From contig JAJDZZ010000026.1 in assembly GCA_022824405.1 (NCBI GenBank), positions 1-64,000 of the forward strand: a stretch of DNA of 64,000 bases, written 5' to 3'. The DNA is from Opitutales bacterium (GTDB lineage: Bacteria > Verrucomicrobiota > Verrucomicrobiia > Opitutales > UBA2995). The notes below the pieces were generated by a model that worked only from the letters and a program-made list of their open reading frames with translations, was not told the DNA's origin and ran no database searches. Made by a program: the position numbers and the translations under genes. Of the stretch, positions 1 to 64,000 are shown piece by piece. Each line of letters begins with the position of its first letter. The stretch's first letter is position 1.

Positions 1-19
1 CAAACGACAATAGCCTCTT

Positions 20-946
20 CTAGACTACAAGCCACTGTAGAGCCTCCACTCGGCCCCAAACCCCCATAAATGCTGGGTTTTTGTTAGCAAAAACCACAGA
101 TTTTGAGGTATTTTTGACTACAACTGACGAACTTGGGTTAGGGCGCAACGAGTATCCCTCAGCGCCTGAAAGGAGTTGCACCGCGCAGAGGTGGCCGGCG
201 GCGTCCAGAAGCTGCTTGGGATCAGATGGGCCCTTGTATTGGCTCGCTGCCTGATGTTCCTCGTTGTGCTCAAGAACCAATTGCAAACAGGCTTTCTCAA
301 ACGTATCCAGCTTGCTTTCTGGCCAGCCTCCACTGCTTGCTACGACCTTTGCCAGCAGGTCCAGGCTCTGGGGGTTTGTGAGTAGTCCGTAAACTCCGCG
401 CCTTCGGGCTTCTGAAATGAAATTTTCGACACCTCCAATGTTCCTCTGGTTCTCAAGTATCTTCTCAATATCCCGATCTGTCAGTGGATCGAGACGCAGG
501 ACGATCACCTTGGAATCCGGAGAGATGTCCTCTAAGCGCTTCCGGTCGTTCGCCCCAAGCCAGTCCGCTCCTCGGCAGGAGAGCCGAAAGCGCGGCTTTC
601 CGAGAGCGTCTAAGCGGCAACGTATCCTGTCAAATGGTCCGAGAGCGTCAGAAGAACCAGCGCGAACTTCGTCGAGTCCGTCGATGAAGAGTGTCTTTCC
701 GCGCCATTCGGGATGGTTAGTCGGATCGAAAGTTAGAAAGTTGCGGGCAGGAATTAGACAGGCATCTTCTCCGAGGGCTTCATACTCCGCCTCAAACGCG
801 GTAGACTTGCCTGCTCCAGGATCGCCCAGTAATACGTAGGCTGAGGTTTCCCGGTACGATTCCAGGCGCTCCGGAACCGTCTCCCGGTTCGGGGTCGAAT
901 CCTTGTCCAGGACCTCGGTACATGTGCGCGGGACGATCCTCTTCAT
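20..946 (-). CDS. NACHT-type NTPase, apparently truncated
   Basis: A P-loop NTPase of the STAND/NACHT kind. Visible are Walker A GDPGAGKST (residues 41-49), Walker B with the NACHT-style acidic extension LFIDGLDEVRAG (86-97), and a sensor-like arginine in RLSCRGADW (121-129). Related bacterial NACHT proteins are usually much longer, with repeats or effector domains after the NTPase. Here the family-like sequence stops near residue 270 (...LLSGAEGYSLRP) and a low-complexity tail of about 38 residues runs to a stop. I infer a truncation or frameshift, so this is probably a remnant. Its ATG overlaps the stop of the DUF4143 ATPase gene by 4 bp (ATGA), so the two are translationally coupled. The role is unknown; many NACHT NTPases act in anti-phage defence, but nothing here proves that. 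Confidence 0.7.
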   Translation of the reverse strand: MKRIVPRTCTEVLDKDSTPNRETVPERLESYRETSAYVLLGDPGAGKSTAFEAEYEALGEDACLIPARNFLTFDPTNHPEWRGKTLFIDGLDEVRAGSSDALGPFDRIRCRLDALGKPRFRLSCRGADWLGANDRKRLEDISPDSKVIVLRLDPLTDRDIEKILENQRNIGGVENFISEARRRGVYGLLTNPQSLDLLAKVVASSGGWPESKLDTFEKACLQLVLEHNEEHQAASQYKGPSDPKQLLDAAGHLCAVQLLSGAEGYSLRPNPSSSVVVKNTSKSVVFANKNPAFMGVWGRVEALQWLVV

Positions 947-2193
947 TTTTTTTCGAACCAGTGATGGGCGGGCGCCGTAAGAACCTCGCCGAGTGAAACT
1001 CCCTTTTTCCCAACAAGAAGTGAACGAAACGGACGAAAACGCTCCTTAAACACTTCCATGCCCCGCAATGGCAATGCCTTAAAGCTGCTTGCTACCTCGA
1101 TAGAAATATTCCGGGGACCCCGTTGTAGTACGAAATCGACCTCGTACGGACTTTCTCGCCAGTAGTGAACGCGGATATCCGACCCCGCGGTATTCAACAA
1201 GTGTGCGCCGACTGAGCTTTCGACGAGGCGTCCCCAGAAAGTGCGGTCCGCTTTGGCTTCATCGAAGGAGTATCCGGAACCAGCCGTCATCAGGGCCGTG
1301 TTGAGCACGTTGAGCTTTGGGCTGGAAGCTTTGCTCAAATGCGGCCGGTTGGAAAACTTTTGCAGCCCGGCAAGCAAGCCGGCGCTCCGGAGCAGGTGAA
1401 GATAGCGCGCCAGCGTGGTCGTGTTGCCGGCGTCTTGGAGTTGCCCCAGCATCTTGTTGTAGGACAGGATCTGCCCGGAGTAGACTGTTCCGAGTTCAAA
1501 GAGTTGTCTCAGGAGCGCCGGTTTGTCTATACGCGTCATGGCAATCAGGTCCTGCTCGATGTTGGGTTCGACAAGCGCTCCGAAGATATAGGCGCGCCAG
1601 CGATCCAGGTTTCGAACATATGGAACGGCGCCTGGGTAGCCCCCGAAGTAGATGTATTTAGGCAGATCGAAGCCGAAAGCATCAGCCATTTCTTCGAACG
1701 ACCAGTGAGTGACCCGTATGGGCTCGAAACGGCCGGCAAGGCTCTCCTTCAAGCCAGATTGCATGAGCAGAGGGGCTGACCCCAAGAGAACCACATGCAA
1801 AGGGCGCCCGCTCATACGGTCGGCGTCCCACAGTCCCTTGACCGTTTCCGACCATCCAGGGATTTTCTGAATCTCGTCAAATACCAAGACGAATTTGCCT
1901 GATCGCTGGGCTTCAATCCGAGCCTCTTCCCAGTTGCTCACCAACCATTCTGTATCTCGCACCTGTGGCGCTATGTAGATGGTCTCGGCCGAATCCGAGG
2001 GAACGGCTAGTCCGGAGGGGTCGGGTCTGTCTACTGCAAGGTAGCGGCTCCTGAAGTCAATTCGTTGCAAGGCCTGATCCACTATAGTGGTCTTCCCGGT
2101 CTGGCGTGGCCCGAACAGAGCGATCAACCGACGAGGTTCCTCTGCCAAGCGACGGAAGAGAGTATCGACTTGGGACCGCTCATAGCTTCTCAT
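943..2193 (-). CDS. AAA ATPase with C-terminal DUF4143 domain
   Basis: A 416-residue ATPase of the common AAA_14/DUF4143 family. Walker A is GPRQTGKT (28-35), and Walker B with the family signature is VFDEIQKIPGW. The C-terminal third has the DUF4143 pattern, ending in a nuclease-like fold segment (HYWRESPYEVDFVLQ) with a D-x-V-L core. Family members are widespread accessory ATPases of unknown biological role that often sit in mobile or defence-rich regions. The gene is the first of a two-gene unit: its TGA overlaps the ATG of the truncated NACHT gene. An operator-like palindrome and promoter lie directly upstream and suggest autoregulation or regulation by a partner not seen here. Family assignment is firm; cellular function is not. 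Confidence 0.88.
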   Translation of the reverse strand: MRSYERSQVDTLFRRLAEEPRRLIALFGPRQTGKTTIVDQALQRIDFRSRYLAVDRPDPSGLAVPSDSAETIYIAPQVRDTEWLVSNWEEARIEAQRSGKFVLVFDEIQKIPGWSETVKGLWDADRMSGRPLHVVLLGSAPLLMQSGLKESLAGRFEPIRVTHWSFEEMADAFGFDLPKYIYFGGYPGAVPYVRNLDRWRAYIFGALVEPNIEQDLIAMTRIDKPALLRQLFELGTVYSGQILSYNKMLGQLQDAGNTTTLARYLHLLRSAGLLAGLQKFSNRPHLSKASSPKLNVLNTALMTAGSGYSFDEAKADRTFWGRLVESSVGAHLLNTAGSDIRVHYWRESPYEVDFVLQRGPRNISIEVASSFKALPLRGMEVFKERFRPFRSLLVGKKGVSLGEVLTAPAHHWFEKK

Positions 2194-2200
2194 TCGCCAT

Positions 2201-2229
2201 TATTTACTCTATTGAGTAAAATTAGTCAA
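2201..2229 (-). promoter_or_regulatory. Promoter with embedded operator palindrome before the DUF4143 gene
   Basis: On the minus strand a -35-like TTGACT (2224-2229) is followed after 17 nt by TAAATA (2201-2206). The spacer and the -10 carry a perfect inverted repeat TTTACTC-N4-GAGTAAA (2203-2220). The start codon begins only 7 nt after the -10 hexamer, so the transcript may be leaderless or nearly so. A repressor bound at the palindrome would block the promoter. The -10 is a weak match (3 of 6), so the promoter call is tentative; the palindrome itself is exact. Confidence 0.5.
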
Positions 2230-2282
2230 GAGCTACAATGATCTTTATCGAGTCATGGGGAGAGGCGCACCGGGGGCGCGCC

Positions 2283-2317
2283 AATTAGGAATTAGGAATT
2301 AGGAATGAGGAATTGGG
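2283..2317. repeat. AATTAGG heptamer tandem repeat
   Basis: Three perfect AATTAGG units (2283-2303) are followed by the variants AATGAGG and AATTGGG. The same heptamer, in the opposite orientation, is repeated directly before coaBC (54974-55001). It is intergenic and not part of a recognisable gene. Confidence 0.8.
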
Positions 2318-2346
2318 AGAGGGGGAAACCACTTAAAGCACAAAGT

Positions 2347-2519
2347 TGTAGGAGCAGCTTTACGCCGCGATAAAGGCGCCATTGGCGCCAAGAGGAAAGA
2401 GTTCAGAGGAAAGAAGGGCAGTAATCAGTGGTTTGTCCTCTTTGCGTTCTTGGCGAGCTTTGCGAGAGGTCATTCCAAAGAAAGCCTTTTATCAATCGCG
2501 GCGTAAAGCCGCTCCTACA
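2347..2519. repeat. Inverted pair of REP-like palindromic elements
   Basis: A 24-nt element at 2347-2370 (core GTAGGAGCAGCTTTACGCCG) recurs in reverse complement at 2496-2519 with one mismatch. Each copy is itself an imperfect palindrome around GGCTTTACGCC. A third copy lies at 20626-20648. The GTAGGAGCGGCTT...GCCGCGA pattern resembles the REP elements of gamma-proteobacteria, which are mobilised by RAYT transposases; no such transposase gene is in this window. Confidence 0.75.
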
Positions 2520-2629
2520 GTTTGATCACGATCATGATCAAAATGATTTTTCATTCTTCCTATAATTCCCTCTCTCTGCGCCTTTTGTGCTTTTTGCGGT
2601 TCCCTCCTTCTTGGCGAGCTTTGCGAGAG
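2449..2629. repeat. 20-nt direct repeat flanking one REP copy
   Basis: CTTGGCGAGCTTTGCGAGAG occurs identically at 2449-2468 and 2610-2629, on either side of the second REP-like copy. Together with the other repeats it fills the 444-bp gap between the DUF4143 gene and katG. I see no gene in this gap. Confidence 0.75.
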
Positions 2630-2637
2630 TCTATGCG

Positions 2638-5821
<3,184 letters not shown>

Positions 5822-5977
5822 CCCTTTACCATTAACTTGGCAGCTTGTCTCAAGGCGAGCAGAATTGGCGGGGGAATTCGTTCCGTTAAGGCTTTAAGGA
5901 AGGCAATATTCTTCTTTTCCCCATCCCTGCTTGCGCCTATGGTGAGCACAATTTTTCCTCACCTATTTGGTCCATTT

Positions 5978-7000
5978 ATGAAAGTTTTCTCCTCTTTTTT
6001 TCTTTACGCAGGTCTGGCCACCCTGGCCCTGGGTCCGGCTGGCTGCGGAGGCGGTTCTGATTCTGGCGGTGGCGACGAAGCTCGCTACGCATATGTTACC
6101 AACGGGGTCGATCCGTTCTGGACCATAGCGGAGAGCGGGGTCAGGGCGGCCGCCGCCGACCTCCAGGTCCATGCCGATGTATTGATGCCCGCGGCCGGCG
6201 CGGTGGAGCAGAAGAGCATGTTGGAAGATCTGATGACACGCGGGACCACGGGAATAGCAGTCAGCCCCATCGACGCGGCCAACCAGACGGATTTCCTCAA
6301 CCAGGTGGCGGAACAAACCATTTTGATTACCCACGATTCCGATGCTCCGGATTCCAATCGACGTATCTATATCGGGATGGACAACTACGATGCGGGCAGA
6401 GAATGCGGCAAGCTGGTAAAGGAGGCCTTACCGGATGGTGGATCGATCATGATTCTGATCGGGAGAATGGAACAGGACAACGCCCGCCGCCGCCGCCAAG
6501 GGGTGATCGACGAATTGTTGGATCGTTCCCACGACCCGTCTCGGTTCGATCCACCTGGAAGTCAAATCGCCGGAGAAAAGTTTACCATTCTGGGAACCTT
6601 GACCGACCAGTTCGATCGGGCCAAAGCCAAAGCCAATGCCGAGGACACTTTGGCACGGAATCCGGATATCTCCGGAATGGTGGGATTGTTTGCCTACAAT
6701 CCACCGTTGATTCTGGAAGCTCTGGAACAGGCGGGCCGACTCAAGGAGGTGAAAGTGATCGCCTTCGATGAAGCCGATCGCACCTTGCAAGGCATCGTCG
6801 ACGGAGACGTGTATGGAACCGTGGTGCAGAATCCTTATTTGTATGGCTACAGGTCGATCGAGGTATTGAAGGCCATCCACGAAGGAGGGGAAACGGGAGC
6901 CGATGAAAACGGTTTTATCAATATCGAGGCCCGCAAAATAAAAAAGGATAACGTGGAGGCGTTTTGGGCGGATTTGAAAAAGAACCTGGGCAAAGAGTGA
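5978..7000 (+). CDS. Sugar ABC transporter substrate-binding lipoprotein
   Basis: A 340-residue periplasmic binding protein of the ribose/xylose/galactose type (Peripla_BP_4). A lipoprotein signal ends at C23 in LGPAGC, followed by a Gly/Ser-rich linker. The mature part starts with YAYVTNGVDPFWTIAESG, the usual first strand and helix of this fold, and holds the conserved PIDAANQTDFLNQV and AFDEADRTLQGI segments. The ATG at 5978 is preferred over in-frame codons upstream because it starts the signal peptide. It is the first gene of an operon: its TGA overlaps the GTG start of the ATPase gene. The sugar is not predictable from sequence. Confidence 0.92.
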   Translation: MKVFSSFFLYAGLATLALGPAGCGGGSDSGGGDEARYAYVTNGVDPFWTIAESGVRAAAADLQVHADVLMPAAGAVEQKSMLEDLMTRGTTGIAVSPIDAANQTDFLNQVAEQTILITHDSDAPDSNRRIYIGMDNYDAGRECGKLVKEALPDGGSIMILIGRMEQDNARRRRQGVIDELLDRSHDPSRFDPPGSQIAGEKFTILGTLTDQFDRAKAKANAEDTLARNPDISGMVGLFAYNPPLILEALEQAGRLKEVKVIAFDEADRTLQGIVDGDVYGTVVQNPYLYGYRSIEVLKAIHEGGETGADENGFINIEARKIKKDNVEAFWADLKKNLGKE

Positions 7001-8511
7001 AGGCGGCGTCCCGAGAGCCACTTCTGGAAGTACGTGCCATGGGGAAGCGTTTTCCCGGTGTGCGGGCTCTCAACGATGTAAGCCTGAAGTTGGACAAAGG
7101 CGAGGTGCTGGCCGTTTTGGGAGAAAACGGCGCCGGGAAGAGCACCCTCATGAAAATCCTGGCAGGGGTGCAGGCGGCGGATGAAGGCGAGGTCTTCATG
7201 GAGGGAAAGCCGGTGGAAATCGCCGGGGTGAACGATGCTCTGGAGCAGGGGATCGCTCTCATCCACCAGGAACTCAACATGGCCACCAATCTCAGCGTCG
7301 GAGCCAACATTTTTCTTGGCCGGGAGCCTCGGAAGCGGGGGCTGATCGACGAAACGGCCCTGTTGGAGAAAGCGAAACGTTACCTGGAGATGGTAGGACT
7401 GGAGGTCGACCCGCAGGAAATTCTCGGAAACCTTGCCCTGGGCCGGCAGCAGTTGGTGGAAATAGCCAAGGCCCTTTCCGTTAAGGCGCGCGTGCTCATC
7501 ATGGACGAACCTACTTCCAGTTTGTCCCAAAACGAGACGGAAACCCTCTTCGGAGTGATCAAGGATTTGCGTGGCCGAGGGGTGAGCATCATCTATATTT
7601 CTCACCGGCTCGGCGAAGCCAAGGAATTGGCCGACCGCGTCATGGTCCTGCGCGACGGGGAAAATGCCGGCGACCTGGCCAAGGAGGAGATCGACCACGA
7701 CGCCATGGTCCGGCTCATGGTCGGACGGGAAATCTCCGAGTTCTACAGCAGGACCATTCACGAACCGGGAGAGGTGGCGCTGGAGGTTCGCCGGTTGCGC
7801 ACTTCAGCCCACCCCGAACACGAATTGAACTTTTCCCTTCGGGCGGGGGAAGTGGTCGGTATGGCCGGTTTGGTGGGAGCGGGTCGCACTGAAATGCTGG
7901 CGGCGCTTTTTGGGGTTGCACCGCTTCGAGGGGGGGAAATTTACCTTCGCGGCGCCAAAGCCGATTTGCAATCGCCCAACGATGCAATTCGATGCGGGTT
8001 GGCCTTGGTCCCCGAAGATCGCAAGCTGCAAGGCTTGATTCTGGAAATGACGGTTCGCCAAAATCTGGGCTTGGCCATTCTGAAGCAGGAGAGTCCCTAC
8101 GGCCTATTTCTCAACGAGGTGCGGGAAGGCGAAATAAGCCGGCAAATGATGGCACAGATGCAGATTAAAACCCCGAGTTCCCGCCAGGTGGTCCGCTATC
8201 TTTCCGGTGGCAATCAGCAAAAAGTGGTGTTGGGTAAATGGCTCGCCCTGGAACCGCGGGTCCTGCTGCTCGATGAACCGACTCGTGGGATCGACGTGGG
8301 GGCAAAACAGGAGATCTATGGGTTGATGGAGGATTTGGCCGCGCGCGGGGTCGCCATACTTTTTGTTTCCAGCGAAATGGAAGAGGTATTGGGAATGTCC
8401 GATCGGGTATTGGTTATGCACGAAGGCCGGTTGACCGGAGAACTGCCCAGGGACCGGCTCAGCGAAGAAGCCGTCATGCAACTCGCCATCGGCAACACCA
8501 GAGCCGCTTAG
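6997..8511 (+). CDS. Sugar ABC transporter ATP-binding protein, duplicated ATPase
   Basis: Fused twin-ATPase subunit of the RbsA/MglA/XylG family, about 504 residues. The first half has Walker A GENGAGKST, an LSGGQ-equivalent LALGRQQLVEIAKAL and Walker B LIMDEPTSSL. The second half has the degenerate P-loop GLVGAGRTEM typical of this family, signature LSGGNQQKVVLGKWL and Walker B LLLDEPTRGIDVGAKQEIY. The GTG at 6997 overlaps the preceding TGA as GTGA, which supports translational coupling. An in-frame TTG at 6964 is an alternative that would lengthen the overlap. It energises import of the sugar captured by the upstream lipoprotein. Confidence 0.93.
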   Translation: MKAASREPLLEVRAMGKRFPGVRALNDVSLKLDKGEVLAVLGENGAGKSTLMKILAGVQAADEGEVFMEGKPVEIAGVNDALEQGIALIHQELNMATNLSVGANIFLGREPRKRGLIDETALLEKAKRYLEMVGLEVDPQEILGNLALGRQQLVEIAKALSVKARVLIMDEPTSSLSQNETETLFGVIKDLRGRGVSIIYISHRLGEAKELADRVMVLRDGENAGDLAKEEIDHDAMVRLMVGREISEFYSRTIHEPGEVALEVRRLRTSAHPEHELNFSLRAGEVVGMAGLVGAGRTEMLAALFGVAPLRGGEIYLRGAKADLQSPNDAIRCGLALVPEDRKLQGLILEMTVRQNLGLAILKQESPYGLFLNEVREGEISRQMMAQMQIKTPSSRQVVRYLSGGNQQKVVLGKWLALEPRVLLLDEPTRGIDVGAKQEIYGLMEDLAARGVAILFVSSEMEEVLGMSDRVLVMHEGRLTGELPRDRLSEEAVMQLAIGNTRAA

Positions 8512-8532
8512 CTATCGCATAATCCATCCAAT

Positions 8533-9606
8533 ATGAAGCTTACCGCATTCGGGGACATTTTCCCCAAACTTTCCGGAGCACAAAGCGAAGGGGTGAAGCG
8601 TATTTTCGGAATATTTCTACTGCTCCTGGTGGTTTATGTGGCGACCGCCATCCTGAACCCGAATTTCATTGGACCCTACAACCAGGAGAACCTGATTCGT
8701 CGCACCTCCCTCTTTGGGATAATGGGAATTGGAGTGGCCCTGGTCATTATCACGGGTGGAATCGATTTGTCCCTGGGTTCGGTAGTATGCCTGGTGGGTG
8801 TCGGCGTGCCCTGGCTGATCATGGATCAGGGATGGCCCCCTTGGCTGGCTCTGATTGTGGCCTTGGCCGTGCCCCTGCTCATCGGGCTCTGCCATGGTTT
8901 GCTGGTGACGAAATTGAGACTTCAACCTTTTATCGTGACCCTTTGCGGCCTGCTCATTTACCGAGGGGTTACCCGGGGTTTTACAGGGGATCAAACGGCC
9001 GGGTTCGGCAATGAACTGAAAGGCCTGCGGTGGATCGCAAACGGGGAGATCCCCTTATTTCCGGGGTTCGGCATTCCCTTCCCGGCCATAATCCTCATAG
9101 TGATTGCCATCCTGGCAGGGATTTTTCTCAACCGCACCATCTATGGCCGGTATCTGCTGGCGCTGGGAAATAACGAGGAAGCAGCCAGGTTCAGCGGGAT
9201 CAATACCGATAGAATGATCACCCTGGCCTATGTCATCTGCTCGGGTCTGGCCGGGCTTGCCGGGTTGCTCTTCGTCCTGGATCTGAACCTGGCACAGCCG
9301 GTCGATTTCGGAAATTTCTACGAATTGTACGCCATCGCCGCCGCCGTGTTGGGCGGATGCAGTCTGCGGGGTGGTTCGGGAACCATCCTCGGCGTTATCA
9401 TCGGAACCGCCCTCCTCAGGGTGTTGCGCAACATGATGAATATGGCTTTTCTCGGATTCCAGAGGGCCGAATTCGCCGTGATCGGAGCGGTCATTTTGGG
9501 AGGGGTGATCGCGGACGAATTGGCAAAACGCGCCGTCGCCAGAAAGCTTAGCGCACAGAAGGACCGGGAGCGGAGGTCAAAGCAGGAAAGGCTTCCGCCC
9601 AACTGA
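8533..9606 (+). CDS. Sugar ABC transporter permease (RbsC-like)
   Basis: Inner-membrane permease of 357 residues with about ten hydrophobic segments, matching the BPD_transp_2 family that pairs with RbsA-type ATPases. The family-typical segments GIGVALVIITGGIDLSLGSV and AAAVLGGCSLRGGSGTILGV are present. It starts 21 nt after the ATPase gene and completes a binding protein-ATPase-permease cassette. The charged C-terminal tail (about 30 residues, rich in K, R and E) is cytoplasmic. No regulator or sugar-metabolising enzyme is fused or adjacent, so the substrate stays open. Confidence 0.93.
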   Translation: MKLTAFGDIFPKLSGAQSEGVKRIFGIFLLLLVVYVATAILNPNFIGPYNQENLIRRTSLFGIMGIGVALVIITGGIDLSLGSVVCLVGVGVPWLIMDQGWPPWLALIVALAVPLLIGLCHGLLVTKLRLQPFIVTLCGLLIYRGVTRGFTGDQTAGFGNELKGLRWIANGEIPLFPGFGIPFPAIILIVIAILAGIFLNRTIYGRYLLALGNNEEAARFSGINTDRMITLAYVICSGLAGLAGLLFVLDLNLAQPVDFGNFYELYAIAAAVLGGCSLRGGSGTILGVIIGTALLRVLRNMMNMAFLGFQRAEFAVIGAVILGGVIADELAKRAVARKLSAQKDRERRSKQERLPPN

Positions 9607-9676
9607 GATTTATCCGACTTTTTGCGCCCGATGCATAAATTAGTTTCAGATACATTTTGTTGATTTTCCAGGATCC

Positions 9677-11473
9677 ATGACCGCTCTTTTCAGCAGAATT
9701 CTCGCCGTTTTTGTTCTCATACTGCTCTTGGTATTATCCCTGATCGATGGGACATCCCTCAATATCGCATCCAAGTGGATTCCTTTCCTGGGCCGGTTTC
9801 ACCCGGTATTGCTGCACCTGCCCATAGGGTTGTTTGCCGCGGTGGTTTTGCTGGAACTCTTCGTCCTGATTCGTCCGGTCTCGCGCATTCCGGAAAAAAT
9901 TCATTTTCTTCTCACGGCTTGTTTTTACACCACTGCGCTTTCCGCAATTTTCGGCGTATTCCTATCCTGGGAGGGCGGTTACGAATCCGATGCCTTGAAT
10001 TTCCACAAATGGGCTGGGGTGGTTACCGCCTTTCTCATTTTCTTCCTGGACCTGTCCCTGAAAACCCGCAGAAGCGGGATGGAGCAGCTGCCCACGGTCT
10101 ATTTTGGCGGTTTGGTAGCCACTGTTCTCGCCATGACCATAACCGGTCACCAGGGGGGATCCATAACCCACGGTTCCGGGTTTTTGACCCAGCATTTGCC
10201 TTTTGCCAAGGACGAGCCCGAGGAGACCGCCCCATCGGGCAATGCCGTATATGAAACCCACATACAACCCCTGTTAAAGGATTACTGCCTGGATTGTCAC
10301 AACCCGGAAAAAGTCAAGGGGGAGTTGCGTATGGACAGCTACGAAATGATTTTGGCGGGGGGGTTGAATGGCCCGGTCCTGGTGGCGGGCAACAGTGATG
10401 ATAGCCCCATGATTCAACGCCTGCATTTGCCGATAGAGGAGGAGGAGCATATGCCGCCCCAAGGCAAGCCCCAGCCCACCGAGGAGGTCATTGAGCTGTT
10501 ATCGTGGTGGATCGACCAGGGAGCCAGCCCAATTGCCCAACTGGATGAAATGGAAGTTCCCCCGGAAATTGCCGTTCATTTCCTGCAACATGAGGTCCTG
10601 GAGTTCAGGTCCCGGGAAGCCATGGATGAACTTCTCGATGGGTTCCCCATGCCCGAGGGAATGGATATTTATTTCCTGGCCCAGGAGGATCCTCGGATCG
10701 GGGTCCGGGCCAAAAAAGGTACGGATGAAAGCGTGGAGGTCTTGTTGGCTTTGAAGGAAAACCTGGTCGAGCTCAATTTGGCCAACTCACAGATTACGGA
10801 TCGCGCTCTGCAAGCGGTTGGAGAAATGACCAACCTCACCCATCTGCATTTGCAGAATACGGCCATTACCGACCTCGGTCTGGAACATTTGGCAAATTTA
10901 TACCAACTCCAATACCTCAACCTCTACAACACGACCATAACCGACACCGCCCTCAAGGTGTTGCGCCGCCTCAAGGCCCTGAAAAACGTCTACCTTTGGC
11001 AGACCGGAGTTTCCGAGGAAGGGGTGGCTGGTTTGCACAACTCCCTGTATCGCGCGGTGGAGGCGGATCGATTGCAAAGGCAAATCGAGGATATGCGCCG
11101 GGAGCGCGACCGCTTGCGGGTGGAAATCGTTTCGGCTTTTGACATCGAATTGCAGGCCCAGGTGGAAGAAGCCGTCCAGGGGGAGGTAAGCATATCCGAT
11201 GTGATGATTGAATTTCACGAGGGCGAGACCTCCATCGCCAATCGGGCCAAGGCAGGGGAGGCCGAAGTTGAAGATCTGCAGAGGATGTTGGAAAGTTACC
11301 GGGCCATGGTCGAATTGAACCCACCTCAGGGCCCGCCCGACAGTTGGAAAGAAAAAACCACCAACCTGGTCGAAGCCACCCAGGCCCTCATAGCGGGCGA
11401 AGAGGGGGCGATCAAGAGTTACCGACTCGCGGTAGACTGCAAAGCCTGCCACTCAGTACACCGCGAGAACTGA
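9677..11473 (+). CDS. DUF2231 membrane domain, PSCyt1 cytochrome, leucine-rich repeat protein
   Basis: A 598-residue multidomain envelope protein. Residues 1-170 carry several membrane segments including RFHPVLLHLPIGLFAAVVLLE, a DUF2231 signature. A Planctomycete-type cytochrome c domain (PSCyt1) follows, with haem motif CLDCH and a distal methionine candidate in HMPPQGKPQP. Next are several leucine-rich repeats (LVELNLANSQITDRAL, LTHLHLQNTAITDLGL, LQYLNLYNTTITDTAL), a charged helix likely to form a coiled coil, and a second haem motif CKACH just six residues before the C-terminus. The architecture suggests a membrane-anchored periplasmic electron carrier with a protein-binding surface. It follows the sugar permease gene by 70 nt and may share its transcript. 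Function unproven. Confidence 0.85.
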   Translation: MTALFSRILAVFVLILLLVLSLIDGTSLNIASKWIPFLGRFHPVLLHLPIGLFAAVVLLELFVLIRPVSRIPEKIHFLLTACFYTTALSAIFGVFLSWEGGYESDALNFHKWAGVVTAFLIFFLDLSLKTRRSGMEQLPTVYFGGLVATVLAMTITGHQGGSITHGSGFLTQHLPFAKDEPEETAPSGNAVYETHIQPLLKDYCLDCHNPEKVKGELRMDSYEMILAGGLNGPVLVAGNSDDSPMIQRLHLPIEEEEHMPPQGKPQPTEEVIELLSWWIDQGASPIAQLDEMEVPPEIAVHFLQHEVLEFRSREAMDELLDGFPMPEGMDIYFLAQEDPRIGVRAKKGTDESVEVLLALKENLVELNLANSQITDRALQAVGEMTNLTHLHLQNTAITDLGLEHLANLYQLQYLNLYNTTITDTALKVLRRLKALKNVYLWQTGVSEEGVAGLHNSLYRAVEADRLQRQIEDMRRERDRLRVEIVSAFDIELQAQVEEAVQGEVSISDVMIEFHEGETSIANRAKAGEAEVEDLQRMLESYRAMVELNPPQGPPDSWKEKTTNLVEATQALIAGEEGAIKSYRLAVDCKACHSVHREN

Positions 11474-11624
11474 CTCCATTCCCATCTGTTCGGGTCTACC
11501 CGGTCTGCTTTTATTGCGGAGAATGTGCCGGTTACCAGGGCGCTCGGTCTATTTTTTGCCCGCGTTGATATGCGGCATAGGGGAGGATGAATCGAGAGCT
11601 TTCCAAGCAGGCGCCCATTCAGCT

Positions 11625-12590
11625 TCAGGGAAGGTTCCTCCCCCGACGAAGGTCGACGTAGCGATCTTTGCGAACCCGTGTCATATCCACGGGGTAGTCC
11701 TGGTTTTCCAACAATTGTTCGTCGGTCGGGGTGGCGGAGAGCACCCCGTCGGCGGGCACTTCCATTTGCGCGATCCAGACGATTGCGTTGAGCACCACCT
11801 TGCGGAAGTTGTCGTCCTGCCAATTGTCGTGAAAATGCCCCCCGGTAAAGCCGAAGCCCCGGCTGCCATTGGCATTTTCGGATACCCACATCAAGTGTTG
11901 CGGGTCGCGGCGTTTTACGGCGGCGCGGGCATCGGGGGTGGAATTGTGGTGGTGATCTTTTTCCGGAATGACATCCGGAGGCGGCACGGCCGTGAGAATG
12001 GGCGTCACCCCTTGCATATTGTCGCGGAAGCGCATATTAAAGTACCATTCGTCCTGAATGCGGAAGGGTTGAACGCCATTGGCTACGGGATGATCGGGTA
12101 AGGTTTTGAAGTGGGCCAGCCAATGCGGGTTGACCGATTTGCCCAATTGAAAGTAACCCCCCATCCAGCGCAGAAAGGCATCTCCCGGCTCGCCCTCAAT
12201 GGTTTCCACGGCGTAGTGCAGGCAACCTACGCCGACCCCCTCATCGGAAATGGCATCGATGTCGTCGAGATGGTCGTTGGCCAGGTGTCTTTGACCTCCA
12301 TCGCAATAGATGACCACCGCGTCGACGTCTGCCAGCCAACTGTCATCGGATGGCCAACCCGGGTTTTCCCTGTCGTAAAAAACCGAGGCGTCGATCCTGA
12401 GGCCACTTTCCCTCAGGGCTTTGGCCAGGAGGCGGGAACCGGCGTTGTGTTCGTGGTTATTGAACCCGTGGCTCCTTTTCCCCGCCACGAAGAGGACTTT
12501 GGACTTTCCGCCAGAGGCGGTTCCGGAAGGGGCGCTAAAGACCAGGAACAGGGGGAGGGACAACGAGAGAATGAGAAGGATCTTGGACAT
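11625..12590 (-). CDS. Exported ThuA-like domain protein
   Basis: A 321-residue protein with a signal peptide (MSKILLILSLSLPLFLVFSA) followed by a ThuA-like fold of the class I glutamine-amidotransferase superfamily. Typical segments are VLFVAGKRSHGFNNHEHNAG, VVIYCDGGQRHL, GVGCLHYAVE, and RGFGFTGGHFHDNWQDDNFR near the end. In Planctomycetes and Verrucomicrobia these exported proteins are abundant and linked to sugar and glycoside use, but no enzymatic activity is established. The gene runs toward the cytochrome-LRR gene; the 151-bp space between their ends shows no convincing terminator. It is transcribed divergently from gltB. Confidence 0.87.
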   Translation of the reverse strand: MSKILLILSLSLPLFLVFSAPSGTASGGKSKVLFVAGKRSHGFNNHEHNAGSRLLAKALRESGLRIDASVFYDRENPGWPSDDSWLADVDAVVIYCDGGQRHLANDHLDDIDAISDEGVGVGCLHYAVETIEGEPGDAFLRWMGGYFQLGKSVNPHWLAHFKTLPDHPVANGVQPFRIQDEWYFNMRFRDNMQGVTPILTAVPPPDVIPEKDHHHNSTPDARAAVKRRDPQHLMWVSENANGSRGFGFTGGHFHDNWQDDNFRKVVLNAIVWIAQMEVPADGVLSATPTDEQLLENQDYPVDMTRVRKDRYVDLRRGRNLP

Positions 12591-12950
12591 GGATGCTGGT
12601 GATTTGAATCAATAAAAACCTGAACGGACCAATGAGAATTGCATGATTCGCCATGGCCGGATGGCGGGCTACGGCGGTATTGGGATGCTAAGTTGCCGAG
12701 GCGCCGCCGCGCAAGCAAAAGTGGGTTCCGGTATTCCCGACGGCGGCGGCTGCGGCGTGAGAGGGGGGGAAGAAAGGCTGAAGTTTGAAGGCTTAAAGCT
12801 TTAGGAGATTAGGGGGAAGTCCGCCTTCTTATCGTGGCGGGTAAGGGCGTGAAAAGGGGCAGGTGGGAAAATTGGCAGAATTTTTGCTTAATGTGGAGAA
12901 AAGTTTTAGGCTTGAACCGGAGGCCTGGAACGCTTGAATCGCTAAACTCA

Positions 12951-12956
12951 TATAAT
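12951..12956 (+). promoter_or_regulatory. Perfect -10 hexamer upstream of gltB, in a 489-bp spacer
   Basis: TATAAT lies about 125 nt before the gltB start, at the AT-richer end of the long spacer 12591-13079. No good -35 was found at 16-18 nt, so an activator-dependent promoter is possible. The rest of the spacer holds GC-rich inverted segments near 12700-12760 beside the ThuA-like gene, and no credible coding sequence. Confidence 0.4.
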
Positions 12957-13079
12957 GGAATTTCGGGAAATTTCGACCTTTCCGGGACCGGAATGTGTAG
13001 CCATCGGGCCCTCGGCTGCCTGGCAGTTCGGTGAGGCGGGCGGGGTTACCCGGGGGTCGAGTAATTTAATGAAAATTTT

Positions 13080-16000
13080 ATGATGAACGCCACAAAGGAT
13101 AATCCGGGCTTATACCGTCACGAGTTCGAGCGGGACAGTTGCGGCATTGGTTTTGTGGCCAATCTGAAGGGTAGAAAGTCTCACCAGATTGTCAGGAACG
13201 CCCTTTGCATGCTCTGTAATATGGATCACCGGGGAGGTACCGGTTACGATGTGGCCAGCGGTGACGGGGCCGGCATTCTGATCCAGATCCCGCATGAATT
13301 TCTGGTCCATGCCTGTGCAGAGTTGGGTATTACCTTGCCGGCATTGGGCGGCTACGGGGTGGGGATGGTCTTCTTCCCGGCCGAGACCGGGCGCCGGGAG
13401 GCCTGCAGAGACCTTCTGACCCAAAATATTCTCCGTCTCGGCCTTTCCCTTCTGGGCTATCGCAAGGTTCCCAAGGACAACGGCATGCTCGGTCAAGCCG
13501 CCTTGGATACGGAGCCGCAAATCGAGCAGGTATTCGTGAGCAAGCCCAAGGAAATGAGCAACGACGAATTCGAACGGAAGCTCTACGTTTTGCGCAACTA
13601 CACCATCCACACCGCGCACGACTCCATCGAAGGGGCCGGGGAAGATTTCTACATCATTTCGATGTCCTCGCGCAATATCACCTACAAGGGCCAGTTTACC
13701 ACTTATCAGGTCGACCAGTATTACCTGGACCTGCAGGATGAGCGCATCGTGTCGGCTATCGCGATGTTTCATTCGCGTTTCTCCACCAATACCTTCCCGT
13801 CCTGGAAACTGGCTCAGCCCTTTCGCTATCTTTCCCACAATGGTGAGATCAACACGGTAATGGGGAACATAAATTGGATGCGGGCTCGCGAGGCCATCCT
13901 GGAGAGTATTCATTTTACCCCGGAAGAGCTCAAGATGTTGCACCCGGTTAGCGACCGGGCCATGTCGGACTCGGCCAACCTCGACATGGTCATCGAACTG
14001 CTGGTATTGAGTGGCCGCCCCTTGGCTCAGGTAATGATGATGGTCATCCCGGAAGCCTGGCAGTCCCAAGAGGACATGGATCCGGTAAAACGGGCTTTCT
14101 ACGAGTATTACTCCTGTATCATGGAGCCCTGGGATGGTCCGGCCTCGATTTCCTTTACCGACGGCAGGGTAGTCGGCGCTACCCTGGACCGCAACGGTCT
14201 GCGTCCATCGCGCTACCTCGTGACCGACGATGACATGGTAGTCATGGGTTCTGAAACCGGTTCGCTGGAGATCGATCCCGCGCGGGTGGTGCGAAAGGGT
14301 CGCCTGCAACCCGGAAAGATCTTCATAGCCGACCTGGATCAGGGCAGGATCATTTCCGACGAGGAAGTGAAGGCCGATATTTGTTCGCGCCAACCCTATG
14401 GTGAATGGCTGGCCCGGCATAAGATATCCCTGGAGGCCTTGCCCCTGCCCCGGAAGGAGCAGCGTCAGTCCAAGGAAAGGTCGGTGAGGAAGCGGCAGAA
14501 AGCATTCGGGTATACCCAGGAGGATCTCACTCTGATCCTCAAGCAGATGGTAGAGACGGGGAAGGAACCCTTGGGTTCGATGGGGGCGGATAATCCGCTG
14601 GCCATCCTGTCCGACCGGCCGCAGCAATTGTCGAATTATTTCAAGCAACTTTTTGCCCAGGTGACCAATCCGCCGATCGATCCGATTCGGGAGGAGATGG
14701 TCATGTCCCTGCAGGGCTACGTGGGGGGATCGCTCAACCTTTTGGATGAGACGCCCCGGCATTGCCACAAAGTGGAGATCAAGCAGCCGCTGCTTTCCTA
14801 CGAGGAGATGCAGAAGATCCGTTATATCGACCACGATCATTTCCAGTCCAAAAGTATCGAGTGCACCTTCCGGGCCATTAATAAGCCCGGTGTTCTGAAA
14901 GCCGCTCTGGATCGTATCTGCCGTTATGCCAAGGACGCGGTGCTGGACGGATTCTCCATCATCATATTGACCGACCGGGGAATGGACACCGACCACGCCG
15001 CCATCCCTTCCCTGTTGGCCACCGGGGCGGTTCACCACTACCTGATCCGCCAGGGCCTTCGGGCCAAGGCCGATATCATAGTGGAGGCGGGCGACATCCG
15101 GGAAACGCACCACTTCGCAACCGTGCTCGGATATGGAGCCTCCGCCGTTCACCCCTATCTGGCCTTGGAGACGATCGACCATTTGAGGGAGCATGGCATC
15201 GTAGATCCCCTGCAAAGTTTTGAGGAGGCCTTTTACAAGTACAAAAAAGCCATCAACAGCGGCCTTCTGAAAATCTTTTCCAAAATGGGCATATCTACCC
15301 TGCAATCCTACCAGGGCGCCCAAATCTTTGAAGCGCTGGGAATCGGCAGCGCGGTCATAAACGAGTATTTCTCCGGCACCGTAAGCCGTATCGAGGGCAT
15401 GGGACTGGATGAGATTGCACGTGAATCGCTCACCCGTCACCGGGCCGGTTTCCCCTTGGAAGACAATCTGGTCGGAAGCGAGATGCTCGATTCCGGGGGC
15501 GATTATGCCTGGCGGCTCGATGGGGAGCGTCACCTGTTCAATCCCACCACTATTCGCCTCTTGCAACACTCCACCTCGACCAACAACCGGGAACAATTCG
15601 ATGAATACGCCCGCAACGTGGACAATCAGGTTCGCGATGCCTTCACCTTGCGCGGGTTGATGGAATTCAGCCCGGATCGGCCATCCATTCCGATAGAGGA
15701 AGTTGAACCGGCGGAGAATATCTTCAAGCGATTCGCCACCGGGGCCATGTCCTTCGGGTCCATCTCCTGGGAAGCGCATACCACCCTGGCCAAGGCCATG
15801 AACCGCATCGGGGGGAAGAGCAACAGCGGGGAAGGCGGCGAGGATCCCATACGCTATATTCCGGACGAAAATGGCGACCTCATGATGTCGCGCATCAAGC
15901 AGGTGGCCTCCGGACGTTTCGGGGTGACGTCCTACTACCTGACCAATGCGGATGAATTGCAAATCAAGATGGCGCAAGGAGCCAAGCCCGGTGAAGGCGG

Positions 16001-17681
16001 GCAATTACCCGGCCACAAGGTGGATGCCTGGATCGGCAGGGTCCGCTCTTCTACCCCGGGTGTCGGGCTCATTTCCCCGCCGCCGCACCACGACATTTAT
16101 TCCATTGAGGATTTGGCCCAATTGATATTCGACCTCAAAAACGCCAATCGCAAAGCCCGCATCAATGTCAAATTGGTGTCGGAAGCGGGAGTGGGCACCA
16201 TCGCCGCCGGGGTTTGCAAAGGTTATGCCGACGTGGTCTTGATCAGCGGGCACGATGGTGGGACCGGGGCCTCCCCCTGGAGTTCCATCAAACATGCGGG
16301 ATTACCCTGGGAACTCGGCCTCTCCGAGACCCATCAGACCCTGGTGCGCAATCGGTTGAGAAGCCGGATCGTGGTCCAGACCGACGGTCAGTTGAAAACC
16401 CCGCGGGATTTGGCAGTGGCTTCCCTGTTGGGCGCGGACGAATGGGGTGTTGCCTCCGCTGCTCTGGTGGTCGAGGGTTGCATCATGATGCGCAAGTGTC
16501 ATATGAACACCTGCCCGGTCGGAATTGCCACCCAGAACCGGGAGTTGCGCAAGCGTTTCCACGGAAAAGTGGAGCACGTCATCAATTTCTTCACTTTCCT
16601 GACGGAAGGACTGCGTGAAATCATGGCTGAACTGGGATTCCGAACCGTCGATGAAATGGTGGGCCAGAGCCAGTGCCTGAAGTTTCGCGACGATATCGAC
16701 CATTGGAAATACCGCAATCTCGACCTGTCTCCCATCCTTTACCGGGAGTCGGAGCGGGAAGGGGACGGTCTCTATCAAAGCGTTGAGCAGAAGCACCTCA
16801 TTGACGACATTCTGGACCGCAAGTTGATGAAGGACGCAACTCCGGCTCTGGAGGATGCGCGGCCGGTGAAGTTGAGTTACAAGATCGTGAACACCGACCG
16901 CACCGTGGGGGCCATGCTTTCGAACGAAATTTCCAAACGTTTCAAGGGCGAGGGACTTCCCCCCGGCACCATTGACGTGAAGTTCAGAGGATCGGCCGGG
17001 CAAAGCTTCGGTTGTTTCGCGGCCAACGGGCTTCGCATGCGCCTGGAGGGAGATTCCAACGACTATTTTGGCAAAGGTCTGTCGGGTGGGACCCTTATCA
17101 TTTACCCGGACCGGAAAGCGCCCTTCCAGGCCCGCAAGAACATAATAATCGGAAACGTGGCTTTCTTCGGGGCCACGGGCGGAGAAGCTTACATTCGCGG
17201 AAGAGCGGGGGAACGCTTTTGCGTGCGCAATTCCGGGGTAACCGCCGTGGTGGAAGGGGTTGGCGACCACGGTTGCGAATACATGACGGGTGGCCGGGCC
17301 GTCATACTCGGCGAAACCGGAAGAAACTTTGCCGCTGGAATGTCGGGAGGAGTGGCTTATGTCTTCGACGGCTACGGTCGATTTGAAGCGCGTTGCAACA
17401 AGGAGATGGTCAGGTTGAGCCCCTTGGAAAACCCTGCCGACATAGAAGAGCTGAGGAGGCTAATCGAGAATCATCTTGCCTACACGGGTTCCAGGGTGGC
17501 GCAGGAAATTCTGGCGGGCTGGGAATACAATCTCAGCCGGTTTGTCAGGGTTATGCCGGTGGACTATGAGCGCATGTTGAGATATATCGAGCAGGCCCGG
17601 GCCTCGGAAAAATTCGATAACGATTACGACATCGCAGTGGAAGCCTTCGATATGCGAATGCGCGAACTTGCCGTCAGATAG
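13080..17681 (+). CDS. gltB: Glutamate synthase, large (alpha) subunit
   Basis: 1533-residue large subunit of NADPH-type glutamate synthase, which makes glutamate from glutamine and 2-oxoglutarate. The N-terminal nucleophile amidotransferase domain has its catalytic cysteine at C21 (RDSCGIGF), so a 20-residue propeptide must be removed. The central domain and the FMN-binding synthase domain follow (SGHDGGTGASPWSSIKHAG). The 3Fe-4S cluster ligands are in CIMMRKCHMNTCPVG. A C-terminal beta-helix (GXGXG) domain completes the normal family length. Two ATG codons are adjacent (13080 and 13083) and there is no obvious Shine-Dalgarno sequence. The small subunit follows after 21 nt. Confidence 0.97.
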   Translation: MMNATKDNPGLYRHEFERDSCGIGFVANLKGRKSHQIVRNALCMLCNMDHRGGTGYDVASGDGAGILIQIPHEFLVHACAELGITLPALGGYGVGMVFFPAETGRREACRDLLTQNILRLGLSLLGYRKVPKDNGMLGQAALDTEPQIEQVFVSKPKEMSNDEFERKLYVLRNYTIHTAHDSIEGAGEDFYIISMSSRNITYKGQFTTYQVDQYYLDLQDERIVSAIAMFHSRFSTNTFPSWKLAQPFRYLSHNGEINTVMGNINWMRAREAILESIHFTPEELKMLHPVSDRAMSDSANLDMVIELLVLSGRPLAQVMMMVIPEAWQSQEDMDPVKRAFYEYYSCIMEPWDGPASISFTDGRVVGATLDRNGLRPSRYLVTDDDMVVMGSETGSLEIDPARVVRKGRLQPGKIFIADLDQGRIISDEEVKADICSRQPYGEWLARHKISLEALPLPRKEQRQSKERSVRKRQKAFGYTQEDLTLILKQMVETGKEPLGSMGADNPLAILSDRPQQLSNYFKQLFAQVTNPPIDPIREEMVMSLQGYVGGSLNLLDETPRHCHKVEIKQPLLSYEEMQKIRYIDHDHFQSKSIECTFRAINKPGVLKAALDRICRYAKDAVLDGFSIIILTDRGMDTDHAAIPSLLATGAVHHYLIRQGLRAKADIIVEAGDIRETHHFATVLGYGASAVHPYLALETIDHLREHGIVDPLQSFEEAFYKYKKAINSGLLKIFSKMGISTLQSYQGAQIFEALGIGSAVINEYFSGTVSRIEGMGLDEIARESLTRHRAGFPLEDNLVGSEMLDSGGDYAWRLDGERHLFNPTTIRLLQHSTSTNNREQFDEYARNVDNQVRDAFTLRGLMEFSPDRPSIPIEEVEPAENIFKRFATGAMSFGSISWEAHTTLAKAMNRIGGKSNSGEGGEDPIRYIPDENGDLMMSRIKQVASGRFGVTSYYLTNADELQIKMAQGAKPGEGGQLPGHKVDAWIGRVRSSTPGVGLISPPPHHDIYSIEDLAQLIFDLKNANRKARINVKLVSEAGVGTIAAGVCKGYADVVLISGHDGGTGASPWSSIKHAGLPWELGLSETHQTLVRNRLRSRIVVQTDGQLKTPRDLAVASLLGADEWGVASAALVVEGCIMMRKCHMNTCPVGIATQNRELRKRFHGKVEHVINFFTFLTEGLREIMAELGFRTVDEMVGQSQCLKFRDDIDHWKYRNLDLSPILYRESEREGDGLYQSVEQKHLIDDILDRKLMKDATPALEDARPVKLSYKIVNTDRTVGAMLSNEISKRFKGEGLPPGTIDVKFRGSAGQSFGCFAANGLRMRLEGDSNDYFGKGLSGGTLIIYPDRKAPFQARKNIIIGNVAFFGATGGEAYIRGRAGERFCVRNSGVTAVVEGVGDHGCEYMTGGRAVILGETGRNFAAGMSGGVAYVFDGYGRFEARCNKEMVRLSPLENPADIEELRRLIENHLAYTGSRVAQEILAGWEYNLSRFVRVMPVDYERMLRYIEQARASEKFDNDYDIAVEAFDMRMRELAVR

Positions 17682-17702
17682 GAAACCGGAATCATCCAGG
17701 AC

Positions 17703-19193
17703 ATGGGCAATCCGACCGGATTTTTGGATTTTGATCGCATCCTTCCCCAGGATCGAGACCCGGTCCTTCGGGTGAAGGACTGGAATGAAGTGCATTCGCA
17801 GATGGCGGTGAGCGACATCCAGGTTCAGGCCTCCCGCTGCATGGATTGCGGGGTGCCGTTCTGCATGGCGGCGGAATCCATGCACGGACCGGGTATTGCC
17901 GGATGTCCGGTCAATAATCTCATTCCGGAATGGAACGACCTGGTTTACCGCGGTCTTTGGAGGGACGCTCTGGCCCGCCTGCTCGAAACCAATAATTTTC
18001 CCGAGTTTACCGGCCGGGTATGTCCGGCGCCCTGCGAGAGTTCATGTGTTTTGGGCATCAATGCTCCACCGGTAACCATTAAACACCACGAAGTATCCAT
18101 CATCGACCGGGGCTTTGAGATGGGTTGGGTCAAGCCCAGTCCACCCAAAGCGCGCACTGGGAAAACGGTGGCGGTTATCGGGTCCGGTCCGGCCGGACTG
18201 GCCTGCGCGGCCCAGCTCAACACCGCCGGCCATACCGCGACCATTTTTGAACGGGACGACCGTCCGGGAGGATTGCTCATGTATGGAATTCCCAACATGA
18301 AGTTGGAGAAGCACGTGGTGGAGCGCCGCATCCAACTGATGAAGGACGAGGGCATCCGATTTGTATGCAACCGGGAGATCGGCCAGGATGTGCCGGCCAC
18401 TCAACTGCAAGGAGATTTCGATGCCTTGGTAATTTGCACCGGAGCCACCGTTCCGAGAAACCTTCTGGTGGAGGGACGGGAACTGAAGGGTATTCATTTC
18501 GCCATGGAATACCTGACTTCCACGACCAAGAGCCTGCTCGACAGCAACTTCGAGGACGGCCGATGTATCTCCGGAAAAGATAAGAACGTGGTGGTGATCG
18601 GCGGCGGCGATACGGGCACCGATTGCGTCGGCACCGCTCTTCGACAAGGTTGCAAGCACGTGCGCCAACTCGAGATCATGCCACAGCCTGCCGATCAACG
18701 GAGCGCCAATAACCCCTGGCCCCAGTACGCCCGTATCTTGAAAATCGATTACGGTCAGGAGGAGGCCATTGCCATCCAGGGCGACGACCCGCGAAGCTAC
18801 CTGATGATGACCAAGAAATTTGTCGGTGACGAAGATGGAAACGTCAGGGAGATTCACGCCGTCAAGATCGAGTGGGTTCGCCAGAAGGATGGCCGGATGG
18901 TGCCCGTCGAACTGCCCGGAACCGAGGAGATCATTCCAGCCGACCTGGTATTGCTGGCCATGGGATTCCTCGGTCCCGAGGGCGGTCTGCTGGAGCAACT
19001 CGGGGTGGAAAAGGATTCCCGTTCCAATGCCCGGGCCGAGTATGGAAAATACCATACAAATGTGGACGGGGTGTTTGCGGCAGGGGATGCCCGCAGGGGA
19101 CAGAGCCTCATCGTCTGGGCCATAAACGAAGGCCGTGGAGCGGCCCGCGCCGTCGACACCTACCTGATGGGCAAGACGTATCTGCCTTGGTAG
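17703..19193 (+). CDS. gltD: Glutamate synthase, small (beta) subunit
   Basis: 496-residue FAD/NADPH subunit that passes electrons to GltB. The N-terminal 4Fe-4S cysteines appear in CMDCGVPFC...CPVNNLIPEW and in CPAPCESSC. The FAD-binding GxGxxG is VAVIGSGPAGLACAAQ, followed by ERDDRPGGLLMYGIP, a typical adrenodoxin-reductase-like motif. The NADPH site is VVVIGGGDTGTDCVGTA. The C-terminal FAD motif GVFAAGDARRGQSLIVWAI is intact. The 21-nt gap to gltB and shared strand make an operon certain in practice. The next gene on the same strand starts 96 nt later and is functionally unrelated. Confidence 0.97.
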   Translation: MGNPTGFLDFDRILPQDRDPVLRVKDWNEVHSQMAVSDIQVQASRCMDCGVPFCMAAESMHGPGIAGCPVNNLIPEWNDLVYRGLWRDALARLLETNNFPEFTGRVCPAPCESSCVLGINAPPVTIKHHEVSIIDRGFEMGWVKPSPPKARTGKTVAVIGSGPAGLACAAQLNTAGHTATIFERDDRPGGLLMYGIPNMKLEKHVVERRIQLMKDEGIRFVCNREIGQDVPATQLQGDFDALVICTGATVPRNLLVEGRELKGIHFAMEYLTSTTKSLLDSNFEDGRCISGKDKNVVVIGGGDTGTDCVGTALRQGCKHVRQLEIMPQPADQRSANNPWPQYARILKIDYGQEEAIAIQGDDPRSYLMMTKKFVGDEDGNVREIHAVKIEWVRQKDGRMVPVELPGTEEIIPADLVLLAMGFLGPEGGLLEQLGVEKDSRSNARAEYGKYHTNVDGVFAAGDARRGQSLIVWAINEGRGAARAVDTYLMGKTYLPW

Positions 19194-19289
19194 GCTTTTC
19201 CGCGACCTCCATAACTGATTTTCCTTTACATTTGATCGGGGCGACCCATGTTGGTCCTTCTCCCCCCCTCATTTACCAAAGGAAAACCT

Positions 19290-20582
19290 ATGAAGCAGAC
19301 ATCCGACAAACCATCACGCAGACAGTTCATTGCAACCGGGGCAGCCGCTTCCGCCTTGTCCATTTTCGGCCGGCAACCCTACGCCTTTGCCTCCGACCCG
19401 GGAGCATCGGACAAACTCAGGGTTGGCCTGATTGGTTGTGGGGGTCGCGGAGCAGGCGCGGCCCGGCAATGTGTCAACGCCGCACCAAACGTCGAACTCT
19501 ATGCCATGGCCGACTTTTTTCCCGATAAAATCGCTGCGGCGGAAGCAAAATTAACCAAAAAGATGGGTTCCAATCCACCTTTGGGGAAGAAATTCAATGT
19601 GACTCCCGACCGTCGGTTTTCCGGATTTGACGGGTACAAGAAGGTCCTTCAATCCGATGTCGACGTGGTTATACTGGCTACCCAACCGGCATTTCGTCCC
19701 CAGCATTTCAAGGCTGCCGTCAAAGCCGGAAAGCACGTATTCATGGAGAAACCGGTCGCCGTGGACCCGGTGGGTGTCCGCAAGGTGATAGCGGTCTCTG
19801 ATCTGGCCAAAGAGAAAGGCTTAACCGTCGTGGCCGGGACCCAGCGCCGGCATCTCCCCAGCTACCTGGAGACCATGGACCGCATTGGCAACGGCGACAT
19901 CGGCGAGTTGCGCGGTGGGGATTGTTACTGGATCTGGGGTCGAAAGATCGGGCAAAATGCCCAAAACCCGGATTGGTCGGAAATGGAATTCCAAGTCCGA
20001 AACTGGTATTTCTATTGTTGGGGATCGGGGGACTGTATCGTCGAACAGCACATTCACCAACTCGATGTGATGAACTGGGCCTACGGGGGTCCCCCAAAGT
20101 CTGCCATCGGTATGGGCGGTCTCATGATCGAACACGATTTTGGCAATATCTACGACCACTTTGCCATTGTGTATGAGTATCCTAATGGTGCCCGTGTTAC
20201 CAGCATGGCCAGTCAGATTCCCGGTTCCACAGCCCGCGTCGGGCAAAACATCGTCGGCTCCAAGGGCAGGGCGGACGGAGAGCGCATCGAGGGGGAAAAG
20301 CCCTGGAAATATTCCGGTCCGGCCGTCAATGGACAGGAACAGGAACACACGGACATGATTGCAAGCATCCGCGGAATGGGCCCCTATCTGAACCACGGTA
20401 AACGCGTGGCCGATTCTACCATGACCGCCATTCTCGGGCGCATGGCGGCCTATACGGGCCGAGAGATACGCTACGATTGGGCCTTGAACAAATCCCAATT
20501 GGATATCACCCCTGCGCGGTTCGCCATCGGGGATAATCCCATCCCCGCTCGCCCCATTCCCGGCGAAGAGCAACTGGTCTGA
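19290..20582 (+). CDS. Tat-exported Gfo/Idh/MocA family oxidoreductase
   Basis: A 430-residue NAD(P)-dependent oxidoreductase. The N-terminus has a twin-arginine signal (SRRQFIATGAAASALS), so the folded, cofactor-loaded enzyme is probably exported to the periplasm. The Rossmann motif is RVGLIGCGGRGAGAARQ and the family lysine is in MEKPVAVDP. The ATG at 19290 is chosen because it begins the Tat leader and has AAAGGA 8 nt upstream; an earlier in-frame ATG at 19248 lacks both. Exported members are numerous in Planctomycetes and Verrucomicrobia and are tied to sugar or glycoside conversion. The substrate is unknown. Confidence 0.9.
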   Translation: MKQTSDKPSRRQFIATGAAASALSIFGRQPYAFASDPGASDKLRVGLIGCGGRGAGAARQCVNAAPNVELYAMADFFPDKIAAAEAKLTKKMGSNPPLGKKFNVTPDRRFSGFDGYKKVLQSDVDVVILATQPAFRPQHFKAAVKAGKHVFMEKPVAVDPVGVRKVIAVSDLAKEKGLTVVAGTQRRHLPSYLETMDRIGNGDIGELRGGDCYWIWGRKIGQNAQNPDWSEMEFQVRNWYFYCWGSGDCIVEQHIHQLDVMNWAYGGPPKSAIGMGGLMIEHDFGNIYDHFAIVYEYPNGARVTSMASQIPGSTARVGQNIVGSKGRADGERIEGEKPWKYSGPAVNGQEQEHTDMIASIRGMGPYLNHGKRVADSTMTAILGRMAAYTGREIRYDWALNKSQLDITPARFAIGDNPIPARPIPGEEQLV

Positions 20583-20625
20583 CCCCGACGCCAGCGCTTG
20601 ATTCCACGATAAAACCTCGAAGGAA

Positions 20626-20648
20626 TCGCGGCGTAAAGCCGCTCCTAC
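20626..20648. repeat. Third REP-like palindromic copy
   Basis: Same element as at 2347-2370 and 2496-2519, in the orientation of the second copy (starts TCGCGGCGTAAAGCC). It sits in the 137-bp gap between the oxidoreductase and DUF5069 genes, which converge, so it may also form a transcript-end hairpin. Confidence 0.7.
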
Positions 20649-20719
20649 GACTAAAGGGATTCAGGAATTGCCCCCTATCTACCGGCGCAAAGGGGACAGG
20701 GATTCAGAAATTGGCGACT

Positions 20720-21157
20720 TTACCCGAGGAGTTCCTGCTGGTGAAACTCCGACCAATCTTCGTAGTTGTTGAGATTGACCGCGTCCCGGGCTGAACAGTT
20801 TTCGTCGTCGAGTCCGGCCAATTGGAAGATTTCTCCGCGGGTGCCATCATCGTGGCAATAGCCTGTGACGGCGGCATTGTGCGCATCGATATCCGCATTG
20901 GCCTTCATGTTGTCCGCAACCCAGGCTTCGAAGGCAAAATAACTCGGTTTTTCGGATTGGATGAAATCGATAGTGGTATCCTTGTCCAATCCCAGTGCGT
21001 CCAGAGTCATTTGATCGAACCCGGCGCCGCACGCGGGGTAATCTTCACGCAATTTGCCTACTCCGTCCAATGCAACTTTTTGCCAGAATCGCGGTAGGTG
21101 AAGCACTCCGAGTGGGCCGGCCAAGCCGGAACTGATGGTAGGGATGATTTTGCTCAT
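20720..21157 (-). CDS. DUF5069 domain protein
   Basis: A 145-residue soluble protein. Its start (MSKIIPTISSGLAGPLGVLHLPRFWQK) and the segment GAGFDQMTLDALGLD match my recollection of the DUF5069 family, small proteins common in Verrucomicrobia and related phyla. There is no signal peptide or membrane helix. Two cysteines (in YPACGAGFD and GYCHDD) and an acidic C-terminal half (LAGLDDENCSARDAVNLNNYEDW) stand out. The gene lies alone between convergent and divergent neighbours. No function is known to me. Family name is given from memory of its consensus and could be checked by a Pfam search. Confidence 0.75.
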   Translation of the reverse strand: MSKIIPTISSGLAGPLGVLHLPRFWQKVALDGVGKLREDYPACGAGFDQMTLDALGLDKDTTIDFIQSEKPSYFAFEAWVADNMKANADIDAHNAAVTGYCHDDGTRGEIFQLAGLDDENCSARDAVNLNNYEDWSEFHQQELLG

Positions 21158-21366
21158 GGCGAATTGATTTGTGGTTATCGATTTGAGTGAAAGGCCCAGG
21201 GTTCATTGGAGCCAAATTGGAAAACCGGGTCATTATAGGGTGGGTATGGTTTCAGGGCAAGTCCAATGTGCTTGCCCATCCCCTCGGGTCGAGGGGCTCT
21301 TCCCCTGGGGGGATGTTCAACTGAGGGATTGCCATTCGGGTTAACTTTCCGTTATGGATCTTTTCC

Positions 21367-22716
21367 ATGAGTTTGATTAGGCTGAATCTGATTATTGCCC
21401 TGCTTACCTGCCCCTTAGTGGCATCCGATCGGCCCAATGTGTTGCTCATCATCAGTGACGATCAGGCCTGGAGCGATTACTCGTTTTTGGATCATCCCCA
21501 CGTAAAGACCCCCCATATCGATAAATTGGCCCGGAATTCGGTCGTCTTTTCCCGCGGCTATGTTCCCACCGCCTTGTGCCGGCCTTCCCTGATGACCCTG
21601 GTCACGGGGCACTACGCGCACCGCCACGGTGTTACCGGCAACGACCCATCTCCAAAATACGCCGAACGGGATTCGGAACTCTACCAACAGCGCAGGCATG
21701 AACTCATATCCTACATTGATGCGTTCGATACCCTTCCCGAATTGTTGGGGGAGGTGGGATACCTCAGCCATCAGAGTGGCAAGTGGTGGGAGGGAAACTA
21801 CCAGCGCGGTGGGTTTACCCATGGAATGACCCGCGGTTTTCCCCAGCGAGGGGGGCGTCATGGGGATGACGGCCTCAAAATCGGTCGGGAGGGACTCGGG
21901 GAGTGCTTCGACTTTATCGATAGGGCCATGGTGGAAGAAAAACCCTTTTTCATGTGGTACGCGCCTTTCCTGCCTCACACCCCGCACAATCCACCTGCTC
22001 GCCTTCTGGAAAAATACGAGGGGGATCATCCCCTGACAATTGCCAAGTATTACGCCATGATTGAGTGGTTCGATGAAACCTGTGGGGATTTGATCGGCTA
22101 TCTGGAAAAAAAGAACATCCGGGATAACACCTTGATAATCTACATTGGCGACAATGGCTGGATTCAGCATCCGGAAAAACGTGGTTACGACCAGCGCTCC
22201 AAACAGACACCGTATGAGGGAGGCATTCGCCAGCCCACCCTCTATTCCTTTCCGGGAAAATTTGAACCGGCAAACCGTCCGGACCTGGTCAGCAGCATCG
22301 ACATATTTCCCACCATCATTGCGGCAACGGGCGCGGGGAATCCCTCTATTCCCACTCCGGGTCTGAACTTGATGCCGTATTTGAAGAGCGGTTCGGAGAT
22401 CCCACGGGAGGCGATTTTCGGGGAAGCCTTTGCCCACGATATTGCCGACATTGAAAAACCGGAAGCCTCCCTGCTCTTCCGGTGGTGCATTCGCGGCAGG
22501 TGGAAGCTGCTTTTAACCTACGATGGAGAGGTCAACCGGCATCAATCGACCCATCCCAGGGCGGAGAGGCGGCCCCAGTTGTTCGACCTCTTGGCCGATC
22601 CCTGGGAAAAAGTCAACCGGGCGCCCGACCGCCCGGACCTCGTGGCCGAATTGGCCCGCATGATCGAAGATTGGTACCCGCTGCAAGAACGAAAAGCTCT
22701 CACCCGGTTCGATTGA
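21367..22716 (+). CDS. Exported sulfatase with CRPSL active-site motif
   Basis: A 449-residue member of the alkaline-phosphatase-like sulfatase family, with a short signal peptide (ending LLTCPLVAS). Metal ligands lie in NVLLIISDDQAW and in YIGDNGW. The nucleophile cysteine, normally matured to formylglycine in C-x-P-S-R, is in LCRPSLMTLVTG: the arginine is replaced by leucine. Similar CRPSL sulfatases occur in marine PVC bacteria as far as I recall, so this is a subfamily trait rather than damage. Substrates of the family include sulfated marine polysaccharides. The gene converges with the enolase-like gene; the 69-bp gap holds no clear terminator. Confidence 0.9.
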   Translation: MSLIRLNLIIALLTCPLVASDRPNVLLIISDDQAWSDYSFLDHPHVKTPHIDKLARNSVVFSRGYVPTALCRPSLMTLVTGHYAHRHGVTGNDPSPKYAERDSELYQQRRHELISYIDAFDTLPELLGEVGYLSHQSGKWWEGNYQRGGFTHGMTRGFPQRGGRHGDDGLKIGREGLGECFDFIDRAMVEEKPFFMWYAPFLPHTPHNPPARLLEKYEGDHPLTIAKYYAMIEWFDETCGDLIGYLEKKNIRDNTLIIYIGDNGWIQHPEKRGYDQRSKQTPYEGGIRQPTLYSFPGKFEPANRPDLVSSIDIFPTIIAATGAGNPSIPTPGLNLMPYLKSGSEIPREAIFGEAFAHDIADIEKPEASLLFRWCIRGRWKLLLTYDGEVNRHQSTHPRAERRPQLFDLLADPWEKVNRAPDRPDLVAELARMIEDWYPLQERKALTRFD

Positions 22717-22785
22717 AGTTTTTCTCCAGCTCCGGTGAAAAATTTCGAATTGTCAATTGAGTCATAAAATATAGGGGAACCCTTA

Positions 22786-24054
22786 TTAATGAGGCCAGGG
22801 AATCATGGGAAGGGGCATTTCCTTTTCAATTTCCAAGAGCCGGTTGTATTTGGCCAGCCGTTCCGACTGGGTGATGGATCCGGCCTTGGTTTGATGGCCG
22901 GACCAACCGACGGCGAGGTCGCTGAACCAATCGTCTTCGGTCTCCCCACTTCGCACCGAGACGGTCACCATCCATCCGGCATCCCTGGCCAACTGGCAGG
23001 CTTCCAGGGCTTCGGTCAAGGTACCGATCTGATTCACCTTGAGCAAAAGGGCATTGCAGGCGTTCGATTGGATGGCATTTTGGATGCGCCGGGGATGGGT
23101 GCAGAGCAGATCGTCTCCCAAAGTCAGGGTGGTGGGGGAAAGCCGCTTGCACAATTCCGGCCAATGATCCCAATCCTCTTCGGCCAGGCCGTCTTCCAGG
23201 CTGACGATGGGGTAACGGCGCGCCCAATCCACCAACTGCTCTTTCATTTCATGGCTATTGAGGCTTTTGCCATCGAGGCGGTAGGCTCCGTCTTTGAAAA
23301 AGTGGCTTGAGGCCAGATCTGCGGCCAGGCAAACGTGAACACCCGGGGTAAGACCGGCCCGTTCGATGGCCTCAATAGCGAGTTCGAGCAACTCTTCCGC
23401 CCGATTTACAGGGGGCGCCAACCCGCCCTCATCGGCGGTCAACCAGCGGGCGTCGAACCTTTCGGCCATCAATTCGACTGCGGCGGCGTAGACGGCATGG
23501 GTAATTTCCAGGCTTTGCCGGAAACTTCCGGCGGAAGCGGGAACGACCAGCACGTCCTGAATGGCAACCTGCCGGCCCCCATGCATACCGCCGCTGAACA
23601 GGTTCAGGGTGGGCCGGGGAAAACGGGTGATCGGTTGGCCGCTCATTTCGGCAAAATACCGGTAAAGAGGCGCTCCACCCTCTAACGCGGAAGCCCTGGA
23701 GTGGGCAATGGATACGGCCAAAATGGCGTTGGCTCCCAATCGCGATTTGTCGGGGGTGCCGTCGAGGTCGATCAGAGCCCGGTCCAACTCCGCTTGCGAG
23801 GCAAAGGTCCTGCCCGACAACTTCCGGTTGATTTCCCCATTGATATGGTAAACGGCCTTGAGGCAACCGTATCCGCCGTAGCGCGACGGATCGCCATCCC
23901 TCAGTTCCACCGCTTCCGCCCTTCCGGTGGAAGCGCCGCTGGGGACCGAGGCGGAGGCGGAAGCTCCGCTCTGCAAAACACAGGTGGCCTTTACGGTGGG
24001 TCGGCCCCTGCTGTCCAGTATTTCCAGGCCTTCTATGGATCGAATGCGTGGCAT
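22786..24054 (-). CDS. Divergent enolase paralogue lacking the conserved histidine
   Basis: A 422-residue protein of the true enolase family. Retained are the SGAS mobile loop (39-42), H158, E209 (DEGG), the metal ligands D246, E287 and D314, the catalytic lysine K339 (LLLKVNQIG), R368-S369 and K390. Two positions differ from glycolytic enolase: the invariant His of SHRSGETED is V367 (SVRSGETED), and the Glu of IQEF is D167. The GGAHADN segment is GGMHGGR. These changes lie around the substrate phosphate and catalytic metal, so a different phosphorylated substrate is likely. The gene is the last of a minus-strand operon with a kinase 3 nt upstream. It could still be an enolase working in glycolysis, but the context argues against that. 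Confidence 0.85.
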   Translation of the reverse strand: MPRIRSIEGLEILDSRGRPTVKATCVLQSGASASASVPSGASTGRAEAVELRDGDPSRYGGYGCLKAVYHINGEINRKLSGRTFASQAELDRALIDLDGTPDKSRLGANAILAVSIAHSRASALEGGAPLYRYFAEMSGQPITRFPRPTLNLFSGGMHGGRQVAIQDVLVVPASAGSFRQSLEITHAVYAAAVELMAERFDARWLTADEGGLAPPVNRAEELLELAIEAIERAGLTPGVHVCLAADLASSHFFKDGAYRLDGKSLNSHEMKEQLVDWARRYPIVSLEDGLAEEDWDHWPELCKRLSPTTLTLGDDLLCTHPRRIQNAIQSNACNALLLKVNQIGTLTEALEACQLARDAGWMVTVSVRSGETEDDWFSDLAVGWSGHQTKAGSITQSERLAKYNRLLEIEKEMPLPMIPWPH

Positions 24055-24057
24055 GGT

Positions 24058-25077
24058 TTAAAGGTATTCGGTGAACTGCCTCACCAGTTCTTCTATTGAG
24101 CCGGGACAACCCTGCATCAATTCCAAAACGGTCTCACGCTGCCGACCCGCTTCCCTCGCGTTCAAATATTCGAGCGGAGATCTGCCGCGCACGCGGGCCA
24201 GCAGGCAGGCCAGGGTATGTTTTACGCAGCGGGCCTCGAATCCCTCCAACCAGGGGACTTGGCCGAGGTGAAAGCCATAAGTTATCCAGAAATTTTGGGC
24301 GGCTCGGGCAAAATCCCTTCGCCGGTCCGCCAAGTGATTGGCTTTGCTGAGCAAGTGGGTCAGGGAGAACCCGATATCGAAAGCCGGATCTCCCCAATGC
24401 ATTACTTCGTGGTCCAGAAGAATGAGATTCCCGGCCTGGAGGAGGATGTTCTTGGGACTGTAATCCCCGTGCACAACGGTATCTTCTCGCAGCAGGGTTT
24501 CAGATATCAATCCCCCCAGAAATGCCTGGGCCCCGGTTTCCCGTTCTTTGGTGTAGGCATAGTAAGGTTCGAGTCTGAGAGACTGAAAAAAGGACCTGTC
24601 GGCGAAGTCTTTTGCCGCGTCCGTCCGATCTTGCAGCGCCCTTCGGTGCAGGGTGGCCAGGAGGCGGGCGAACTGATGGACGTGATCGTGGTCCAGTTCC
24701 CCATCGAGCAGTAGGGTTTTCCAATTCCAATTCGGGCGGGGCACGGCCTGCATAGCCAGTATGTGGTTTTGCCTATCCAGAAAAACCAGCGGAACGGTAT
24801 GTTCCTTGGGCAACCACTTCTGCAGCCATTGCAAGGCCAGAGCCTCCCGGGCAATGCGAGCCGGGTCGCTGAACCAATCGACTTCTACGCGCAATTTGGG
24901 TAGGGCCTGCTTGAGCACCCAGGCCTGACCGTTGGATCGTTGCAAAAGAACCGTTCGATTGGAAACCCCTCCCGTCAGGATTTGCAGACCGGGCGCCTCT
25001 TCTTCCCCAATCCGACCCGTTTGCCGCAAGTAAGTGAGCAAGGCTGCCTCGTTTTCGATGTCCTGGCAACGGACCAT
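24058..25077 (-). CDS. APH-family small-molecule kinase
   Basis: A 339-residue kinase of the aminoglycoside phosphotransferase / choline kinase / methylthioribose kinase group. The ATP lysine is K56 (AWVLKQA) and its partner glutamate E78. The catalytic loop is VVHGDYSPKNIL (D205, N210) and the metal-binding segment LLDHEVMHWGDPAFDIG (D222, E224). HGDYSPKN and DHE resemble hydroxy-compound and MTR kinases more than antibiotic-resistance enzymes. The ATG at 25077 starts 67 nt after the RraA stop; an in-frame start at 25233 would overlap that gene by 89 bp and add an unconserved extension, so it is rejected. The stop is 3 nt before the enolase ATG. I infer that it phosphorylates the compound processed by the enolase-like protein. 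Confidence 0.83.
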   Translation of the reverse strand: MVRCQDIENEAALLTYLRQTGRIGEEEAPGLQILTGGVSNRTVLLQRSNGQAWVLKQALPKLRVEVDWFSDPARIAREALALQWLQKWLPKEHTVPLVFLDRQNHILAMQAVPRPNWNWKTLLLDGELDHDHVHQFARLLATLHRRALQDRTDAAKDFADRSFFQSLRLEPYYAYTKERETGAQAFLGGLISETLLREDTVVHGDYSPKNILLQAGNLILLDHEVMHWGDPAFDIGFSLTHLLSKANHLADRRRDFARAAQNFWITYGFHLGQVPWLEGFEARCVKHTLACLLARVRGRSPLEYLNAREAGRQRETVLELMQGCPGSIEELVRQFTEYL

Positions 25078-25144
25078 GTAATAACCGTTTCTGACTTCCG
25101 ATCGGGATGAATGCCAATCCGGGTCCGGGGGAAGGTTCAGGCGA

Positions 25145-25891
25145 TCACCACTCGCCCTCCTGGTTGAACTTGCGCCGAACTGCCTCGGCGAAATCCGCCC
25201 CTGCCCGGTTAATGCTTTCCAGGATTTCCTCAATCGATTTCCCCTGGGTGGAGCGGGCGGCTGGAATCACGGTGTTGCATTCATTCCGGTCCATAAATAC
25301 CGAGGCTTCCAGGAGTCCTTCTTCGTCCTCCGGCGGGATGGCCAGGAATCCGTGTTTGTCGGCATGGATCAATTGCCCTGGTTGAATGGTGGTGCCGAAA
25401 ACTTCCACGGCACAATTCCACCGGATCGGGCAACTGTAGGCATGTCCCACGCACAAGCCGCGGGCAAGGGCCTTGAAGCCGGCATTCTTCATTTCATCCA
25501 CGTCGCGAATACCTCCGTCGATGATCGTCCCCACGCAACCCAAAGCGCGGTGGATATTGCTGGTCACTTCTCCCCAAAATGCCCCGACCAGGTCGGGTTT
25601 GTCCAAATCCTGCACCACCACGATCTTCGGCCCGGCCACACCGGCCACGTATTTCCGAAATTCGGCCCAGGCCTCGGCCTTGTTTTTCACGTGGTCCTTA
25701 TTGGACGGTTCAAAAATCACTGTGGTGGCGTAACCGACCATGGGGCCCATTTCCGGCATATAATCGGTCGTCGGCTCCCGATTGAAACCGCCCTCGGTGC
25801 GGTCCATTCGGGTGATTTGTTCCCAACCATTGTAAATGGTCGGCGTATTCCAACGCTTGAGCTGCAGGAGGGTAGAATGTTGTAAGGGCAT
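25145..25891 (-). CDS. RraA-family aldolase/decarboxylase-like protein
   Basis: A 248-residue RraA-like protein. The hallmark segment is GTIIDGGIRD (residues 121-130), with R129 and D130 at the pyruvate/metal site, preceded by GEVTSNIHRALGCV. The later PGQLIHADKHGFLAIP matches the family's 'PGD-x-I-x-aD-x-xG' stretch. The family holds 4-hydroxy-4-methyl-2-oxoglutarate aldolases, oxaloacetate decarboxylases and the RNase E regulator RraA. This one carries an N-terminal extension (about 50 residues) compared with minimal RraA, which fits catabolic members. It lies between the DUF1501 gene (31 nt upstream) and the kinase. Retro-aldol cleavage of a 2-oxo acid is the most likely reaction; the substrate is unknown. 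Confidence 0.85.
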   Translation of the reverse strand: MPLQHSTLLQLKRWNTPTIYNGWEQITRMDRTEGGFNREPTTDYMPEMGPMVGYATTVIFEPSNKDHVKNKAEAWAEFRKYVAGVAGPKIVVVQDLDKPDLVGAFWGEVTSNIHRALGCVGTIIDGGIRDVDEMKNAGFKALARGLCVGHAYSCPIRWNCAVEVFGTTIQPGQLIHADKHGFLAIPPEDEEGLLEASVFMDRNECNTVIPAARSTQGKSIEEILESINRAGADFAEAVRRKFNQEGEW

Positions 25892-25922
25892 GAAAAGGAG
25901 TTAGTTGGCCATCGTCCCGGAT

Positions 25923-27413
25923 TCAAGCCAGCATGGCGTTTATAACCTCACCGTGGACGTGGGTGAGGCGGCGTTCGATACCGTTGTGGTAGAAAGTGAG
26001 GCGTTGGTGGTCGAGGCCCATGAGGTGTAGCAGGGTGGCATTGAAATCGTAGACCGTCCTGGGATCGACCGCCGCCTTGAAGCCAAATTCGTCGCTTTCC
26101 CCATAGCTCGTTCCCTTTTTTACCCCGGCTCCGGTCAGGAAGCAGGTAAAGGTGTCGGGGTTGTGGTCGCGCCCGGTGCCGTTGGCCTGCAAAAACGGCA
26201 TGCGGCCGAATTCGGTGCACCAGGCCACCAGGGTGTGTTCGAGCAGGCCGCGACGTTTCAGATCGTGGATGAGGGCGGCGGTTGGTTGATCCATGATTTC
26301 CGCCTGCATGGCATGGGTTTTCAGAATGTTGCTGTGGGAGTCCCAATTGGTGATCCCGTTTCCCCCCGATGGATCGCTTCCATTAAACAATTGCACCACC
26401 CGTACCCCTTTCTCGATCAATCGGCGGGCTAAAATGCAATTTTTGGCGTATTCGCGCTTGAGGTTGCTGCCGCTGTCGGTGCCGTATTCCCGGTGAATGG
26501 AGGATGGTTCTCCCGCAAGATCCATGACCTCGGGCACCGAGGTCTGCATTTTTCCCGCCAACTCGTAACTGGCGATACGGGCGGCCAGATCAGCGTCGCC
26601 GGGGTAGGATTCCAAGTGATGGGCATTCAGCCGCCTCAACAGATCGATGGAGCGTGAATCGTCCATGGCGGAAAGGTCTGACGGACGGTTCAAGTTGGCC
26701 GGAGGATTCTTGGCGCTGAAATCCGTTCCCTGGAATGCGGCGGGGAGAAATCCGCTGCCAAAATTGTTTTTGCCGGAACGGGCCAGACCACGGGGGTCGT
26801 TGATTGCCACAAAAGCGGGCATATCCGAATTCTCGGAGCCCAGGGCATAGGTCACCCAGGCTCCGAAGGAAGGAAAACCTTCCATGGTAAAACCGGTATT
26901 GAAAAAGTTTTCTCCCTGGGGGTGGGAACTGGTGTCGGTGGTCAGGGAATGAATGAAGCAGAAGTCGTCGACCTGTTCGGCCAGATTGGGGAGAAGATCG
27001 GAGACCATTTTACCGGTCTGCCCGCGGGGCCTGAACTCCCAGAAGGGTTTGGCTATATTACCGGTCGGACCCTCGAAAGTGACCTCCGGAATAGAGGGTG
27101 GTTTTTGTCCGTGATACTTGAAGAGTTCTGGTTTGTAATCGAAAGTATCCACGTGGCTGACGGCTCCGGGGCAATAAATGACCAGCACCTGCTTGGCGGT
27201 CGTGGGAAAGTGCGGGGGCCGCGGGGCATAGGGATGCTTGGGATCGATGTCAGGCCGAATAGGCGTTTTTCCACCGAAGTGCATCAAATTGTCCTCCGCC
27301 AACAACTGGCTTAAGGACAGGGCCCCCATGGCCAGACCCGTCTGACCTAAAAAATGGCGCCTGCTCAAGAGGCGGCGACCATGACAGGAGATTTTTTCCT
27401 CGGGGTTATTCAT
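25923..27413 (-). CDS. DUF1501 family protein (Tat-exported)
   Basis: A 496-residue DUF1501 protein with a twin-arginine-like leader (LLSRRHFLGQTGLAMGALSLSQLL). Alkaline-phosphatase-superfamily-like segments include VLVIYCPGAVSHVDTFDYKP near the start, TNWDSHSNILKTHAMQ, and AWCTEFGRMPFLQANGTGRDHNPDTFTCFLTGAGVKKG. The start codon overlaps the stop of the PSCyt1/DUF1553 gene (ATGA). This two-gene pair is a hallmark of Planctomycetes and Verrucomicrobia, where dozens of copies per genome accompany different catabolic genes. Export and the metal-site-like DSH and DHN motifs suggest a periplasmic hydrolase or ligand-binding protein; none has an established reaction that I know of. Confidence 0.93.
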   Translation of the reverse strand: MNNPEEKISCHGRRLLSRRHFLGQTGLAMGALSLSQLLAEDNLMHFGGKTPIRPDIDPKHPYAPRPPHFPTTAKQVLVIYCPGAVSHVDTFDYKPELFKYHGQKPPSIPEVTFEGPTGNIAKPFWEFRPRGQTGKMVSDLLPNLAEQVDDFCFIHSLTTDTSSHPQGENFFNTGFTMEGFPSFGAWVTYALGSENSDMPAFVAINDPRGLARSGKNNFGSGFLPAAFQGTDFSAKNPPANLNRPSDLSAMDDSRSIDLLRRLNAHHLESYPGDADLAARIASYELAGKMQTSVPEVMDLAGEPSSIHREYGTDSGSNLKREYAKNCILARRLIEKGVRVVQLFNGSDPSGGNGITNWDSHSNILKTHAMQAEIMDQPTAALIHDLKRRGLLEHTLVAWCTEFGRMPFLQANGTGRDHNPDTFTCFLTGAGVKKGTSYGESDEFGFKAAVDPRTVYDFNATLLHLMGLDHQRLTFYHNGIERRLTHVHGEVINAMLA

Positions 27414-30172
27414 GGGAGGAAGGCAAATTCATTGGAGTTAATCAATGAACGGGTGACCAGGTGCAAGCCGCTATCATGAGCGACTCCCAGGGAGGCATCC
27501 AGTTCAAAGTCCGTGGGTTCGCGGCCCAGTAGCAGGTCGAAGATCCGCTTTGTGGCGGCCCGGACATCCCCCGCTGTTTCCGCTTTGGCGCGCTCGGCGA
27601 TAAAACCCGCCTGTTCCATGGCGAAGGGTGAGTTCATCAAATTAAGGGCCTGTAAAGGAGTGGTGGAAATGGGCCGCTTGGCACGGATCTGCCCGCAATC
27701 GGGAAAATCGAATGCGGTAAAGATCTGGTCGTCCACCCGTCGCATCCTTTCCTGGTAGATCATGCGACGCCAGGTTTTCGGGCCGTGATTATCAACCACC
27801 CTCCACTGGGCATATGTCTTTTTTTCGTTGTGAATCCGGTAACTTGGTCCACCCAGGTTGGGATCCAGTTTTCCCGAGGCGCGCAGAATGCTGTCCCGTA
27901 TCACTTCGGCTTCCACGCGGCGAGGGGGAAAGCGCCACAAGTAAAGAGAAGAGGCATCCGCCGCCAGACCATCTTCCCGCGGGGCGCTGGATTGGCGGTA
28001 AGCATCGGTCAGCAAAATCATTCGAATGAGACCTTTGATCGACCAGGGCGCTGCTCCCGATGTTTCGGGCTGGACAAACTCCCGGGCCAGCCAGTCGAGC
28101 AATTCCGGGTGGGTGGGCGGAGCGCCGACGCTGCCAAAATCGGCTGGAGTTGCCACGATACCTCTTCCGAAGATATGGTTCCAGACGCGATTGACCAACA
28201 CGCGGGCGGTCAAGGGGTGGTTCGGATCGGTCAGCCAGTCGGCGAAGCGCATGCGCCTCTCCGCATCGGGGGAGGAGGAATCCAGGTCGAGGTTGCCATT
28301 CAGAATGACAAATCCCGCAGGGTCCACCTCATTGCGCGGGCTTTCCGGACTTCCCCGATGTAGCACACGGGTCACGGCCGGCTCGATAAACTGCCCCACA
28401 AAACTCGGCTGGACACCCTCTTCCCCGAGTTGATCGATGATAGTGTGAATGCGTTCCATCGTGCTTGAACGAGCCGAATCCTGTTCGAGCGATTGCTTGA
28501 TTTGGGTGGTGGAAGCCAGTTTCCGCCAGGATCCGTCGGAGCCGAGGGCTTCGACGCGGTAATCGGAGAAGGCGTAGGGCGTATAGGTGGCCAGATAATC
28601 GGTTTCCAAGAAATAATGCTTGTTGGAACTGATGACCATCCGATCTACCAGGCGGGGTTCGGGAAATTGGAGAATGATCCAAGGTTGCTTCTCGCTTTCC
28701 GGCGGAGAGGTCGACCGCCAAACGTTGGTGTTGAGAATCCCGTCGTTGGCGAAAAAGACCTCCCCCCGGACTTCGGTCATGGAATCGTCCGATTTCGCCA
28801 CCGTTCCCCGGGAGGACAAGGCCAGGTTTTCGGATGGGTCATCCGGACCGTAGAGCTCGATTTCCTCGATCCTGATCTTCTTGGACAGGAAGGTCAGGCG
28901 GATGGCGTTAGTGGCCGTTGACGGAAAATACAATTCTTTCCAGCCCTGCCAGTCTTCTTCCCAGGAGATCCCGTCAGCCTTGAGGGTTTGGCGCAGTTGA
29001 TGGAGAACGTGGCGGAGTTCCCCTTCCCGAATCTGGCTGGGGTCGCCTGCCTCGAGTTCCGCGTACCTGCTGCCGAACTCGACGCCCTGGAAAACGGCGG
29101 TGAGGGAATAGTAGTCCTTGATGGAAATGGGGTCGAATTTGTGGTTGTGGCAACGGGCGCAACTCACCGTCATTCCCAGCATGGATGCCCCAACCGTCTG
29201 TACGATTTCATCCAAGCGGTCGGCCCGGGCTTGGCGTATGGCGGAAGGTTCGCGCCCCACGGTTGCGGTGGGCACATGGGGCCCCGCCACCAGAAAACCG
29301 GTGGCATGCCCCACGCTCAATTGATCACCAGCCAATTGTTCCCTGATAAATTGATGGTAGGGCCTATCCTCATTCAAGGCCCGGATCACGTAATCGCGGT
29401 AGCGCCAGGCATTTTTTCGATAGAGATTGGCCTCGGACCCGTTGGTTTCAGCCCAACGGATGACATCCAGCCAATGTTGGGCCCAGCGTTCTCCGAAGTG
29501 AGGTGAAGCCAGTAATCGGTCTACCAGAGCATGGAAGGCCGCGTCCGGATCATTGGCATGGGCCAGGGCAAACGCATCGATTTCCTCGGGGGATGGAGGC
29601 AATCCGGTCAATAGAATGGAGGTTCGACGCACCAGGGAGCGGGAATCCGCCGGCGGATTGTAGGTGAGACCCCTGTCAGCCAGTTTCTCCAAAAGAAAGG
29701 CGTCGACAGGGCCGTTGGCAACGGGGTTGACGGGGATTTCCGGACGAACCACCGGCAACAAGGACCAATGGTCCGTTTCCTTTATTCCCGAATCTTCCTC
29801 CATATCCTCCGGAATCTCGGCTCCCTCCGCGATCCACTTTTCCAAGAGCAAAATCATCTCTACGGGAAGAGCCTCCTTTTCGTAGGGCATTCGGTACTCC
29901 TCATCCGACTCCCGGACCAGCTCGATTAGGTAGCTTTGTGCCGGGTCTCCGGGAATAATGGTCTCGATTCCGGACCCCCCTCCGCCGATCAGGGTGGACT
30001 TGCGGTCCACGCGGAAATCCGATTCCTGCTCCTCGGGTCCGTGGCATTCCAGGCAATTTTCCCGCAAAATGGGCTCGATATGGCGCCGGAAGTCGATGGA
30101 ATCTTCCGCCCCCGCGCCGACCCAGCCCAAAGCCAAGCTAAAAACGATGCCAATTTTCTTTCGGTCCATCAT
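27410..30172 (-). CDS. PSCyt1-DUF1549-DUF1553 protein with discoidin-like insert
   Basis: A 920-residue exported protein (signal MMDRKKIGIVFSLALGWVGAGA). A PSCyt1 cytochrome domain carries haem motif CLECH near residue 40. DUF1549 follows, with a second haem-type motif CARCHNHKFDPI near residue 340. A segment at about 425-560 (NLALSSRGTVAKSD, WIILQFPEPRLVDRMVIS) looks like an F5/8 type C (discoidin) carbohydrate-binding domain, and DUF1553 forms the C-terminal third. The combination suggests a periplasmic redox protein that binds a glycan or other surface ligand. It is the first gene of the operon, so its promoter must lie in 30173-30365, divergent from ligA. The reaction is unknown. Confidence 0.92.
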   Translation of the reverse strand: MMDRKKIGIVFSLALGWVGAGAEDSIDFRRHIEPILRENCLECHGPEEQESDFRVDRKSTLIGGGGSGIETIIPGDPAQSYLIELVRESDEEYRMPYEKEALPVEMILLLEKWIAEGAEIPEDMEEDSGIKETDHWSLLPVVRPEIPVNPVANGPVDAFLLEKLADRGLTYNPPADSRSLVRRTSILLTGLPPSPEEIDAFALAHANDPDAAFHALVDRLLASPHFGERWAQHWLDVIRWAETNGSEANLYRKNAWRYRDYVIRALNEDRPYHQFIREQLAGDQLSVGHATGFLVAGPHVPTATVGREPSAIRQARADRLDEIVQTVGASMLGMTVSCARCHNHKFDPISIKDYYSLTAVFQGVEFGSRYAELEAGDPSQIREGELRHVLHQLRQTLKADGISWEEDWQGWKELYFPSTATNAIRLTFLSKKIRIEEIELYGPDDPSENLALSSRGTVAKSDDSMTEVRGEVFFANDGILNTNVWRSTSPPESEKQPWIILQFPEPRLVDRMVISSNKHYFLETDYLATYTPYAFSDYRVEALGSDGSWRKLASTTQIKQSLEQDSARSSTMERIHTIIDQLGEEGVQPSFVGQFIEPAVTRVLHRGSPESPRNEVDPAGFVILNGNLDLDSSSPDAERRMRFADWLTDPNHPLTARVLVNRVWNHIFGRGIVATPADFGSVGAPPTHPELLDWLAREFVQPETSGAAPWSIKGLIRMILLTDAYRQSSAPREDGLAADASSLYLWRFPPRRVEAEVIRDSILRASGKLDPNLGGPSYRIHNEKKTYAQWRVVDNHGPKTWRRMIYQERMRRVDDQIFTAFDFPDCGQIRAKRPISTTPLQALNLMNSPFAMEQAGFIAERAKAETAGDVRAATKRIFDLLLGREPTDFELDASLGVAHDSGLHLVTRSLINSNEFAFLP

Positions 30173-30365
30173 AAGGAATACCAGGGGCTTATGGAATGGA
30201 TGAAACCTCAGAATTGCAAATTGTTCTATCGTGGATCCGGAGAATGGTAACCTTGTAACTGCAACTATTCACCCAAGACCGGCATCGTCAACCAGATGCT
30301 TGGCCGGAATCTTGTGGAATGGAATTGGGGGACAATTTCTGGACAATAGGAGCCGCCGAAAGAAA

Positions 30366-32378
30366 ATGGATAAAATGAGTGACGAGGTGGAACATCGCAT
30401 GAGGTTGCTGCGGGAAAAAGTGAGCTATCACAACGAGCGTTACTACCGATATGCAGAGCCGGAAATTTCGGATCGCCAATACGACCACCTCAAACGGGAA
30501 CTGGAGGATTTGGAGCGTGAGTATCCAGAATTTGCGCGTCCCGACTCTCCCTCTTCAGAGGTGGGCGATGACCGGCTTGAGAGTTTCCCAAACTATGACC
30601 ATCGCTTGCCCATGCAGAGTTTGGACAACACCTACCGTTTTGGGGAATTGCGGGATTTTGCCAACCGGTTGGAACGGCTTCTGGGGGAGGGTGAGTTGGA
30701 GTTCGTGGTCGAGCCCAAAATTGATGGGATGGCGGTCAGCACAACCTATGAAGGGGGAAAGTTTATCCGTGCCGTGACCCGTGGAAACGGAATCCAGGGG
30801 GACGATATTACGGCCAATTTTGCCTTGATCCCCAATTATCCGAAGGTCCTGACTGCCCCTTACCCCGAGGTATTGGAGGTTCGTGGAGAAATTTACATGA
30901 CCTTGCCCGAGTTTAAACGAATCAATAGCGGGCGCTTGAAAGAGGGGCTTCCCCTGTTTGCCAACCCCAGAAACCTCGCCGCCGGAACGGTTAAAATGCT
31001 AAGCCGCAAGGAGGCCGGGAGTCGGAGGTTGACGTGGGTGGCCCACGGTCTGGGTTACTGCGATCCGGGCTACTACGATACCCTGACGGATTTTTTCATG
31101 GATCTAAGACGGTGGAACTTTCCCAGGGTGCAAAATCACTGGGTCGGAAGGGGAGTGGACTTTTGTATTTCTGCCATCGGCGAGTTGGACGGACTGCGCA
31201 AGGATTACGCTTACTCCACGGACGGTGCGGTGCTGAAATTGAATCGCATTGGGTGGCAAATCCAGGCGGGCAGCACGGCCAAAGCCCCTCGCTGGGCCAT
31301 CGCTTATAAATTTGAGGCGGAGCAAGCGGTCACGCGATTGCTCGACATTTCCATACAAGTGGGAAGAACGGGCACCTTGTCACCGGTGGCAATCCTGGAA
31401 CCCGTCCAGTTGGGGGGAACGACCGTTTCCAGGGCGACCCTTCACAACCGCGATGAAATAGCCCGAAAGGACGTTCGGATCGGCGACTTCGTAAAGGTCG
31501 AAAAAGCCGGGGAAATCATTCCGGCCATCATAGAGCCGGTGATGGATAAACGTGCCTCCGGGCTGGCCCCCTATGTATTTCCCACGAAATGCCCGGCATG
31601 CCAAACCGAGGTGATTCCCACCGAGGGGGAAGCGGCCTTGCGTTGCCCCAACACGATGGGGTGTCCTCCCCAGATTCGAAGACGAATCGGTTTTTTCGCT
31701 TCCAGGCAATGCATGGATATCGAAGGATTGGGCGAGGCCGTGGTGGACCAACTGGTGGGGCGGGAACTGGTGGCTTCTCCCGTCGATTTATACGGTTTGG
31801 AGAAAAAGGATTTGCTCGAGCTGGATAAGTTTGCCGAAAAATCGGCCGACAATCTTCTGAAAGCTCTGGAGGAAAGCAAGGGCCGGGAGCTTTGGCGGCT
31901 GATCCACGGCTTGGGAATTCAACACGTCGGCGTGGCGGCCTCCAAATTGTTGGCCCAGACCTTCCTGGACTTGGAAAAGCTGGCCGGGGCCACGGCGGAT
32001 CAACTTATTGAGATCGAAGGGATCGGCCCCATCGTCGCACAAAGCATCGTGACCTATTTTGGGGATCCCATCCATGGAAAAATAGTGCATGGATTGATAG
32101 CGGCGGGATTGACCGTCACTTCCTCACTCTCCGAGCGGTCCGGATCAATACAAGCTGTGGCTGGCAAGACTTTCGTGCTTACGGGCGTCCTGCCCAATTT
32201 GAAGCGCAATGAAGCCAGGGAACGCATCGAGAAGGCCGGAGGAAAGGTCGTGGGAAGCGTCAGTAAAAAAACGGCTTTTTTGGTAGCTGGTCAGAAGGCC
32301 GGATCCAAACTCCAGGCGGCCAAGAGGCTGGGGATAGAGGTATTGAGCGAGCGCGAGCTTTTGGAACTCATGGAATGA
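30366..32378 (+). CDS. ligA: NAD-dependent DNA ligase LigA
   Basis: 670-residue NAD+-dependent ligase that seals nicks in replication and repair. The adenylated lysine is in VVEPKIDGMA. NAD-domain Ia residues (YHNERYY...ISDRQYDHL) precede it. The OB fold contains GRTGTLSPVA, and the zinc cysteines are CPAC...C-x5-C (CPNTMGC). Helix-hairpin-helix repeats (IEGLGEAVVDQL, IEGIGPIVAQSI) and a C-terminal BRCT domain (GKTFVLTGVLPNLKR) complete the protein. The ATG at 30366 follows an AGGAG box at 30348-30352; an in-frame extension to 30231 is not conserved. It is divergent from the PSCyt1/DUF1553 gene. Confidence 0.97.
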   Translation: MDKMSDEVEHRMRLLREKVSYHNERYYRYAEPEISDRQYDHLKRELEDLEREYPEFARPDSPSSEVGDDRLESFPNYDHRLPMQSLDNTYRFGELRDFANRLERLLGEGELEFVVEPKIDGMAVSTTYEGGKFIRAVTRGNGIQGDDITANFALIPNYPKVLTAPYPEVLEVRGEIYMTLPEFKRINSGRLKEGLPLFANPRNLAAGTVKMLSRKEAGSRRLTWVAHGLGYCDPGYYDTLTDFFMDLRRWNFPRVQNHWVGRGVDFCISAIGELDGLRKDYAYSTDGAVLKLNRIGWQIQAGSTAKAPRWAIAYKFEAEQAVTRLLDISIQVGRTGTLSPVAILEPVQLGGTTVSRATLHNRDEIARKDVRIGDFVKVEKAGEIIPAIIEPVMDKRASGLAPYVFPTKCPACQTEVIPTEGEAALRCPNTMGCPPQIRRRIGFFASRQCMDIEGLGEAVVDQLVGRELVASPVDLYGLEKKDLLELDKFAEKSADNLLKALEESKGRELWRLIHGLGIQHVGVAASKLLAQTFLDLEKLAGATADQLIEIEGIGPIVAQSIVTYFGDPIHGKIVHGLIAAGLTVTSSLSERSGSIQAVAGKTFVLTGVLPNLKRNEARERIEKAGGKVVGSVSKKTAFLVAGQKAGSKLQAAKRLGIEVLSERELLELME

Positions 32379-32393
32379 GAGGAAAACCCCGGG

Positions 32394-33020
32394 CTAGGGA
32401 GTGGGGTTTCCGTCGGTCGGGGCGCTGACCACGACCTCGTTGTCGAAATAAATGGAAACCGGGTCAGGGGTTGTTGCAGCCACGGGTCCACGCCGGGGTA
32501 GGGGGCTTGGGGAGGCCGTAGAAGTGGCCGCGGGAGTAACTTGGATACCGAGGATTTCAGAGGCTTCGATGGCTCCCGATACCGTGGCGCCGGCAATTAT
32601 CGAGGCCACATCCCCTCCCATTTCCTCCTTGATTCTCGTCACCAGGCGGGCGGCGACATCGGCCGAATACCAATCCGAGGCCAAGTGGACAATACACAGC
32701 TTTGCCGAAATTTTGGCGCCCAGATAGACCGAATCATAGGCGAAATCTTTCAGTTGGTTCAAGATGGTGCGGTGAACCTTCAGTAGTTCATTGGCATCCA
32801 TGGATTCGGGCAGGTAGAGTTGGGACAGACATCCTTCCAGCGCTTCCTCATTCTCTGGGAATTGGGAGATGCAATCTGCCACCTGGTTTGCCCTGGCCAA
32901 ATTGAGAGGGAAGGAAAAAAACAGGACGGAAACGAGGGCAAAGGGGATGGGCCCTATTGAAAACTTCCCTCTGAGATCCCATCTGTAATGTATCACTGCT
33001 TTGCTGGCTAACTTCGTCAA
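32394..33020 (-). CDS. Hypothetical exported protein
   Basis: 208 residues, not recognised. A hydrophobic segment at about 28-44 (FALVSVLFFSFPLNLARA) after a basic N-terminus looks like a signal peptide or anchor. The mature part has C-x(n)-C pairs near its start (DCISQFPENEEALEGCLSQ), a helical middle (KVHRTILNQLKDFAYDSVYLGAKISAKLCIVHLASDW) and a Pro/Ala/Ser-rich C-terminus of about 45 residues, probably disordered. The middle contains a Gly/Ala-rich helix (ASIIAGATVSGAIEASEI). It converges with ligA, 15 bp apart, and lies just downstream of the dnaA pair. The start is uncertain. Nothing supports a specific function. Confidence 0.6.
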   Translation of the reverse strand: MTKLASKAVIHYRWDLRGKFSIGPIPFALVSVLFFSFPLNLARANQVADCISQFPENEEALEGCLSQLYLPESMDANELLKVHRTILNQLKDFAYDSVYLGAKISAKLCIVHLASDWYSADVAARLVTRIKEEMGGDVASIIAGATVSGAIEASEILGIQVTPAATSTASPSPLPRRGPVAATTPDPVSIYFDNEVVVSAPTDGNPTP

Positions 33021-33060
33021 TTGGGCCGAAGAGTAAAGCTCAAAGCTGCAAAAACCGGAT

Positions 33061-33546
33061 TCATAAGCCGCGGTTTTGCAACAAGGCGCTCAATTCTTTC
33101 TGAAACGCCTCCAAATCATCCTCAGTGGGTTGGTATCCCTCCTTCTCGGCATTCAAGACCAACCGCCCGATCTGGTCCAAAGCCCATTCGGCCGTATTTC
33201 CATCGGAAAAAGTCACCTCTCCACCGGCCACGGCTCCGGGCCGGTTGATGGGGTGCAGGCTTACCCTCACCTTGCCTCTCCCGGTCTCGGCAGCGGCAAA
33301 ATCAACCCTTTCGTCTCCTTGCCCTACTTCTTCCAAATTCTCATGAGCCGTTTGGGAAAATTCGGAATCGACCGGCTTGGGTTGGGAAAGCAAATCCAGG
33401 TTCAAATCGTCCAGCAGAAAGCGGGTTTCCATGTAAGTAATGGAAATGCCAAAGACTTCGTTCAGGCGCCGTTGAATCTCGCCCAACTTGAGTCCCTCGG
33501 CCACCCATCCGGATAAAACCTCTTTCTGGGAGTTGCTCAACTCCAT
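33061..33546 (-). CDS. Small HTH-like protein coupled to dnaA
   Basis: 161 residues, family not recognised. Residues 1-50 (LSGWVAEGLKLGEIQRRLNEVFG) resemble a helix-turn-helix of the recombinase/transposase or sigma-region-4 type. A glutamate-rich linker follows, then a compact beta-rich domain (KVRVSLHPINRPGAVAGGEVTFSDGNTAEWALDQIG) and a C-terminal helix. The ATG lies one nucleotide after the dnaA stop, so translation is almost certainly coupled. An in-frame extension to 33687 would lie inside dnaA and is not credible. The context points to a role near replication initiation, as DNA-binding partner or regulator of DnaA; this is inference. Confidence 0.75.
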   Translation of the reverse strand: MELSNSQKEVLSGWVAEGLKLGEIQRRLNEVFGISITYMETRFLLDDLNLDLLSQPKPVDSEFSQTAHENLEEVGQGDERVDFAAAETGRGKVRVSLHPINRPGAVAGGEVTFSDGNTAEWALDQIGRLVLNAEKEGYQPTEDDLEAFQKELSALLQNRGL

Positions 33547-33547
33547 T

Positions 33548-34951
33548 TCAACCCTTGGATTTTGCCAGTTGGGTCTTGAGGTATTCCACGCTACGGCGGG
33601 TGGATTCGTCCTGATCCATGATATTTTCCACCGTTTTGCAGGCGTGGATGACCGTCCCATGATCCCGTCCGCCAAAGGCTTCACCAATTTCCTTGAGGGG
33701 ATGACTGGTCAGGATTCGGCTCAAGTACATGGCAATTTGCCTGGGAAAAACGATGTTGGCCGGGCGGCGCCGACTCACCATGTCGGAAAGACGGAGGTTG
33801 AAGAAATGGGTGACCCGTTTCTGAATTTTCTCGATCGTCACCTGATTCTGGGCTTCCTCCTGCAGGATGTCGCTTAGGAGTTGTTCCGCCACTTCCAGGT
33901 TTACCTCCTTGGCCATCAGAGCTGAGTAACTGGCCACCCGGGTCAGGGCCCCTTCGAGACGGCGAATATTCCGCGACACGTGTTCGGCAATAAATTGAAG
34001 GACATCCGGGGGTAATTGAATTCCCAGCAATTTCATCTTATTGGTCAAAATGGCGATTCGGGTTTCAAGGTCCGGCGCCTGCATGTCGGAGACCAATCCC
34101 CACTGGAACCGCGAAACCAGCCGACTCTCCAATTTGGCTATTTCTCCGGCCGGCCGGTCGCTGGTAAGGAAGATCTGGTTTCCGGATTCGAAGAGGTCGT
34201 TGAAAGTGTGAAAGAATTCCTCCTGGATCCTTTCCTTTCCGCTGAGAAAATGGATGTCATCGATCAGGAGGACATCCACACTGCGGTAACGCTTGCGAAA
34301 CTTTACCAGGGTATTCTCCTGGATGGCCCGAATAAATTCGTTGGTAAATTTTTCAGTGGAGACATAGGCTACCTTGGCCCGGCGGTTTTTCTTTGAAATG
34401 AAGTGCCCCACCGAATGCATGAGATGGGTTTTTCCCAGACCGGTGTCACCGTAGATGAATAGGGGGTTGTAAGCTCTCCCCGGGGAATTGCTGATGGCCA
34501 CCGCTGCGGCATGGGCCAGGTTGTTGTTTGCTCCAACTACAAAATTCTCAAATGTATTTTTCGGATTGAGGATATTGCCGATGGTGGGTGAGGTTTCCGG
34601 AAACCGGTTCACCCCGGGCGCGTCCTCTTCGGTTCGCCCTAATTCCCGGGCATCCCGGTTGCGTTCCAATTCCAATTCCCGCCTCCGGTTATTTGTTTCC
34701 GATACCTCCAACGAGACCTTGATAGGGTGTCCCGCCACGACACGGATCTCATCCGAGATAAGATCGAGGTAGTTGTCCTCAACCCAGATGGATGAAAAAT
34801 TATCGGGTACGCTCAGGACGACTTTGGTATCGGTTTGCCGCAGACAGTGAATGGGCTTGAACCACATGTTGTAGACATCGCCCTCGAATTTCCCTTTCAG
34901 TTCGGGTTTTACGACATCCCACAGGGTCTGAACTTTGGAAAATTTTGCCAT
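33548..34951 (-). CDS. dnaA: Chromosomal replication initiator DnaA
   Basis: 467-residue AAA+ initiator that melts oriC. The N-terminal DnaB/HU interaction domain is followed by a linker and the AAA+ core: Walker A GDTGLGKTHL and Walker B VLLIDDIHFLSGKERIQEEF. The C-terminal DNA-binding domain holds the DnaA signature GGRDHGTVIHACKTVENI. An upstream in-frame TTG at 34960 exists, but the ATG at 34951 matches the family start. The ribosome site is weak (GGAAATT). DnaA boxes occur in the spacer directly upstream. The next gene downstream starts one nucleotide after the stop. dnaN and recF, the usual partners, are not adjacent. Confidence 0.97.
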   Translation of the reverse strand: MAKFSKVQTLWDVVKPELKGKFEGDVYNMWFKPIHCLRQTDTKVVLSVPDNFSSIWVEDNYLDLISDEIRVVAGHPIKVSLEVSETNNRRRELELERNRDARELGRTEEDAPGVNRFPETSPTIGNILNPKNTFENFVVGANNNLAHAAAVAISNSPGRAYNPLFIYGDTGLGKTHLMHSVGHFISKKNRRAKVAYVSTEKFTNEFIRAIQENTLVKFRKRYRSVDVLLIDDIHFLSGKERIQEEFFHTFNDLFESGNQIFLTSDRPAGEIAKLESRLVSRFQWGLVSDMQAPDLETRIAILTNKMKLLGIQLPPDVLQFIAEHVSRNIRRLEGALTRVASYSALMAKEVNLEVAEQLLSDILQEEAQNQVTIEKIQKRVTHFFNLRLSDMVSRRRPANIVFPRQIAMYLSRILTSHPLKEIGEAFGGRDHGTVIHACKTVENIMDQDESTRRSVEYLKTQLAKSKG

Positions 34952-35458
34952 AATTTCCAATTCGACTCACAATTATTCACAAGTCGCGAGGATCCCGCGG
35001 GCGGCATAGTGTGGTAGAGAGCGTACGAGTGGGCCCGAGGCAATTAAGGCGTCATTTTGCATTCAGTTAGAAAAATTGAACTACCGGGAAGAGGATGGTG
35101 CTTTAAATAAATTATTGATTGGTAGCAGGTTATAGGAAAAGTGCAGATCGGAATTTAAAAAAACAAGGGAGCAAAAACCAGCTTGGAAGTTTCAGTCCTT
35201 TGATGCTGCCCCCATCGCTTAATGAGGATTGGATTTTTCTTCCCATTTTCAAGACGAACTTTTCCACAACTTATTAACGTTGGTTTGCCAGTAACTTATC
35301 CGAGAAAATTCCTTGCAATTGACGGGGTAATTTTTCAATGCCGGAAGCTTGTCATTACAAGAGGCTTAGAAAATCGGACCAGCGTTTGGAGCCCGCTCGG
35401 AAGCCGTCATTTGGTCCGATGATTTGAGGGATCGACCTCATTTATTAACACAAAAATA
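34952..35458. other. AT-rich spacer with DnaA boxes; candidate oriC
   Basis: A 507-bp spacer between dnaA and hprK with no credible gene. It contains a consensus DnaA box TTATTCACA (34973-34981), a relaxed-consensus box TTTTCCACA (35260-35268), a partial match TTATCCGAG (35296-35304) and an AT-rich stretch around 35100-35165 that could be an unwinding element. The boxes fit dnaA autoregulation or a replication origin. Two good boxes are few for a full oriC. Confidence 0.45.
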
Positions 35459-36427
35459 TTATGAACCGGTTTGTTGAGCCATGTGAGCGAGGAGCCGTTG
35501 GTTGAATTCTCTGGCCGAGTCATGGCCCATAATCCGAGCCGCTTTCACCATGGCGGCAACTTCGACCAGGCGGGCCAGATCCCGGCCGGGGCGAATATAG
35601 AATTCGATGTGCGGCACATCGATGCCGAGGATGTTAAAGTAACTTTGTTCCAACCCGGTACGCTCCTCTTCGTGTTCGGCCGACCACTCCCGAAAGGAGA
35701 CGACCAGATCGATACGTTTTTCCAACCGCACGTTGCGGATTCCGAACAATTCGACCACATTGATAATGCCGATTCCCCGGCATTCCATATAGCCTCGATT
35801 GAGTTCGGAGCTTTGGCCGATGAGTTCGGTTTCGTTTATCAGTTTTACGTAGATGAGATCATCCGCCACCAGGCTGTGACCGCGTTCGATCAGGGCCACT
35901 GCGCATTCGCTTTTACCGATCCCGCTTTTGCCCCTCAACAGGGTGCCGATTCCCCTTATGTCGAGCATGGTGCCGTGTTCGGTTACCTGAGGCGCGAAGG
36001 CGTGATCGAGCAGGACTGTGGCGGTTGTGACGAACTGATTGGAGGCGATGGGCGACCGGAACAAGGGAATGCCGTAACGGTCCGCCGCCTCCACCATGCT
36101 GGGGGTCGGTTCCAGGTTTCGGGTAACGGCCATGCAGGGAATTTTCAGTTTGGCAAATCGATCCAGCATATTGTTCTGCTCGGCCTGGCTCAGCGTCTCC
36201 ATATAGGCCATCTCGCCTGCCCCGAACAATTGCAATCGCCTGGCCCCAAAACAAGTGAGGAAACCGGTCATGGCTATGCCGGGCCGGTTGACACTCTTCT
36301 CCTCGATGACGGTATGCAGCCCCTCTTTTCCAGCCACCAAGGTGAGCTGCAAGGGATCTTTGAACTTCTCATACAAGGTCTGGACTTCGATACCTTGGAC
36401 CAATTTGGGTTGTGCTCGGATATCCAT
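35459..36427 (-). CDS. hprK: HPr kinase/phosphorylase
   Basis: 322-residue bifunctional serine kinase/phosphorylase acting on the phosphocarrier HPr and linking carbon state to regulation. The Walker A motif is LRGKSGIGKSECA, and the conserved HprK signature is MECRGIGIINVVELFG. Residues such as H-S-L-V-A-D-D-L near the nucleotide site are intact. The N-terminal domain (residues 1-130) is of the usual size. It is the last gene of the kdsC-lpt operon, 9 nt after lptB. In gamma-proteobacteria the corresponding place is held by rpoN, hpf and ptsN; here HprK replaces them directly. Confidence 0.96.
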   Translation of the reverse strand: MDIRAQPKLVQGIEVQTLYEKFKDPLQLTLVAGKEGLHTVIEEKSVNRPGIAMTGFLTCFGARRLQLFGAGEMAYMETLSQAEQNNMLDRFAKLKIPCMAVTRNLEPTPSMVEAADRYGIPLFRSPIASNQFVTTATVLLDHAFAPQVTEHGTMLDIRGIGTLLRGKSGIGKSECAVALIERGHSLVADDLIYVKLINETELIGQSSELNRGYMECRGIGIINVVELFGIRNVRLEKRIDLVVSFREWSAEHEEERTGLEQSYFNILGIDVPHIEFYIRPGRDLARLVEVAAMVKAARIMGHDSAREFNQRLLAHMAQQTGS

Positions 36428-36436
36428 CGGCGGTCC

Positions 36437-37168
36437 TCAAAGGTTGAAATTTTCACCCAGATAAAATTCCCGGCTCACTTCGTCATTGGTTAAAAAATTG
36501 CTCGTTCCCTCTCGAAGGACTTGTCCGTTGTGGAGGAGATAGGCACGATTTACAATCCTCAAAGTTTCGCGCACGTTGTGGTCGGTAATCAGGATTCCGA
36601 TTCCTCGTTTGCTCAATTCGAGGACAATTTTCTGAACTTCCGCTACGTTTATGGGGTCTACTCCGCTAAACGGTTCGTCCATGAGGAGAAACTTGGGTTC
36701 CGTGACCAGGGCACGGGAAATTTCCAGCCTGCGTCGCTCACCCCCGCTCAGGGTGTAGGCTTTCTGTTTGGAAAGATGGGTGAGCCCCAGTTCATTGAGG
36801 TGATGGTCGATCCTTTCTTTGCGCAATTTTCTTTTGATGGGCAAGGTGTCGACAATGGCCTTTATGTTATCGTAAACGGACAGGTTTCTGAAGACGGAAG
36901 GTTCTTGGGGGAGATACCCGATGCCCAGTCGGGAGCGCCGGTGCATGGAGTAGCGCGTCACGTCGACCTCGCCTATCGACACCCTGCCACCCGAAACCGG
37001 CACCAGGCCGACGATCATGTAGAAGGTGGTGGTTTTCCCCGCGCCGTTGGGACCGAGCAAACCCACTACCTCGCCCGAGGATACCTGGATGTTGACTTTG
37101 TCCACTACTTTACGGCCAGAGTAGCTCTTCTCCAGGTCGAGGGTGGAAATTGTTACCGTTGCGGCCAT
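36437..37168 (-). CDS. lptB: LPS export ABC transporter ATP-binding protein LptB
   Basis: 243-residue cytoplasmic ATPase that powers LPS extraction through LptFG. Walker A is GPNGAGKTTTFYMIVG, the signature is LSGGERRRLEISRAL, and Walker B is FLLMDEPFSGVDPI with switch histidine in LITDHNVRETL. Sequence and length fit LptB rather than amino-acid transporters of the same clan. It is 6 nt after the LptA-like gene and 9 nt before hprK. LptF and LptG are not in this window and must be encoded elsewhere. Confidence 0.95.
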   Translation of the reverse strand: MAATVTISTLDLEKSYSGRKVVDKVNIQVSSGEVVGLLGPNGAGKTTTFYMIVGLVPVSGGRVSIGEVDVTRYSMHRRSRLGIGYLPQEPSVFRNLSVYDNIKAIVDTLPIKRKLRKERIDHHLNELGLTHLSKQKAYTLSGGERRRLEISRALVTEPKFLLMDEPFSGVDPINVAEVQKIVLELSKRGIGILITDHNVRETLRIVNRAYLLHNGQVLREGTSNFLTNDEVSREFYLGENFNL

Positions 37169-37174
37169 TTCCGC

Positions 37175-37741
37175 TCAATTCCGCCCATTGGATTCGGCTT
37201 GGTCGTCCGCCGTTTCATCGGGAGCTTCGGGATCGGGACCCAAATCCGGTAAATTGGGAAGGGTGACCTTGACCCGTTGTTCCCCTCCCCGGACCAAGGC
37301 GCGGCGCTGACCGTGAAACCATTCAATTTCCGTTCCCGAAACCGTTCCCTGGGCATCCGTTACCACGGGTCTTTCAGTCAACAATACCTTCCCCTCTTCG
37401 GGAAAGAATTCGGCCCGGCCTCCCGACGCGGAACGACCTTTTTGTTCCACGCGCACATTTCCGATGGCAATGATCTCGGTCACTTTCCCAATCCTGCCGA
37501 TCGTATCGCTGGGATCGCCTCGCTTGACGGAGGTAATATGCAGCTCATCGCAAGTCAGGCGGAGGTTGGTGCCGACCACTTGAACCCGGCCGGCAATGTG
37601 AAATTCGGACCTTTCATCCCCACTCAACATTTCCAGGCGATCTCCCGTTATCACCGTATCGGTCGTCCCCCCCATCTCTAGTGCCCGGACCGTGGGGAGC
37701 AGGCCCAAAAGAGTCAGGAGGGTAATAAAAAACTTCCTCAT
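37175..37741 (-). CDS. lptA: LptA/OstA-like periplasmic LPS bridge protein
   Basis: 188 residues with a signal peptide (MRKFFITLLTLLGLLPTVRA). The OstA-like beta-jellyroll repeats appear as TDTVITGDRLEMLSG, SEFHIAGRVQVVGTNLRLTCDEL and TEIIAIGNVRVEQKGRSASGGRAEFF, with a last strand RALVRGGEQRVKVTLP. The acidic C-terminal tail (PDPEAPDETADDQAE) is an extra compared with E. coli LptA. It would form the periplasmic bridge carrying LPS to LptD. The ATG overlaps the lptC stop by 4 bp. Identification relies on fold pattern plus the kdsC-lptC-lptA-lptB order. Confidence 0.85.
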   Translation of the reverse strand: MRKFFITLLTLLGLLPTVRALEMGGTTDTVITGDRLEMLSGDERSEFHIAGRVQVVGTNLRLTCDELHITSVKRGDPSDTIGRIGKVTEIIAIGNVRVEQKGRSASGGRAEFFPEEGKVLLTERPVVTDAQGTVSGTEIEWFHGQRRALVRGGEQRVKVTLPNLPDLGPDPEAPDETADDQAESNGRN

Positions 37742-38193
37742 TTGAAAAAGGGTTCCATTTCGTAGTCTAAAACAACTTTTACATTCTCACTCACCTGGAT
37801 GAGCCGGGCTTGCTGGTCATACCTCCATTCTTCCCCTTCTATGGTAAAGTCTTCGGAAACCACTTTGACCCCCCGATCTCCGAACAACAATTTGTTTTGG
37901 CTGAGATAAGTGGCGTTGTCTCCAACCATGCGGAAATCCAGTTGGTTTTGTTCCTCCCCCGTATAAACCTCCAAATCCAACCCCTTCATGTCGACTTGCC
38001 CCTCCTCCCGGTGGGCGGCGGAATTTCCGGTCAGGAACCAAATTTTATAACCCAGATCGTTAAACATGGTGACCCTGAAACCTTCTACGGGAGCATCGGG
38101 CACGATTTGAGAACTCAGGTAAACTCCTCCGGCCAGGGCCAGAGGAAGCAAAGCGAACCACGATTTGTCCGGGAAGCGGATTTTGAGGTGCAT
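37738..38193 (-). CDS. lptC: LptC-like LPS export protein
   Basis: 151-residue membrane-anchored protein: one N-terminal transmembrane helix (WFALLPLALAGGVYLSSQIV) followed by a periplasmic beta-rich domain. Repeated strands such as FRVTMFNDLGYKIWFLTGNSA, MKGLDLEVYTGEEQNQLDFRM and GVKVVSEDFTIEGEEWRYD resemble LptC. It would accept LPS from LptBFG and hand it to LptA. Sequence identity alone would be weak evidence; its place between kdsC and lptA, with TGATG overlap to kdsC and ATGA overlap to lptA, makes the assignment good. Confidence 0.82.
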   Translation of the reverse strand: MHLKIRFPDKSWFALLPLALAGGVYLSSQIVPDAPVEGFRVTMFNDLGYKIWFLTGNSAAHREEGQVDMKGLDLEVYTGEEQNQLDFRMVGDNATYLSQNKLLFGDRGVKVVSEDFTIEGEEWRYDQQARLIQVSENVKVVLDYEMEPFFK

Positions 38194-38738
38194 CAGGATT
38201 TATGGGATAGAGCTAAGACGCTATGGTTACGACTTTCAAGTATTCGGTCGCACACTTGGCGAACTGCCCCCTTGCCACCATCCCTGTCGGTGGTCCAGTC
38301 GGCCCATTGCAAAGCCAGTGGGTCCCCATCCGCCACGGTAATCCCAATGCCGGCATACCTAATGGCGGGGACGTCGATCACATCGTCTCCCACGTAGCAG
38401 ATCTCTTCCGGAGCCAATTTCAATTGGCCGGCCAGTTCCTCCAGGGCTGTGCCTTTGTCCTTCCTCCCCTGGATGATGTGGTGAAAGCGCAGTTCGGTCA
38501 TGCGGGAGGTGGTGGCGGCGGACAAGCGACCCGAAATGACGGCGAGGATCACCCCGGCCTTTCTCAGGCACACCAACCCCAGGCCATCCAGGACGGAAAA
38601 TTGTTTCAGTTCGAATCCATCCGGACCCGTAAAGATGGTTCCATCCGTGAGCACGCCGTCCACGTCGAGGGCGAGCAGCTTGATTTTACGCCACTCCAAT
38701 TCGGACGGAGGGGTGGGGTGCGAATTTTTTTCTCCCAT
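38193..38738 (-). CDS. kdsC: KDO 8-phosphate phosphatase KdsC
   Basis: 181-residue HAD phosphatase of the KdsC type that removes phosphate from KDO-8-P in LPS core synthesis. HAD motif I is LLALDVDGVLTDGT, motif II is AVISGRLS, motif III K (GRKDKGTALEEL), and motif IV is CYVGDDVIDVPAI. No cap domain, as usual for KdsC. It starts 3 nt after the E1 gene's stop and its own stop overlaps the lptC start. Presence confirms a KDO-containing LPS and hence a Gram-negative envelope. Confidence 0.93.
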   Translation of the reverse strand: MGEKNSHPTPPSELEWRKIKLLALDVDGVLTDGTIFTGPDGFELKQFSVLDGLGLVCLRKAGVILAVISGRLSAATTSRMTELRFHHIIQGRKDKGTALEELAGQLKLAPEEICYVGDDVIDVPAIRYAGIGITVADGDPLALQWADWTTDRDGGKGAVRQVCDRILESRNHSVLALSHKS

Positions 38739-38741
38739 GAC

Positions 38742-40802
38742 TCAACCAAATTGCTCCAACCAATCGATAATTTCCCCCGTAACCGATTCTTCCGTGGGAA
38801 GGTACATTTCCTCGAGGGTCCGGGCGAAGGGGACGGGGGAGTCGAGGGCCCCTATGCGTAGTGGCGGGGCTTCCATTTCAAAAAATAGTTCTTCCATCAT
38901 TTGGCTGACGATTTGAGCTCCGAAGCCTGAATTGAGGCGGGCCTCGTGCGCGACGATGAGCCGACCGGTTTTGCGGACCGATTCCCGAATGGGATCGAGG
39001 TCGACCGGTTTCAATGCGCGCAGGTCGATGAGTTCCAGGGAGTATTCGAATTCATCCTCCAAGAAGGCGCAGATCCTTTCGCAGGTCCCGACCATCTTCC
39101 CGTAGGTCACGAAAGTTGCGAAATGACCTTCCCGGACCAGACGCGGTTTCCAAACCCGGTGGTGGTCGCCGTGCAAAATAACATCGTCCCGCAATCCGCG
39201 ATAGAGGCCCTTATGCTCAAACAACAATACCGGATCATCGGCCTCATAAGCGGCCAGCATGGCATCGAAGGCATCCTGCACGGTGCTGGGATACAACACT
39301 TTGAGGCCGGGAAAATGGATATAGAGAGCCTCCAGTTCCTGGGAATGGAACGACCCGAAGGTGAGTCCCCCCCCGCAGGGGAAACGCAGCACCATGGGTA
39401 GCTTGGCCCCGGAGCGGAAATAAAAGGTTCCCGCGTTCAGGCAAATTTGGGTGGTGGCGTCGGTGGCAAAATCGGCAAATTGAAATTCAATGACGGGCCG
39501 GTGACCGTTGAAAGCCAGGCCGATTCCGTATCCGACGGTGGCCGATTCCGCCAAAGGTGTATTCAAAACCCTCTCTCGGCCAAACGCATCGAAAAGGCCA
39601 TCGGTAACCTTGAAGGCGCCCCCATAGGTGGCGATGTCCTGGCCCATGATAATGGAAACGTCGGAGTCCTCCAGGATCATTCTATGGGCGTGGTTCAAGG
39701 CCTGGGCGAAAGTCAGGTTTTTGACAACGGAATCCCGTTTCTTCCATTGCATTGGGGTAAGGGTATGGGAGAACGATTCTCTTTCCAGGTCCTGCTCCAG
39801 GATGGGAGGCTGAGCCATGGATACCTCGATGCAGGCATCCAAGAAAGCATCGATTTCTCTTTCGGCCTGGACAATGGCTTCGGACCCCAAGGACCGGATC
39901 AACCTTTCCCTCAGGATAGGATTGGCGTCTCTTCGGTTCCAGTTTTCCAGGATATCCTCCGTGAGGTAATGGCAGGTGTCGTAAGCGGCGTGGCCCTGCA
40001 AGCGCAGGGTTTTGACCTCCACCACGGTTGGTTTGCCGGACTGGCGAACTTCGGCAAAAATTCGGTTGAATGCGGTGAGGATTTCTTCCGTCCGGGAAAT
40101 CTCCAGAATGGTATAATCCATCCCGTAACCGGTGGCCCGGCTGGCCAGGGATTCGACCGCACATTGCTCACCGATAGGGGTGGAGTAGGCGTACTCGTTG
40201 TTTTCAATGACAAATACCATGGGGATATTCAGTACGGAGGCCAAGTTCATGGTCTCGTGGATATCCCCGGTGCTGGATGCTCCGTCCCCGATAAATCCGA
40301 TCCCCAGGGCATTGTGACCCAAACGCCTCTGGGAATCGATAGCGCCCAGGACACTGGCAATTATGGGCCCCAAATGACTGATGATGGGCAGGCTGCGGTT
40401 TAGCGGGTCACCGTGGTGAACATTGCCTTCCCGTCCTAGGGTGGGGCTGCCCGAATTGGCCATGTACTGACACAGGTGATCGCAGAGATGGTCGCTCCAG
40501 ATCAGATGGGACGCCAGATTGCGGTGGGAAAAACAAACCACGTCGATCTCCCGGTCCAGCAAAAGACCGATGGGGGCGGCCAGTCCCTCGTTTCCCTGAC
40601 CCCCGGCCAAGGTGCCGTAAACCAATCCCTGCCGAAACAGATCCCGCAACCTGTCATCTGTCCTGCGCGCCAGATACATCCAATGGTAGACCCGGTTCAA
40701 GGCCCCCTCGATGTCTTCCAGATCTCGCGCTGGCAAACTGCGCTTTTGAAGGATTTCCGGCGCTTCGGGATAGGGAATGTCGGGACGATAATGGGGATGC
40801 AT
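38742..40802 (-). CDS. 2-oxoacid dehydrogenase E1, fused alpha and beta subunits
   Basis: A 686-residue thiamine-diphosphate enzyme joining E1-alpha (about 1-345) and E1-beta (about 360-686). The ThDP motif is GFIGDGASSTGDIHETMNLASVLNIPMVFVIENN, the alpha activation segment GREGNVHHGD, and the beta half holds GQDIATYGGAFKVTDGL, a typical transketolase-like pyrimidine domain. It probably decarboxylates pyruvate or branched-chain 2-oxo acids. Similar alpha-beta fusions are known in Chlamydiae and Bacteroidetes. No E2 or E3 gene is near. It heads the operon ahead of kdsC (3-nt gap), which joins central metabolism to LPS synthesis; no function in LPS is implied. Confidence 0.9.
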   Translation of the reverse strand: MHPHYRPDIPYPEAPEILQKRSLPARDLEDIEGALNRVYHWMYLARRTDDRLRDLFRQGLVYGTLAGGQGNEGLAAPIGLLLDREIDVVCFSHRNLASHLIWSDHLCDHLCQYMANSGSPTLGREGNVHHGDPLNRSLPIISHLGPIIASVLGAIDSQRRLGHNALGIGFIGDGASSTGDIHETMNLASVLNIPMVFVIENNEYAYSTPIGEQCAVESLASRATGYGMDYTILEISRTEEILTAFNRIFAEVRQSGKPTVVEVKTLRLQGHAAYDTCHYLTEDILENWNRRDANPILRERLIRSLGSEAIVQAEREIDAFLDACIEVSMAQPPILEQDLERESFSHTLTPMQWKKRDSVVKNLTFAQALNHAHRMILEDSDVSIIMGQDIATYGGAFKVTDGLFDAFGRERVLNTPLAESATVGYGIGLAFNGHRPVIEFQFADFATDATTQICLNAGTFYFRSGAKLPMVLRFPCGGGLTFGSFHSQELEALYIHFPGLKVLYPSTVQDAFDAMLAAYEADDPVLLFEHKGLYRGLRDDVILHGDHHRVWKPRLVREGHFATFVTYGKMVGTCERICAFLEDEFEYSLELIDLRALKPVDLDPIRESVRKTGRLIVAHEARLNSGFGAQIVSQMMEELFFEMEAPPLRIGALDSPVPFARTLEEMYLPTEESVTGEIIDWLEQFG

Positions 40803-40866
40803 ACTCTATCGAATCTGGGAACCCTGCGCCTTGTTCCGAGCAGAGGCAAAACAATAAAATCCGCGC

Positions 40867-41526
40867 TTATCCGGCCAGGTCCAAAACAGCCGAAACCCAC
40901 CGGGCCATACCGGTTTCCACGTCGGAAATCCTGGGTCCGAGCATATAGGCGGGGGTGGAAACGATCTTCAAATCCTCATCGATCACAAAAGCTTCCACCG
41001 GGCAATTGACGTGCTTGGCTCCGCTTGCTTCCAGGGCGGTCGCGGTATCCTCATCGTTGCCCACGGTCAGGCGGACCCCTTTTCTACCGAAAATCCTGGC
41101 GGCAATGGCGGGCGAAATGCAGGCAAATCCGATGGGATGACCCGCTTCGTGGAACTTTCGGAGAAAATCGGCCACGCTTTTTTCCACGCTGCACCCGGCC
41201 CCATCCACGGCAAACGAACTCAGGTTCTTGGCCGCGCCGTAACCCCCGGGTAAAACGGCCGCATCGTAGTCTTCCACCTGCAAGTCCGCCACTCTCGTTA
41301 CCGGACCTCGGGCAATTCGGGCGGATTCCACCAGGACGTTGCGCGTTTCACCTTGCGCCACTTCCCCCGTTTGATGGTTCACCACGTGAAACTGATCGAT
41401 GTCGGGAGCCGCAACCGTTACATCGGCGCCCGCCTTATCCAACGCCAGAAGGGTCAAAACCGATTCATGAATTTCCGCTCCATCGTATACGCCGCAGCCC
41501 GAAAGAATAAGAACAACACGTTTCAT
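40867..41526 (-). CDS. elbB: ElbB-like DJ-1/PfpI family protein
   Basis: 219-residue isoprenoid-biosynthesis-associated protein ElbB (DJ-1/PfpI superfamily, class I amidotransferase-like fold). Start RVVLILSGCGVYDGAEIHES is diagnostic. The nucleophile cysteine sits in GFACISPAIAARIF, and VLPGGYGAAKNLSSFA is a conserved loop. E. coli ElbB is reported to have weak glyoxalase activity and no clear role. The gene is on the same strand as the E1 gene, 64 nt upstream, and could share its promoter. No signal peptide. Confidence 0.92.
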   Translation of the reverse strand: MKRVVLILSGCGVYDGAEIHESVLTLLALDKAGADVTVAAPDIDQFHVVNHQTGEVAQGETRNVLVESARIARGPVTRVADLQVEDYDAAVLPGGYGAAKNLSSFAVDGAGCSVEKSVADFLRKFHEAGHPIGFACISPAIAARIFGRKGVRLTVGNDEDTATALEASGAKHVNCPVEAFVIDEDLKIVSTPAYMLGPRISDVETGMARWVSAVLDLAG

Positions 41527-41596
41527 AATGAGCCAACCTTAAATACTGACGTGGAAAATGTGAAGCCGCGAAATCAAGACCGGCCCATTGAGAATT

Positions 41597-41673
41597 TGGT
41601 CGGGCCGAGGAGATTTGAACTCCTGACCCCTTGCACCCCATGCAAGTGCGCTACCAGGCTGCGCTACGGCCCG
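41597..41673 (-). tRNA. tRNA-Pro (anticodon GGG)
   Basis: Cloverleaf on the minus strand: acceptor arms CGGGCCG and CGGCCCG pair perfectly, the anticodon stem is CTTGC/GCAAG with loop ATGGGGT, giving anticodon GGG. The T-loop GTTCAAATC is typical. Discriminator A and an encoded CCA (41597-41599) follow. The length is 77 nt including CCA. Confidence 0.95.
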
Positions 41674-41870
41674 AACCAATAAATAAAGGGGGAGAGTCTG
41701 GGAACTTTTCGCTCTCAGGGTCAAACCTCGAATTTTTCCAGTTTGAGATTTTATCGGGAATGTCCTCGACCTGGCCATCGAGGATTGCCTCCGCGGTTAT
41801 GGCAAGGTCATCCATCGCGAGCGCAGGCCTTACTCATGGCCGAAGACCCGGAATCGACCGGGAAGTTAAA

Positions 41871-41957
41871 TGGTGCCTGGAGAGGGGGTCGAACCCTCAC
41901 TCCCGTAAGGGAACCGGATTTTGAGTCCGGCGCGTCTGCCAATTCCGCCATCCAGGC
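41871..41957 (-). tRNA. tRNA-Leu (anticodon CAA)
   Basis: Class II tRNA on the minus strand. Acceptor GCCTGGA pairs with TCCAGGC, the anticodon stem is CCGGA/TCCGG with loop CTCAAAA (anticodon CAA), and a long variable arm (TCCCTTACGGGA) marks leucine. The T-loop is GGTTCGACCC. Discriminator A and encoded CCA (41871-41873) are present. The space between the two tRNA genes (41674-41870) shows nothing else. Confidence 0.95.
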
Positions 41958-42023
41958 CGATGAGGAGGAGCATTCAAGGGGTGTTGGAGAATGCCGTCAA
42001 ACGTTGATTTATTGGGTAGTCGC

Positions 42024-43250
42024 CTACTTCCTTCCACCGCCTTGGGCCCGGTGGCGGGCACGCAACCGCAGACCCTGCAGGCGAATAAAACCGGTTGCGT
42101 CGTCGGGATTGTAATCGCTTTCCACTCCTTCCATGGACGCCACGTTCTGGTCGTAAAGTGAGATGGGGGATTTTCGCCCTACCGTGATGACATTGCCCTT
42201 GTACAGTTTGAGCCTCACCGTTCCGGAAACGGTTTCCTGGCTTTTGTCGATCAGGGCCTGCAGGGCTTCCCGCTCGGGCGAATACCAGAATCCGTAGTAG
42301 ACCAACTCGGCGTATTTCGGAATCAGACTGTCCCGCAAATGCATGAGGTCCCGGTCCATGGTCAGGGTTTCCATCTGGCGGTGAGCCTGCCATAGAAGGG
42401 TGCCTCCCGGGGTTTCATAAACGCCCCGGCTCTTCATGCCGACGAAACGGTTTTCCACCAAATCGACCCGTCCGATGCCGTGTTTGCCCGCCAGTCGATT
42501 CAAATTGCGGAGGACTTGGGCGGGTGAGAGAGCTTCGCCATTGACCTCGGTGCAATCGCCCCGCTCAAAGGTCAGTTCGACGTACTCGGGGGTATCCGGG
42601 GCATCCTGGGGATCGACGGAAAGTTTGAACATGGATTTGTTTTCCGGAACGGTGGGATCGAACCAGGGGTCTTCCAATATCCCCGCCTCATAGGAAATGT
42701 GTAACAAGTTGCGATCCATCGAATAGGGCCTGGAGGCGGTGGCCTCCACGTCGATTTGATGTTGTGTGCAGAATTCGATCATCTCCCGCCGACCCGGAAA
42801 AGCATCCCGGAAGGTTTTCATGCGCCAGGGTGAAATCACTTTCAGGTCGGGCGCCAGGGCGGCGTAGGTGAGCTCGAATCTGACCTGATCGTTGCCTTTT
42901 CCGGTGGCTCCGTGGGCCAGTGAATCGGCCTGGGTAGTGCGTGCAATATCGATTTGGGCTTTGGCGATGAGGGGACGGGCAATGGAAGTTCCGAGAAGGT
43001 ATTGGCCCTCGTAGACCGCGTTGGCCCGCAGGATGGGAAAAACAAAATCGCGGGCAAATTCTTCCACCAGGTCCGTGCTGAAATGGACGCTTGCTCCCGT
43101 CGCGGTGGCTTTTTCTTCCAAGCCATCCAGCTCCTCCTCCTGCCCCAAATCCGCGGCGAAGGTGACGATTTCGGCTTGGTAGCGATCTTTTAACCACCGC
43201 ACCAGCACGGAGGTATCCAAACCCCCGGAATAGGCTAAGACGATTTTCAT
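42024..43250 (-). CDS. argG: Argininosuccinate synthase
   Basis: 408-residue ATP-dependent ligase joining citrulline and aspartate. The N-terminal ATP P-loop-like motif is [17 protein letters not shown], followed by the ASS signature [15 protein letters not shown] and SPWR in the aspartate/citrulline site. C-terminal helix [23 protein letters not shown] belongs to the tetramerisation tail. It is the last gene of the arginine cluster, 17 nt downstream of argF. The C-terminus ends with a basic tail ([14 protein letters not shown]). argH is not in the window. Confidence 0.97.
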
Positions 43251-43267
43251 AATTATTGCGGTATGGG

Positions 43268-44212
43268 TTAATGCTTATTGGTTTCGGCCAGCACAGCCAG
43301 GATGGCTTTCTGGGTATGCAACCGATTTTCCGCCTGATCGAACACAATTGAAGCCCGACTGTCCATTACCTCCCGCGTAACTTCCAAACCCGGGTGGGCC
43401 GGCAAACAATGCATGAACAGGGCCTCCGGTTTGGCCCGGGCCATTATGGATGCGTTGACTTGGTAGGGAGACATGATGTCGAGACGGTCGGAGGCTTCGC
43501 CTTCCTTGCCCATGCTCACCCAGACGTCGGTGTAGATCACATCGGCGTTTTCCGCGGCTTCCATCGGGTCGGTATGAAAGGTGTAAGTCGGGGCGTATCC
43601 GGAAGACTCGATGACAGCCTCGATTTCGGGTCCCGGCGCGTATTGGCCCGGCCCGGCCAGGGCCACTTCCATTCCGAAGAGCGAACCTCCCAGCGCCCAG
43701 GAATTGGCCATGTTGCTGGCCGCGTCGCCAAAAAAGGCAATTTTCTTGCCCTTCAATGCATCCAGGAAGCGCTTACCGTCCGACCAACGTTCCAACAGGG
43801 TAAAGGCGTCGGAATAAACCTGACAAGGGTGCAGGAAGTCGGAGAGGGCGTTTACCACGGGAATGCTGCCATGGGCGGCGAATTGCTCCAGTAAGGTGTG
43901 CTCGTAACAACGGATGATGAGGCCGTGCAGGTAGCGGGATAGAACCTGGGCGGTGTCTTCGACGCTCTCTCCCCGGCTCAGTTGAATCTCATCCTGATTG
44001 ATATGGACGGGATGGCCTCCCAGTTCCTGAATGCCCACCCGGAAGGATATCCTGGTCCGAGTGCTGGCCTTGAAAAAAATCATGCCCCAGGATTGATTCC
44101 CCAAAACGGACATCCCCCCTTCTCCCCGGGTTTTCTTGAAGGCCTGGGATAGGGAAAAAACTTTTTCGACTTCGGAGTCCGTCAGGTCGGTCGATTTCAG
44201 AAAGTGTTTCAT
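43268..44212 (-). CDS. argF: Ornithine carbamoyltransferase
   Basis: 314-residue transferase that makes citrulline from ornithine and carbamoyl phosphate. The carbamoyl-phosphate motif is [12 protein letters not shown], the second phosphate-site motif is [10 protein letters not shown], and the ornithine loop is [12 protein letters not shown] with catalytic cysteine in [13 protein letters not shown]. The expected HCLPAHRG loop is HCLPAHPG here, a small deviation in the family signature. The gene lies 13 nt after argD and 17 nt before argG. Confidence 0.95.
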
Positions 44213-44225
44213 GAATGCATAAGGC

Positions 44226-45449
44226 TCAAGGTTTCGAGGTCATGGTTTTCCCATAAGCGGTCAAGGCGTTGTCCAATGTCAGAACCGATTGCCGCAGGGA
44301 GGCTTCGGAAACGGTCAGGGGGGGAAGCAGACGCAGAACGTTACCGCTGGCCGCCACGGTGAGGAGGCCGGCCTGCTGCAGAAGCTTGCGAAGTTCGCCG
44401 GGGTCCTCTTTCAGTTGGAGACCGATGAGAAATCCCCTTCCCCGTATTTCCACAATCAGATCGTGCCGCTTTTGCAGATCCACGAGCTGTTCGATCCAGG
44501 GGGCGCTCAATTTTCTCACTCGCGACAGGAGGTTTTCTTCTTCCATGGTTTGCAGAATGGCGAGGGCGGCGGCGCATCCCAACGGGTTTCCGCCAAAGGT
44601 GCTACCGTGACTGCCGGGGGTAAAGAGATCGGCGTAGGCATCGGATATCCAGACGGCGCCAATGGGAAATCCTCCGCCCAGACCCTTGGCCATTCCGATG
44701 GCATCGGGAGTAATCCCGGCGATTTCATGGGCCAGGAAGGAGCCCGTTCTCCCCGTGCCGCTCTGCACTTCATCCAGAAGCAAGAGGATCCCGTTATCGG
44801 TGCAAAGGGTTCTCAAATCCCGGAGGAATTCCCTGTCGGCTACGTGGATACCGCCCTCCCCCTGGATGGGTTCGACCAGGATTGCCGCCGTATCCCGGTC
44901 GATCAAGGCGGCAAAACTTTCGCTGTCGTTAAATTGCGCGACCGCAAAATTTGGCAGGAGCGGTTTAAAACTATTTTGGATCTTGGGTTGCGGGGTGGCG
45001 CTCATGCCCCCGAAGGTCCTTCCGTGAAAGGCGTTGCTGGAAACGATCACCTTGAAGGGGTTTGTTCCCGCTTCCCTTTTTTTCGCCCCGAACAATCGGG
45101 TGAGTTTGATCAGGGTTTCGCTCGCTTCGGTTCCGCTGTTACAGAAGAATAAACGTCCCGGGGCGATCCTCTCCACCAGGGATTCGGCCAGTTTGGCCTG
45201 GGGTTCATTCCGGAACAAGTTGCTCACGTGGATGATCTTTTCGGCCTGTCTCCCGATTGCCGCTACCAGATTCGGGTGGCAATGCCCGATGGAAGTGGTG
45301 GCTATCCCGGAAGTGAAATCAAGGTATTCATTCCCCCGATCGTCCCACACTTTCTCCCCTTTCCCCTTGACCAGGGTGAGGTTCGGAGTGGCGTAATTGT
45401 TCAACCAATACCGATGATATAAGGATTCTGTTTTGTTTTCCTGGCGCAC
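44226..45449 (-). CDS. argD: Acetylornithine aminotransferase
   Basis: About 407-residue class III PLP aminotransferase acting in arginine synthesis. The PLP lysine is in GMAKGLGGGFPIGAVW, and LLLDEVQSGTGRTGSFLAHE is a conserved aspartate-containing segment. The start is uncertain: the frame is open upstream to TTG 45515, inside argB. A GTG at 45449 gives normal length and a 19-nt gap to argB, and is chosen, but it has no Shine-Dalgarno sequence; TTG 45479 is the other candidate. Gene order C-B-D-F-G supports ArgD over ornithine aminotransferase. Confidence 0.9.
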   Translation of the reverse strand: MRQENKTESLYHRYWLNNYATPNLTLVKGKGEKVWDDRGNEYLDFTSGIATTSIGHCHPNLVAAIGRQAEKIIHVSNLFRNEPQAKLAESLVERIAPGRLFFCNSGTEASETLIKLTRLFGAKKREAGTNPFKVIVSSNAFHGRTFGGMSATPQPKIQNSFKPLLPNFAVAQFNDSESFAALIDRDTAAILVEPIQGEGGIHVADREFLRDLRTLCTDNGILLLLDEVQSGTGRTGSFLAHEIAGITPDAIGMAKGLGGGFPIGAVWISDAYADLFTPGSHGSTFGGNPLGCAAALAILQTMEEENLLSRVRKLSAPWIEQLVDLQKRHDLIVEIRGRGFLIGLQLKEDPGELRKLLQQAGLLTVAASGNVLRLLPPLTVSEASLRQSVLTLDNALTAYGKTMTSKP

Positions 45450-45468
45450 TTTATGGGGGGGGTTGAGG

Positions 45469-46365
45469 CTAATGGACAATTTCCGTTCCCACTCCTTTAT
45501 CGGTGAAGATTTCAAGCAGTATGCTGTGGGGGAGGTTCCCCGGAACGAAGTGGACCCTGTGTACCCCTTCCCGCAGCGCAGTGATGGCCGAATCGACCTT
45601 GGGGAGCATCCCTTTCCCGATGATCCCTTCTCTTTTCAGTTGGGGCACTTCACTTTTCCTCAGGTGGGAGATGATGGATTGGCCATCCCCGGGGTCCCTC
45701 AGGAGTCCGGGCACATCCGTCAGGTAAACCAGCCGCCGGGCCCGCAGGGAACAGGCCACGTGCGCCGCGGCGACATCGGCGTTTATGTTGTAGAGGTTAT
45801 TTTTGTCGTCCCCGCCCAACGGTGAAACAACGGGGGTATATCCCTGTGAAATGGCCCGCTTGAGGAGGTGGGTTTTCACATATTGAATTTCCCCTACGAA
45901 ACCGATATCCATTTCCTGGCCGCGGTGATTCCTGCCCAGTTTCCGGCAGGAAAAAAGGTTTTGTCCGGCCAGGGACAACGGTTTGCCCTTTTTGGCCTGG
46001 ATGATTTGGCAAATATCCAAATTAACCGAATGGTTTAAGGTCTTTTCCACGATGGAAATCGTTTTCTCATCCGTGTAGCGCAGGCCGTCGATAAAGACGG
46101 GTTTTATTCCAGCTTCCTCCATGGCGGCGGAAATGGCCTTACCGCCGCCGTGCACTACCACTACCTGAATGCCCACCGAGGCGAGAAACACGATATCGGT
46201 TGCAACCCGGGTTCTGACAGCGGGGTCGGGGTCATCCATGAAACTTCCACCGTACTTGATCACGAAGATACTCCCGTGAAACTCCTGAATGTAGGGCAGG
46301 GCTTCCAGTAATACCTCTGCCTTGGCGATGATTTCAGCTTCGGATGGTGTGGGGATGGTTTTCAT
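45469..46365 (-). CDS. argB: Acetylglutamate kinase
   Basis: 298-residue amino-acid kinase family enzyme phosphorylating N-acetylglutamate, the first committed kinase in arginine synthesis and a usual site of arginine feedback inhibition. The glycine-rich nucleotide loop is FVIKYGGSFMDDP, the acetylglutamate loop VVVVHGGGKAISAAM, and the helix-capping NINADVAAAHVA and LTDVPGLLRDP are typical. The ATG at 46365 is preferred over in-frame codons upstream (to 46404) that overlap argC. It starts 7 nt after the argC stop, with AAGG as a weak ribosome site. Confidence 0.96.
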   Translation of the reverse strand: MKTIPTPSEAEIIAKAEVLLEALPYIQEFHGSIFVIKYGGSFMDDPDPAVRTRVATDIVFLASVGIQVVVVHGGGKAISAAMEEAGIKPVFIDGLRYTDEKTISIVEKTLNHSVNLDICQIIQAKKGKPLSLAGQNLFSCRKLGRNHRGQEMDIGFVGEIQYVKTHLLKRAISQGYTPVVSPLGGDDKNNLYNINADVAAAHVACSLRARRLVYLTDVPGLLRDPGDGQSIISHLRKSEVPQLKREGIIGKGMLPKVDSAITALREGVHRVHFVPGNLPHSILLEIFTDKGVGTEIVH

Positions 46366-46372
46366 GGCAGCC

Positions 46373-47398
46373 TTACGAGAGCCCCGCTGTTTCCTCGAAC
46401 CCAAGCCAATGGTTCATGATTTGGATGGCCTGACCGGCCGCTCCTTTGGTCAGATTATCCAGAGCGGAGGTGACGATGAGATGGTCCGTCCTCTCATCCC
46501 AAGTGGCGGAGATATCGATCCGGTTGGTGTAGACCACGTGCTTGGTATCGGGAGTATTTCCCGAATCGAGCAGTCCGACAAAGGGTTTGGCTGCATAAGC
46601 TTTTTGCCAGCTTTGGTAGACGGCTTCGGTTACAGCCCCGGGTCCGGGGACCGTAATGGTCGTGGCGATGCCCCGGTTCATGGGAGCGAGGTGGGGGGTA
46701 AACTGAACCGAGACGGGTTTCCCGGCGGCGGAACCGAGTTGCTCCTCAATTTCCGGGATATGCCGATGGTTGGCCAATCCGTAGGCCTTCACGCTTTCGT
46801 TTCTCTCACAATAAATGAATCCCTCGGCCACTTTTCTTCCGGCTCCACTGATCCCGCTCATGGAATTTATCACGATGCCTTTACGGGGAAGGATTCCATC
46901 CTGAAAAAGGGGTATCAGGGGTATCAGAATGCTGGTCGGATAACACCCCGGGGCGGCGATGAGTCGGCGACCTTTCCAAGCCTCTCCGGAAATTTCCGGA
47001 ATAACGTAGGAAGATTTGGACAGCCAGTCGGGATGCGGGTGGGCGCGGCCGTAGTATTGCCGGTAGAGGGTAGGGGAGGAGAGCCGGTAGTCGGCGCTCA
47101 GGTCTACGACTTTTTTCCCCGCCCGGCACAGGGGGATGGCATATTCGCTCGCTACCCCGTGCGGCAGGGCCAGAAAAACCAGGTCGAGATGCGGATTTTC
47201 CGCCAATTCGCGGGGGTCCGAGGCCGTGAAGGACAAGTCGCCCGCACGATTTATCAAGGAAGGGAACACCTGTTGGACTTTCTGCCCGTGCCTGGTGCGG
47301 GAAGTGACGGCCGTCACCTCGATATGGGGATGCCGCAACAGCAGAGTGAGTAAAACCTCTCCCGAATAACCGGAAGCGCCTACGATGCCGATATTCAT
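46373..47398 (-). CDS. argC: N-acetyl-gamma-glutamyl-phosphate reductase
   Basis: 341-residue NADPH-dependent reductase, third enzyme of arginine synthesis. The Rossmann motif is IGIVGASGYSGEVLLTLLLRHP, the catalytic cysteine sits in IAAPGCYPTSILIPLIPL, and the histidine loop is QFTPHLAPMNRGIATT. The full length and order argC-argB-argD match biosynthetic clusters. It is the first arg gene, 122 nt after rpsI, so it may be read from the ribosomal-protein promoter or from its own in that gap. Confidence 0.97.
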   Translation of the reverse strand: MNIGIVGASGYSGEVLLTLLLRHPHIEVTAVTSRTRHGQKVQQVFPSLINRAGDLSFTASDPRELAENPHLDLVFLALPHGVASEYAIPLCRAGKKVVDLSADYRLSSPTLYRQYYGRAHPHPDWLSKSSYVIPEISGEAWKGRRLIAAPGCYPTSILIPLIPLFQDGILPRKGIVINSMSGISGAGRKVAEGFIYCERNESVKAYGLANHRHIPEIEEQLGSAAGKPVSVQFTPHLAPMNRGIATTITVPGPGAVTEAVYQSWQKAYAAKPFVGLLDSGNTPDTKHVVYTNRIDISATWDERTDHLIVTSALDNLTKGAAGQAIQIMNHWLGFEETAGLS

Positions 47399-47459
47399 TG
47401 GAATGTTGTGCTGTTTATGGGTTGAATAAGGTATTGACGGATTACTTGTTAATCAGGAA

Positions 47460-47487
47460 GCCCTCCATGACCGTGACCAGGGAGGGC
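47460..47487 (-). terminator. Stem-loop between rpsI and argC
   Basis: A 7-bp perfect stem GCCCTCC/GGAGGGC with a 14-nt loop lies 33 nt after the rpsI stop. No U-run follows on the minus strand, so intrinsic termination is doubtful; a pause site or processing hairpin separating rplM-rpsI from the arg genes is equally likely. Confidence 0.3.
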
Positions 47488-47520
47488 GTAAAAAGAGAGA
47501 ACTCGTTGGTCCCGGGAGTT

Positions 47521-47916
47521 TTAACGCTTGGAAAACTGGAAGCGTTTCCGGGCGCCGGGCTGGCCTGCCTTTTTACGCTCGCGTCGGCGGGGATCCCGAC
47601 GAAGATGACCGGCCTTTTTCAGGGGCGATCTCAATTCCTCGTCATATTTGAGAAGGGCTCTGGAAATACCCAGGGCACAGGCTCCCGCCTGACCGTTCAC
47701 ACCCCCGCCCCGAACTTTGGCCACGACGTCGAATTTGTCCTTCAGGTCCACCGTTTGAAAGGGTTGTTCAACCGTTCTAACAGCCTGATCCAGACAGAAA
47801 TAGGCATTCAGTTCCTTGTCGTTTACCGTGATGTTTCCCGCCCCTTTCCGGAGGCGGACCCGTGCCGTGGCAGTCTTGCGACGGCCGGTACCGAGAAATA
47901 CTTCCTGGGCGCTCAT
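47521..47916 (-). CDS. rpsI: 30S ribosomal protein S9
   Basis: 131-residue S9. The N-terminus (GTGRRKTATARVRLRKGAG), the central GGGVNGQAGACALGISRAL and the basic C-terminal tail ending in RKRFQFSKR match the family; the terminal arginine reaches the P-site tRNA. It follows rplM with a one-nucleotide gap, the near-universal L13-S9 pair. Confidence 0.98.
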   Translation of the reverse strand: MSAQEVFLGTGRRKTATARVRLRKGAGNITVNDKELNAYFCLDQAVRTVEQPFQTVDLKDKFDVVAKVRGGGVNGQAGACALGISRALLKYDEELRSPLKKAGHLRRDPRRRERKKAGQPGARKRFQFSKR

Positions 47917-47917
47917 G

Positions 47918-48349
47918 TCAGAGAGGTTGGAGCGGGATGGGCTCTTGGGCCTTGTGAGGGTGTTCCGGTCCGGAATAGATTTTCAATTTGCGCAACATCA
48001 GGCGACCCAAGTTGTTTTTGGGCAACATGCCCTTGACGGCGTGGTGGAGGATGAAATTCGGCCTCCTGGCCCTGAAATCGGCCACGTTCCGATACTTTTC
48101 ATTACCCACCCAACCGGTGTAGAACATGTATTGCTTTTGGTCTTCCTTCTTTCCGGTCACCGCAACTTTATCCGCATTGGTGACGATGACGAAATCTCCG
48201 GTGTCGACATGTGGAGTGTAGATCGGCTTGCCCCGGCCGCGCAAGGTGTCGGCTATCCTGACGGCCAGTCGGCCCAGGGTCTGGCCGGTTGCGTCCACCA
48301 CGTACCACTTCCGTTGCACTGTCTCTTTTCTGGCCAGAGTGGTTTTCAT
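47918..48349 (-). CDS. rplM: 50S ribosomal protein L13
   Basis: 143-residue L13, an early 23S-binding protein. Start [20 protein letters not shown] and the segment [16 protein letters not shown] are conserved, and the [21 protein letters not shown] motif is the family signature. It is the first gene of the rplM-rpsI unit. The promoter probably lies in 48350-48425, between this start and the terminator of the preceding gene. Confidence 0.98.
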
Positions 48350-48425
48350 GTGATTTGAGAAAAGTGAGGGAAAATGCAGGGTTGTAATCGCTTTGTCAAC
48401 TATGGAAGAGAGGGGAATGAAAAAT

Positions 48426-48456
48426 AAAAAGCCTGTCCGGGGGGGACAGGCTTTTT
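48426..48456. terminator. Strong bidirectional intrinsic terminator
   Basis: An 8-bp stem GCCTGTCC/GGACAGGC (48431-48438, 48444-48451) with a 5-G loop, flanked by A5 and T5. It would stop minus-strand transcription of the beta-barrel gene ending at 48476, so rplM-rpsI needs its own promoter. It can also function on the plus strand. Confidence 0.92.
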
Positions 48457-48475
48457 GGGTAAATTTGTCGTGGGA

Positions 48476-49129
48476 TCAGAATCCGACGGTCAGGCCTGCT
48501 CCTCCCCAAATCTCACCGTCAGGACCATTCGATCCATCTGTAGCGCGAATGCCGATATAACCGGAGCTGTTGTCGCTGATACTGTAAACCACGTCGGCGG
48601 ATGCTCCGAAGTAGGAGTAGCTTGCACCTTCCACGTCCACCCAACCCATAAAGGCGGCGACGTCGAAGCTGGCATTGTCATCCAATTCGAAACTGTGTCC
48701 TACGGAACCTTCCAGGGTCAAAGCCTCCAGATCCAGATCGTAATAGACGTATACCGATGGGGACAATTCCGTTTCGAAGACGAAGCCGGTGAAGAGTTCG
48801 AAGGTATCGCTGTTGGAACCCGATTCAGGGTAGTAGTAGACGGTTCCCCCGACGTCCATGGAGATGCCTTCACCCACGTCGAAGCCGAATCCTCCGTAAA
48901 AGTCGAATTCATTGTCGTAGCCACCCACTATGGGCTGGTTGGTCCACAGGCCGAGATAGGCGCTGTCAAACTCGAGGTCGACCGAGGCTACCATTGACTC
49001 GTCCGCCAGCTTGAAACCGCGGAAGATGTACTGAGACTCATAGCCCATGGAAACTGACCCGGCAAAATCCGCAGCCTTAACGGATGAAATCGCTGCCAGG
49101 ACCGATAGTATAACGATAAACTTTTTCAT
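48476..49129 (-). CDS. Outer-membrane beta-barrel protein (TIGR02001/TorF-like)
   Basis: 217 residues with a signal peptide (MKKFIVILSVLAAISSVKA). The mature start (GSVSMGYESQYIFRGFKLADES) is the signature of the TIGR02001/TorF family of putative outer-membrane proteins. Alternating aromatic/hydrophobic strands (VYVYYDLDLEALTLEGSVGH) and an aromatic C-terminal phenylalanine (GLTVGF) fit a small porin-like barrel. It is strongly acidic and Gly/Asp-rich, as expected for a marine or halotolerant organism. It is a single-gene transcription unit with its own promoter at 49158-49186 and terminator at 48426-48456. Function unknown. Confidence 0.85.
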   Translation of the reverse strand: MKKFIVILSVLAAISSVKAADFAGSVSMGYESQYIFRGFKLADESMVASVDLEFDSAYLGLWTNQPIVGGYDNEFDFYGGFGFDVGEGISMDVGGTVYYYPESGSNSDTFELFTGFVFETELSPSVYVYYDLDLEALTLEGSVGHSFELDDNASFDVAAFMGWVDVEGASYSYFGASADVVYSISDNSSGYIGIRATDGSNGPDGEIWGGAGLTVGF

Positions 49130-49157
49130 AATAAAAATTTCTTTTCAGGTTCGTTTG

Positions 49158-49186
49158 ATTCTTTCCGGTTAAAACGGGGTAGTCAA
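49158..49186 (-). promoter_or_regulatory. Promoter of the outer-membrane beta-barrel gene
   Basis: On the minus strand TTGACT (49181-49186), then 17 nt, then AAGAAT (49158-49163), about 29 nt before the start codon. The rest of the 318-bp spacer 49130-49447 holds no gene and only short A/T runs near 49258-49266. Confidence 0.6.
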
Positions 49187-49447
49187 CCCAGAGCAAAACC
49201 GGCATAGAACGGTTTCGGTGGAATAAGGGTTAATGTTTGGCCAATAAGGCACAGTTTTTTTTTCATGACAAGGGCAAATTTAGCATGTATCGTGCCGATA
49301 TTTTCCCGGTTGCTCATTTTTTGGTTTGGGCGCGGGATAGGACGGTAGCCGGACAAGCCCGATCCAATTCTTTGAATATGGGGTTGGAATAACATTCCAT
49401 CCACACAATCCTGACACTCTTTTTAAGGCATATTTTTCTACCGAACC

Positions 49448-49852
49448 GTGCACACGTTTATCAAATATTCGGGCATACTGGGTTTTTCGGGCGTTCTTCT
49501 GGGCGCATTCGGGGCCCATGGCTTGAATGCGTTTCTGCAAAGGGTGGACCGGGTGGAAACTTGGGAAACCGCCACCTTTTACCTCCTGGTCCACAGCATT
49601 GCCCTGCTCGTGATTGGATTCCTTAACCACCGCCGGGCCTCAGACTTTCTGTTCAGGCTCACCGGTTGGTTTTGGCTGAGCGGATCCGTCCTCTTTTCGG
49701 GAACCCTCTACCTGCTCTGCCTCAGTGGTATCTCTTGGCTCGGAGCCGTCACCCCCCTGGGCGGCATTTTGTTCCTGGCCGGATGGGCCATCCTCTGCCT
49801 GGCCGGTTTCAAAGCTTTGGAGCCTTCCCTTGAAAGCGCTGAAGATCGGTAG
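49448..49852 (+). CDS. DUF423 small membrane protein
   Basis: 134-residue inner-membrane protein with four hydrophobic segments, of the DUF423/YgdD family. The conserved start LGAFGAHGLNAFL and the histidine in LLVHSIALLVIGFL are typical, as are the later SGSVLFSGTLYLLCLSG and TPLGGILFLAGW. Function of the family is unknown; some members sit near stress or envelope genes. The start is a GTG at 49448 without a strong ribosome site; the next in-frame start would remove conserved residues. The stop overlaps the beginning of the polymerase gene. Confidence 0.9.
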   Translation: MHTFIKYSGILGFSGVLLGAFGAHGLNAFLQRVDRVETWETATFYLLVHSIALLVIGFLNHRRASDFLFRLTGWFWLSGSVLFSGTLYLLCLSGISWLGAVTPLGGILFLAGWAILCLAGFKALEPSLESAEDR

Positions 49853-51251
49853 TTTTCCAGTTTCCACACCAGTCCGGGATGTCCTGGATGCGGTGGCGAA
49901 GGTGGGAACTCCCCGCATATCGGGGGGAGCGGTGCGCGATTGGTTGCTGAAGCGCGAACCGGAAGACCTCGACGTGGAGGTTTTCGACGTTTCCTGGGAA
50001 AATTTGATGGCGGTGCTGAGGGGGTTGGGGAAGGTGAACGAAGTGGGCAAGGCTTTTGGCGTGGCCAGACTTCGAGTAGGACCGGGGGAAATCGACTTTT
50101 CCCTGCCGCGCCTGGAGTCGAAAACAGATCCGGGGCACAAGGGCTTTGTCGTGCGATCCGAGAAATCTCTCGATCTGAAGCAGGCCGCTGCCCGACGGGA
50201 TTTCACCGTTAATTCCATGGCCTACGATTGGAAAGACGGTGTGGTTTGTGATCCTTTTGACGGCAAGAAAGATTTGGATTCGCGCATTTTAAGGCACACC
50301 AGTGAAGCATTTGCGGAAGATCCCTTGCGCGTATTGAGAGGGTTTCAATTCTGCTCGCGGTTCCACTTGACCGCAACCGAGGAAACCATCCGACTCTGCC
50401 GGAGCATAAGAAACGCCTACCACGAATTGCCGGTGGAGCGCGTTTGGATGGAGTGGGAGAAATGGGCCACGCACTCATCCCGCCCTTCTTTGGGACTGAA
50501 GTTTCTCAAAGAGACGGGGTGGATTACCCACTTCCCCGAATTGAACGATCTGATCGACTGCCCCCAAGACCCGGAATGGCATCCCGAAGGGGACGTTTTT
50601 ACTCACACCGGTCATTGCCTCGACGCCATGGTGGGACAGGAGGATTATCTCAAGGCGGATAAATCAGGTCGCCTCGTTCTCATGTTTGCCACCCTGGCCC
50701 ACGATTTCGGCAAGCCTTCCACCACTGTCCGGAAAGAAAAAAATGGAACGTTGCGGTGGGTCAGCCCGGGTCACGACCGAGCCGGAATGCCTTTGGCGGA
50801 ATCATTTCTCAGATCCATTGGGGCGTCTCCCAAAAAATTGATTCCGCCGGTGCGGGCCCTGGTGAGTTGCCATATGGCGGCCATCCAAATCCGGAAAAAA
50901 CCCAGTCGCGCCCAAGTCCGGCGCCTGGCCCGGAAGTTGCATCCCGGATCACTGACCGAATTGTTCGCCCTTATACGGGCCGACCAGGCCGGCCGGCCAC
51001 CCCTTTCCCCCGAGCCATCCCGAGGTCTGCTCGAACTCCAAGCCGTAGCCGGGGAAGAAAGCCTGGCCAGCCAAGCCCCCAAGCCCATCGTTCTGGGACG
51101 GCACCTCCTGAAAAAGGGCCTGGAACCGGGTCCCCGGTTCAAAACTATTTTGGATGAGCTTTTTGAACGACAATTGGACGGGGAGTTTTCCTCCCTGGAA
51201 GAGGCCCAACCCTTCATCGATAGAGTGTGTGACGATGCGGTCGGACCCTGA
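49830..51251 (+). CDS. tRNA nucleotidyltransferase/poly(A) polymerase family protein with HD domain
   Basis: About 473-residue class II nucleotidyltransferase. The head domain shows GGAVRDWLLKREPEDLDVEVF, with the two catalytic aspartates in D-L-D, and RRDFTVNSMAYD as the nucleotide-recognition motif. HTGHCLDAM and LAHDFGKPSTT form an HD-type phosphohydrolase domain in the C-terminal half. It could add CCA to tRNA, repair CCA ends or polyadenylate RNA; the HD fusion is typical of bacterial CCA enzymes. No ATG fits. The TTG at 49830 has GGAG 7 nt upstream and overlaps the DUF423 stop; a longer frame to 49725 would lie deep inside that gene. Confidence 0.85.
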   Translation: MKALKIGSFPVSTPVRDVLDAVAKVGTPRISGGAVRDWLLKREPEDLDVEVFDVSWENLMAVLRGLGKVNEVGKAFGVARLRVGPGEIDFSLPRLESKTDPGHKGFVVRSEKSLDLKQAAARRDFTVNSMAYDWKDGVVCDPFDGKKDLDSRILRHTSEAFAEDPLRVLRGFQFCSRFHLTATEETIRLCRSIRNAYHELPVERVWMEWEKWATHSSRPSLGLKFLKETGWITHFPELNDLIDCPQDPEWHPEGDVFTHTGHCLDAMVGQEDYLKADKSGRLVLMFATLAHDFGKPSTTVRKEKNGTLRWVSPGHDRAGMPLAESFLRSIGASPKKLIPPVRALVSCHMAAIQIRKKPSRAQVRRLARKLHPGSLTELFALIRADQAGRPPLSPEPSRGLLELQAVAGEESLASQAPKPIVLGRHLLKKGLEPGPRFKTILDELFERQLDGEFSSLEEAQPFIDRVCDDAVGP

Positions 51252-51367
51252 TTTTTAACACGTCCCCCTGTTGAAATCGAAGCCTTACGCGACAGGTGCC
51301 CGTGGTTTTTTTGGCACGGGGCAACTTTTTATTTGAAACGAGACTCATTCTCATTAAGTTGCGCTCC

Positions 51368-52594
51368 ATGATTACGACCATTGATGTCGCAAGTATACGC
51401 AGGGACTTTCCCATTCTGCGGACGCGGGTCGGGGGCCGGCCCCTGGTCTACCTGGACAATGCCGCCACCACTCAAAAACCTGCCGCTGTTCTCAGCGCCT
51501 TGGAAAAGCACTACAAGGAATCGAACGCCAATATTAACCGTGGGGTGCACTATTTGGCGGAGCGGGCCACCGATGCTTACGAACTGGCCCGCAAAACCGT
51601 GGCCCGGTTTCTGAATGTGGCCCGAAGCGAGGAAGTTATTTTTGTTCGGGGCACCACGGAGGGGATCAACCTCGTTGCCCAATCCTATGCTCTTCCTTTT
51701 TTGAAAAAGGGCGATGAAATTCTCCTGACCACCATGGAGCACCATGCCAACATAGTTCCCTGGCAGTTGGTGAGTGAGCGCAATGGGGCCAAACTTCGCA
51801 TCATTCCGATTACGGAATCCGGGGAATTGGACATGGAGGTGTTTGAATCCTTATTGGGTGAAAGAACAAAAATAGTGTCTCTGGCGCATGCCTCCAACAC
51901 CCTGGGCACGGTCAATCCGGTGAAAGAGTTGGTGGACAAAGCGCATGCCTATGGGGCGATAGTCCTGCTGGATGGGGCCCAGGCGGTGGGACATTTCCCG
52001 GTCGATGTTCAGGACCTCGATTGCGATTTTTACGTCTTTTCCGGCCACAAACTTTTTAGTACCACGGGGGCGGGGGTCGTTTACGGCAAATATGAACTTT
52101 TGCAAAGCATGCCGCCTTTTCAGGGGGGCGGTGACATGATCGGCAAGGTTACCTTTGAGAAAACCACCTACAAGGAACCGCCGGCCCGTTTCGAAGCGGG
52201 CACGCCGAATATTGGTGGCGCCGTGGCCCTGGGCGCGGCGATCGACTACCTGAGTGGATTGGACCGTGTGGTCTTGATGGAGTATGAGCATGATTTGCTG
52301 CAGTATGCCACCAGTTTACTATCCGATATCGAAGGGCTTAGAATATACGGCCGGGCTTCCGATAAAGTGAGCCTCATTTCCTTTACCTTGGATGGCATCC
52401 ATCCCCACGACATCGCTACGCTTCTGGATGCTGATGGAATTGCCATCCGAGCCGGGCATCATTGCACCCAACCGCTACACCGTCATTATGGCTTATCCGC
52501 TACGACCAGAGCTTCTTTCGCCTTCTATAATACGAGGGAAGAAGCTGAACAGTTGGCCGCATCTCTGGAGAAGAGCAAACGACTCTTTGGCTGA
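51368..52594 (+). CDS. sufS: Cysteine desulfurase SufS
   Basis: 408-residue PLP enzyme that takes sulfur from cysteine for Fe-S cluster assembly. The start IRRDFPILRTRVGGRPLVYLDNAATTQKP is typical. The PLP lysine is in YVFSGHKLFSTTGAG, and the persulfide cysteine is in GIAIRAGHHCTQPLHRHYG with the group II-type loop of SufS. The ATG at 51368 matches the family start; an in-frame codon at 51296 is upstream of it. The stop overlaps the sufU start (TGATG). Confidence 0.96.
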   Translation: MITTIDVASIRRDFPILRTRVGGRPLVYLDNAATTQKPAAVLSALEKHYKESNANINRGVHYLAERATDAYELARKTVARFLNVARSEEVIFVRGTTEGINLVAQSYALPFLKKGDEILLTTMEHHANIVPWQLVSERNGAKLRIIPITESGELDMEVFESLLGERTKIVSLAHASNTLGTVNPVKELVDKAHAYGAIVLLDGAQAVGHFPVDVQDLDCDFYVFSGHKLFSTTGAGVVYGKYELLQSMPPFQGGGDMIGKVTFEKTTYKEPPARFEAGTPNIGGAVALGAAIDYLSGLDRVVLMEYEHDLLQYATSLLSDIEGLRIYGRASDKVSLISFTLDGIHPHDIATLLDADGIAIRAGHHCTQPLHRHYGLSATTRASFAFYNTREEAEQLAASLEKSKRLFG

Positions 52595-53022
52595 TGTCCG
52601 ATCTTACCGAACTCTATCAGGAGATTATCCTCGATCACAACAAGTATCCCAGAAACTACGGTTGCCTGGACAACTACACGGACAAGGGGGAAGGCCACAA
52701 TCCCCTTTGTGGAGATGAGGTAACCGTCTATTGGAAATTGGGGCCCGAGGATATTAAAGCCCTGTCCTTCCAGGCTCGCGGGTGCGCTATTTCACAAGCC
52801 TCAGCCTCGATGATGACCCAGATTCTCAAAGGGAAATCCGTGGAGGAAGCCCAGGAACTGTTCCAACTTCTCCGGCGGCATCTCACTCAGGAATGCGAGG
52901 ACGAGGAGTTTCCCGAAGAACTGGGAGAATTGGCCGCTCTGGCCGGCGTGAGAAAGTACCCCGCCCGCATCAAGTGTGCAACTCTGGCCTGGCACGCCAT
53001 GTGCGACAAAATCAGTGACTAG
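52594..53022 (+). CDS. sufU: SufU-type sulfur acceptor
   Basis: 142-residue SufU, which accepts sulfur from SufS by zinc-linked ligand exchange. The zinc cysteines are in NPLCGDE, GCAISQASASMMT and RIKCATLAWHA. The insertion between the first two is as in Gram-positive SufU, not IscU. The ATG overlaps the sufS stop by one base. SufBCD are not adjacent and must lie elsewhere. The stop is at the beginning of a long-stem hairpin. Confidence 0.95.
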   Translation: MSDLTELYQEIILDHNKYPRNYGCLDNYTDKGEGHNPLCGDEVTVYWKLGPEDIKALSFQARGCAISQASASMMTQILKGKSVEEAQELFQLLRRHLTQECEDEEFPEELGELAALAGVRKYPARIKCATLAWHAMCDKISD

Positions 53023-53072
53023 TGGAGAGTGGCCAGTGAGAACGTTCATTCATCCCTAACTCTCCACTTTTT
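53021..53072 (+). terminator. Hairpin terminator after sufU
   Basis: A perfect 10-bp stem AGTGGAGAGT (53021-53030) and ACTCTCCACT (53059-53068) encloses a 28-nt loop and is followed by TTTTT. The first arm overlaps the sufU stop codon. The loop contains part of a repeat that recurs before panB. Confidence 0.65.
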
Positions 53073-53299
53073 CAATTTGGGGTTGAAAATAATGGAATAG
53101 GGGTTGTATTCAGGCAGTTCATTATGGGCGCGGACTCGACCGCGACCCGCCAAAATACATAATTTATCACCTTCAACCGAGGACTTGATCCATGAGACGA
53201 GTACCTGATGGGGAAGCTCATCCCCTCATTGTGCCCTCCTGCCTTTGGGCGAAATTAGCGATCAGTGGTCAGTGGCCAGTGAAAACGCTCATTCATCTC
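53028..53299. repeat. Imperfect direct repeat flanking the sufU-panB spacer
   Basis: AGTGGCCAGTGA-A-AAACG...TTCATTCATC occurs at about 53028-53055 and 53271-53299 with few mismatches, and both copies are followed by a CTCCACTTT sequence. The second copy ends 23 nt before the panB start codon. The rest of the 300-bp spacer holds no gene. Confidence 0.6.
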
Positions 53300-53322
53300 C
53301 ACTTTCCACCAGTCACCCGTCA

Positions 53323-54114
53323 ATGAAGAGCATTCTCGAATTCGGGCGCATGCGGGCGAATGGGGAGAAGATCTCCATGATTACCTGCTACGATGCGTGG
53401 TCCGCCAAAATCATCCAATCCACCCCCATCGATTGCATTCTCATTGGGGACAGCAGCGCCATGGTTATGCACGGTCAGCCCAGCACGGTTTTCATGGAGG
53501 TTGAAACCATGGCTTTGCATACCCGGGCCGTAGCCAGGGGAGCGCCAGGTAAATTTCTCATTGGAGACATTCCTTTTCTCGCCCACCGCAAGGGCTTGAA
53601 GCCGTTAATGGATGCGGTGGAACAACTCATGAAGGCGGGGGCCCACGCCGTGAAAGTGGAAGGTGCGGCAGGGCACCTGAGCCATATCGCCCATGTGGTC
53701 GAGTCGGGAGTTCCCGTCATGGGCCACCTGGGGCTGACGCCTCAGTCGGTCAACCGATTGGGTGGATTCAAAGTGCAGGGAAAGGGGGAGGAAGCGGCCC
53801 GCCGGATGATGGACGATGCCCTGTCTCTTGAAAGGGCCGGCTGTTTCGCCCTGGTTCTGGAGTGCATCCCGGCCCCGTTGGCCGGGGAAATCACCCGGTT
53901 GCTTACCATTCCTACTATCGGAATTGGCTCGGGTCCCGATACCTCCGGCCAAGTGCTTGTCCTGCAGGATCTCCTGGGCATGGACCCCTCCTTTAAACCA
54001 AAGTTTGTCCGCCGCTACCTGGACGGATACACTCAGATACAGAACGCGCTGGAGCATTACCACCTCGATGTGAAGGCGGGCTCCTTTCCCGTGCAGGAGG
54101 AGAGTTTCGTATGA
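53323..54114 (+). CDS. panB: 3-methyl-2-oxobutanoate hydroxymethyltransferase
   Basis: 263-residue TIM-barrel enzyme making ketopantoate, the first step toward pantothenate. Metal-binding aspartates are in LIGDSSAMVMHG and IGDIPFLAH, and KVEGAAGH and MGHLGLTPQSVNRLGGF are highly conserved. The ATG at 53323 is chosen; an in-frame codon at 53245 gives an unconserved extension within the repeat. No Shine-Dalgarno site is obvious. The TGA overlaps panC (ATGA). Confidence 0.96.
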   Translation: MKSILEFGRMRANGEKISMITCYDAWSAKIIQSTPIDCILIGDSSAMVMHGQPSTVFMEVETMALHTRAVARGAPGKFLIGDIPFLAHRKGLKPLMDAVEQLMKAGAHAVKVEGAAGHLSHIAHVVESGVPVMGHLGLTPQSVNRLGGFKVQGKGEEAARRMMDDALSLERAGCFALVLECIPAPLAGEITRLLTIPTIGIGSGPDTSGQVLVLQDLLGMDPSFKPKFVRRYLDGYTQIQNALEHYHLDVKAGSFPVQEESFV

Positions 54115-54881
54115 TCTCCGTCATTCGGCGCATCCGCGACTGGGAACCCCATTTGCGGCGTATCCTGTCCGAGGGGTTGTCGGTTGGTCTGGTGCCCACC
54201 ATGGGAGCCCTGCACGGGGGGCACCTCGCATTGGTGCGCGCAGCCCGGAAAGCCAATGATATTGTCGTGGTCAGCATATTCGTAAATCCGACTCAATTCA
54301 ACGATCCCAACGATCTGAAGCGCTATCCCAAGTCCTGGGACCGGGACCGAACCATGGCGGAAGGGGCCGGAGCCGACTTCATATTTTCGCCGGCCCGGGA
54401 AGCCATGTATCCGGACGGCTACGCCTATCGCGTCTCTGAAAGCCGGCGCTCCGGAAGGATGGAGGGCGAACACAGGCCGGGGCACTTCGACGGAGTGCTG
54501 ACGGTCGTCTTGAAACTTCTCAATATCATAAGGCCCGCCCGAGCCTATTTTGGAGAAAAGGACTACCAGCAACTCCGGCTTATCCAGGGCATGGTGCAGG
54601 CCCTGTTCATCGACGTGGAGATCGTTTCCGTTGCCACCGTGCGCGAGCCGGACGGATTGGCCCTGAGTTCCCGCAATGTGCTATTGACCGGGGAAGGCCG
54701 GTCCCGGGCCGCCGCCTTTCCGCGGTATTTGCGCGAAATGCCTTCTGCCGATCAAGCCAGGGCCCGACTGATTTCCGAAGGATTCGAGGTCGAGTACGTC
54801 GAAGAAATAAATGGCCGCCGATTTGGCGCCGTCGTCGTTGACCGGGTCAGATTGATAGACAACGTCCCCCTTTCCCACTAG
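54111..54881 (+). CDS. panC: Pantothenate synthetase
   Basis: 256-residue ligase joining pantoate and beta-alanine with ATP. The ATP motif HxGH is in PTMGALHGGH, the pantoate site FVNPTQFNDPNDL, and GEKDYQQLRLI and LSSRNVLLT are conserved. The C-terminal dimerisation domain is shorter than in the usual 280-residue enzyme. The gene overlaps panB by 4 bp. It is followed by 128 bp of pyrimidine-rich spacer before coaBC. Confidence 0.95.
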   Translation: MISVIRRIRDWEPHLRRILSEGLSVGLVPTMGALHGGHLALVRAARKANDIVVVSIFVNPTQFNDPNDLKRYPKSWDRDRTMAEGAGADFIFSPAREAMYPDGYAYRVSESRRSGRMEGEHRPGHFDGVLTVVLKLLNIIRPARAYFGEKDYQQLRLIQGMVQALFIDVEIVSVATVREPDGLALSSRNVLLTGEGRSRAAAFPRYLREMPSADQARARLISEGFEVEYVEEINGRRFGAVVVDRVRLIDNVPLSH

Positions 54882-54973
54882 CCTCCAGCCCCCTTTACTC
54901 CATCACTCCTCCTCATTCTCAGCATCTCAGTACCTCGAAATCTCAGAAACGCTTCCCCTTCTCCCCAATCCCC

Positions 54974-55001
54974 AATTCCTAATTCCTAATTCCTAATTCC
55001 T
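54974..55001. repeat. AATTCCT heptamer tandem repeat before coaBC
   Basis: Four perfect AATTCCT units and a partial one (AATTCTC) end directly at the coaBC start codon, leaving no Shine-Dalgarno sequence. It is the reverse complement of the AATTAGG-type array at 2283-2317. Confidence 0.85.
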
Positions 55002-55009
55002 AATTCTCC

Positions 55010-56251
55010 ATGTCCCCCACTAAGGTATTATTCAAGCTCTCCGGGTCGATTGCCTGTTACAAGGCTTGCCACCTCATTTCCCGTTGGGCGCAGGAAGGGA
55101 AGGAAGTGCAAACCGTTGCCTCGGCCGCCGCCCTGAAGTTTGTGGGAGCTTCTACCCTGGAGGGTCTTACGGGAAAACCGGTTTACAGCGACCTCTTCGA
55201 ATCGGGCAGGCAGATGGCGCATATCGACTTGGTCAAGTGGGCCGATTTTTCCCTGTTATGCCCCGCTACGGCCAACACTCTCAACAAACTGGCCAACGGC
55301 TTGGGGGACGATTTGTTGGGCAGCCTGTTTCTGGCCCATGATTTTGCCAAGCCCTACTTCGCGGCCCCGGCCATGAACACCGCCATGTATCGACATCCGG
55401 CCACGCGGGAATCCCTCGGTAAACTCAAATCCTGGGGGGTTCATATCCTTCCCACCGGCAGGGGAAGACTTGCCTGCGGGGACACTGGACAGGGTAAACT
55501 GCTGGAACCCGATCTGGTTTGGGAATCGGTTGAGCATTACTTCGCCAACCTGAAGGGACCCGATCGAAAACCGTTGCGCCTGCTGATAACGTCCGGCGGG
55601 ACGGAGGAAGCCATCGATGGGGTCCGGTCCATAACCAACAGTTCCAGCGGGCAAACGGGGGCTCGCTTCGCCGACTACTTTTTCAAAAGGGGCGATGATG
55701 TCACCTTGCTCAAGGCCGAGCGTGCCATTCCCCCCGAGCAGCCCGTCGAGGTGGTGGATTTCGCCACTTTCCATGATCTGGACAACCAGTTGAAGGGAAT
55801 CCTGGGGAGGACTCATTTCGACGCCGTCATTCATCTGGCCGCGGTCAGCGATTATTCCGTGGATCACATACTGATCGATGGCCGGAAGGTCGCCCCGAAT
55901 GCGGTGGGGAAACTTTCCTCCGGGCACGAAATATCCCTGCAACTGGCTCCGAATCACAAGATTGTGGACCGCCTTCGCCATTACAGTCTGAACCGGAGCA
56001 TGCAGGTGGTGGCTTTCAAGCTCACCCAAAACGCCTCCGAAAAGGAGGGTGAGCGGGCCGTGCTCGATCTCCTCCGGCATTCATCGGCAGATATCGTGGT
56101 ACACAACGATCTATCCGAGGTGGATCCCGAAAACGGAAAGCACGTGGCCGCGCTCTATCGGGGCGGCGTTCTGACCGAACGCGTTACCACCAAGGATGCC
56201 CTCATCCGATCGGTTGAGTCACTTTTGGTTAATTCTCCGGCCAAGTCGTAA
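55010..56251 (+). CDS. coaBC: CoaBC: phosphopantothenoylcysteine synthetase/decarboxylase
   Basis: 413-residue bifunctional enzyme. The N-terminal FMN flavoprotein (CoaC) decarboxylates; its segments are LFKLSGSIACYKACHL, PAMNTAMYRHPAT and the cysteine in RLACGDTGQGKLLEP. The C-terminal CoaB part joins 4'-phosphopantothenate and cysteine: LLITSGGTEEAIDGVRSITNSSSGQTG is its start, and AVSDYSVD and GKLSSGHEISLQLAP its nucleotide region. The usual KIKK lysine pair is reduced to GKLSS. The ATG directly follows the heptamer repeat. coaX follows after 7 nt. Confidence 0.95.
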   Translation: MSPTKVLFKLSGSIACYKACHLISRWAQEGKEVQTVASAAALKFVGASTLEGLTGKPVYSDLFESGRQMAHIDLVKWADFSLLCPATANTLNKLANGLGDDLLGSLFLAHDFAKPYFAAPAMNTAMYRHPATRESLGKLKSWGVHILPTGRGRLACGDTGQGKLLEPDLVWESVEHYFANLKGPDRKPLRLLITSGGTEEAIDGVRSITNSSSGQTGARFADYFFKRGDDVTLLKAERAIPPEQPVEVVDFATFHDLDNQLKGILGRTHFDAVIHLAAVSDYSVDHILIDGRKVAPNAVGKLSSGHEISLQLAPNHKIVDRLRHYSLNRSMQVVAFKLTQNASEKEGERAVLDLLRHSSADIVVHNDLSEVDPENGKHVAALYRGGVLTERVTTKDALIRSVESLLVNSPAKS

Positions 56252-56258
56252 GAAAATC

Positions 56259-57029
56259 ATGCTTCTCTGTCTCGACATCGGCAACACCACCATCCATGGG
56301 GGAGTCTTTCAGGGGAACGACCTGAAGATATTTTTCCGGAAAACCTCTGAAGTGCGCATTTCCACTGACGAAATGGGGCTTTTTCTTCGCACCATTCTAC
56401 GGGAAAACGGGGTCGAACCGGAGGTCGTCCGGAATATCGCCCTGTGTTCGGTCGTTCCCTCCCTCCTGCATTCCATTCGCAACGCCTGTCACCAGTATTT
56501 TGGCACGGAACCGTTTATCCTTCGGGCCGGAGTGCGGACGGGGTTGAAAATCAATTATCGCAATCCCCTCGAAGTGGGGGCCGACCGAATAGCCATCGCC
56601 ATTGCGGCGGCGGATTTGCATCCTCAGGTCAATATTATTGCGGTGGATTTTGGAACCGCTACCACCTTCGACGCCATAACCGCCAACCGCGAATACCTGG
56701 GAGGAGCCATTCTGCCCGGAATCGCCATATCCATGGAATCCCTGGAAACGAAAACCGAAAAGTTGCCCTCGGTGGAAATTGTGGGGCCGATCTGTGCGGT
56801 GGGAAGATCCACCGTGGAAAGTATCCAATCGGGTTTGTTTTACGGCCAGGTCGGGGCGGTAAGGGAATTGGCTGGGCGCTTCGCCCGTGAAGCCTTTGGA
56901 GGAGAAGCTTCCGTTCTGTTGGGGACCGGTGGTTTCGCCCGCCTGTTTGCCGGGGAAAGCCTCTTCGACGCCATTTACCCCAACCTGGTTCTAAATGGGC
57001 TATACCTGGCCTATCACCTCAATAATTGA
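56259..57029 (+). CDS. coaX: Type III pantothenate kinase
   Basis: 256-residue ASKHA-fold kinase, the first committed enzyme of CoA synthesis. The phosphate-1 motif [14 protein letters not shown], the pantothenate site [11 protein letters not shown], phosphate-2 [12 protein letters not shown] and [11 protein letters not shown] match CoaX. Type III kinases need a monovalent cation and are not feedback-inhibited by CoA. The ATG at 56259 begins the family motif; an upstream in-frame codon lies inside coaBC. panD follows after 13 nt. Confidence 0.95.
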
Positions 57030-57042
57030 CCGATCGATCGCC

Positions 57043-57420
57043 ATGAAAATCACCTTGCTGAAATCGAAAATCCACTGTGCTACGGTCACGGAGGCCGATC
57101 TCACTTATGAAGGATCGATATCCATCGATACCGAATTGTTGAAAGCGGCTCATCTCCGTGAGTTCGAGCGCGTGGATATTTACAATTGCAACAACGGCGA
57201 GCGGTTCTCCACCTACGTCATACTGGGTGGACCCGGGCAAATCGCTCTCAACGGCGCCGCGGCCCGCAAAGTCGTTCCCGGGGACGAAGTGATCATTGCC
57301 GGTTACGCCCAGTTTGCCCCACATGAGGCGGACGGTTTCACTCCCAGGGTCGTGTTGGTCCACAAGGACAACTCCGTAAAGTCGATCAACCGGGAAAAAA
57401 TCCGATTGGCGCTTAGTTAA
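57043..57420 (+). CDS. panD: Aspartate 1-decarboxylase
   Basis: 125-residue pyruvoyl enzyme making beta-alanine for pantothenate. Self-cleavage occurs at Gly24-Ser25 in TYEGSISID, which yields the pyruvoyl group. The remaining family motifs ([21 protein letters not shown] and [10 protein letters not shown]) are present. ATG at 57043 fits the normal start and length. Its presence in the cluster means the window contains most of the pantothenate-to-CoA route; PanE-type ketopantoate reductase, CoaD and CoaE are not here. Confidence 0.96.
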
Positions 57421-57578
57421 GGGAGGTTGTAGAGGAATATGGTATGGACGCCAGTCGGGGTCATGCCGTGGAAAAGTGATTTCCTCAGGATTGCAGGGAA
57501 TGACCCCGACGACCGCTTCTCTGAGCCCGATCCGGTTTCGGGCTGGCAATTTGCCGGGAAGAGGTGTTTCGCTTTGGT

Positions 57579-58958
57579 ATGCAGGCAACCCTCATCAAGT
57601 ATTTGTTGGCCAGCGACGCGCCAGTGGATGAAGTATGCGTGCAGGGCTGGGTGCGGACGCGGCGCGACGCGAAGACCTTTTCCTTTCTCGAAATCAACGA
57701 TGGTTCCTGCCTGGAGAATCTACAGGTAATTGTCGACGCGACCCTGGCCGATTTCGAGCAGGTGGAGAAAGCAAACACCGGCGCCGCCATCCAAATCCTC
57801 GGAAAATTGGCGCCGTCCCAGGGCAGGGGCCAAGCTTGGGAGGTAGTGGCCCGATCCCTCGCCATCATAGGGGAGGCAGGTCCGAACTATCCCCTGCAAA
57901 AGAAGGGCCATTCCCTGGAATTCCTTCGCGGGATCGCCCACCTTCGTCCCCGGTCCAATCTGTTCGGTTGTGTATTCCGGGTGAGGAGCCGTCTGGCTTA
58001 CGCCATTCACCGGTTCTTTCAGGAACGGGATTTCCTCTACGTGCACACACCCATAATCACGGCCAGCGATTGCGAAGGGGCCGGAGAAATGTTTCGTGTA
58101 ACCACCCAGCCTCCTACGGGTCGGGGTGGGAACGGCGAAGGGGAACCCCTAAAGGAGTTTTTTGGCAAGCCCACCTATCTCACCGTCAGCGGGCAATTGG
58201 AAGGTGAAATCTTTGCCACTGCTCTCAAGAACATTTACACCTTCGGTCCGACCTTTCGCGCGGAGAATTCCAATACCAGTCGACATGCCAGCGAGTTCTG
58301 GATGATTGAACCCGAGATGGCATTTTGCCACCTGATGGGGTGCATGGACCTGGCCGAATCGTTTGTCCGGTATCTCGTGCGGGATACCCTGGAAACCTGC
58401 GGGACCGAATTGAAGTTTTTCAACCGTTTCGTGGACCGGGGCCTCATTCCAAGATTGGAGTCAATCGCAAGCCGGTCCTTCACCCGCCTCAACTATGGCG
58501 AAGCGGTGAAATTGCTCCTGGCCAGCGGGAAGGCTTTTCAGTATCCGGTTGAATTCGGCAGCAACCTGCAGGCGGAGCACGAGCGTTACCTGACCGAAGT
58601 ACATTTCGAGGGTCCGGTCACGGTTTACAACTATCCCCGGGAGATAAAGCCCTTTTACATGCGCCTCAATGATGACGGTAAAACCGTGGGCGCGATGGAT
58701 GTGCTGGTGCCTGGAATCGGGGAAATTGTAGGCGGCAGCCAGCGGGAAGAGCGGGCCGAATTCCTGGACCGCAACATGGACCGCCACGGCATTGAAAAGG
58801 AGGAATACTGGTGGTACCGGGATCTCCGGCTTTACGGAACGGTTCCCCACAGCGGATTTGGTCTGGGATTCGAAAGAATGCTGATGTTGGTCACCGGAGT
58901 GTCCAATATTCGGGACGTCATTCCCTTTGCCAGAACCCCGGGCAGCGCCGAGTTTTAG
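57579..58958 (+). CDS. asnS: Asparaginyl-tRNA synthetase
   Basis: 459-residue class IIb synthetase. The OB-fold anticodon-binding domain (EVCVQGWVRTRRDAKTFSFLEINDG) is followed by the catalytic domain. Motif 2 includes GPTFRAENSNTSRHASEFWMIEPEMAF, and motif 3 is GFGLGFERMLMLVTGVSNIRDVIPFAR. The conserved HLAEFW-type loop and ARTPGSAEF end agree with AsnRS, not AspRS. An in-frame GTG at 57564 is possible, but ATG 57579 is better placed behind GGAAGAGG. The gene lies 158 bp after panD. Confidence 0.95.
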   Translation: MQATLIKYLLASDAPVDEVCVQGWVRTRRDAKTFSFLEINDGSCLENLQVIVDATLADFEQVEKANTGAAIQILGKLAPSQGRGQAWEVVARSLAIIGEAGPNYPLQKKGHSLEFLRGIAHLRPRSNLFGCVFRVRSRLAYAIHRFFQERDFLYVHTPIITASDCEGAGEMFRVTTQPPTGRGGNGEGEPLKEFFGKPTYLTVSGQLEGEIFATALKNIYTFGPTFRAENSNTSRHASEFWMIEPEMAFCHLMGCMDLAESFVRYLVRDTLETCGTELKFFNRFVDRGLIPRLESIASRSFTRLNYGEAVKLLLASGKAFQYPVEFGSNLQAEHERYLTEVHFEGPVTVYNYPREIKPFYMRLNDDGKTVGAMDVLVPGIGEIVGGSQREERAEFLDRNMDRHGIEKEEYWWYRDLRLYGTVPHSGFGLGFERMLMLVTGVSNIRDVIPFARTPGSAEF

Positions 58959-58980
58959 CCCACCGTAGTAGACCCGTTGT

Positions 58981-60114
58981 CTATCGTCCCTGGCCCGTGA
59001 CGGGATTTTCCTCCACCAGGGTTTGAACTACTCGTTTCATGTCGCCGGTTTTCCGGTAGATCTCGCGTTGGCGTTCCGCCCCGTTCGGTTTTCGGGTCAG
59101 CTTCAAAACCCCTTCCAGTTCCTTTCGGCAATTCAGGGTTTCCGAGGTGGGCAGGAGGAACTCCACCAATTGGTCGATCAACTCCCGCGTCTTGGTGGTC
59201 TGGTGGGTGGTGGGATCCACCAGAGTGGAGGTGAGGCCGTAACGACAAGCTTTCCACATGTTCTGCTTTACCATGACCGGATGGGTGTCGTGCTGGTATA
59301 CCCCCTCGTCGATATTTTCCGAGAGTCTGGCCACCAGGCATTGAATAAAGGCGGTAATTCCAACCACCTCTTCCAGCGTTTGAGGCATGTCGCAAACGCG
59401 AACTTCCACCGTGCCAAAAATGGGATGAGGGCGAACGTCCCACCAAACCTCCCGGGTGGTGTTGATAAATCCTGTTTCCAGGGAATGGTTTACGACCCAG
59501 AGGTATTCGCTCCAATTCCTCATGAGGGGAGGCAACCCGGCTACGGGAAGGGTTTCCATGATTTTGCTCCGGTAGGAGTGCAGACCGGTATTCCGGTCGC
59601 ACCAGAAGGGGGAATTAGCCGAAAGGGACAGCAAGGGAGGGAGGTAGCGGAGCAAACGGTCCACCAGCATGATGGCCTTGTCCCCGGTATCGACCCCGAC
59701 GTGCACGTGCATGCCGAAGGTCAGAATCCTCCGCGCCGTATCCTGCATTTTTTGAACCAGCAGGTGGTAGCGTTCAATGGGGGTGATCTTTTGCTCGCTC
59801 CAGACCGAAAAAGGGTGCGTCCCGCCCCAGAACAGGCGCATGTCGTTGGCCGCCGCCGCTTGGTTGAGAATTTTCAGTTTTCGGGTCAGGTCCTCCTCGA
59901 CTTCGGCCACGGTATGGCAAATGGAGGTGTTGATTTCGGTGTAACATTGCATCAGCTCCGGTTTGATCCAATCATCATGCACCGGCCCTATGGTATCGAG
60001 AATCTGGGTGATTCCGCTTTTCAGGGCCATGGACCGGGCGTCGACCAGTTGGAGCTCGAGCTCCACTCCCAGGGTTGGTGAATCGTTTCCGTTGAAATGC
60101 AGTGTCGCAGTCAC
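58981..60114 (-). CDS. YbdK-type carboxylate-amine ligase (GCS2 family)
   Basis: 377-residue member of the glutamate-cysteine ligase type 2 family. The glutamate/metal-binding start is LGVELELQLVDARSM, followed by TEINTSICHTVAEVEEDL and the histidine-rich FGMHVHVGVDTGDKA. The conserved segment FGTVEVRVCDMPQTLEEVVGI is diagnostic. Proteins of this group have weak gamma-glutamyl-cysteine ligase activity in some bacteria. It is transcribed with the M20 amidohydrolase, three nt away. It converges with asnS (22 bp apart, no hairpin seen). The substrate is unproven. Confidence 0.9.
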   Translation of the reverse strand: MTATLHFNGNDSPTLGVELELQLVDARSMALKSGITQILDTIGPVHDDWIKPELMQCYTEINTSICHTVAEVEEDLTRKLKILNQAAAANDMRLFWGGTHPFSVWSEQKITPIERYHLLVQKMQDTARRILTFGMHVHVGVDTGDKAIMLVDRLLRYLPPLLSLSANSPFWCDRNTGLHSYRSKIMETLPVAGLPPLMRNWSEYLWVVNHSLETGFINTTREVWWDVRPHPIFGTVEVRVCDMPQTLEEVVGITAFIQCLVARLSENIDEGVYQHDTHPVMVKQNMWKACRYGLTSTLVDPTTHQTTKTRELIDQLVEFLLPTSETLNCRKELEGVLKLTRKPNGAERQREIYRKTGDMKRVVQTLVEENPVTGQGR

Positions 60115-60117
60115 GGT

Positions 60118-61323
60118 TCAGGTGTGGGTGGAAAGTTTAAAGGTGGATAAGGCAAGTATTTTGGAACCGAGTGGCAAGGCGTTTTCATCCAAATCGAAAT
60201 GAGGCGAATGGAGGACTTTTTCGGTTTCCCCGGGTCTGCCCACTCCCAGTCGCATCAGGCACACCGGCGCTTTCGTTTGATAGTGGGAAAAATCCTCTCC
60301 TCCCATGCTGGGCCCCTCCAAATCCTTCACTTGGCCGCGTCCCAGAACCCTTTCCCCGGCCCGGCGGCAGATCCGAGTGGTTTCGGGGTTGTTTATGACG
60401 CTGGGCAATAGAAAGGTTTGGGTATAACGAAGGATTGCCCCGGTGGAGGATTCCATCTCGGCCAAAATTTGGCGGATGCGCTCGTTCACCCGCTCCGAAG
60501 TGCTGGGCCGGATGGTGCGAATGCTGCCGCGAAGTTGGGATGTTTCCGGAATTATATTGGGACTGGTGCCGGCCCGGAAAACGCCGACGGAAAAGGCCAC
60601 GGGATCTTCGGGGTCGAAGGTGGGGGGAAATTCCCGGTAGAGGGCATTGATCAAGCGTGCTCCGGCTGCAATGGGATCAATGGTTTGATGGGGCCGGGCG
60701 CCGTGTCCGCCTTTTCCCTCGATATCTATTTTGAATTCCTCGCAGATGGCGGTCAGAACCCCTTCGCGGGTGGAGGCTTTGCCCACGTGGAGGGAGGGAT
60801 CGACGTGCAAGGCAACCACGGCGTCAACCGAGTCCATGGCTCCCATTTCCAACATCTCCTTGGCCCCGACGGCGGTTTCTTCCGCCGGTTGAAAGATCGC
60901 CCTCCAGGTGAGCAATCCCGGGTGTTGTTCATCAAACGCGTCCAGGGCCCTGACCGCGCTCACCAGCATGGCGGTGTGGGCATCGTGGCCGCAGGCGTGC
61001 ATGACGTCAGGTTCCGAGGACCGGTACTCGACGGTCTTTGCATCCTGCAAGCGCAAGGCGTCCATGTCCGCCCGCAGGGCAATGCGCCGAGGGGCATTCT
61101 GATGCCGGGAGTCGACGATCAGGCCCCGCTTGTCGGGAGCGAGCCGATAAGGGATGTTCTTTTCGGCCAGAACCTGGGCAATTTTGGCGGTTGTGCGGTA
61201 TTCCTCTCCACTGGGTTCGGGGTGTCGATGCAGGAACCGTCGCAATTCTCTCGTTTCCGCTTCGTAGGACCCCGCCATTTCCAGCAGGGTTTCCTGGGTG
61301 GTGTCGGATGTATCCGCAGGCAT
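60118..61323 (-). CDS. M20 family amidohydrolase
   Basis: 401-residue zinc peptidase/amidohydrolase of subfamily M20D (hippurate hydrolase/IAA-amino-acid hydrolase type). Metal ligands are in HACGHDAHTAML and in FQPAEETAVGAKEML, and the insertion dimerisation domain begins near GKGGHGARPHQTIDP, where the histidine is catalytic. The last metal region is SMGGEDFSHY. No signal peptide is visible. It probably hydrolyses an N-acyl amino acid, and with the downstream carboxylate-amine ligase could handle amino-acid conjugates; this is inference. The 340-bp spacer 61324-61663 that follows holds no gene and only weak promoter-like sequence. Confidence 0.93.
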   Translation of the reverse strand: MPADTSDTTQETLLEMAGSYEAETRELRRFLHRHPEPSGEEYRTTAKIAQVLAEKNIPYRLAPDKRGLIVDSRHQNAPRRIALRADMDALRLQDAKTVEYRSSEPDVMHACGHDAHTAMLVSAVRALDAFDEQHPGLLTWRAIFQPAEETAVGAKEMLEMGAMDSVDAVVALHVDPSLHVGKASTREGVLTAICEEFKIDIEGKGGHGARPHQTIDPIAAGARLINALYREFPPTFDPEDPVAFSVGVFRAGTSPNIIPETSQLRGSIRTIRPSTSERVNERIRQILAEMESSTGAILRYTQTFLLPSVINNPETTRICRRAGERVLGRGQVKDLEGPSMGGEDFSHYQTKAPVCLMRLGVGRPGETEKVLHSPHFDLDENALPLGSKILALSTFKLSTHT

Positions 61324-61663
61324 GAAGGGAAGCTATGGGATTACCTCTTTTGGGTCGGTTTCGTCCATGTTCGGAGGGCAATTGAATAGGGGTGAGACAG
61401 GGAAAGGCAATCGGGAAAAACCTGCTTCCGGATTTCTGCAAGCAAATACGGACAGCAGGGATTACCCTGGATTCGGGTCGGTTATCGAACTGAAATGAGG
61501 AGCGAACCAACCGCTCCTGAGTGTAAAGAATCGGTTGCATCCGTTACGCTGAAGTGACGCCGGTAACAATCCGGAAACAGGGGTCAAATAGGGTTGTTTT
61601 TACCATTTCATACCCGCATATCGGTCGGCGTCTAAACTCTCAGACCTATCTATTTTGGGAAAT

Positions 61664-64000
61664 ATGCGGCTTGGTAAATTTGTAATTCATTTAATTCTTA
61701 TGAACCTCCTTCTCCTGACCCCGAGGCTTGTGGGACAGGGCGATCCATCCCCGGATCTCTCGGTTGACGTTGGAACCGGGACGCTCACCGGAAGAGTGAT
61801 CGACATCGATTTTGCCGATGGGTTGAGAGGGGTCAGCGTCAAGATCGAGGGCGTGGAAACACAGCCCTTATTTACGGATTTGGAAGGGCGCTATCACATT
61901 GCCGATCTTCCCGTCGGCAGTCACACCGTAATCTTCGAGAAAGAAAATTTTCAGACTGCCCGCATTTCCGAAGTGACCGTTAGGGAAGGCGAAGTTTTTA
62001 CCCTGGACGTTCCGTTGACGGCCACTTCGGCCGATTTCGAATTGGGGGTATTTGAAATTACCGCCATCGAGGTCATGGCCCAGAATGTCGCCCTGTTGGC
62101 CGACCGGCAGAAAGCGGCGGCGGTGAGCGATTCCCTGGGCGCCGAGTTCATGAGCCGAGCCGGGGCCAACGATGCGGCCGAGGCCATGTCTAAAATGGTG
62201 GGCGCCAACATCGTGGATGGAAAATTCGCCGTCATCCGAGGATTGGGCGACCGCTATTCCAACACGCTGATGAACGGCGCCGTTCTTCCCAGCAACGATC
62301 CGGCCAAAAAAACCGTTCAATTGGACATCATTCCTGCCGACCTGTTGGAAAAAATCGTGACCACCAAGACCTTCACCCCGGACAAACCGGGCGATTTTAC
62401 GGGAGGTTCGGTGGATATCTCCACCAAATCGTTTCCGGAGGAACTGGTTTTCAATGTTTCATTGGGCCTGGGTTACAACGAGGCCACGCATCGGGAAATA
62501 TTGGGCATCCCGGGACGCAATATGGATTTCCTGGGTTCCACCGAGGATGCTTTGCCCGAAAACATACCCGCGACCCCGGGGGAATACGGATTGGCCACCC
62601 GCTTTGAATCCTCGGAGGAGGCCAGGACCCTGTTTCGATCCCTCCACTCATCCGGTTGGTATCCGGTTTTGAAAACTGCCTCCCCGGACCTTTCTTTCGC
62701 CCTTTCCACGGGGGATTCCATCAATGTCGGATCGGAGGGAAGGTTGGGCTACTATTTCAACGTCACCCGGTCCCATGGCTTTTCCCTGGTGGAGAACAAG
62801 CGGGTGGAGAGATGGATCGGCACTCCGGACAACCTTTCCGCCAAGAACGGATTCGACCGAACCGATTCCGACGAGGAAATCAGCTACGGCGTCCTGGCCA
62901 ATATCGCCCTTCTACCCAATCCCGACCACGAGATCGCCTACAACTACGTCTTGAATTCCAAGACCAACGACATCGTGCAATTCGGGGATAACGGCTTTGA
63001 AAATGTTACCACCGTCAATGAACCCGGAAATCCGGTGCGGGCGAGAGACCTGCCCGAAGGACGCACCGAGGGGAAAGAGTTTCTTACCACCACCCGTCTC
63101 AAACACACGGCTAAAGAGCTGAGCCTGCACCAGTTGAAGGGCAAACACTTCTTTCCCGGCCTGAACGACGCCGAGTTGAAGTGGACGGCCAGTTTATCGG
63201 ATACCTCGGAAGACAACCCGGATGAGCGGTCCTTCAGCGCCATCAAGTACCTCTATCCGGACGGTTCCTTTGACCGGCTTTTCATTACCGAAAACCCCCG
63301 GTTTCCCTTCAAGTCCTATGACTTCCTCGATGACGAAAAGGAAAACTACACGGTAGATTTCAGTATTCCCTTGAATTTCGAGTCCTTCAACACGGCCCAA
63401 ATCAAAGTGGGCGCTTTCGCATCGGAGGCCACCCGCGATTCACTGGGCCGGTTTTTTTCCGCGCGGGGTTATTTGAGGATTCTCAGCAACGTCCCCGAGT
63501 CGCGAATCAATTTTTTTGAAAACTTCCAGGACAATCAGTGGATCGACCAGACCTTTCCTCTGGGTCCGCCCTTCCGCTACCAAACCCGCGGGCAGCTCGA
63601 ATACAACGAACTGAGCAGGACTTCGGGCAACGCCAAATCCTACACCGGTTCCGAGGATATCGAAGCCTTCTACCTCATGACCGATTTTGAGCTGACCACC
63701 GGCTTGCGCTTTATCATCGGGGCCCGCCACGAAGCGACCGATATGGACGTGGCCACCATCGATGAGTTCGTCAACGCGTCGCTGCGGGGCAGAAACGGCT
63801 CCATCGAAAGTTCCCAGTGGTTGCCCGCCTTCCACGTCGTGCGTCCCTTGGGACGAGACGGAGACGTAAACCTCCGTTTCGCTTACGGGAAAACCCTGGC
63901 CAGGCCCACCTTCCGCGAGTTTTCCCCTTTCCGCCTGGAGGATGCCCAGAGTGGAGAAATCATTTCCGGCAATCCGGATCTGGAAATTACCCTCACGGAT
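61664..64000 (+). CDS. TonB-dependent receptor, 5' part (runs off the window)
   Basis: An open frame of at least 779 codons to the window edge, no stop seen. After a signal peptide (MRLGKFVIHLILMNLLLLTP) lies a carboxypeptidase-regulatory-like domain (GTLTGRVIDIDFADGLRGVS, FTDLEGRYHIADLPVGSH). The plug follows: ADRQKAAAVSDSLGAEFMSR and NTLMNGAVLPSNDPAKK, then many beta-strands of the barrel. The TonB box was not identified with confidence. The last part, LRFAYGKTLARPTFREFSPF, is a near-C-terminal TonB receptor motif, so most of the barrel is visible. Substrate unknown; similar receptors in this group import large glycans or chelates. Confidence 0.9.
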   Translation, partial: MRLGKFVIHLILMNLLLLTPRLVGQGDPSPDLSVDVGTGTLTGRVIDIDFADGLRGVSVKIEGVETQPLFTDLEGRYHIADLPVGSHTVIFEKENFQTARISEVTVREGEVFTLDVPLTATSADFELGVFEITAIEVMAQNVALLADRQKAAAVSDSLGAEFMSRAGANDAAEAMSKMVGANIVDGKFAVIRGLGDRYSNTLMNGAVLPSNDPAKKTVQLDIIPADLLEKIVTTKTFTPDKPGDFTGGSVDISTKSFPEELVFNVSLGLGYNEATHREILGIPGRNMDFLGSTEDALPENIPATPGEYGLATRFESSEEARTLFRSLHSSGWYPVLKTASPDLSFALSTGDSINVGSEGRLGYYFNVTRSHGFSLVENKRVERWIGTPDNLSAKNGFDRTDSDEEISYGVLANIALLPNPDHEIAYNYVLNSKTNDIVQFGDNGFENVTTVNEPGNPVRARDLPEGRTEGKEFLTTTRLKHTAKELSLHQLKGKHFFPGLNDAELKWTASLSDTSEDNPDERSFSAIKYLYPDGSFDRLFITENPRFPFKSYDFLDDEKENYTVDFSIPLNFESFNTAQIKVGAFASEATRDSLGRFFSARGYLRILSNVPESRINFFENFQDNQWIDQTFPLGPPFRYQTRGQLEYNELSRTSGNAKSYTGSEDIEAFYLMTDFELTTGLRFIIGARHEATDMDVATIDEFVNASLRGRNGSIESSQWLPAFHVVRPLGRDGDVNLRFAYGKTLARPTFREFSPFRLEDAQSGEIISGNPDLEITLTD

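Follow-up and report, generated by a model that had tools for sequence, protein, structure and literature searches.

Known regulators of DnaA include Hda, DiaA, YabA, and SeqA. Other described proteins each resemble, in one respect or another, the protein considered here. The HTH_33 domain (PF13592) is a winged helix-turn-helix of IS630-type transposases. GcrA, a cell-cycle regulator of alphaproteobacteria, consists of an amino-terminal helix-turn-helix, a linker, and a small carboxyl-terminal part. CT421.2, a signature protein of the PVC superphylum, is conserved and of unknown function; its length is given as 53 to more than 80 residues in PMC3444138. DciA is a small protein; in many phyla its gene is part of the replication operon or close to it, according to PMC5109545.

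The gene described here lies directly behind dnaA in a window (the whole stretch of DNA analysed, 64,000 nucleotides) from the draft genome of an Opitutales bacterium (3.39 Mb in 92 contigs). A preliminary description had placed a 161-residue protein one nucleotide after the dnaA stop codon, and both the translation (33061-33546, minus strand) and the TGA-1 nt-ATG sequence confirm it. The features of the locus are as follows.

33061..33546, minus strand: coding sequence of the uncharacterised protein (161 residues plus stop), from its translation, its family across the phylum, and a dN/dS of 0.14

33547..33547, minus strand: 1-nt spacer from the dnaA stop codon (TGA) to the ATG of the coupled gene, from the sequence; this spacing is kept in 8/8 genomes of the family-level group f1

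33548..34951, minus strand: dnaA (467 residues plus stop), from the Pfam domains Bac_DnaA, Bac_DnaA_C, and DnaA_N

34952..35458, no strand assigned: hprK-dnaA spacer (507 bases), the presumed promoter region of the dnaA pair, with two DnaA-box-like sites

Together, the constant spacing within f1, the purifying selection on the protein, and the profile matches in 140 of 194 phylum genomes place this arrangement beyond chance.

The two DnaA-box-like sites (TTWTNCACA; 34973-34981 and 35260-35268) both fall within the hprK-dnaA spacer. The window holds three such matches in its 64 kb, which is the chance expectation, so only the clustering of two in the spacer is informative. Nine sites lie one mismatch from TTATCCACA, two of them in the same spacer. 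The pair of DnaA-box-like sites hints at DnaA autoregulation, or at an origin near dnaA.

Upstream of dnaA (35459-38738, minus strand) are genes for an HPr kinase, an ABC-transporter ATPase (LptB-like by context), LptA/LptD_N-type and LptC-type proteins, and a HAD hydrolase. Neighbourhood clustering finds clusters c4, c2, and c3 in the same order across many relatives. On the other side, 40 nt downstream of the coupled gene and on the same strand, a gene at 32394-33020 (minus strand) encodes a protein of 208 residues that has no Pfam match and whose start, by eye, resembles a signal peptide; this may be a third gene of the transcript.

The preliminary description also envisaged a helix-turn-helix-like amino terminus and a compact beta-structured carboxyl-terminal half. 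Both stand: a three-helix model, weak matches to helix-turn-helix models, and a profile comparison agree on the former, and models of the whole protein and of the carboxyl-terminal domain alone bear out the latter. Absent from that description was the low-confidence linker (residues 56-89) that divides the two. The protein thus has three parts.

33382..33546, minus strand: N-terminal HTH-like domain, residues 1-55 (helices 5-16, 21-32, and 38-47; helix 3 acidic), from the AlphaFold2 model, comparison with the IS630 HTH_33 profile, and charge

33274..33381, minus strand: acidic linker, residues 56-91, from pLDDT <50 at residues 56-89 and a dN/dS of 0.60

33064..33273, minus strand: C-terminal beta4-alpha domain, residues 92-161 (PG, FSDG, W, GR, and P...FQ motifs), from the models and conserved columns

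The AlphaFold2 model (52 sequences, mean pLDDT 78.6) predicts, beyond the three amino-terminal helices, four strands between residues 94 and 133 and a helix at 142-158; modelled alone, the carboxyl-terminal domain adopts the same beta4-alpha plan (pLDDT 83.1, pTM 0.69). The evidence for the predicted anatomy is strong. The underlying alignment, A1, takes in 52 of 54 loci, omitting L002 (in-frame stop) and L040 (nearly identical to L039). Twelve residues are invariant in these 52 members: Q7, W14, Q25, R42, L44, G109, F113, D115, W121, G127, P140, and F148.

The protein is under purifying selection, with the constraint residing in the two domains and relaxed in the linker: against a congener (G001), dN/dS is 0.14 overall, 0.11 in the amino-terminal domain, 0.60 in the linker, and 0.04 in the carboxyl-terminal domain, all from small counts. 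The congener's own copy (L002) contains one in-frame stop between the linker and the carboxyl-terminal domain, and the part behind the stop is the most constrained (dN/dS 0.04). Intact copies occur elsewhere, and the stop is probably a sequencing error or a very recent event. Both domains are present in all 140 loci that were read with long flanks (L055-L194, a few genomes being present twice). Three of these loci have a second carboxyl-terminal domain in tandem, which makes this domain a unit of its own; the tandem beta4-alpha pairs (L165, L172, and L174) belong to family-level group f51. Family members, at about 140-280 residues and with two domains, are longer than CT421.2, a comparison made by length alone, as given in PMC3444138; the two have in common that each is a conserved protein of the same superphylum.

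The preliminary description did not recognise the family, and library searches agree. The window protein has no match in Pfam or NCBIfam at E values up to 10, and weak matches at best in PHROGs, PADLOC, and PDB sequences, or when profiles are compared with the PDB; a PHROG tail-fibre match (0.095) was set aside. Nor does it contain, at E values up to 10, the Pfam domains of Hda, DiaA, YabA, or SeqA. The 52 members give weak matches, the best at 0.001: in Pfam, PF05887 (0.001, one member, of acidic-repeat type), DUF6264 (0.0041, one), and HTH_33 (0.014, three); in NCBIfam, floc_PepA (0.0028, one) and IS630 (0.0087, six). Literature searches found no mention of the protein, including in the accessible parts of PMC3444138, PMC12283558, and PMC5109545. 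For Verrucomicrobium spinosum, PMC12283558 describes targeted mutagenesis and, as Data S5, a table of transposon-based gene essentiality.

For the amino-terminal domain, the best library matches of the consensus are all weak helix-turn-helix models (HTH_32, 0.023; HTH_38, 0.048; IS630, 0.0084; YlxM, 0.04), followed by two DUFs at 0.15 and 0.16. Compared by hhalign with the IS630-type HTH_33 domains of relatives (an alignment built from 12 of 20 fetched loci), it aligns over 53 columns with a probability of 93.6 and a score of 38.3; among 42 control gene clusters the top score was 24.5, and the reversed domain scored 11.9. Other helix-turn-helix domains gave lower probabilities: GcrA, 77.3 over 29 columns; HTH_23, 45.9; and sigma region 4, 0.2. 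Because single-target hhalign probabilities are uncalibrated, the ranking is what we rely on; this, together with the partial GcrA and HTH_23 matches, leaves kinship specifically to IS630 short of established. The likeness to HTH_33 consists in the 53-column alignment and a long turn between helices 2 and 3. Set against it, the consensus scores 15.6 bits where the NCBIfam IS630 cut-off is 100, and no Pfam model matched; helix 3 is acidic in the window protein and basic in the transposases; and the window protein, with 161 residues and a single-copy gene, has no catalytic transposase domain detectable in Pfam or NCBIfam.

The likeness to GcrA lies in size and plan, together with a weak match confined to the first half of the helix-turn-helix. 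The carboxyl-terminal domains, by contrast, are unrelated (probability 0.2 against five GcrA sequences), and the CKWPIGDP-like motif of those five sequences is missing from the new family; for the carboxyl-terminal domain, then, homology to GcrA was rejected. Derivation from DnaA was also rejected (amino-terminal domain, probability 12.4 over 23 columns; carboxyl-terminal domain, 0.4).

Fold searches with the whole model and the carboxyl-terminal domain alone against the PDB, and with the whole model against viral models, returned nothing at E 0.001 or better. The nearest structural neighbours of the carboxyl-terminal domain are a polo-box (Z 5.6, rmsd 3.0, 64 aligned), an RsaM homologue (Z 5.2, rmsd 3.7, 70 aligned), and SpoVG (Z 4.8, rmsd 4.2, 65 aligned). 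These are tied, with Z below 8 (too low to mean more than a shared general arrangement), 8-13% identity, and no Foldseek match under E 0.1, and are no evidence of kinship. In the family searches, matches of the carboxyl-terminal domain to flagellin (0.02), MORN, and UVR8 are short beta-hairpin matches. The helix-turn-helix is thus a known domain type, and the family as a whole, with its acidic helix 3 and its carboxyl-terminal domain, matched nothing in the libraries searched.

The family occurs in 140 of 194 sampled phylum genomes when searched with a single sequence, and again in 140 of 194 with a profile. Presence is bimodal: the weakest positive genome stands at E 5e-20, and the rest have nothing at 0.001. 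There is one gene per genome; where the profile matches twice, both matches fall at one place and represent split or tandem domains. The motif TYMDVRFL, sought in 84,980 species, yielded 298 stretches, 297 of them confirmed. Among the best 80 of the 297, record titles name Verrucomicrobia, Lentisphaerae, Kiritimatiellae, the PVC group, or taxa within these, and two say just 'bacterium'. The family is conserved and single-copy in Verrucomicrobiota, the phylum being taken broadly enough to cover the Lentisphaerae and Kiritimatiellae records among those 80. Phage and plasmid records gave no family match. One viral contig (L232) carries a fragment of the carboxyl-terminal domain at its edge, beside phage-type genes; the contig may be a chimera or include the edge of a host sequence, or it may stem from a prophage that integrated close to the gene.

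Within the order, 74 of 88 genomes have the family by profile search. Directly behind dnaA and on the same strand is where the gene lies in 51 of these 74, representing 20 of 22 family-level groups, and the link to dnaA appears to be a trait at the level of the order. The arrangement is missing from 23 genomes of 8 families. In 14 of these the two genes are on different contigs, where an assembly break is possible, and in 9 they share a contig; in three of the 9 the genes lie close by even so, two pairs being on the same strand 1.2 and 2.2 kb apart and the third convergent with some 120 nt between. Thirty order loci were fetched and DnaA positions placed by tblastn. The gene follows dnaA immediately and co-directionally in 26, is convergent with it in one, and has no dnaA within 1.5 kb in three. 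In 15 of the 30, the two genes overlap or are at most 6 nt apart. The preliminary description expected the coupling to give near-stoichiometric amounts of the protein and DnaA; at the other 15 loci either the gap is longer than 6 nt or this kind of linkage is missing. The upstream gene of the pair belongs to cluster c4 (like the HPr kinase of the window, by eye) or to another cluster, c12, and the pair stays linked with either. Two family-level groups, f16 and f19 (9 genomes), show no link at all, and their DnaA, at 37-49% identity to that of the window, diverges more than any other sampled in the order (53% or more elsewhere). The unlinked genomes with divergent DnaA are G022, G025, G178, G204, G226, G235, G246, G247, and G258.

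The preliminary description had named two findings that would speak against it, absence from beside dnaA in relatives and membership of a known unrelated family; neither holds as a rule within the order.

Together, these features lead us to propose, tentatively and at rather less than even confidence, that the protein is an acidic protein-binding adaptor, in which a flexible acidic linker joins an HTH_33-like domain to a beta4-alpha domain, and that it is encoded behind dnaA in the window's order. The amino-terminal domain would keep the helix-turn-helix fold, lack a basic DNA-reading helix, and dock onto a protein, which most likely belongs to the machinery of transcription or replication. 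The carboxyl-terminal domain would use its conserved turns (FSDG, D..GR) to hold a second partner or a ligand; with no significant structural match for this domain, that role is a guess. The flexible linker would let the two domains grip two partners. In the window's order, the dnaA transcript would set the dose of the protein: the gene lies behind dnaA, in many members near enough for translational coupling, and its amount may therefore follow that of DnaA. Both the adaptor role and the transcript shared with dnaA are inferred. DnaA is the obvious first candidate partner here; the phylum-wide record favours a more general one.

The proposal that DNA is not the target comes from charge. Helix 3 (residues 38-47) has a net charge of -1 or -2 in the matched columns of all 52 members. 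In the IS630 domains, the columns aligned to helix 3 are at +1 to +3 in 11 of 12 and at 0 in one. Canonical DNA reading by the helix-turn-helix is therefore unlikely, judged by charge alone. Median net charges are -4.5 for the amino-terminal domain, -5.5 for the linker, and -12 for the whole protein; the pI of the window protein is 4.5. These values weigh against the alternative that comes closest, a DNA-binding regulator (a transcription factor or small nucleoid protein) whose helix-turn-helix reads DNA while the carboxyl-terminal domain dimerises or senses a ligand. So does the model, which after helix 3 shows no wing, just the low-confidence acidic linker. The alternative draws on the HTH-like model, the profile similarity to the DNA-binding HTH_33 domain, and R42, an arginine within helix 3 that is invariant in the 52 members. 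Moreover, acidic proteins can bind DNA through local basic patches. On balance we consider such a regulator rather unlikely, if the best of the competing explanations.

Beyond the order, the fetched loci lack the link to dnaA. None of these 52 loci has a DnaA match nearby; these are a subset of 106 matching non-order genomes, fetched with flanks of up to 6 kb each side, less at contig ends. The dnaA adjacency that the preliminary description wished to see checked in relatives holds in 51 of 74 genomes inside the order and in none of these 52 loci outside it. Two loci titled Akkermansia muciniphila have dnaA upstream, at 156 nt (L128) and 3.0 kb (L100), and run counter to a strictly order-bound link. 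Their best family match is a member of the Opitutales family f13, so we take the titles to be probable misnomers. Family-level group f28, taken for Akkermansia, has no nearby DnaA match in six genomes fetched from its main genus, g48.

Outside the order the neighbours vary by lineage, and neighbourhood clustering shows no common theme. The gene immediately downstream encodes a HAD-type (sucrose-phosphatase-like) hydrolase in 18 loci (with two genomes represented twice), many of them titled Lentisphaerae or Kiritimatiellae (L069, L076, L077, L088, L148, and 13 more); a Der-type GTPase is upstream in 7, and a ProC-type reductase downstream in 5. Inside the order, a dihydrouridine synthase is beside the gene in 4 loci. 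Such unrelated housekeeping neighbours are what would be expected of a housekeeping protein that has no part in replication, whose gene merely rides behind dnaA and whose beta4-alpha domain is the business end. A mere passenger sits poorly with a linkage that spans 20 of the 22 order families despite the differing upstream cluster, and we regard this explanation as unlikely, a shade more so than DNA binding.

The reverse explanation, put forward in the preliminary description, is that the protein is a dedicated DnaA partner or replication-initiation regulator, binding DnaA or the origin region. Here the order-level linkage, the overlap or close spacing (at most 6 nt) at half of the fetched order loci, and the persistence of the pair whether c4 or c12 lies upstream are all in favour. 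As a general account it finds no support: the arrangement is missing from 23 of 74 order genomes, none of the 52 outside loci has a DnaA match nearby, and ten order genomes have DnaA without a family member. Eight of those ten do not exceed 1.0 Mb. Not all are complete, and in G234 dnaA sits at the end of a contig, so that the absence there may be an assembly gap. The ten indicate that DnaA has no strict requirement for the protein. Among genomes of 1.0 Mb or less the family is kept in 2 of 12, and it tends to be lost as genomes shrink. A dedicated DnaA partner appears distinctly improbable, more so than the passenger.

That the protein replaces the helicase operator DciA in this lineage is scarcely conceivable, even though the window protein shares with DciA its small size and its position near replication genes (PMC5109545): the window protein has no PF05258 match, and DciA itself is found in 34 of 36 relatives (33 over the family cut-off), including all five without the new family and the window genome, where it has a separate gene (G000:C16). 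Since DciA is present, the protein is no replacement helicase loader, and that role is ruled out for the order.

To return to the proposed adaptor, a more daring history can be drawn. An ancient transposase-type helix-turn-helix might have been domesticated early in the phylum, its helix 3 turned acidic, and been fused to a new beta4-alpha domain, giving a widespread control protein for replication or transcription; in Opitutales-type bacteria, translational coupling would then have locked its dose to that of DnaA, making it a lineage-specific initiation regulator. As a whole this chain is a long shot. A role in replication is, by itself, possible.

The family marks a real gap in annotation: it is single-copy in 140 of 194 sampled phylum genomes, gut bacteria included (by record titles), and has no match in the family libraries searched. 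We know of no phylum-specific factor of such a kind controlling DnaA or RNA polymerase, and literature searches showed none. If the protein does control one or the other, it would be the first such factor known to us. The tie to dnaA in one order offers a direct and cheap entry to its function.
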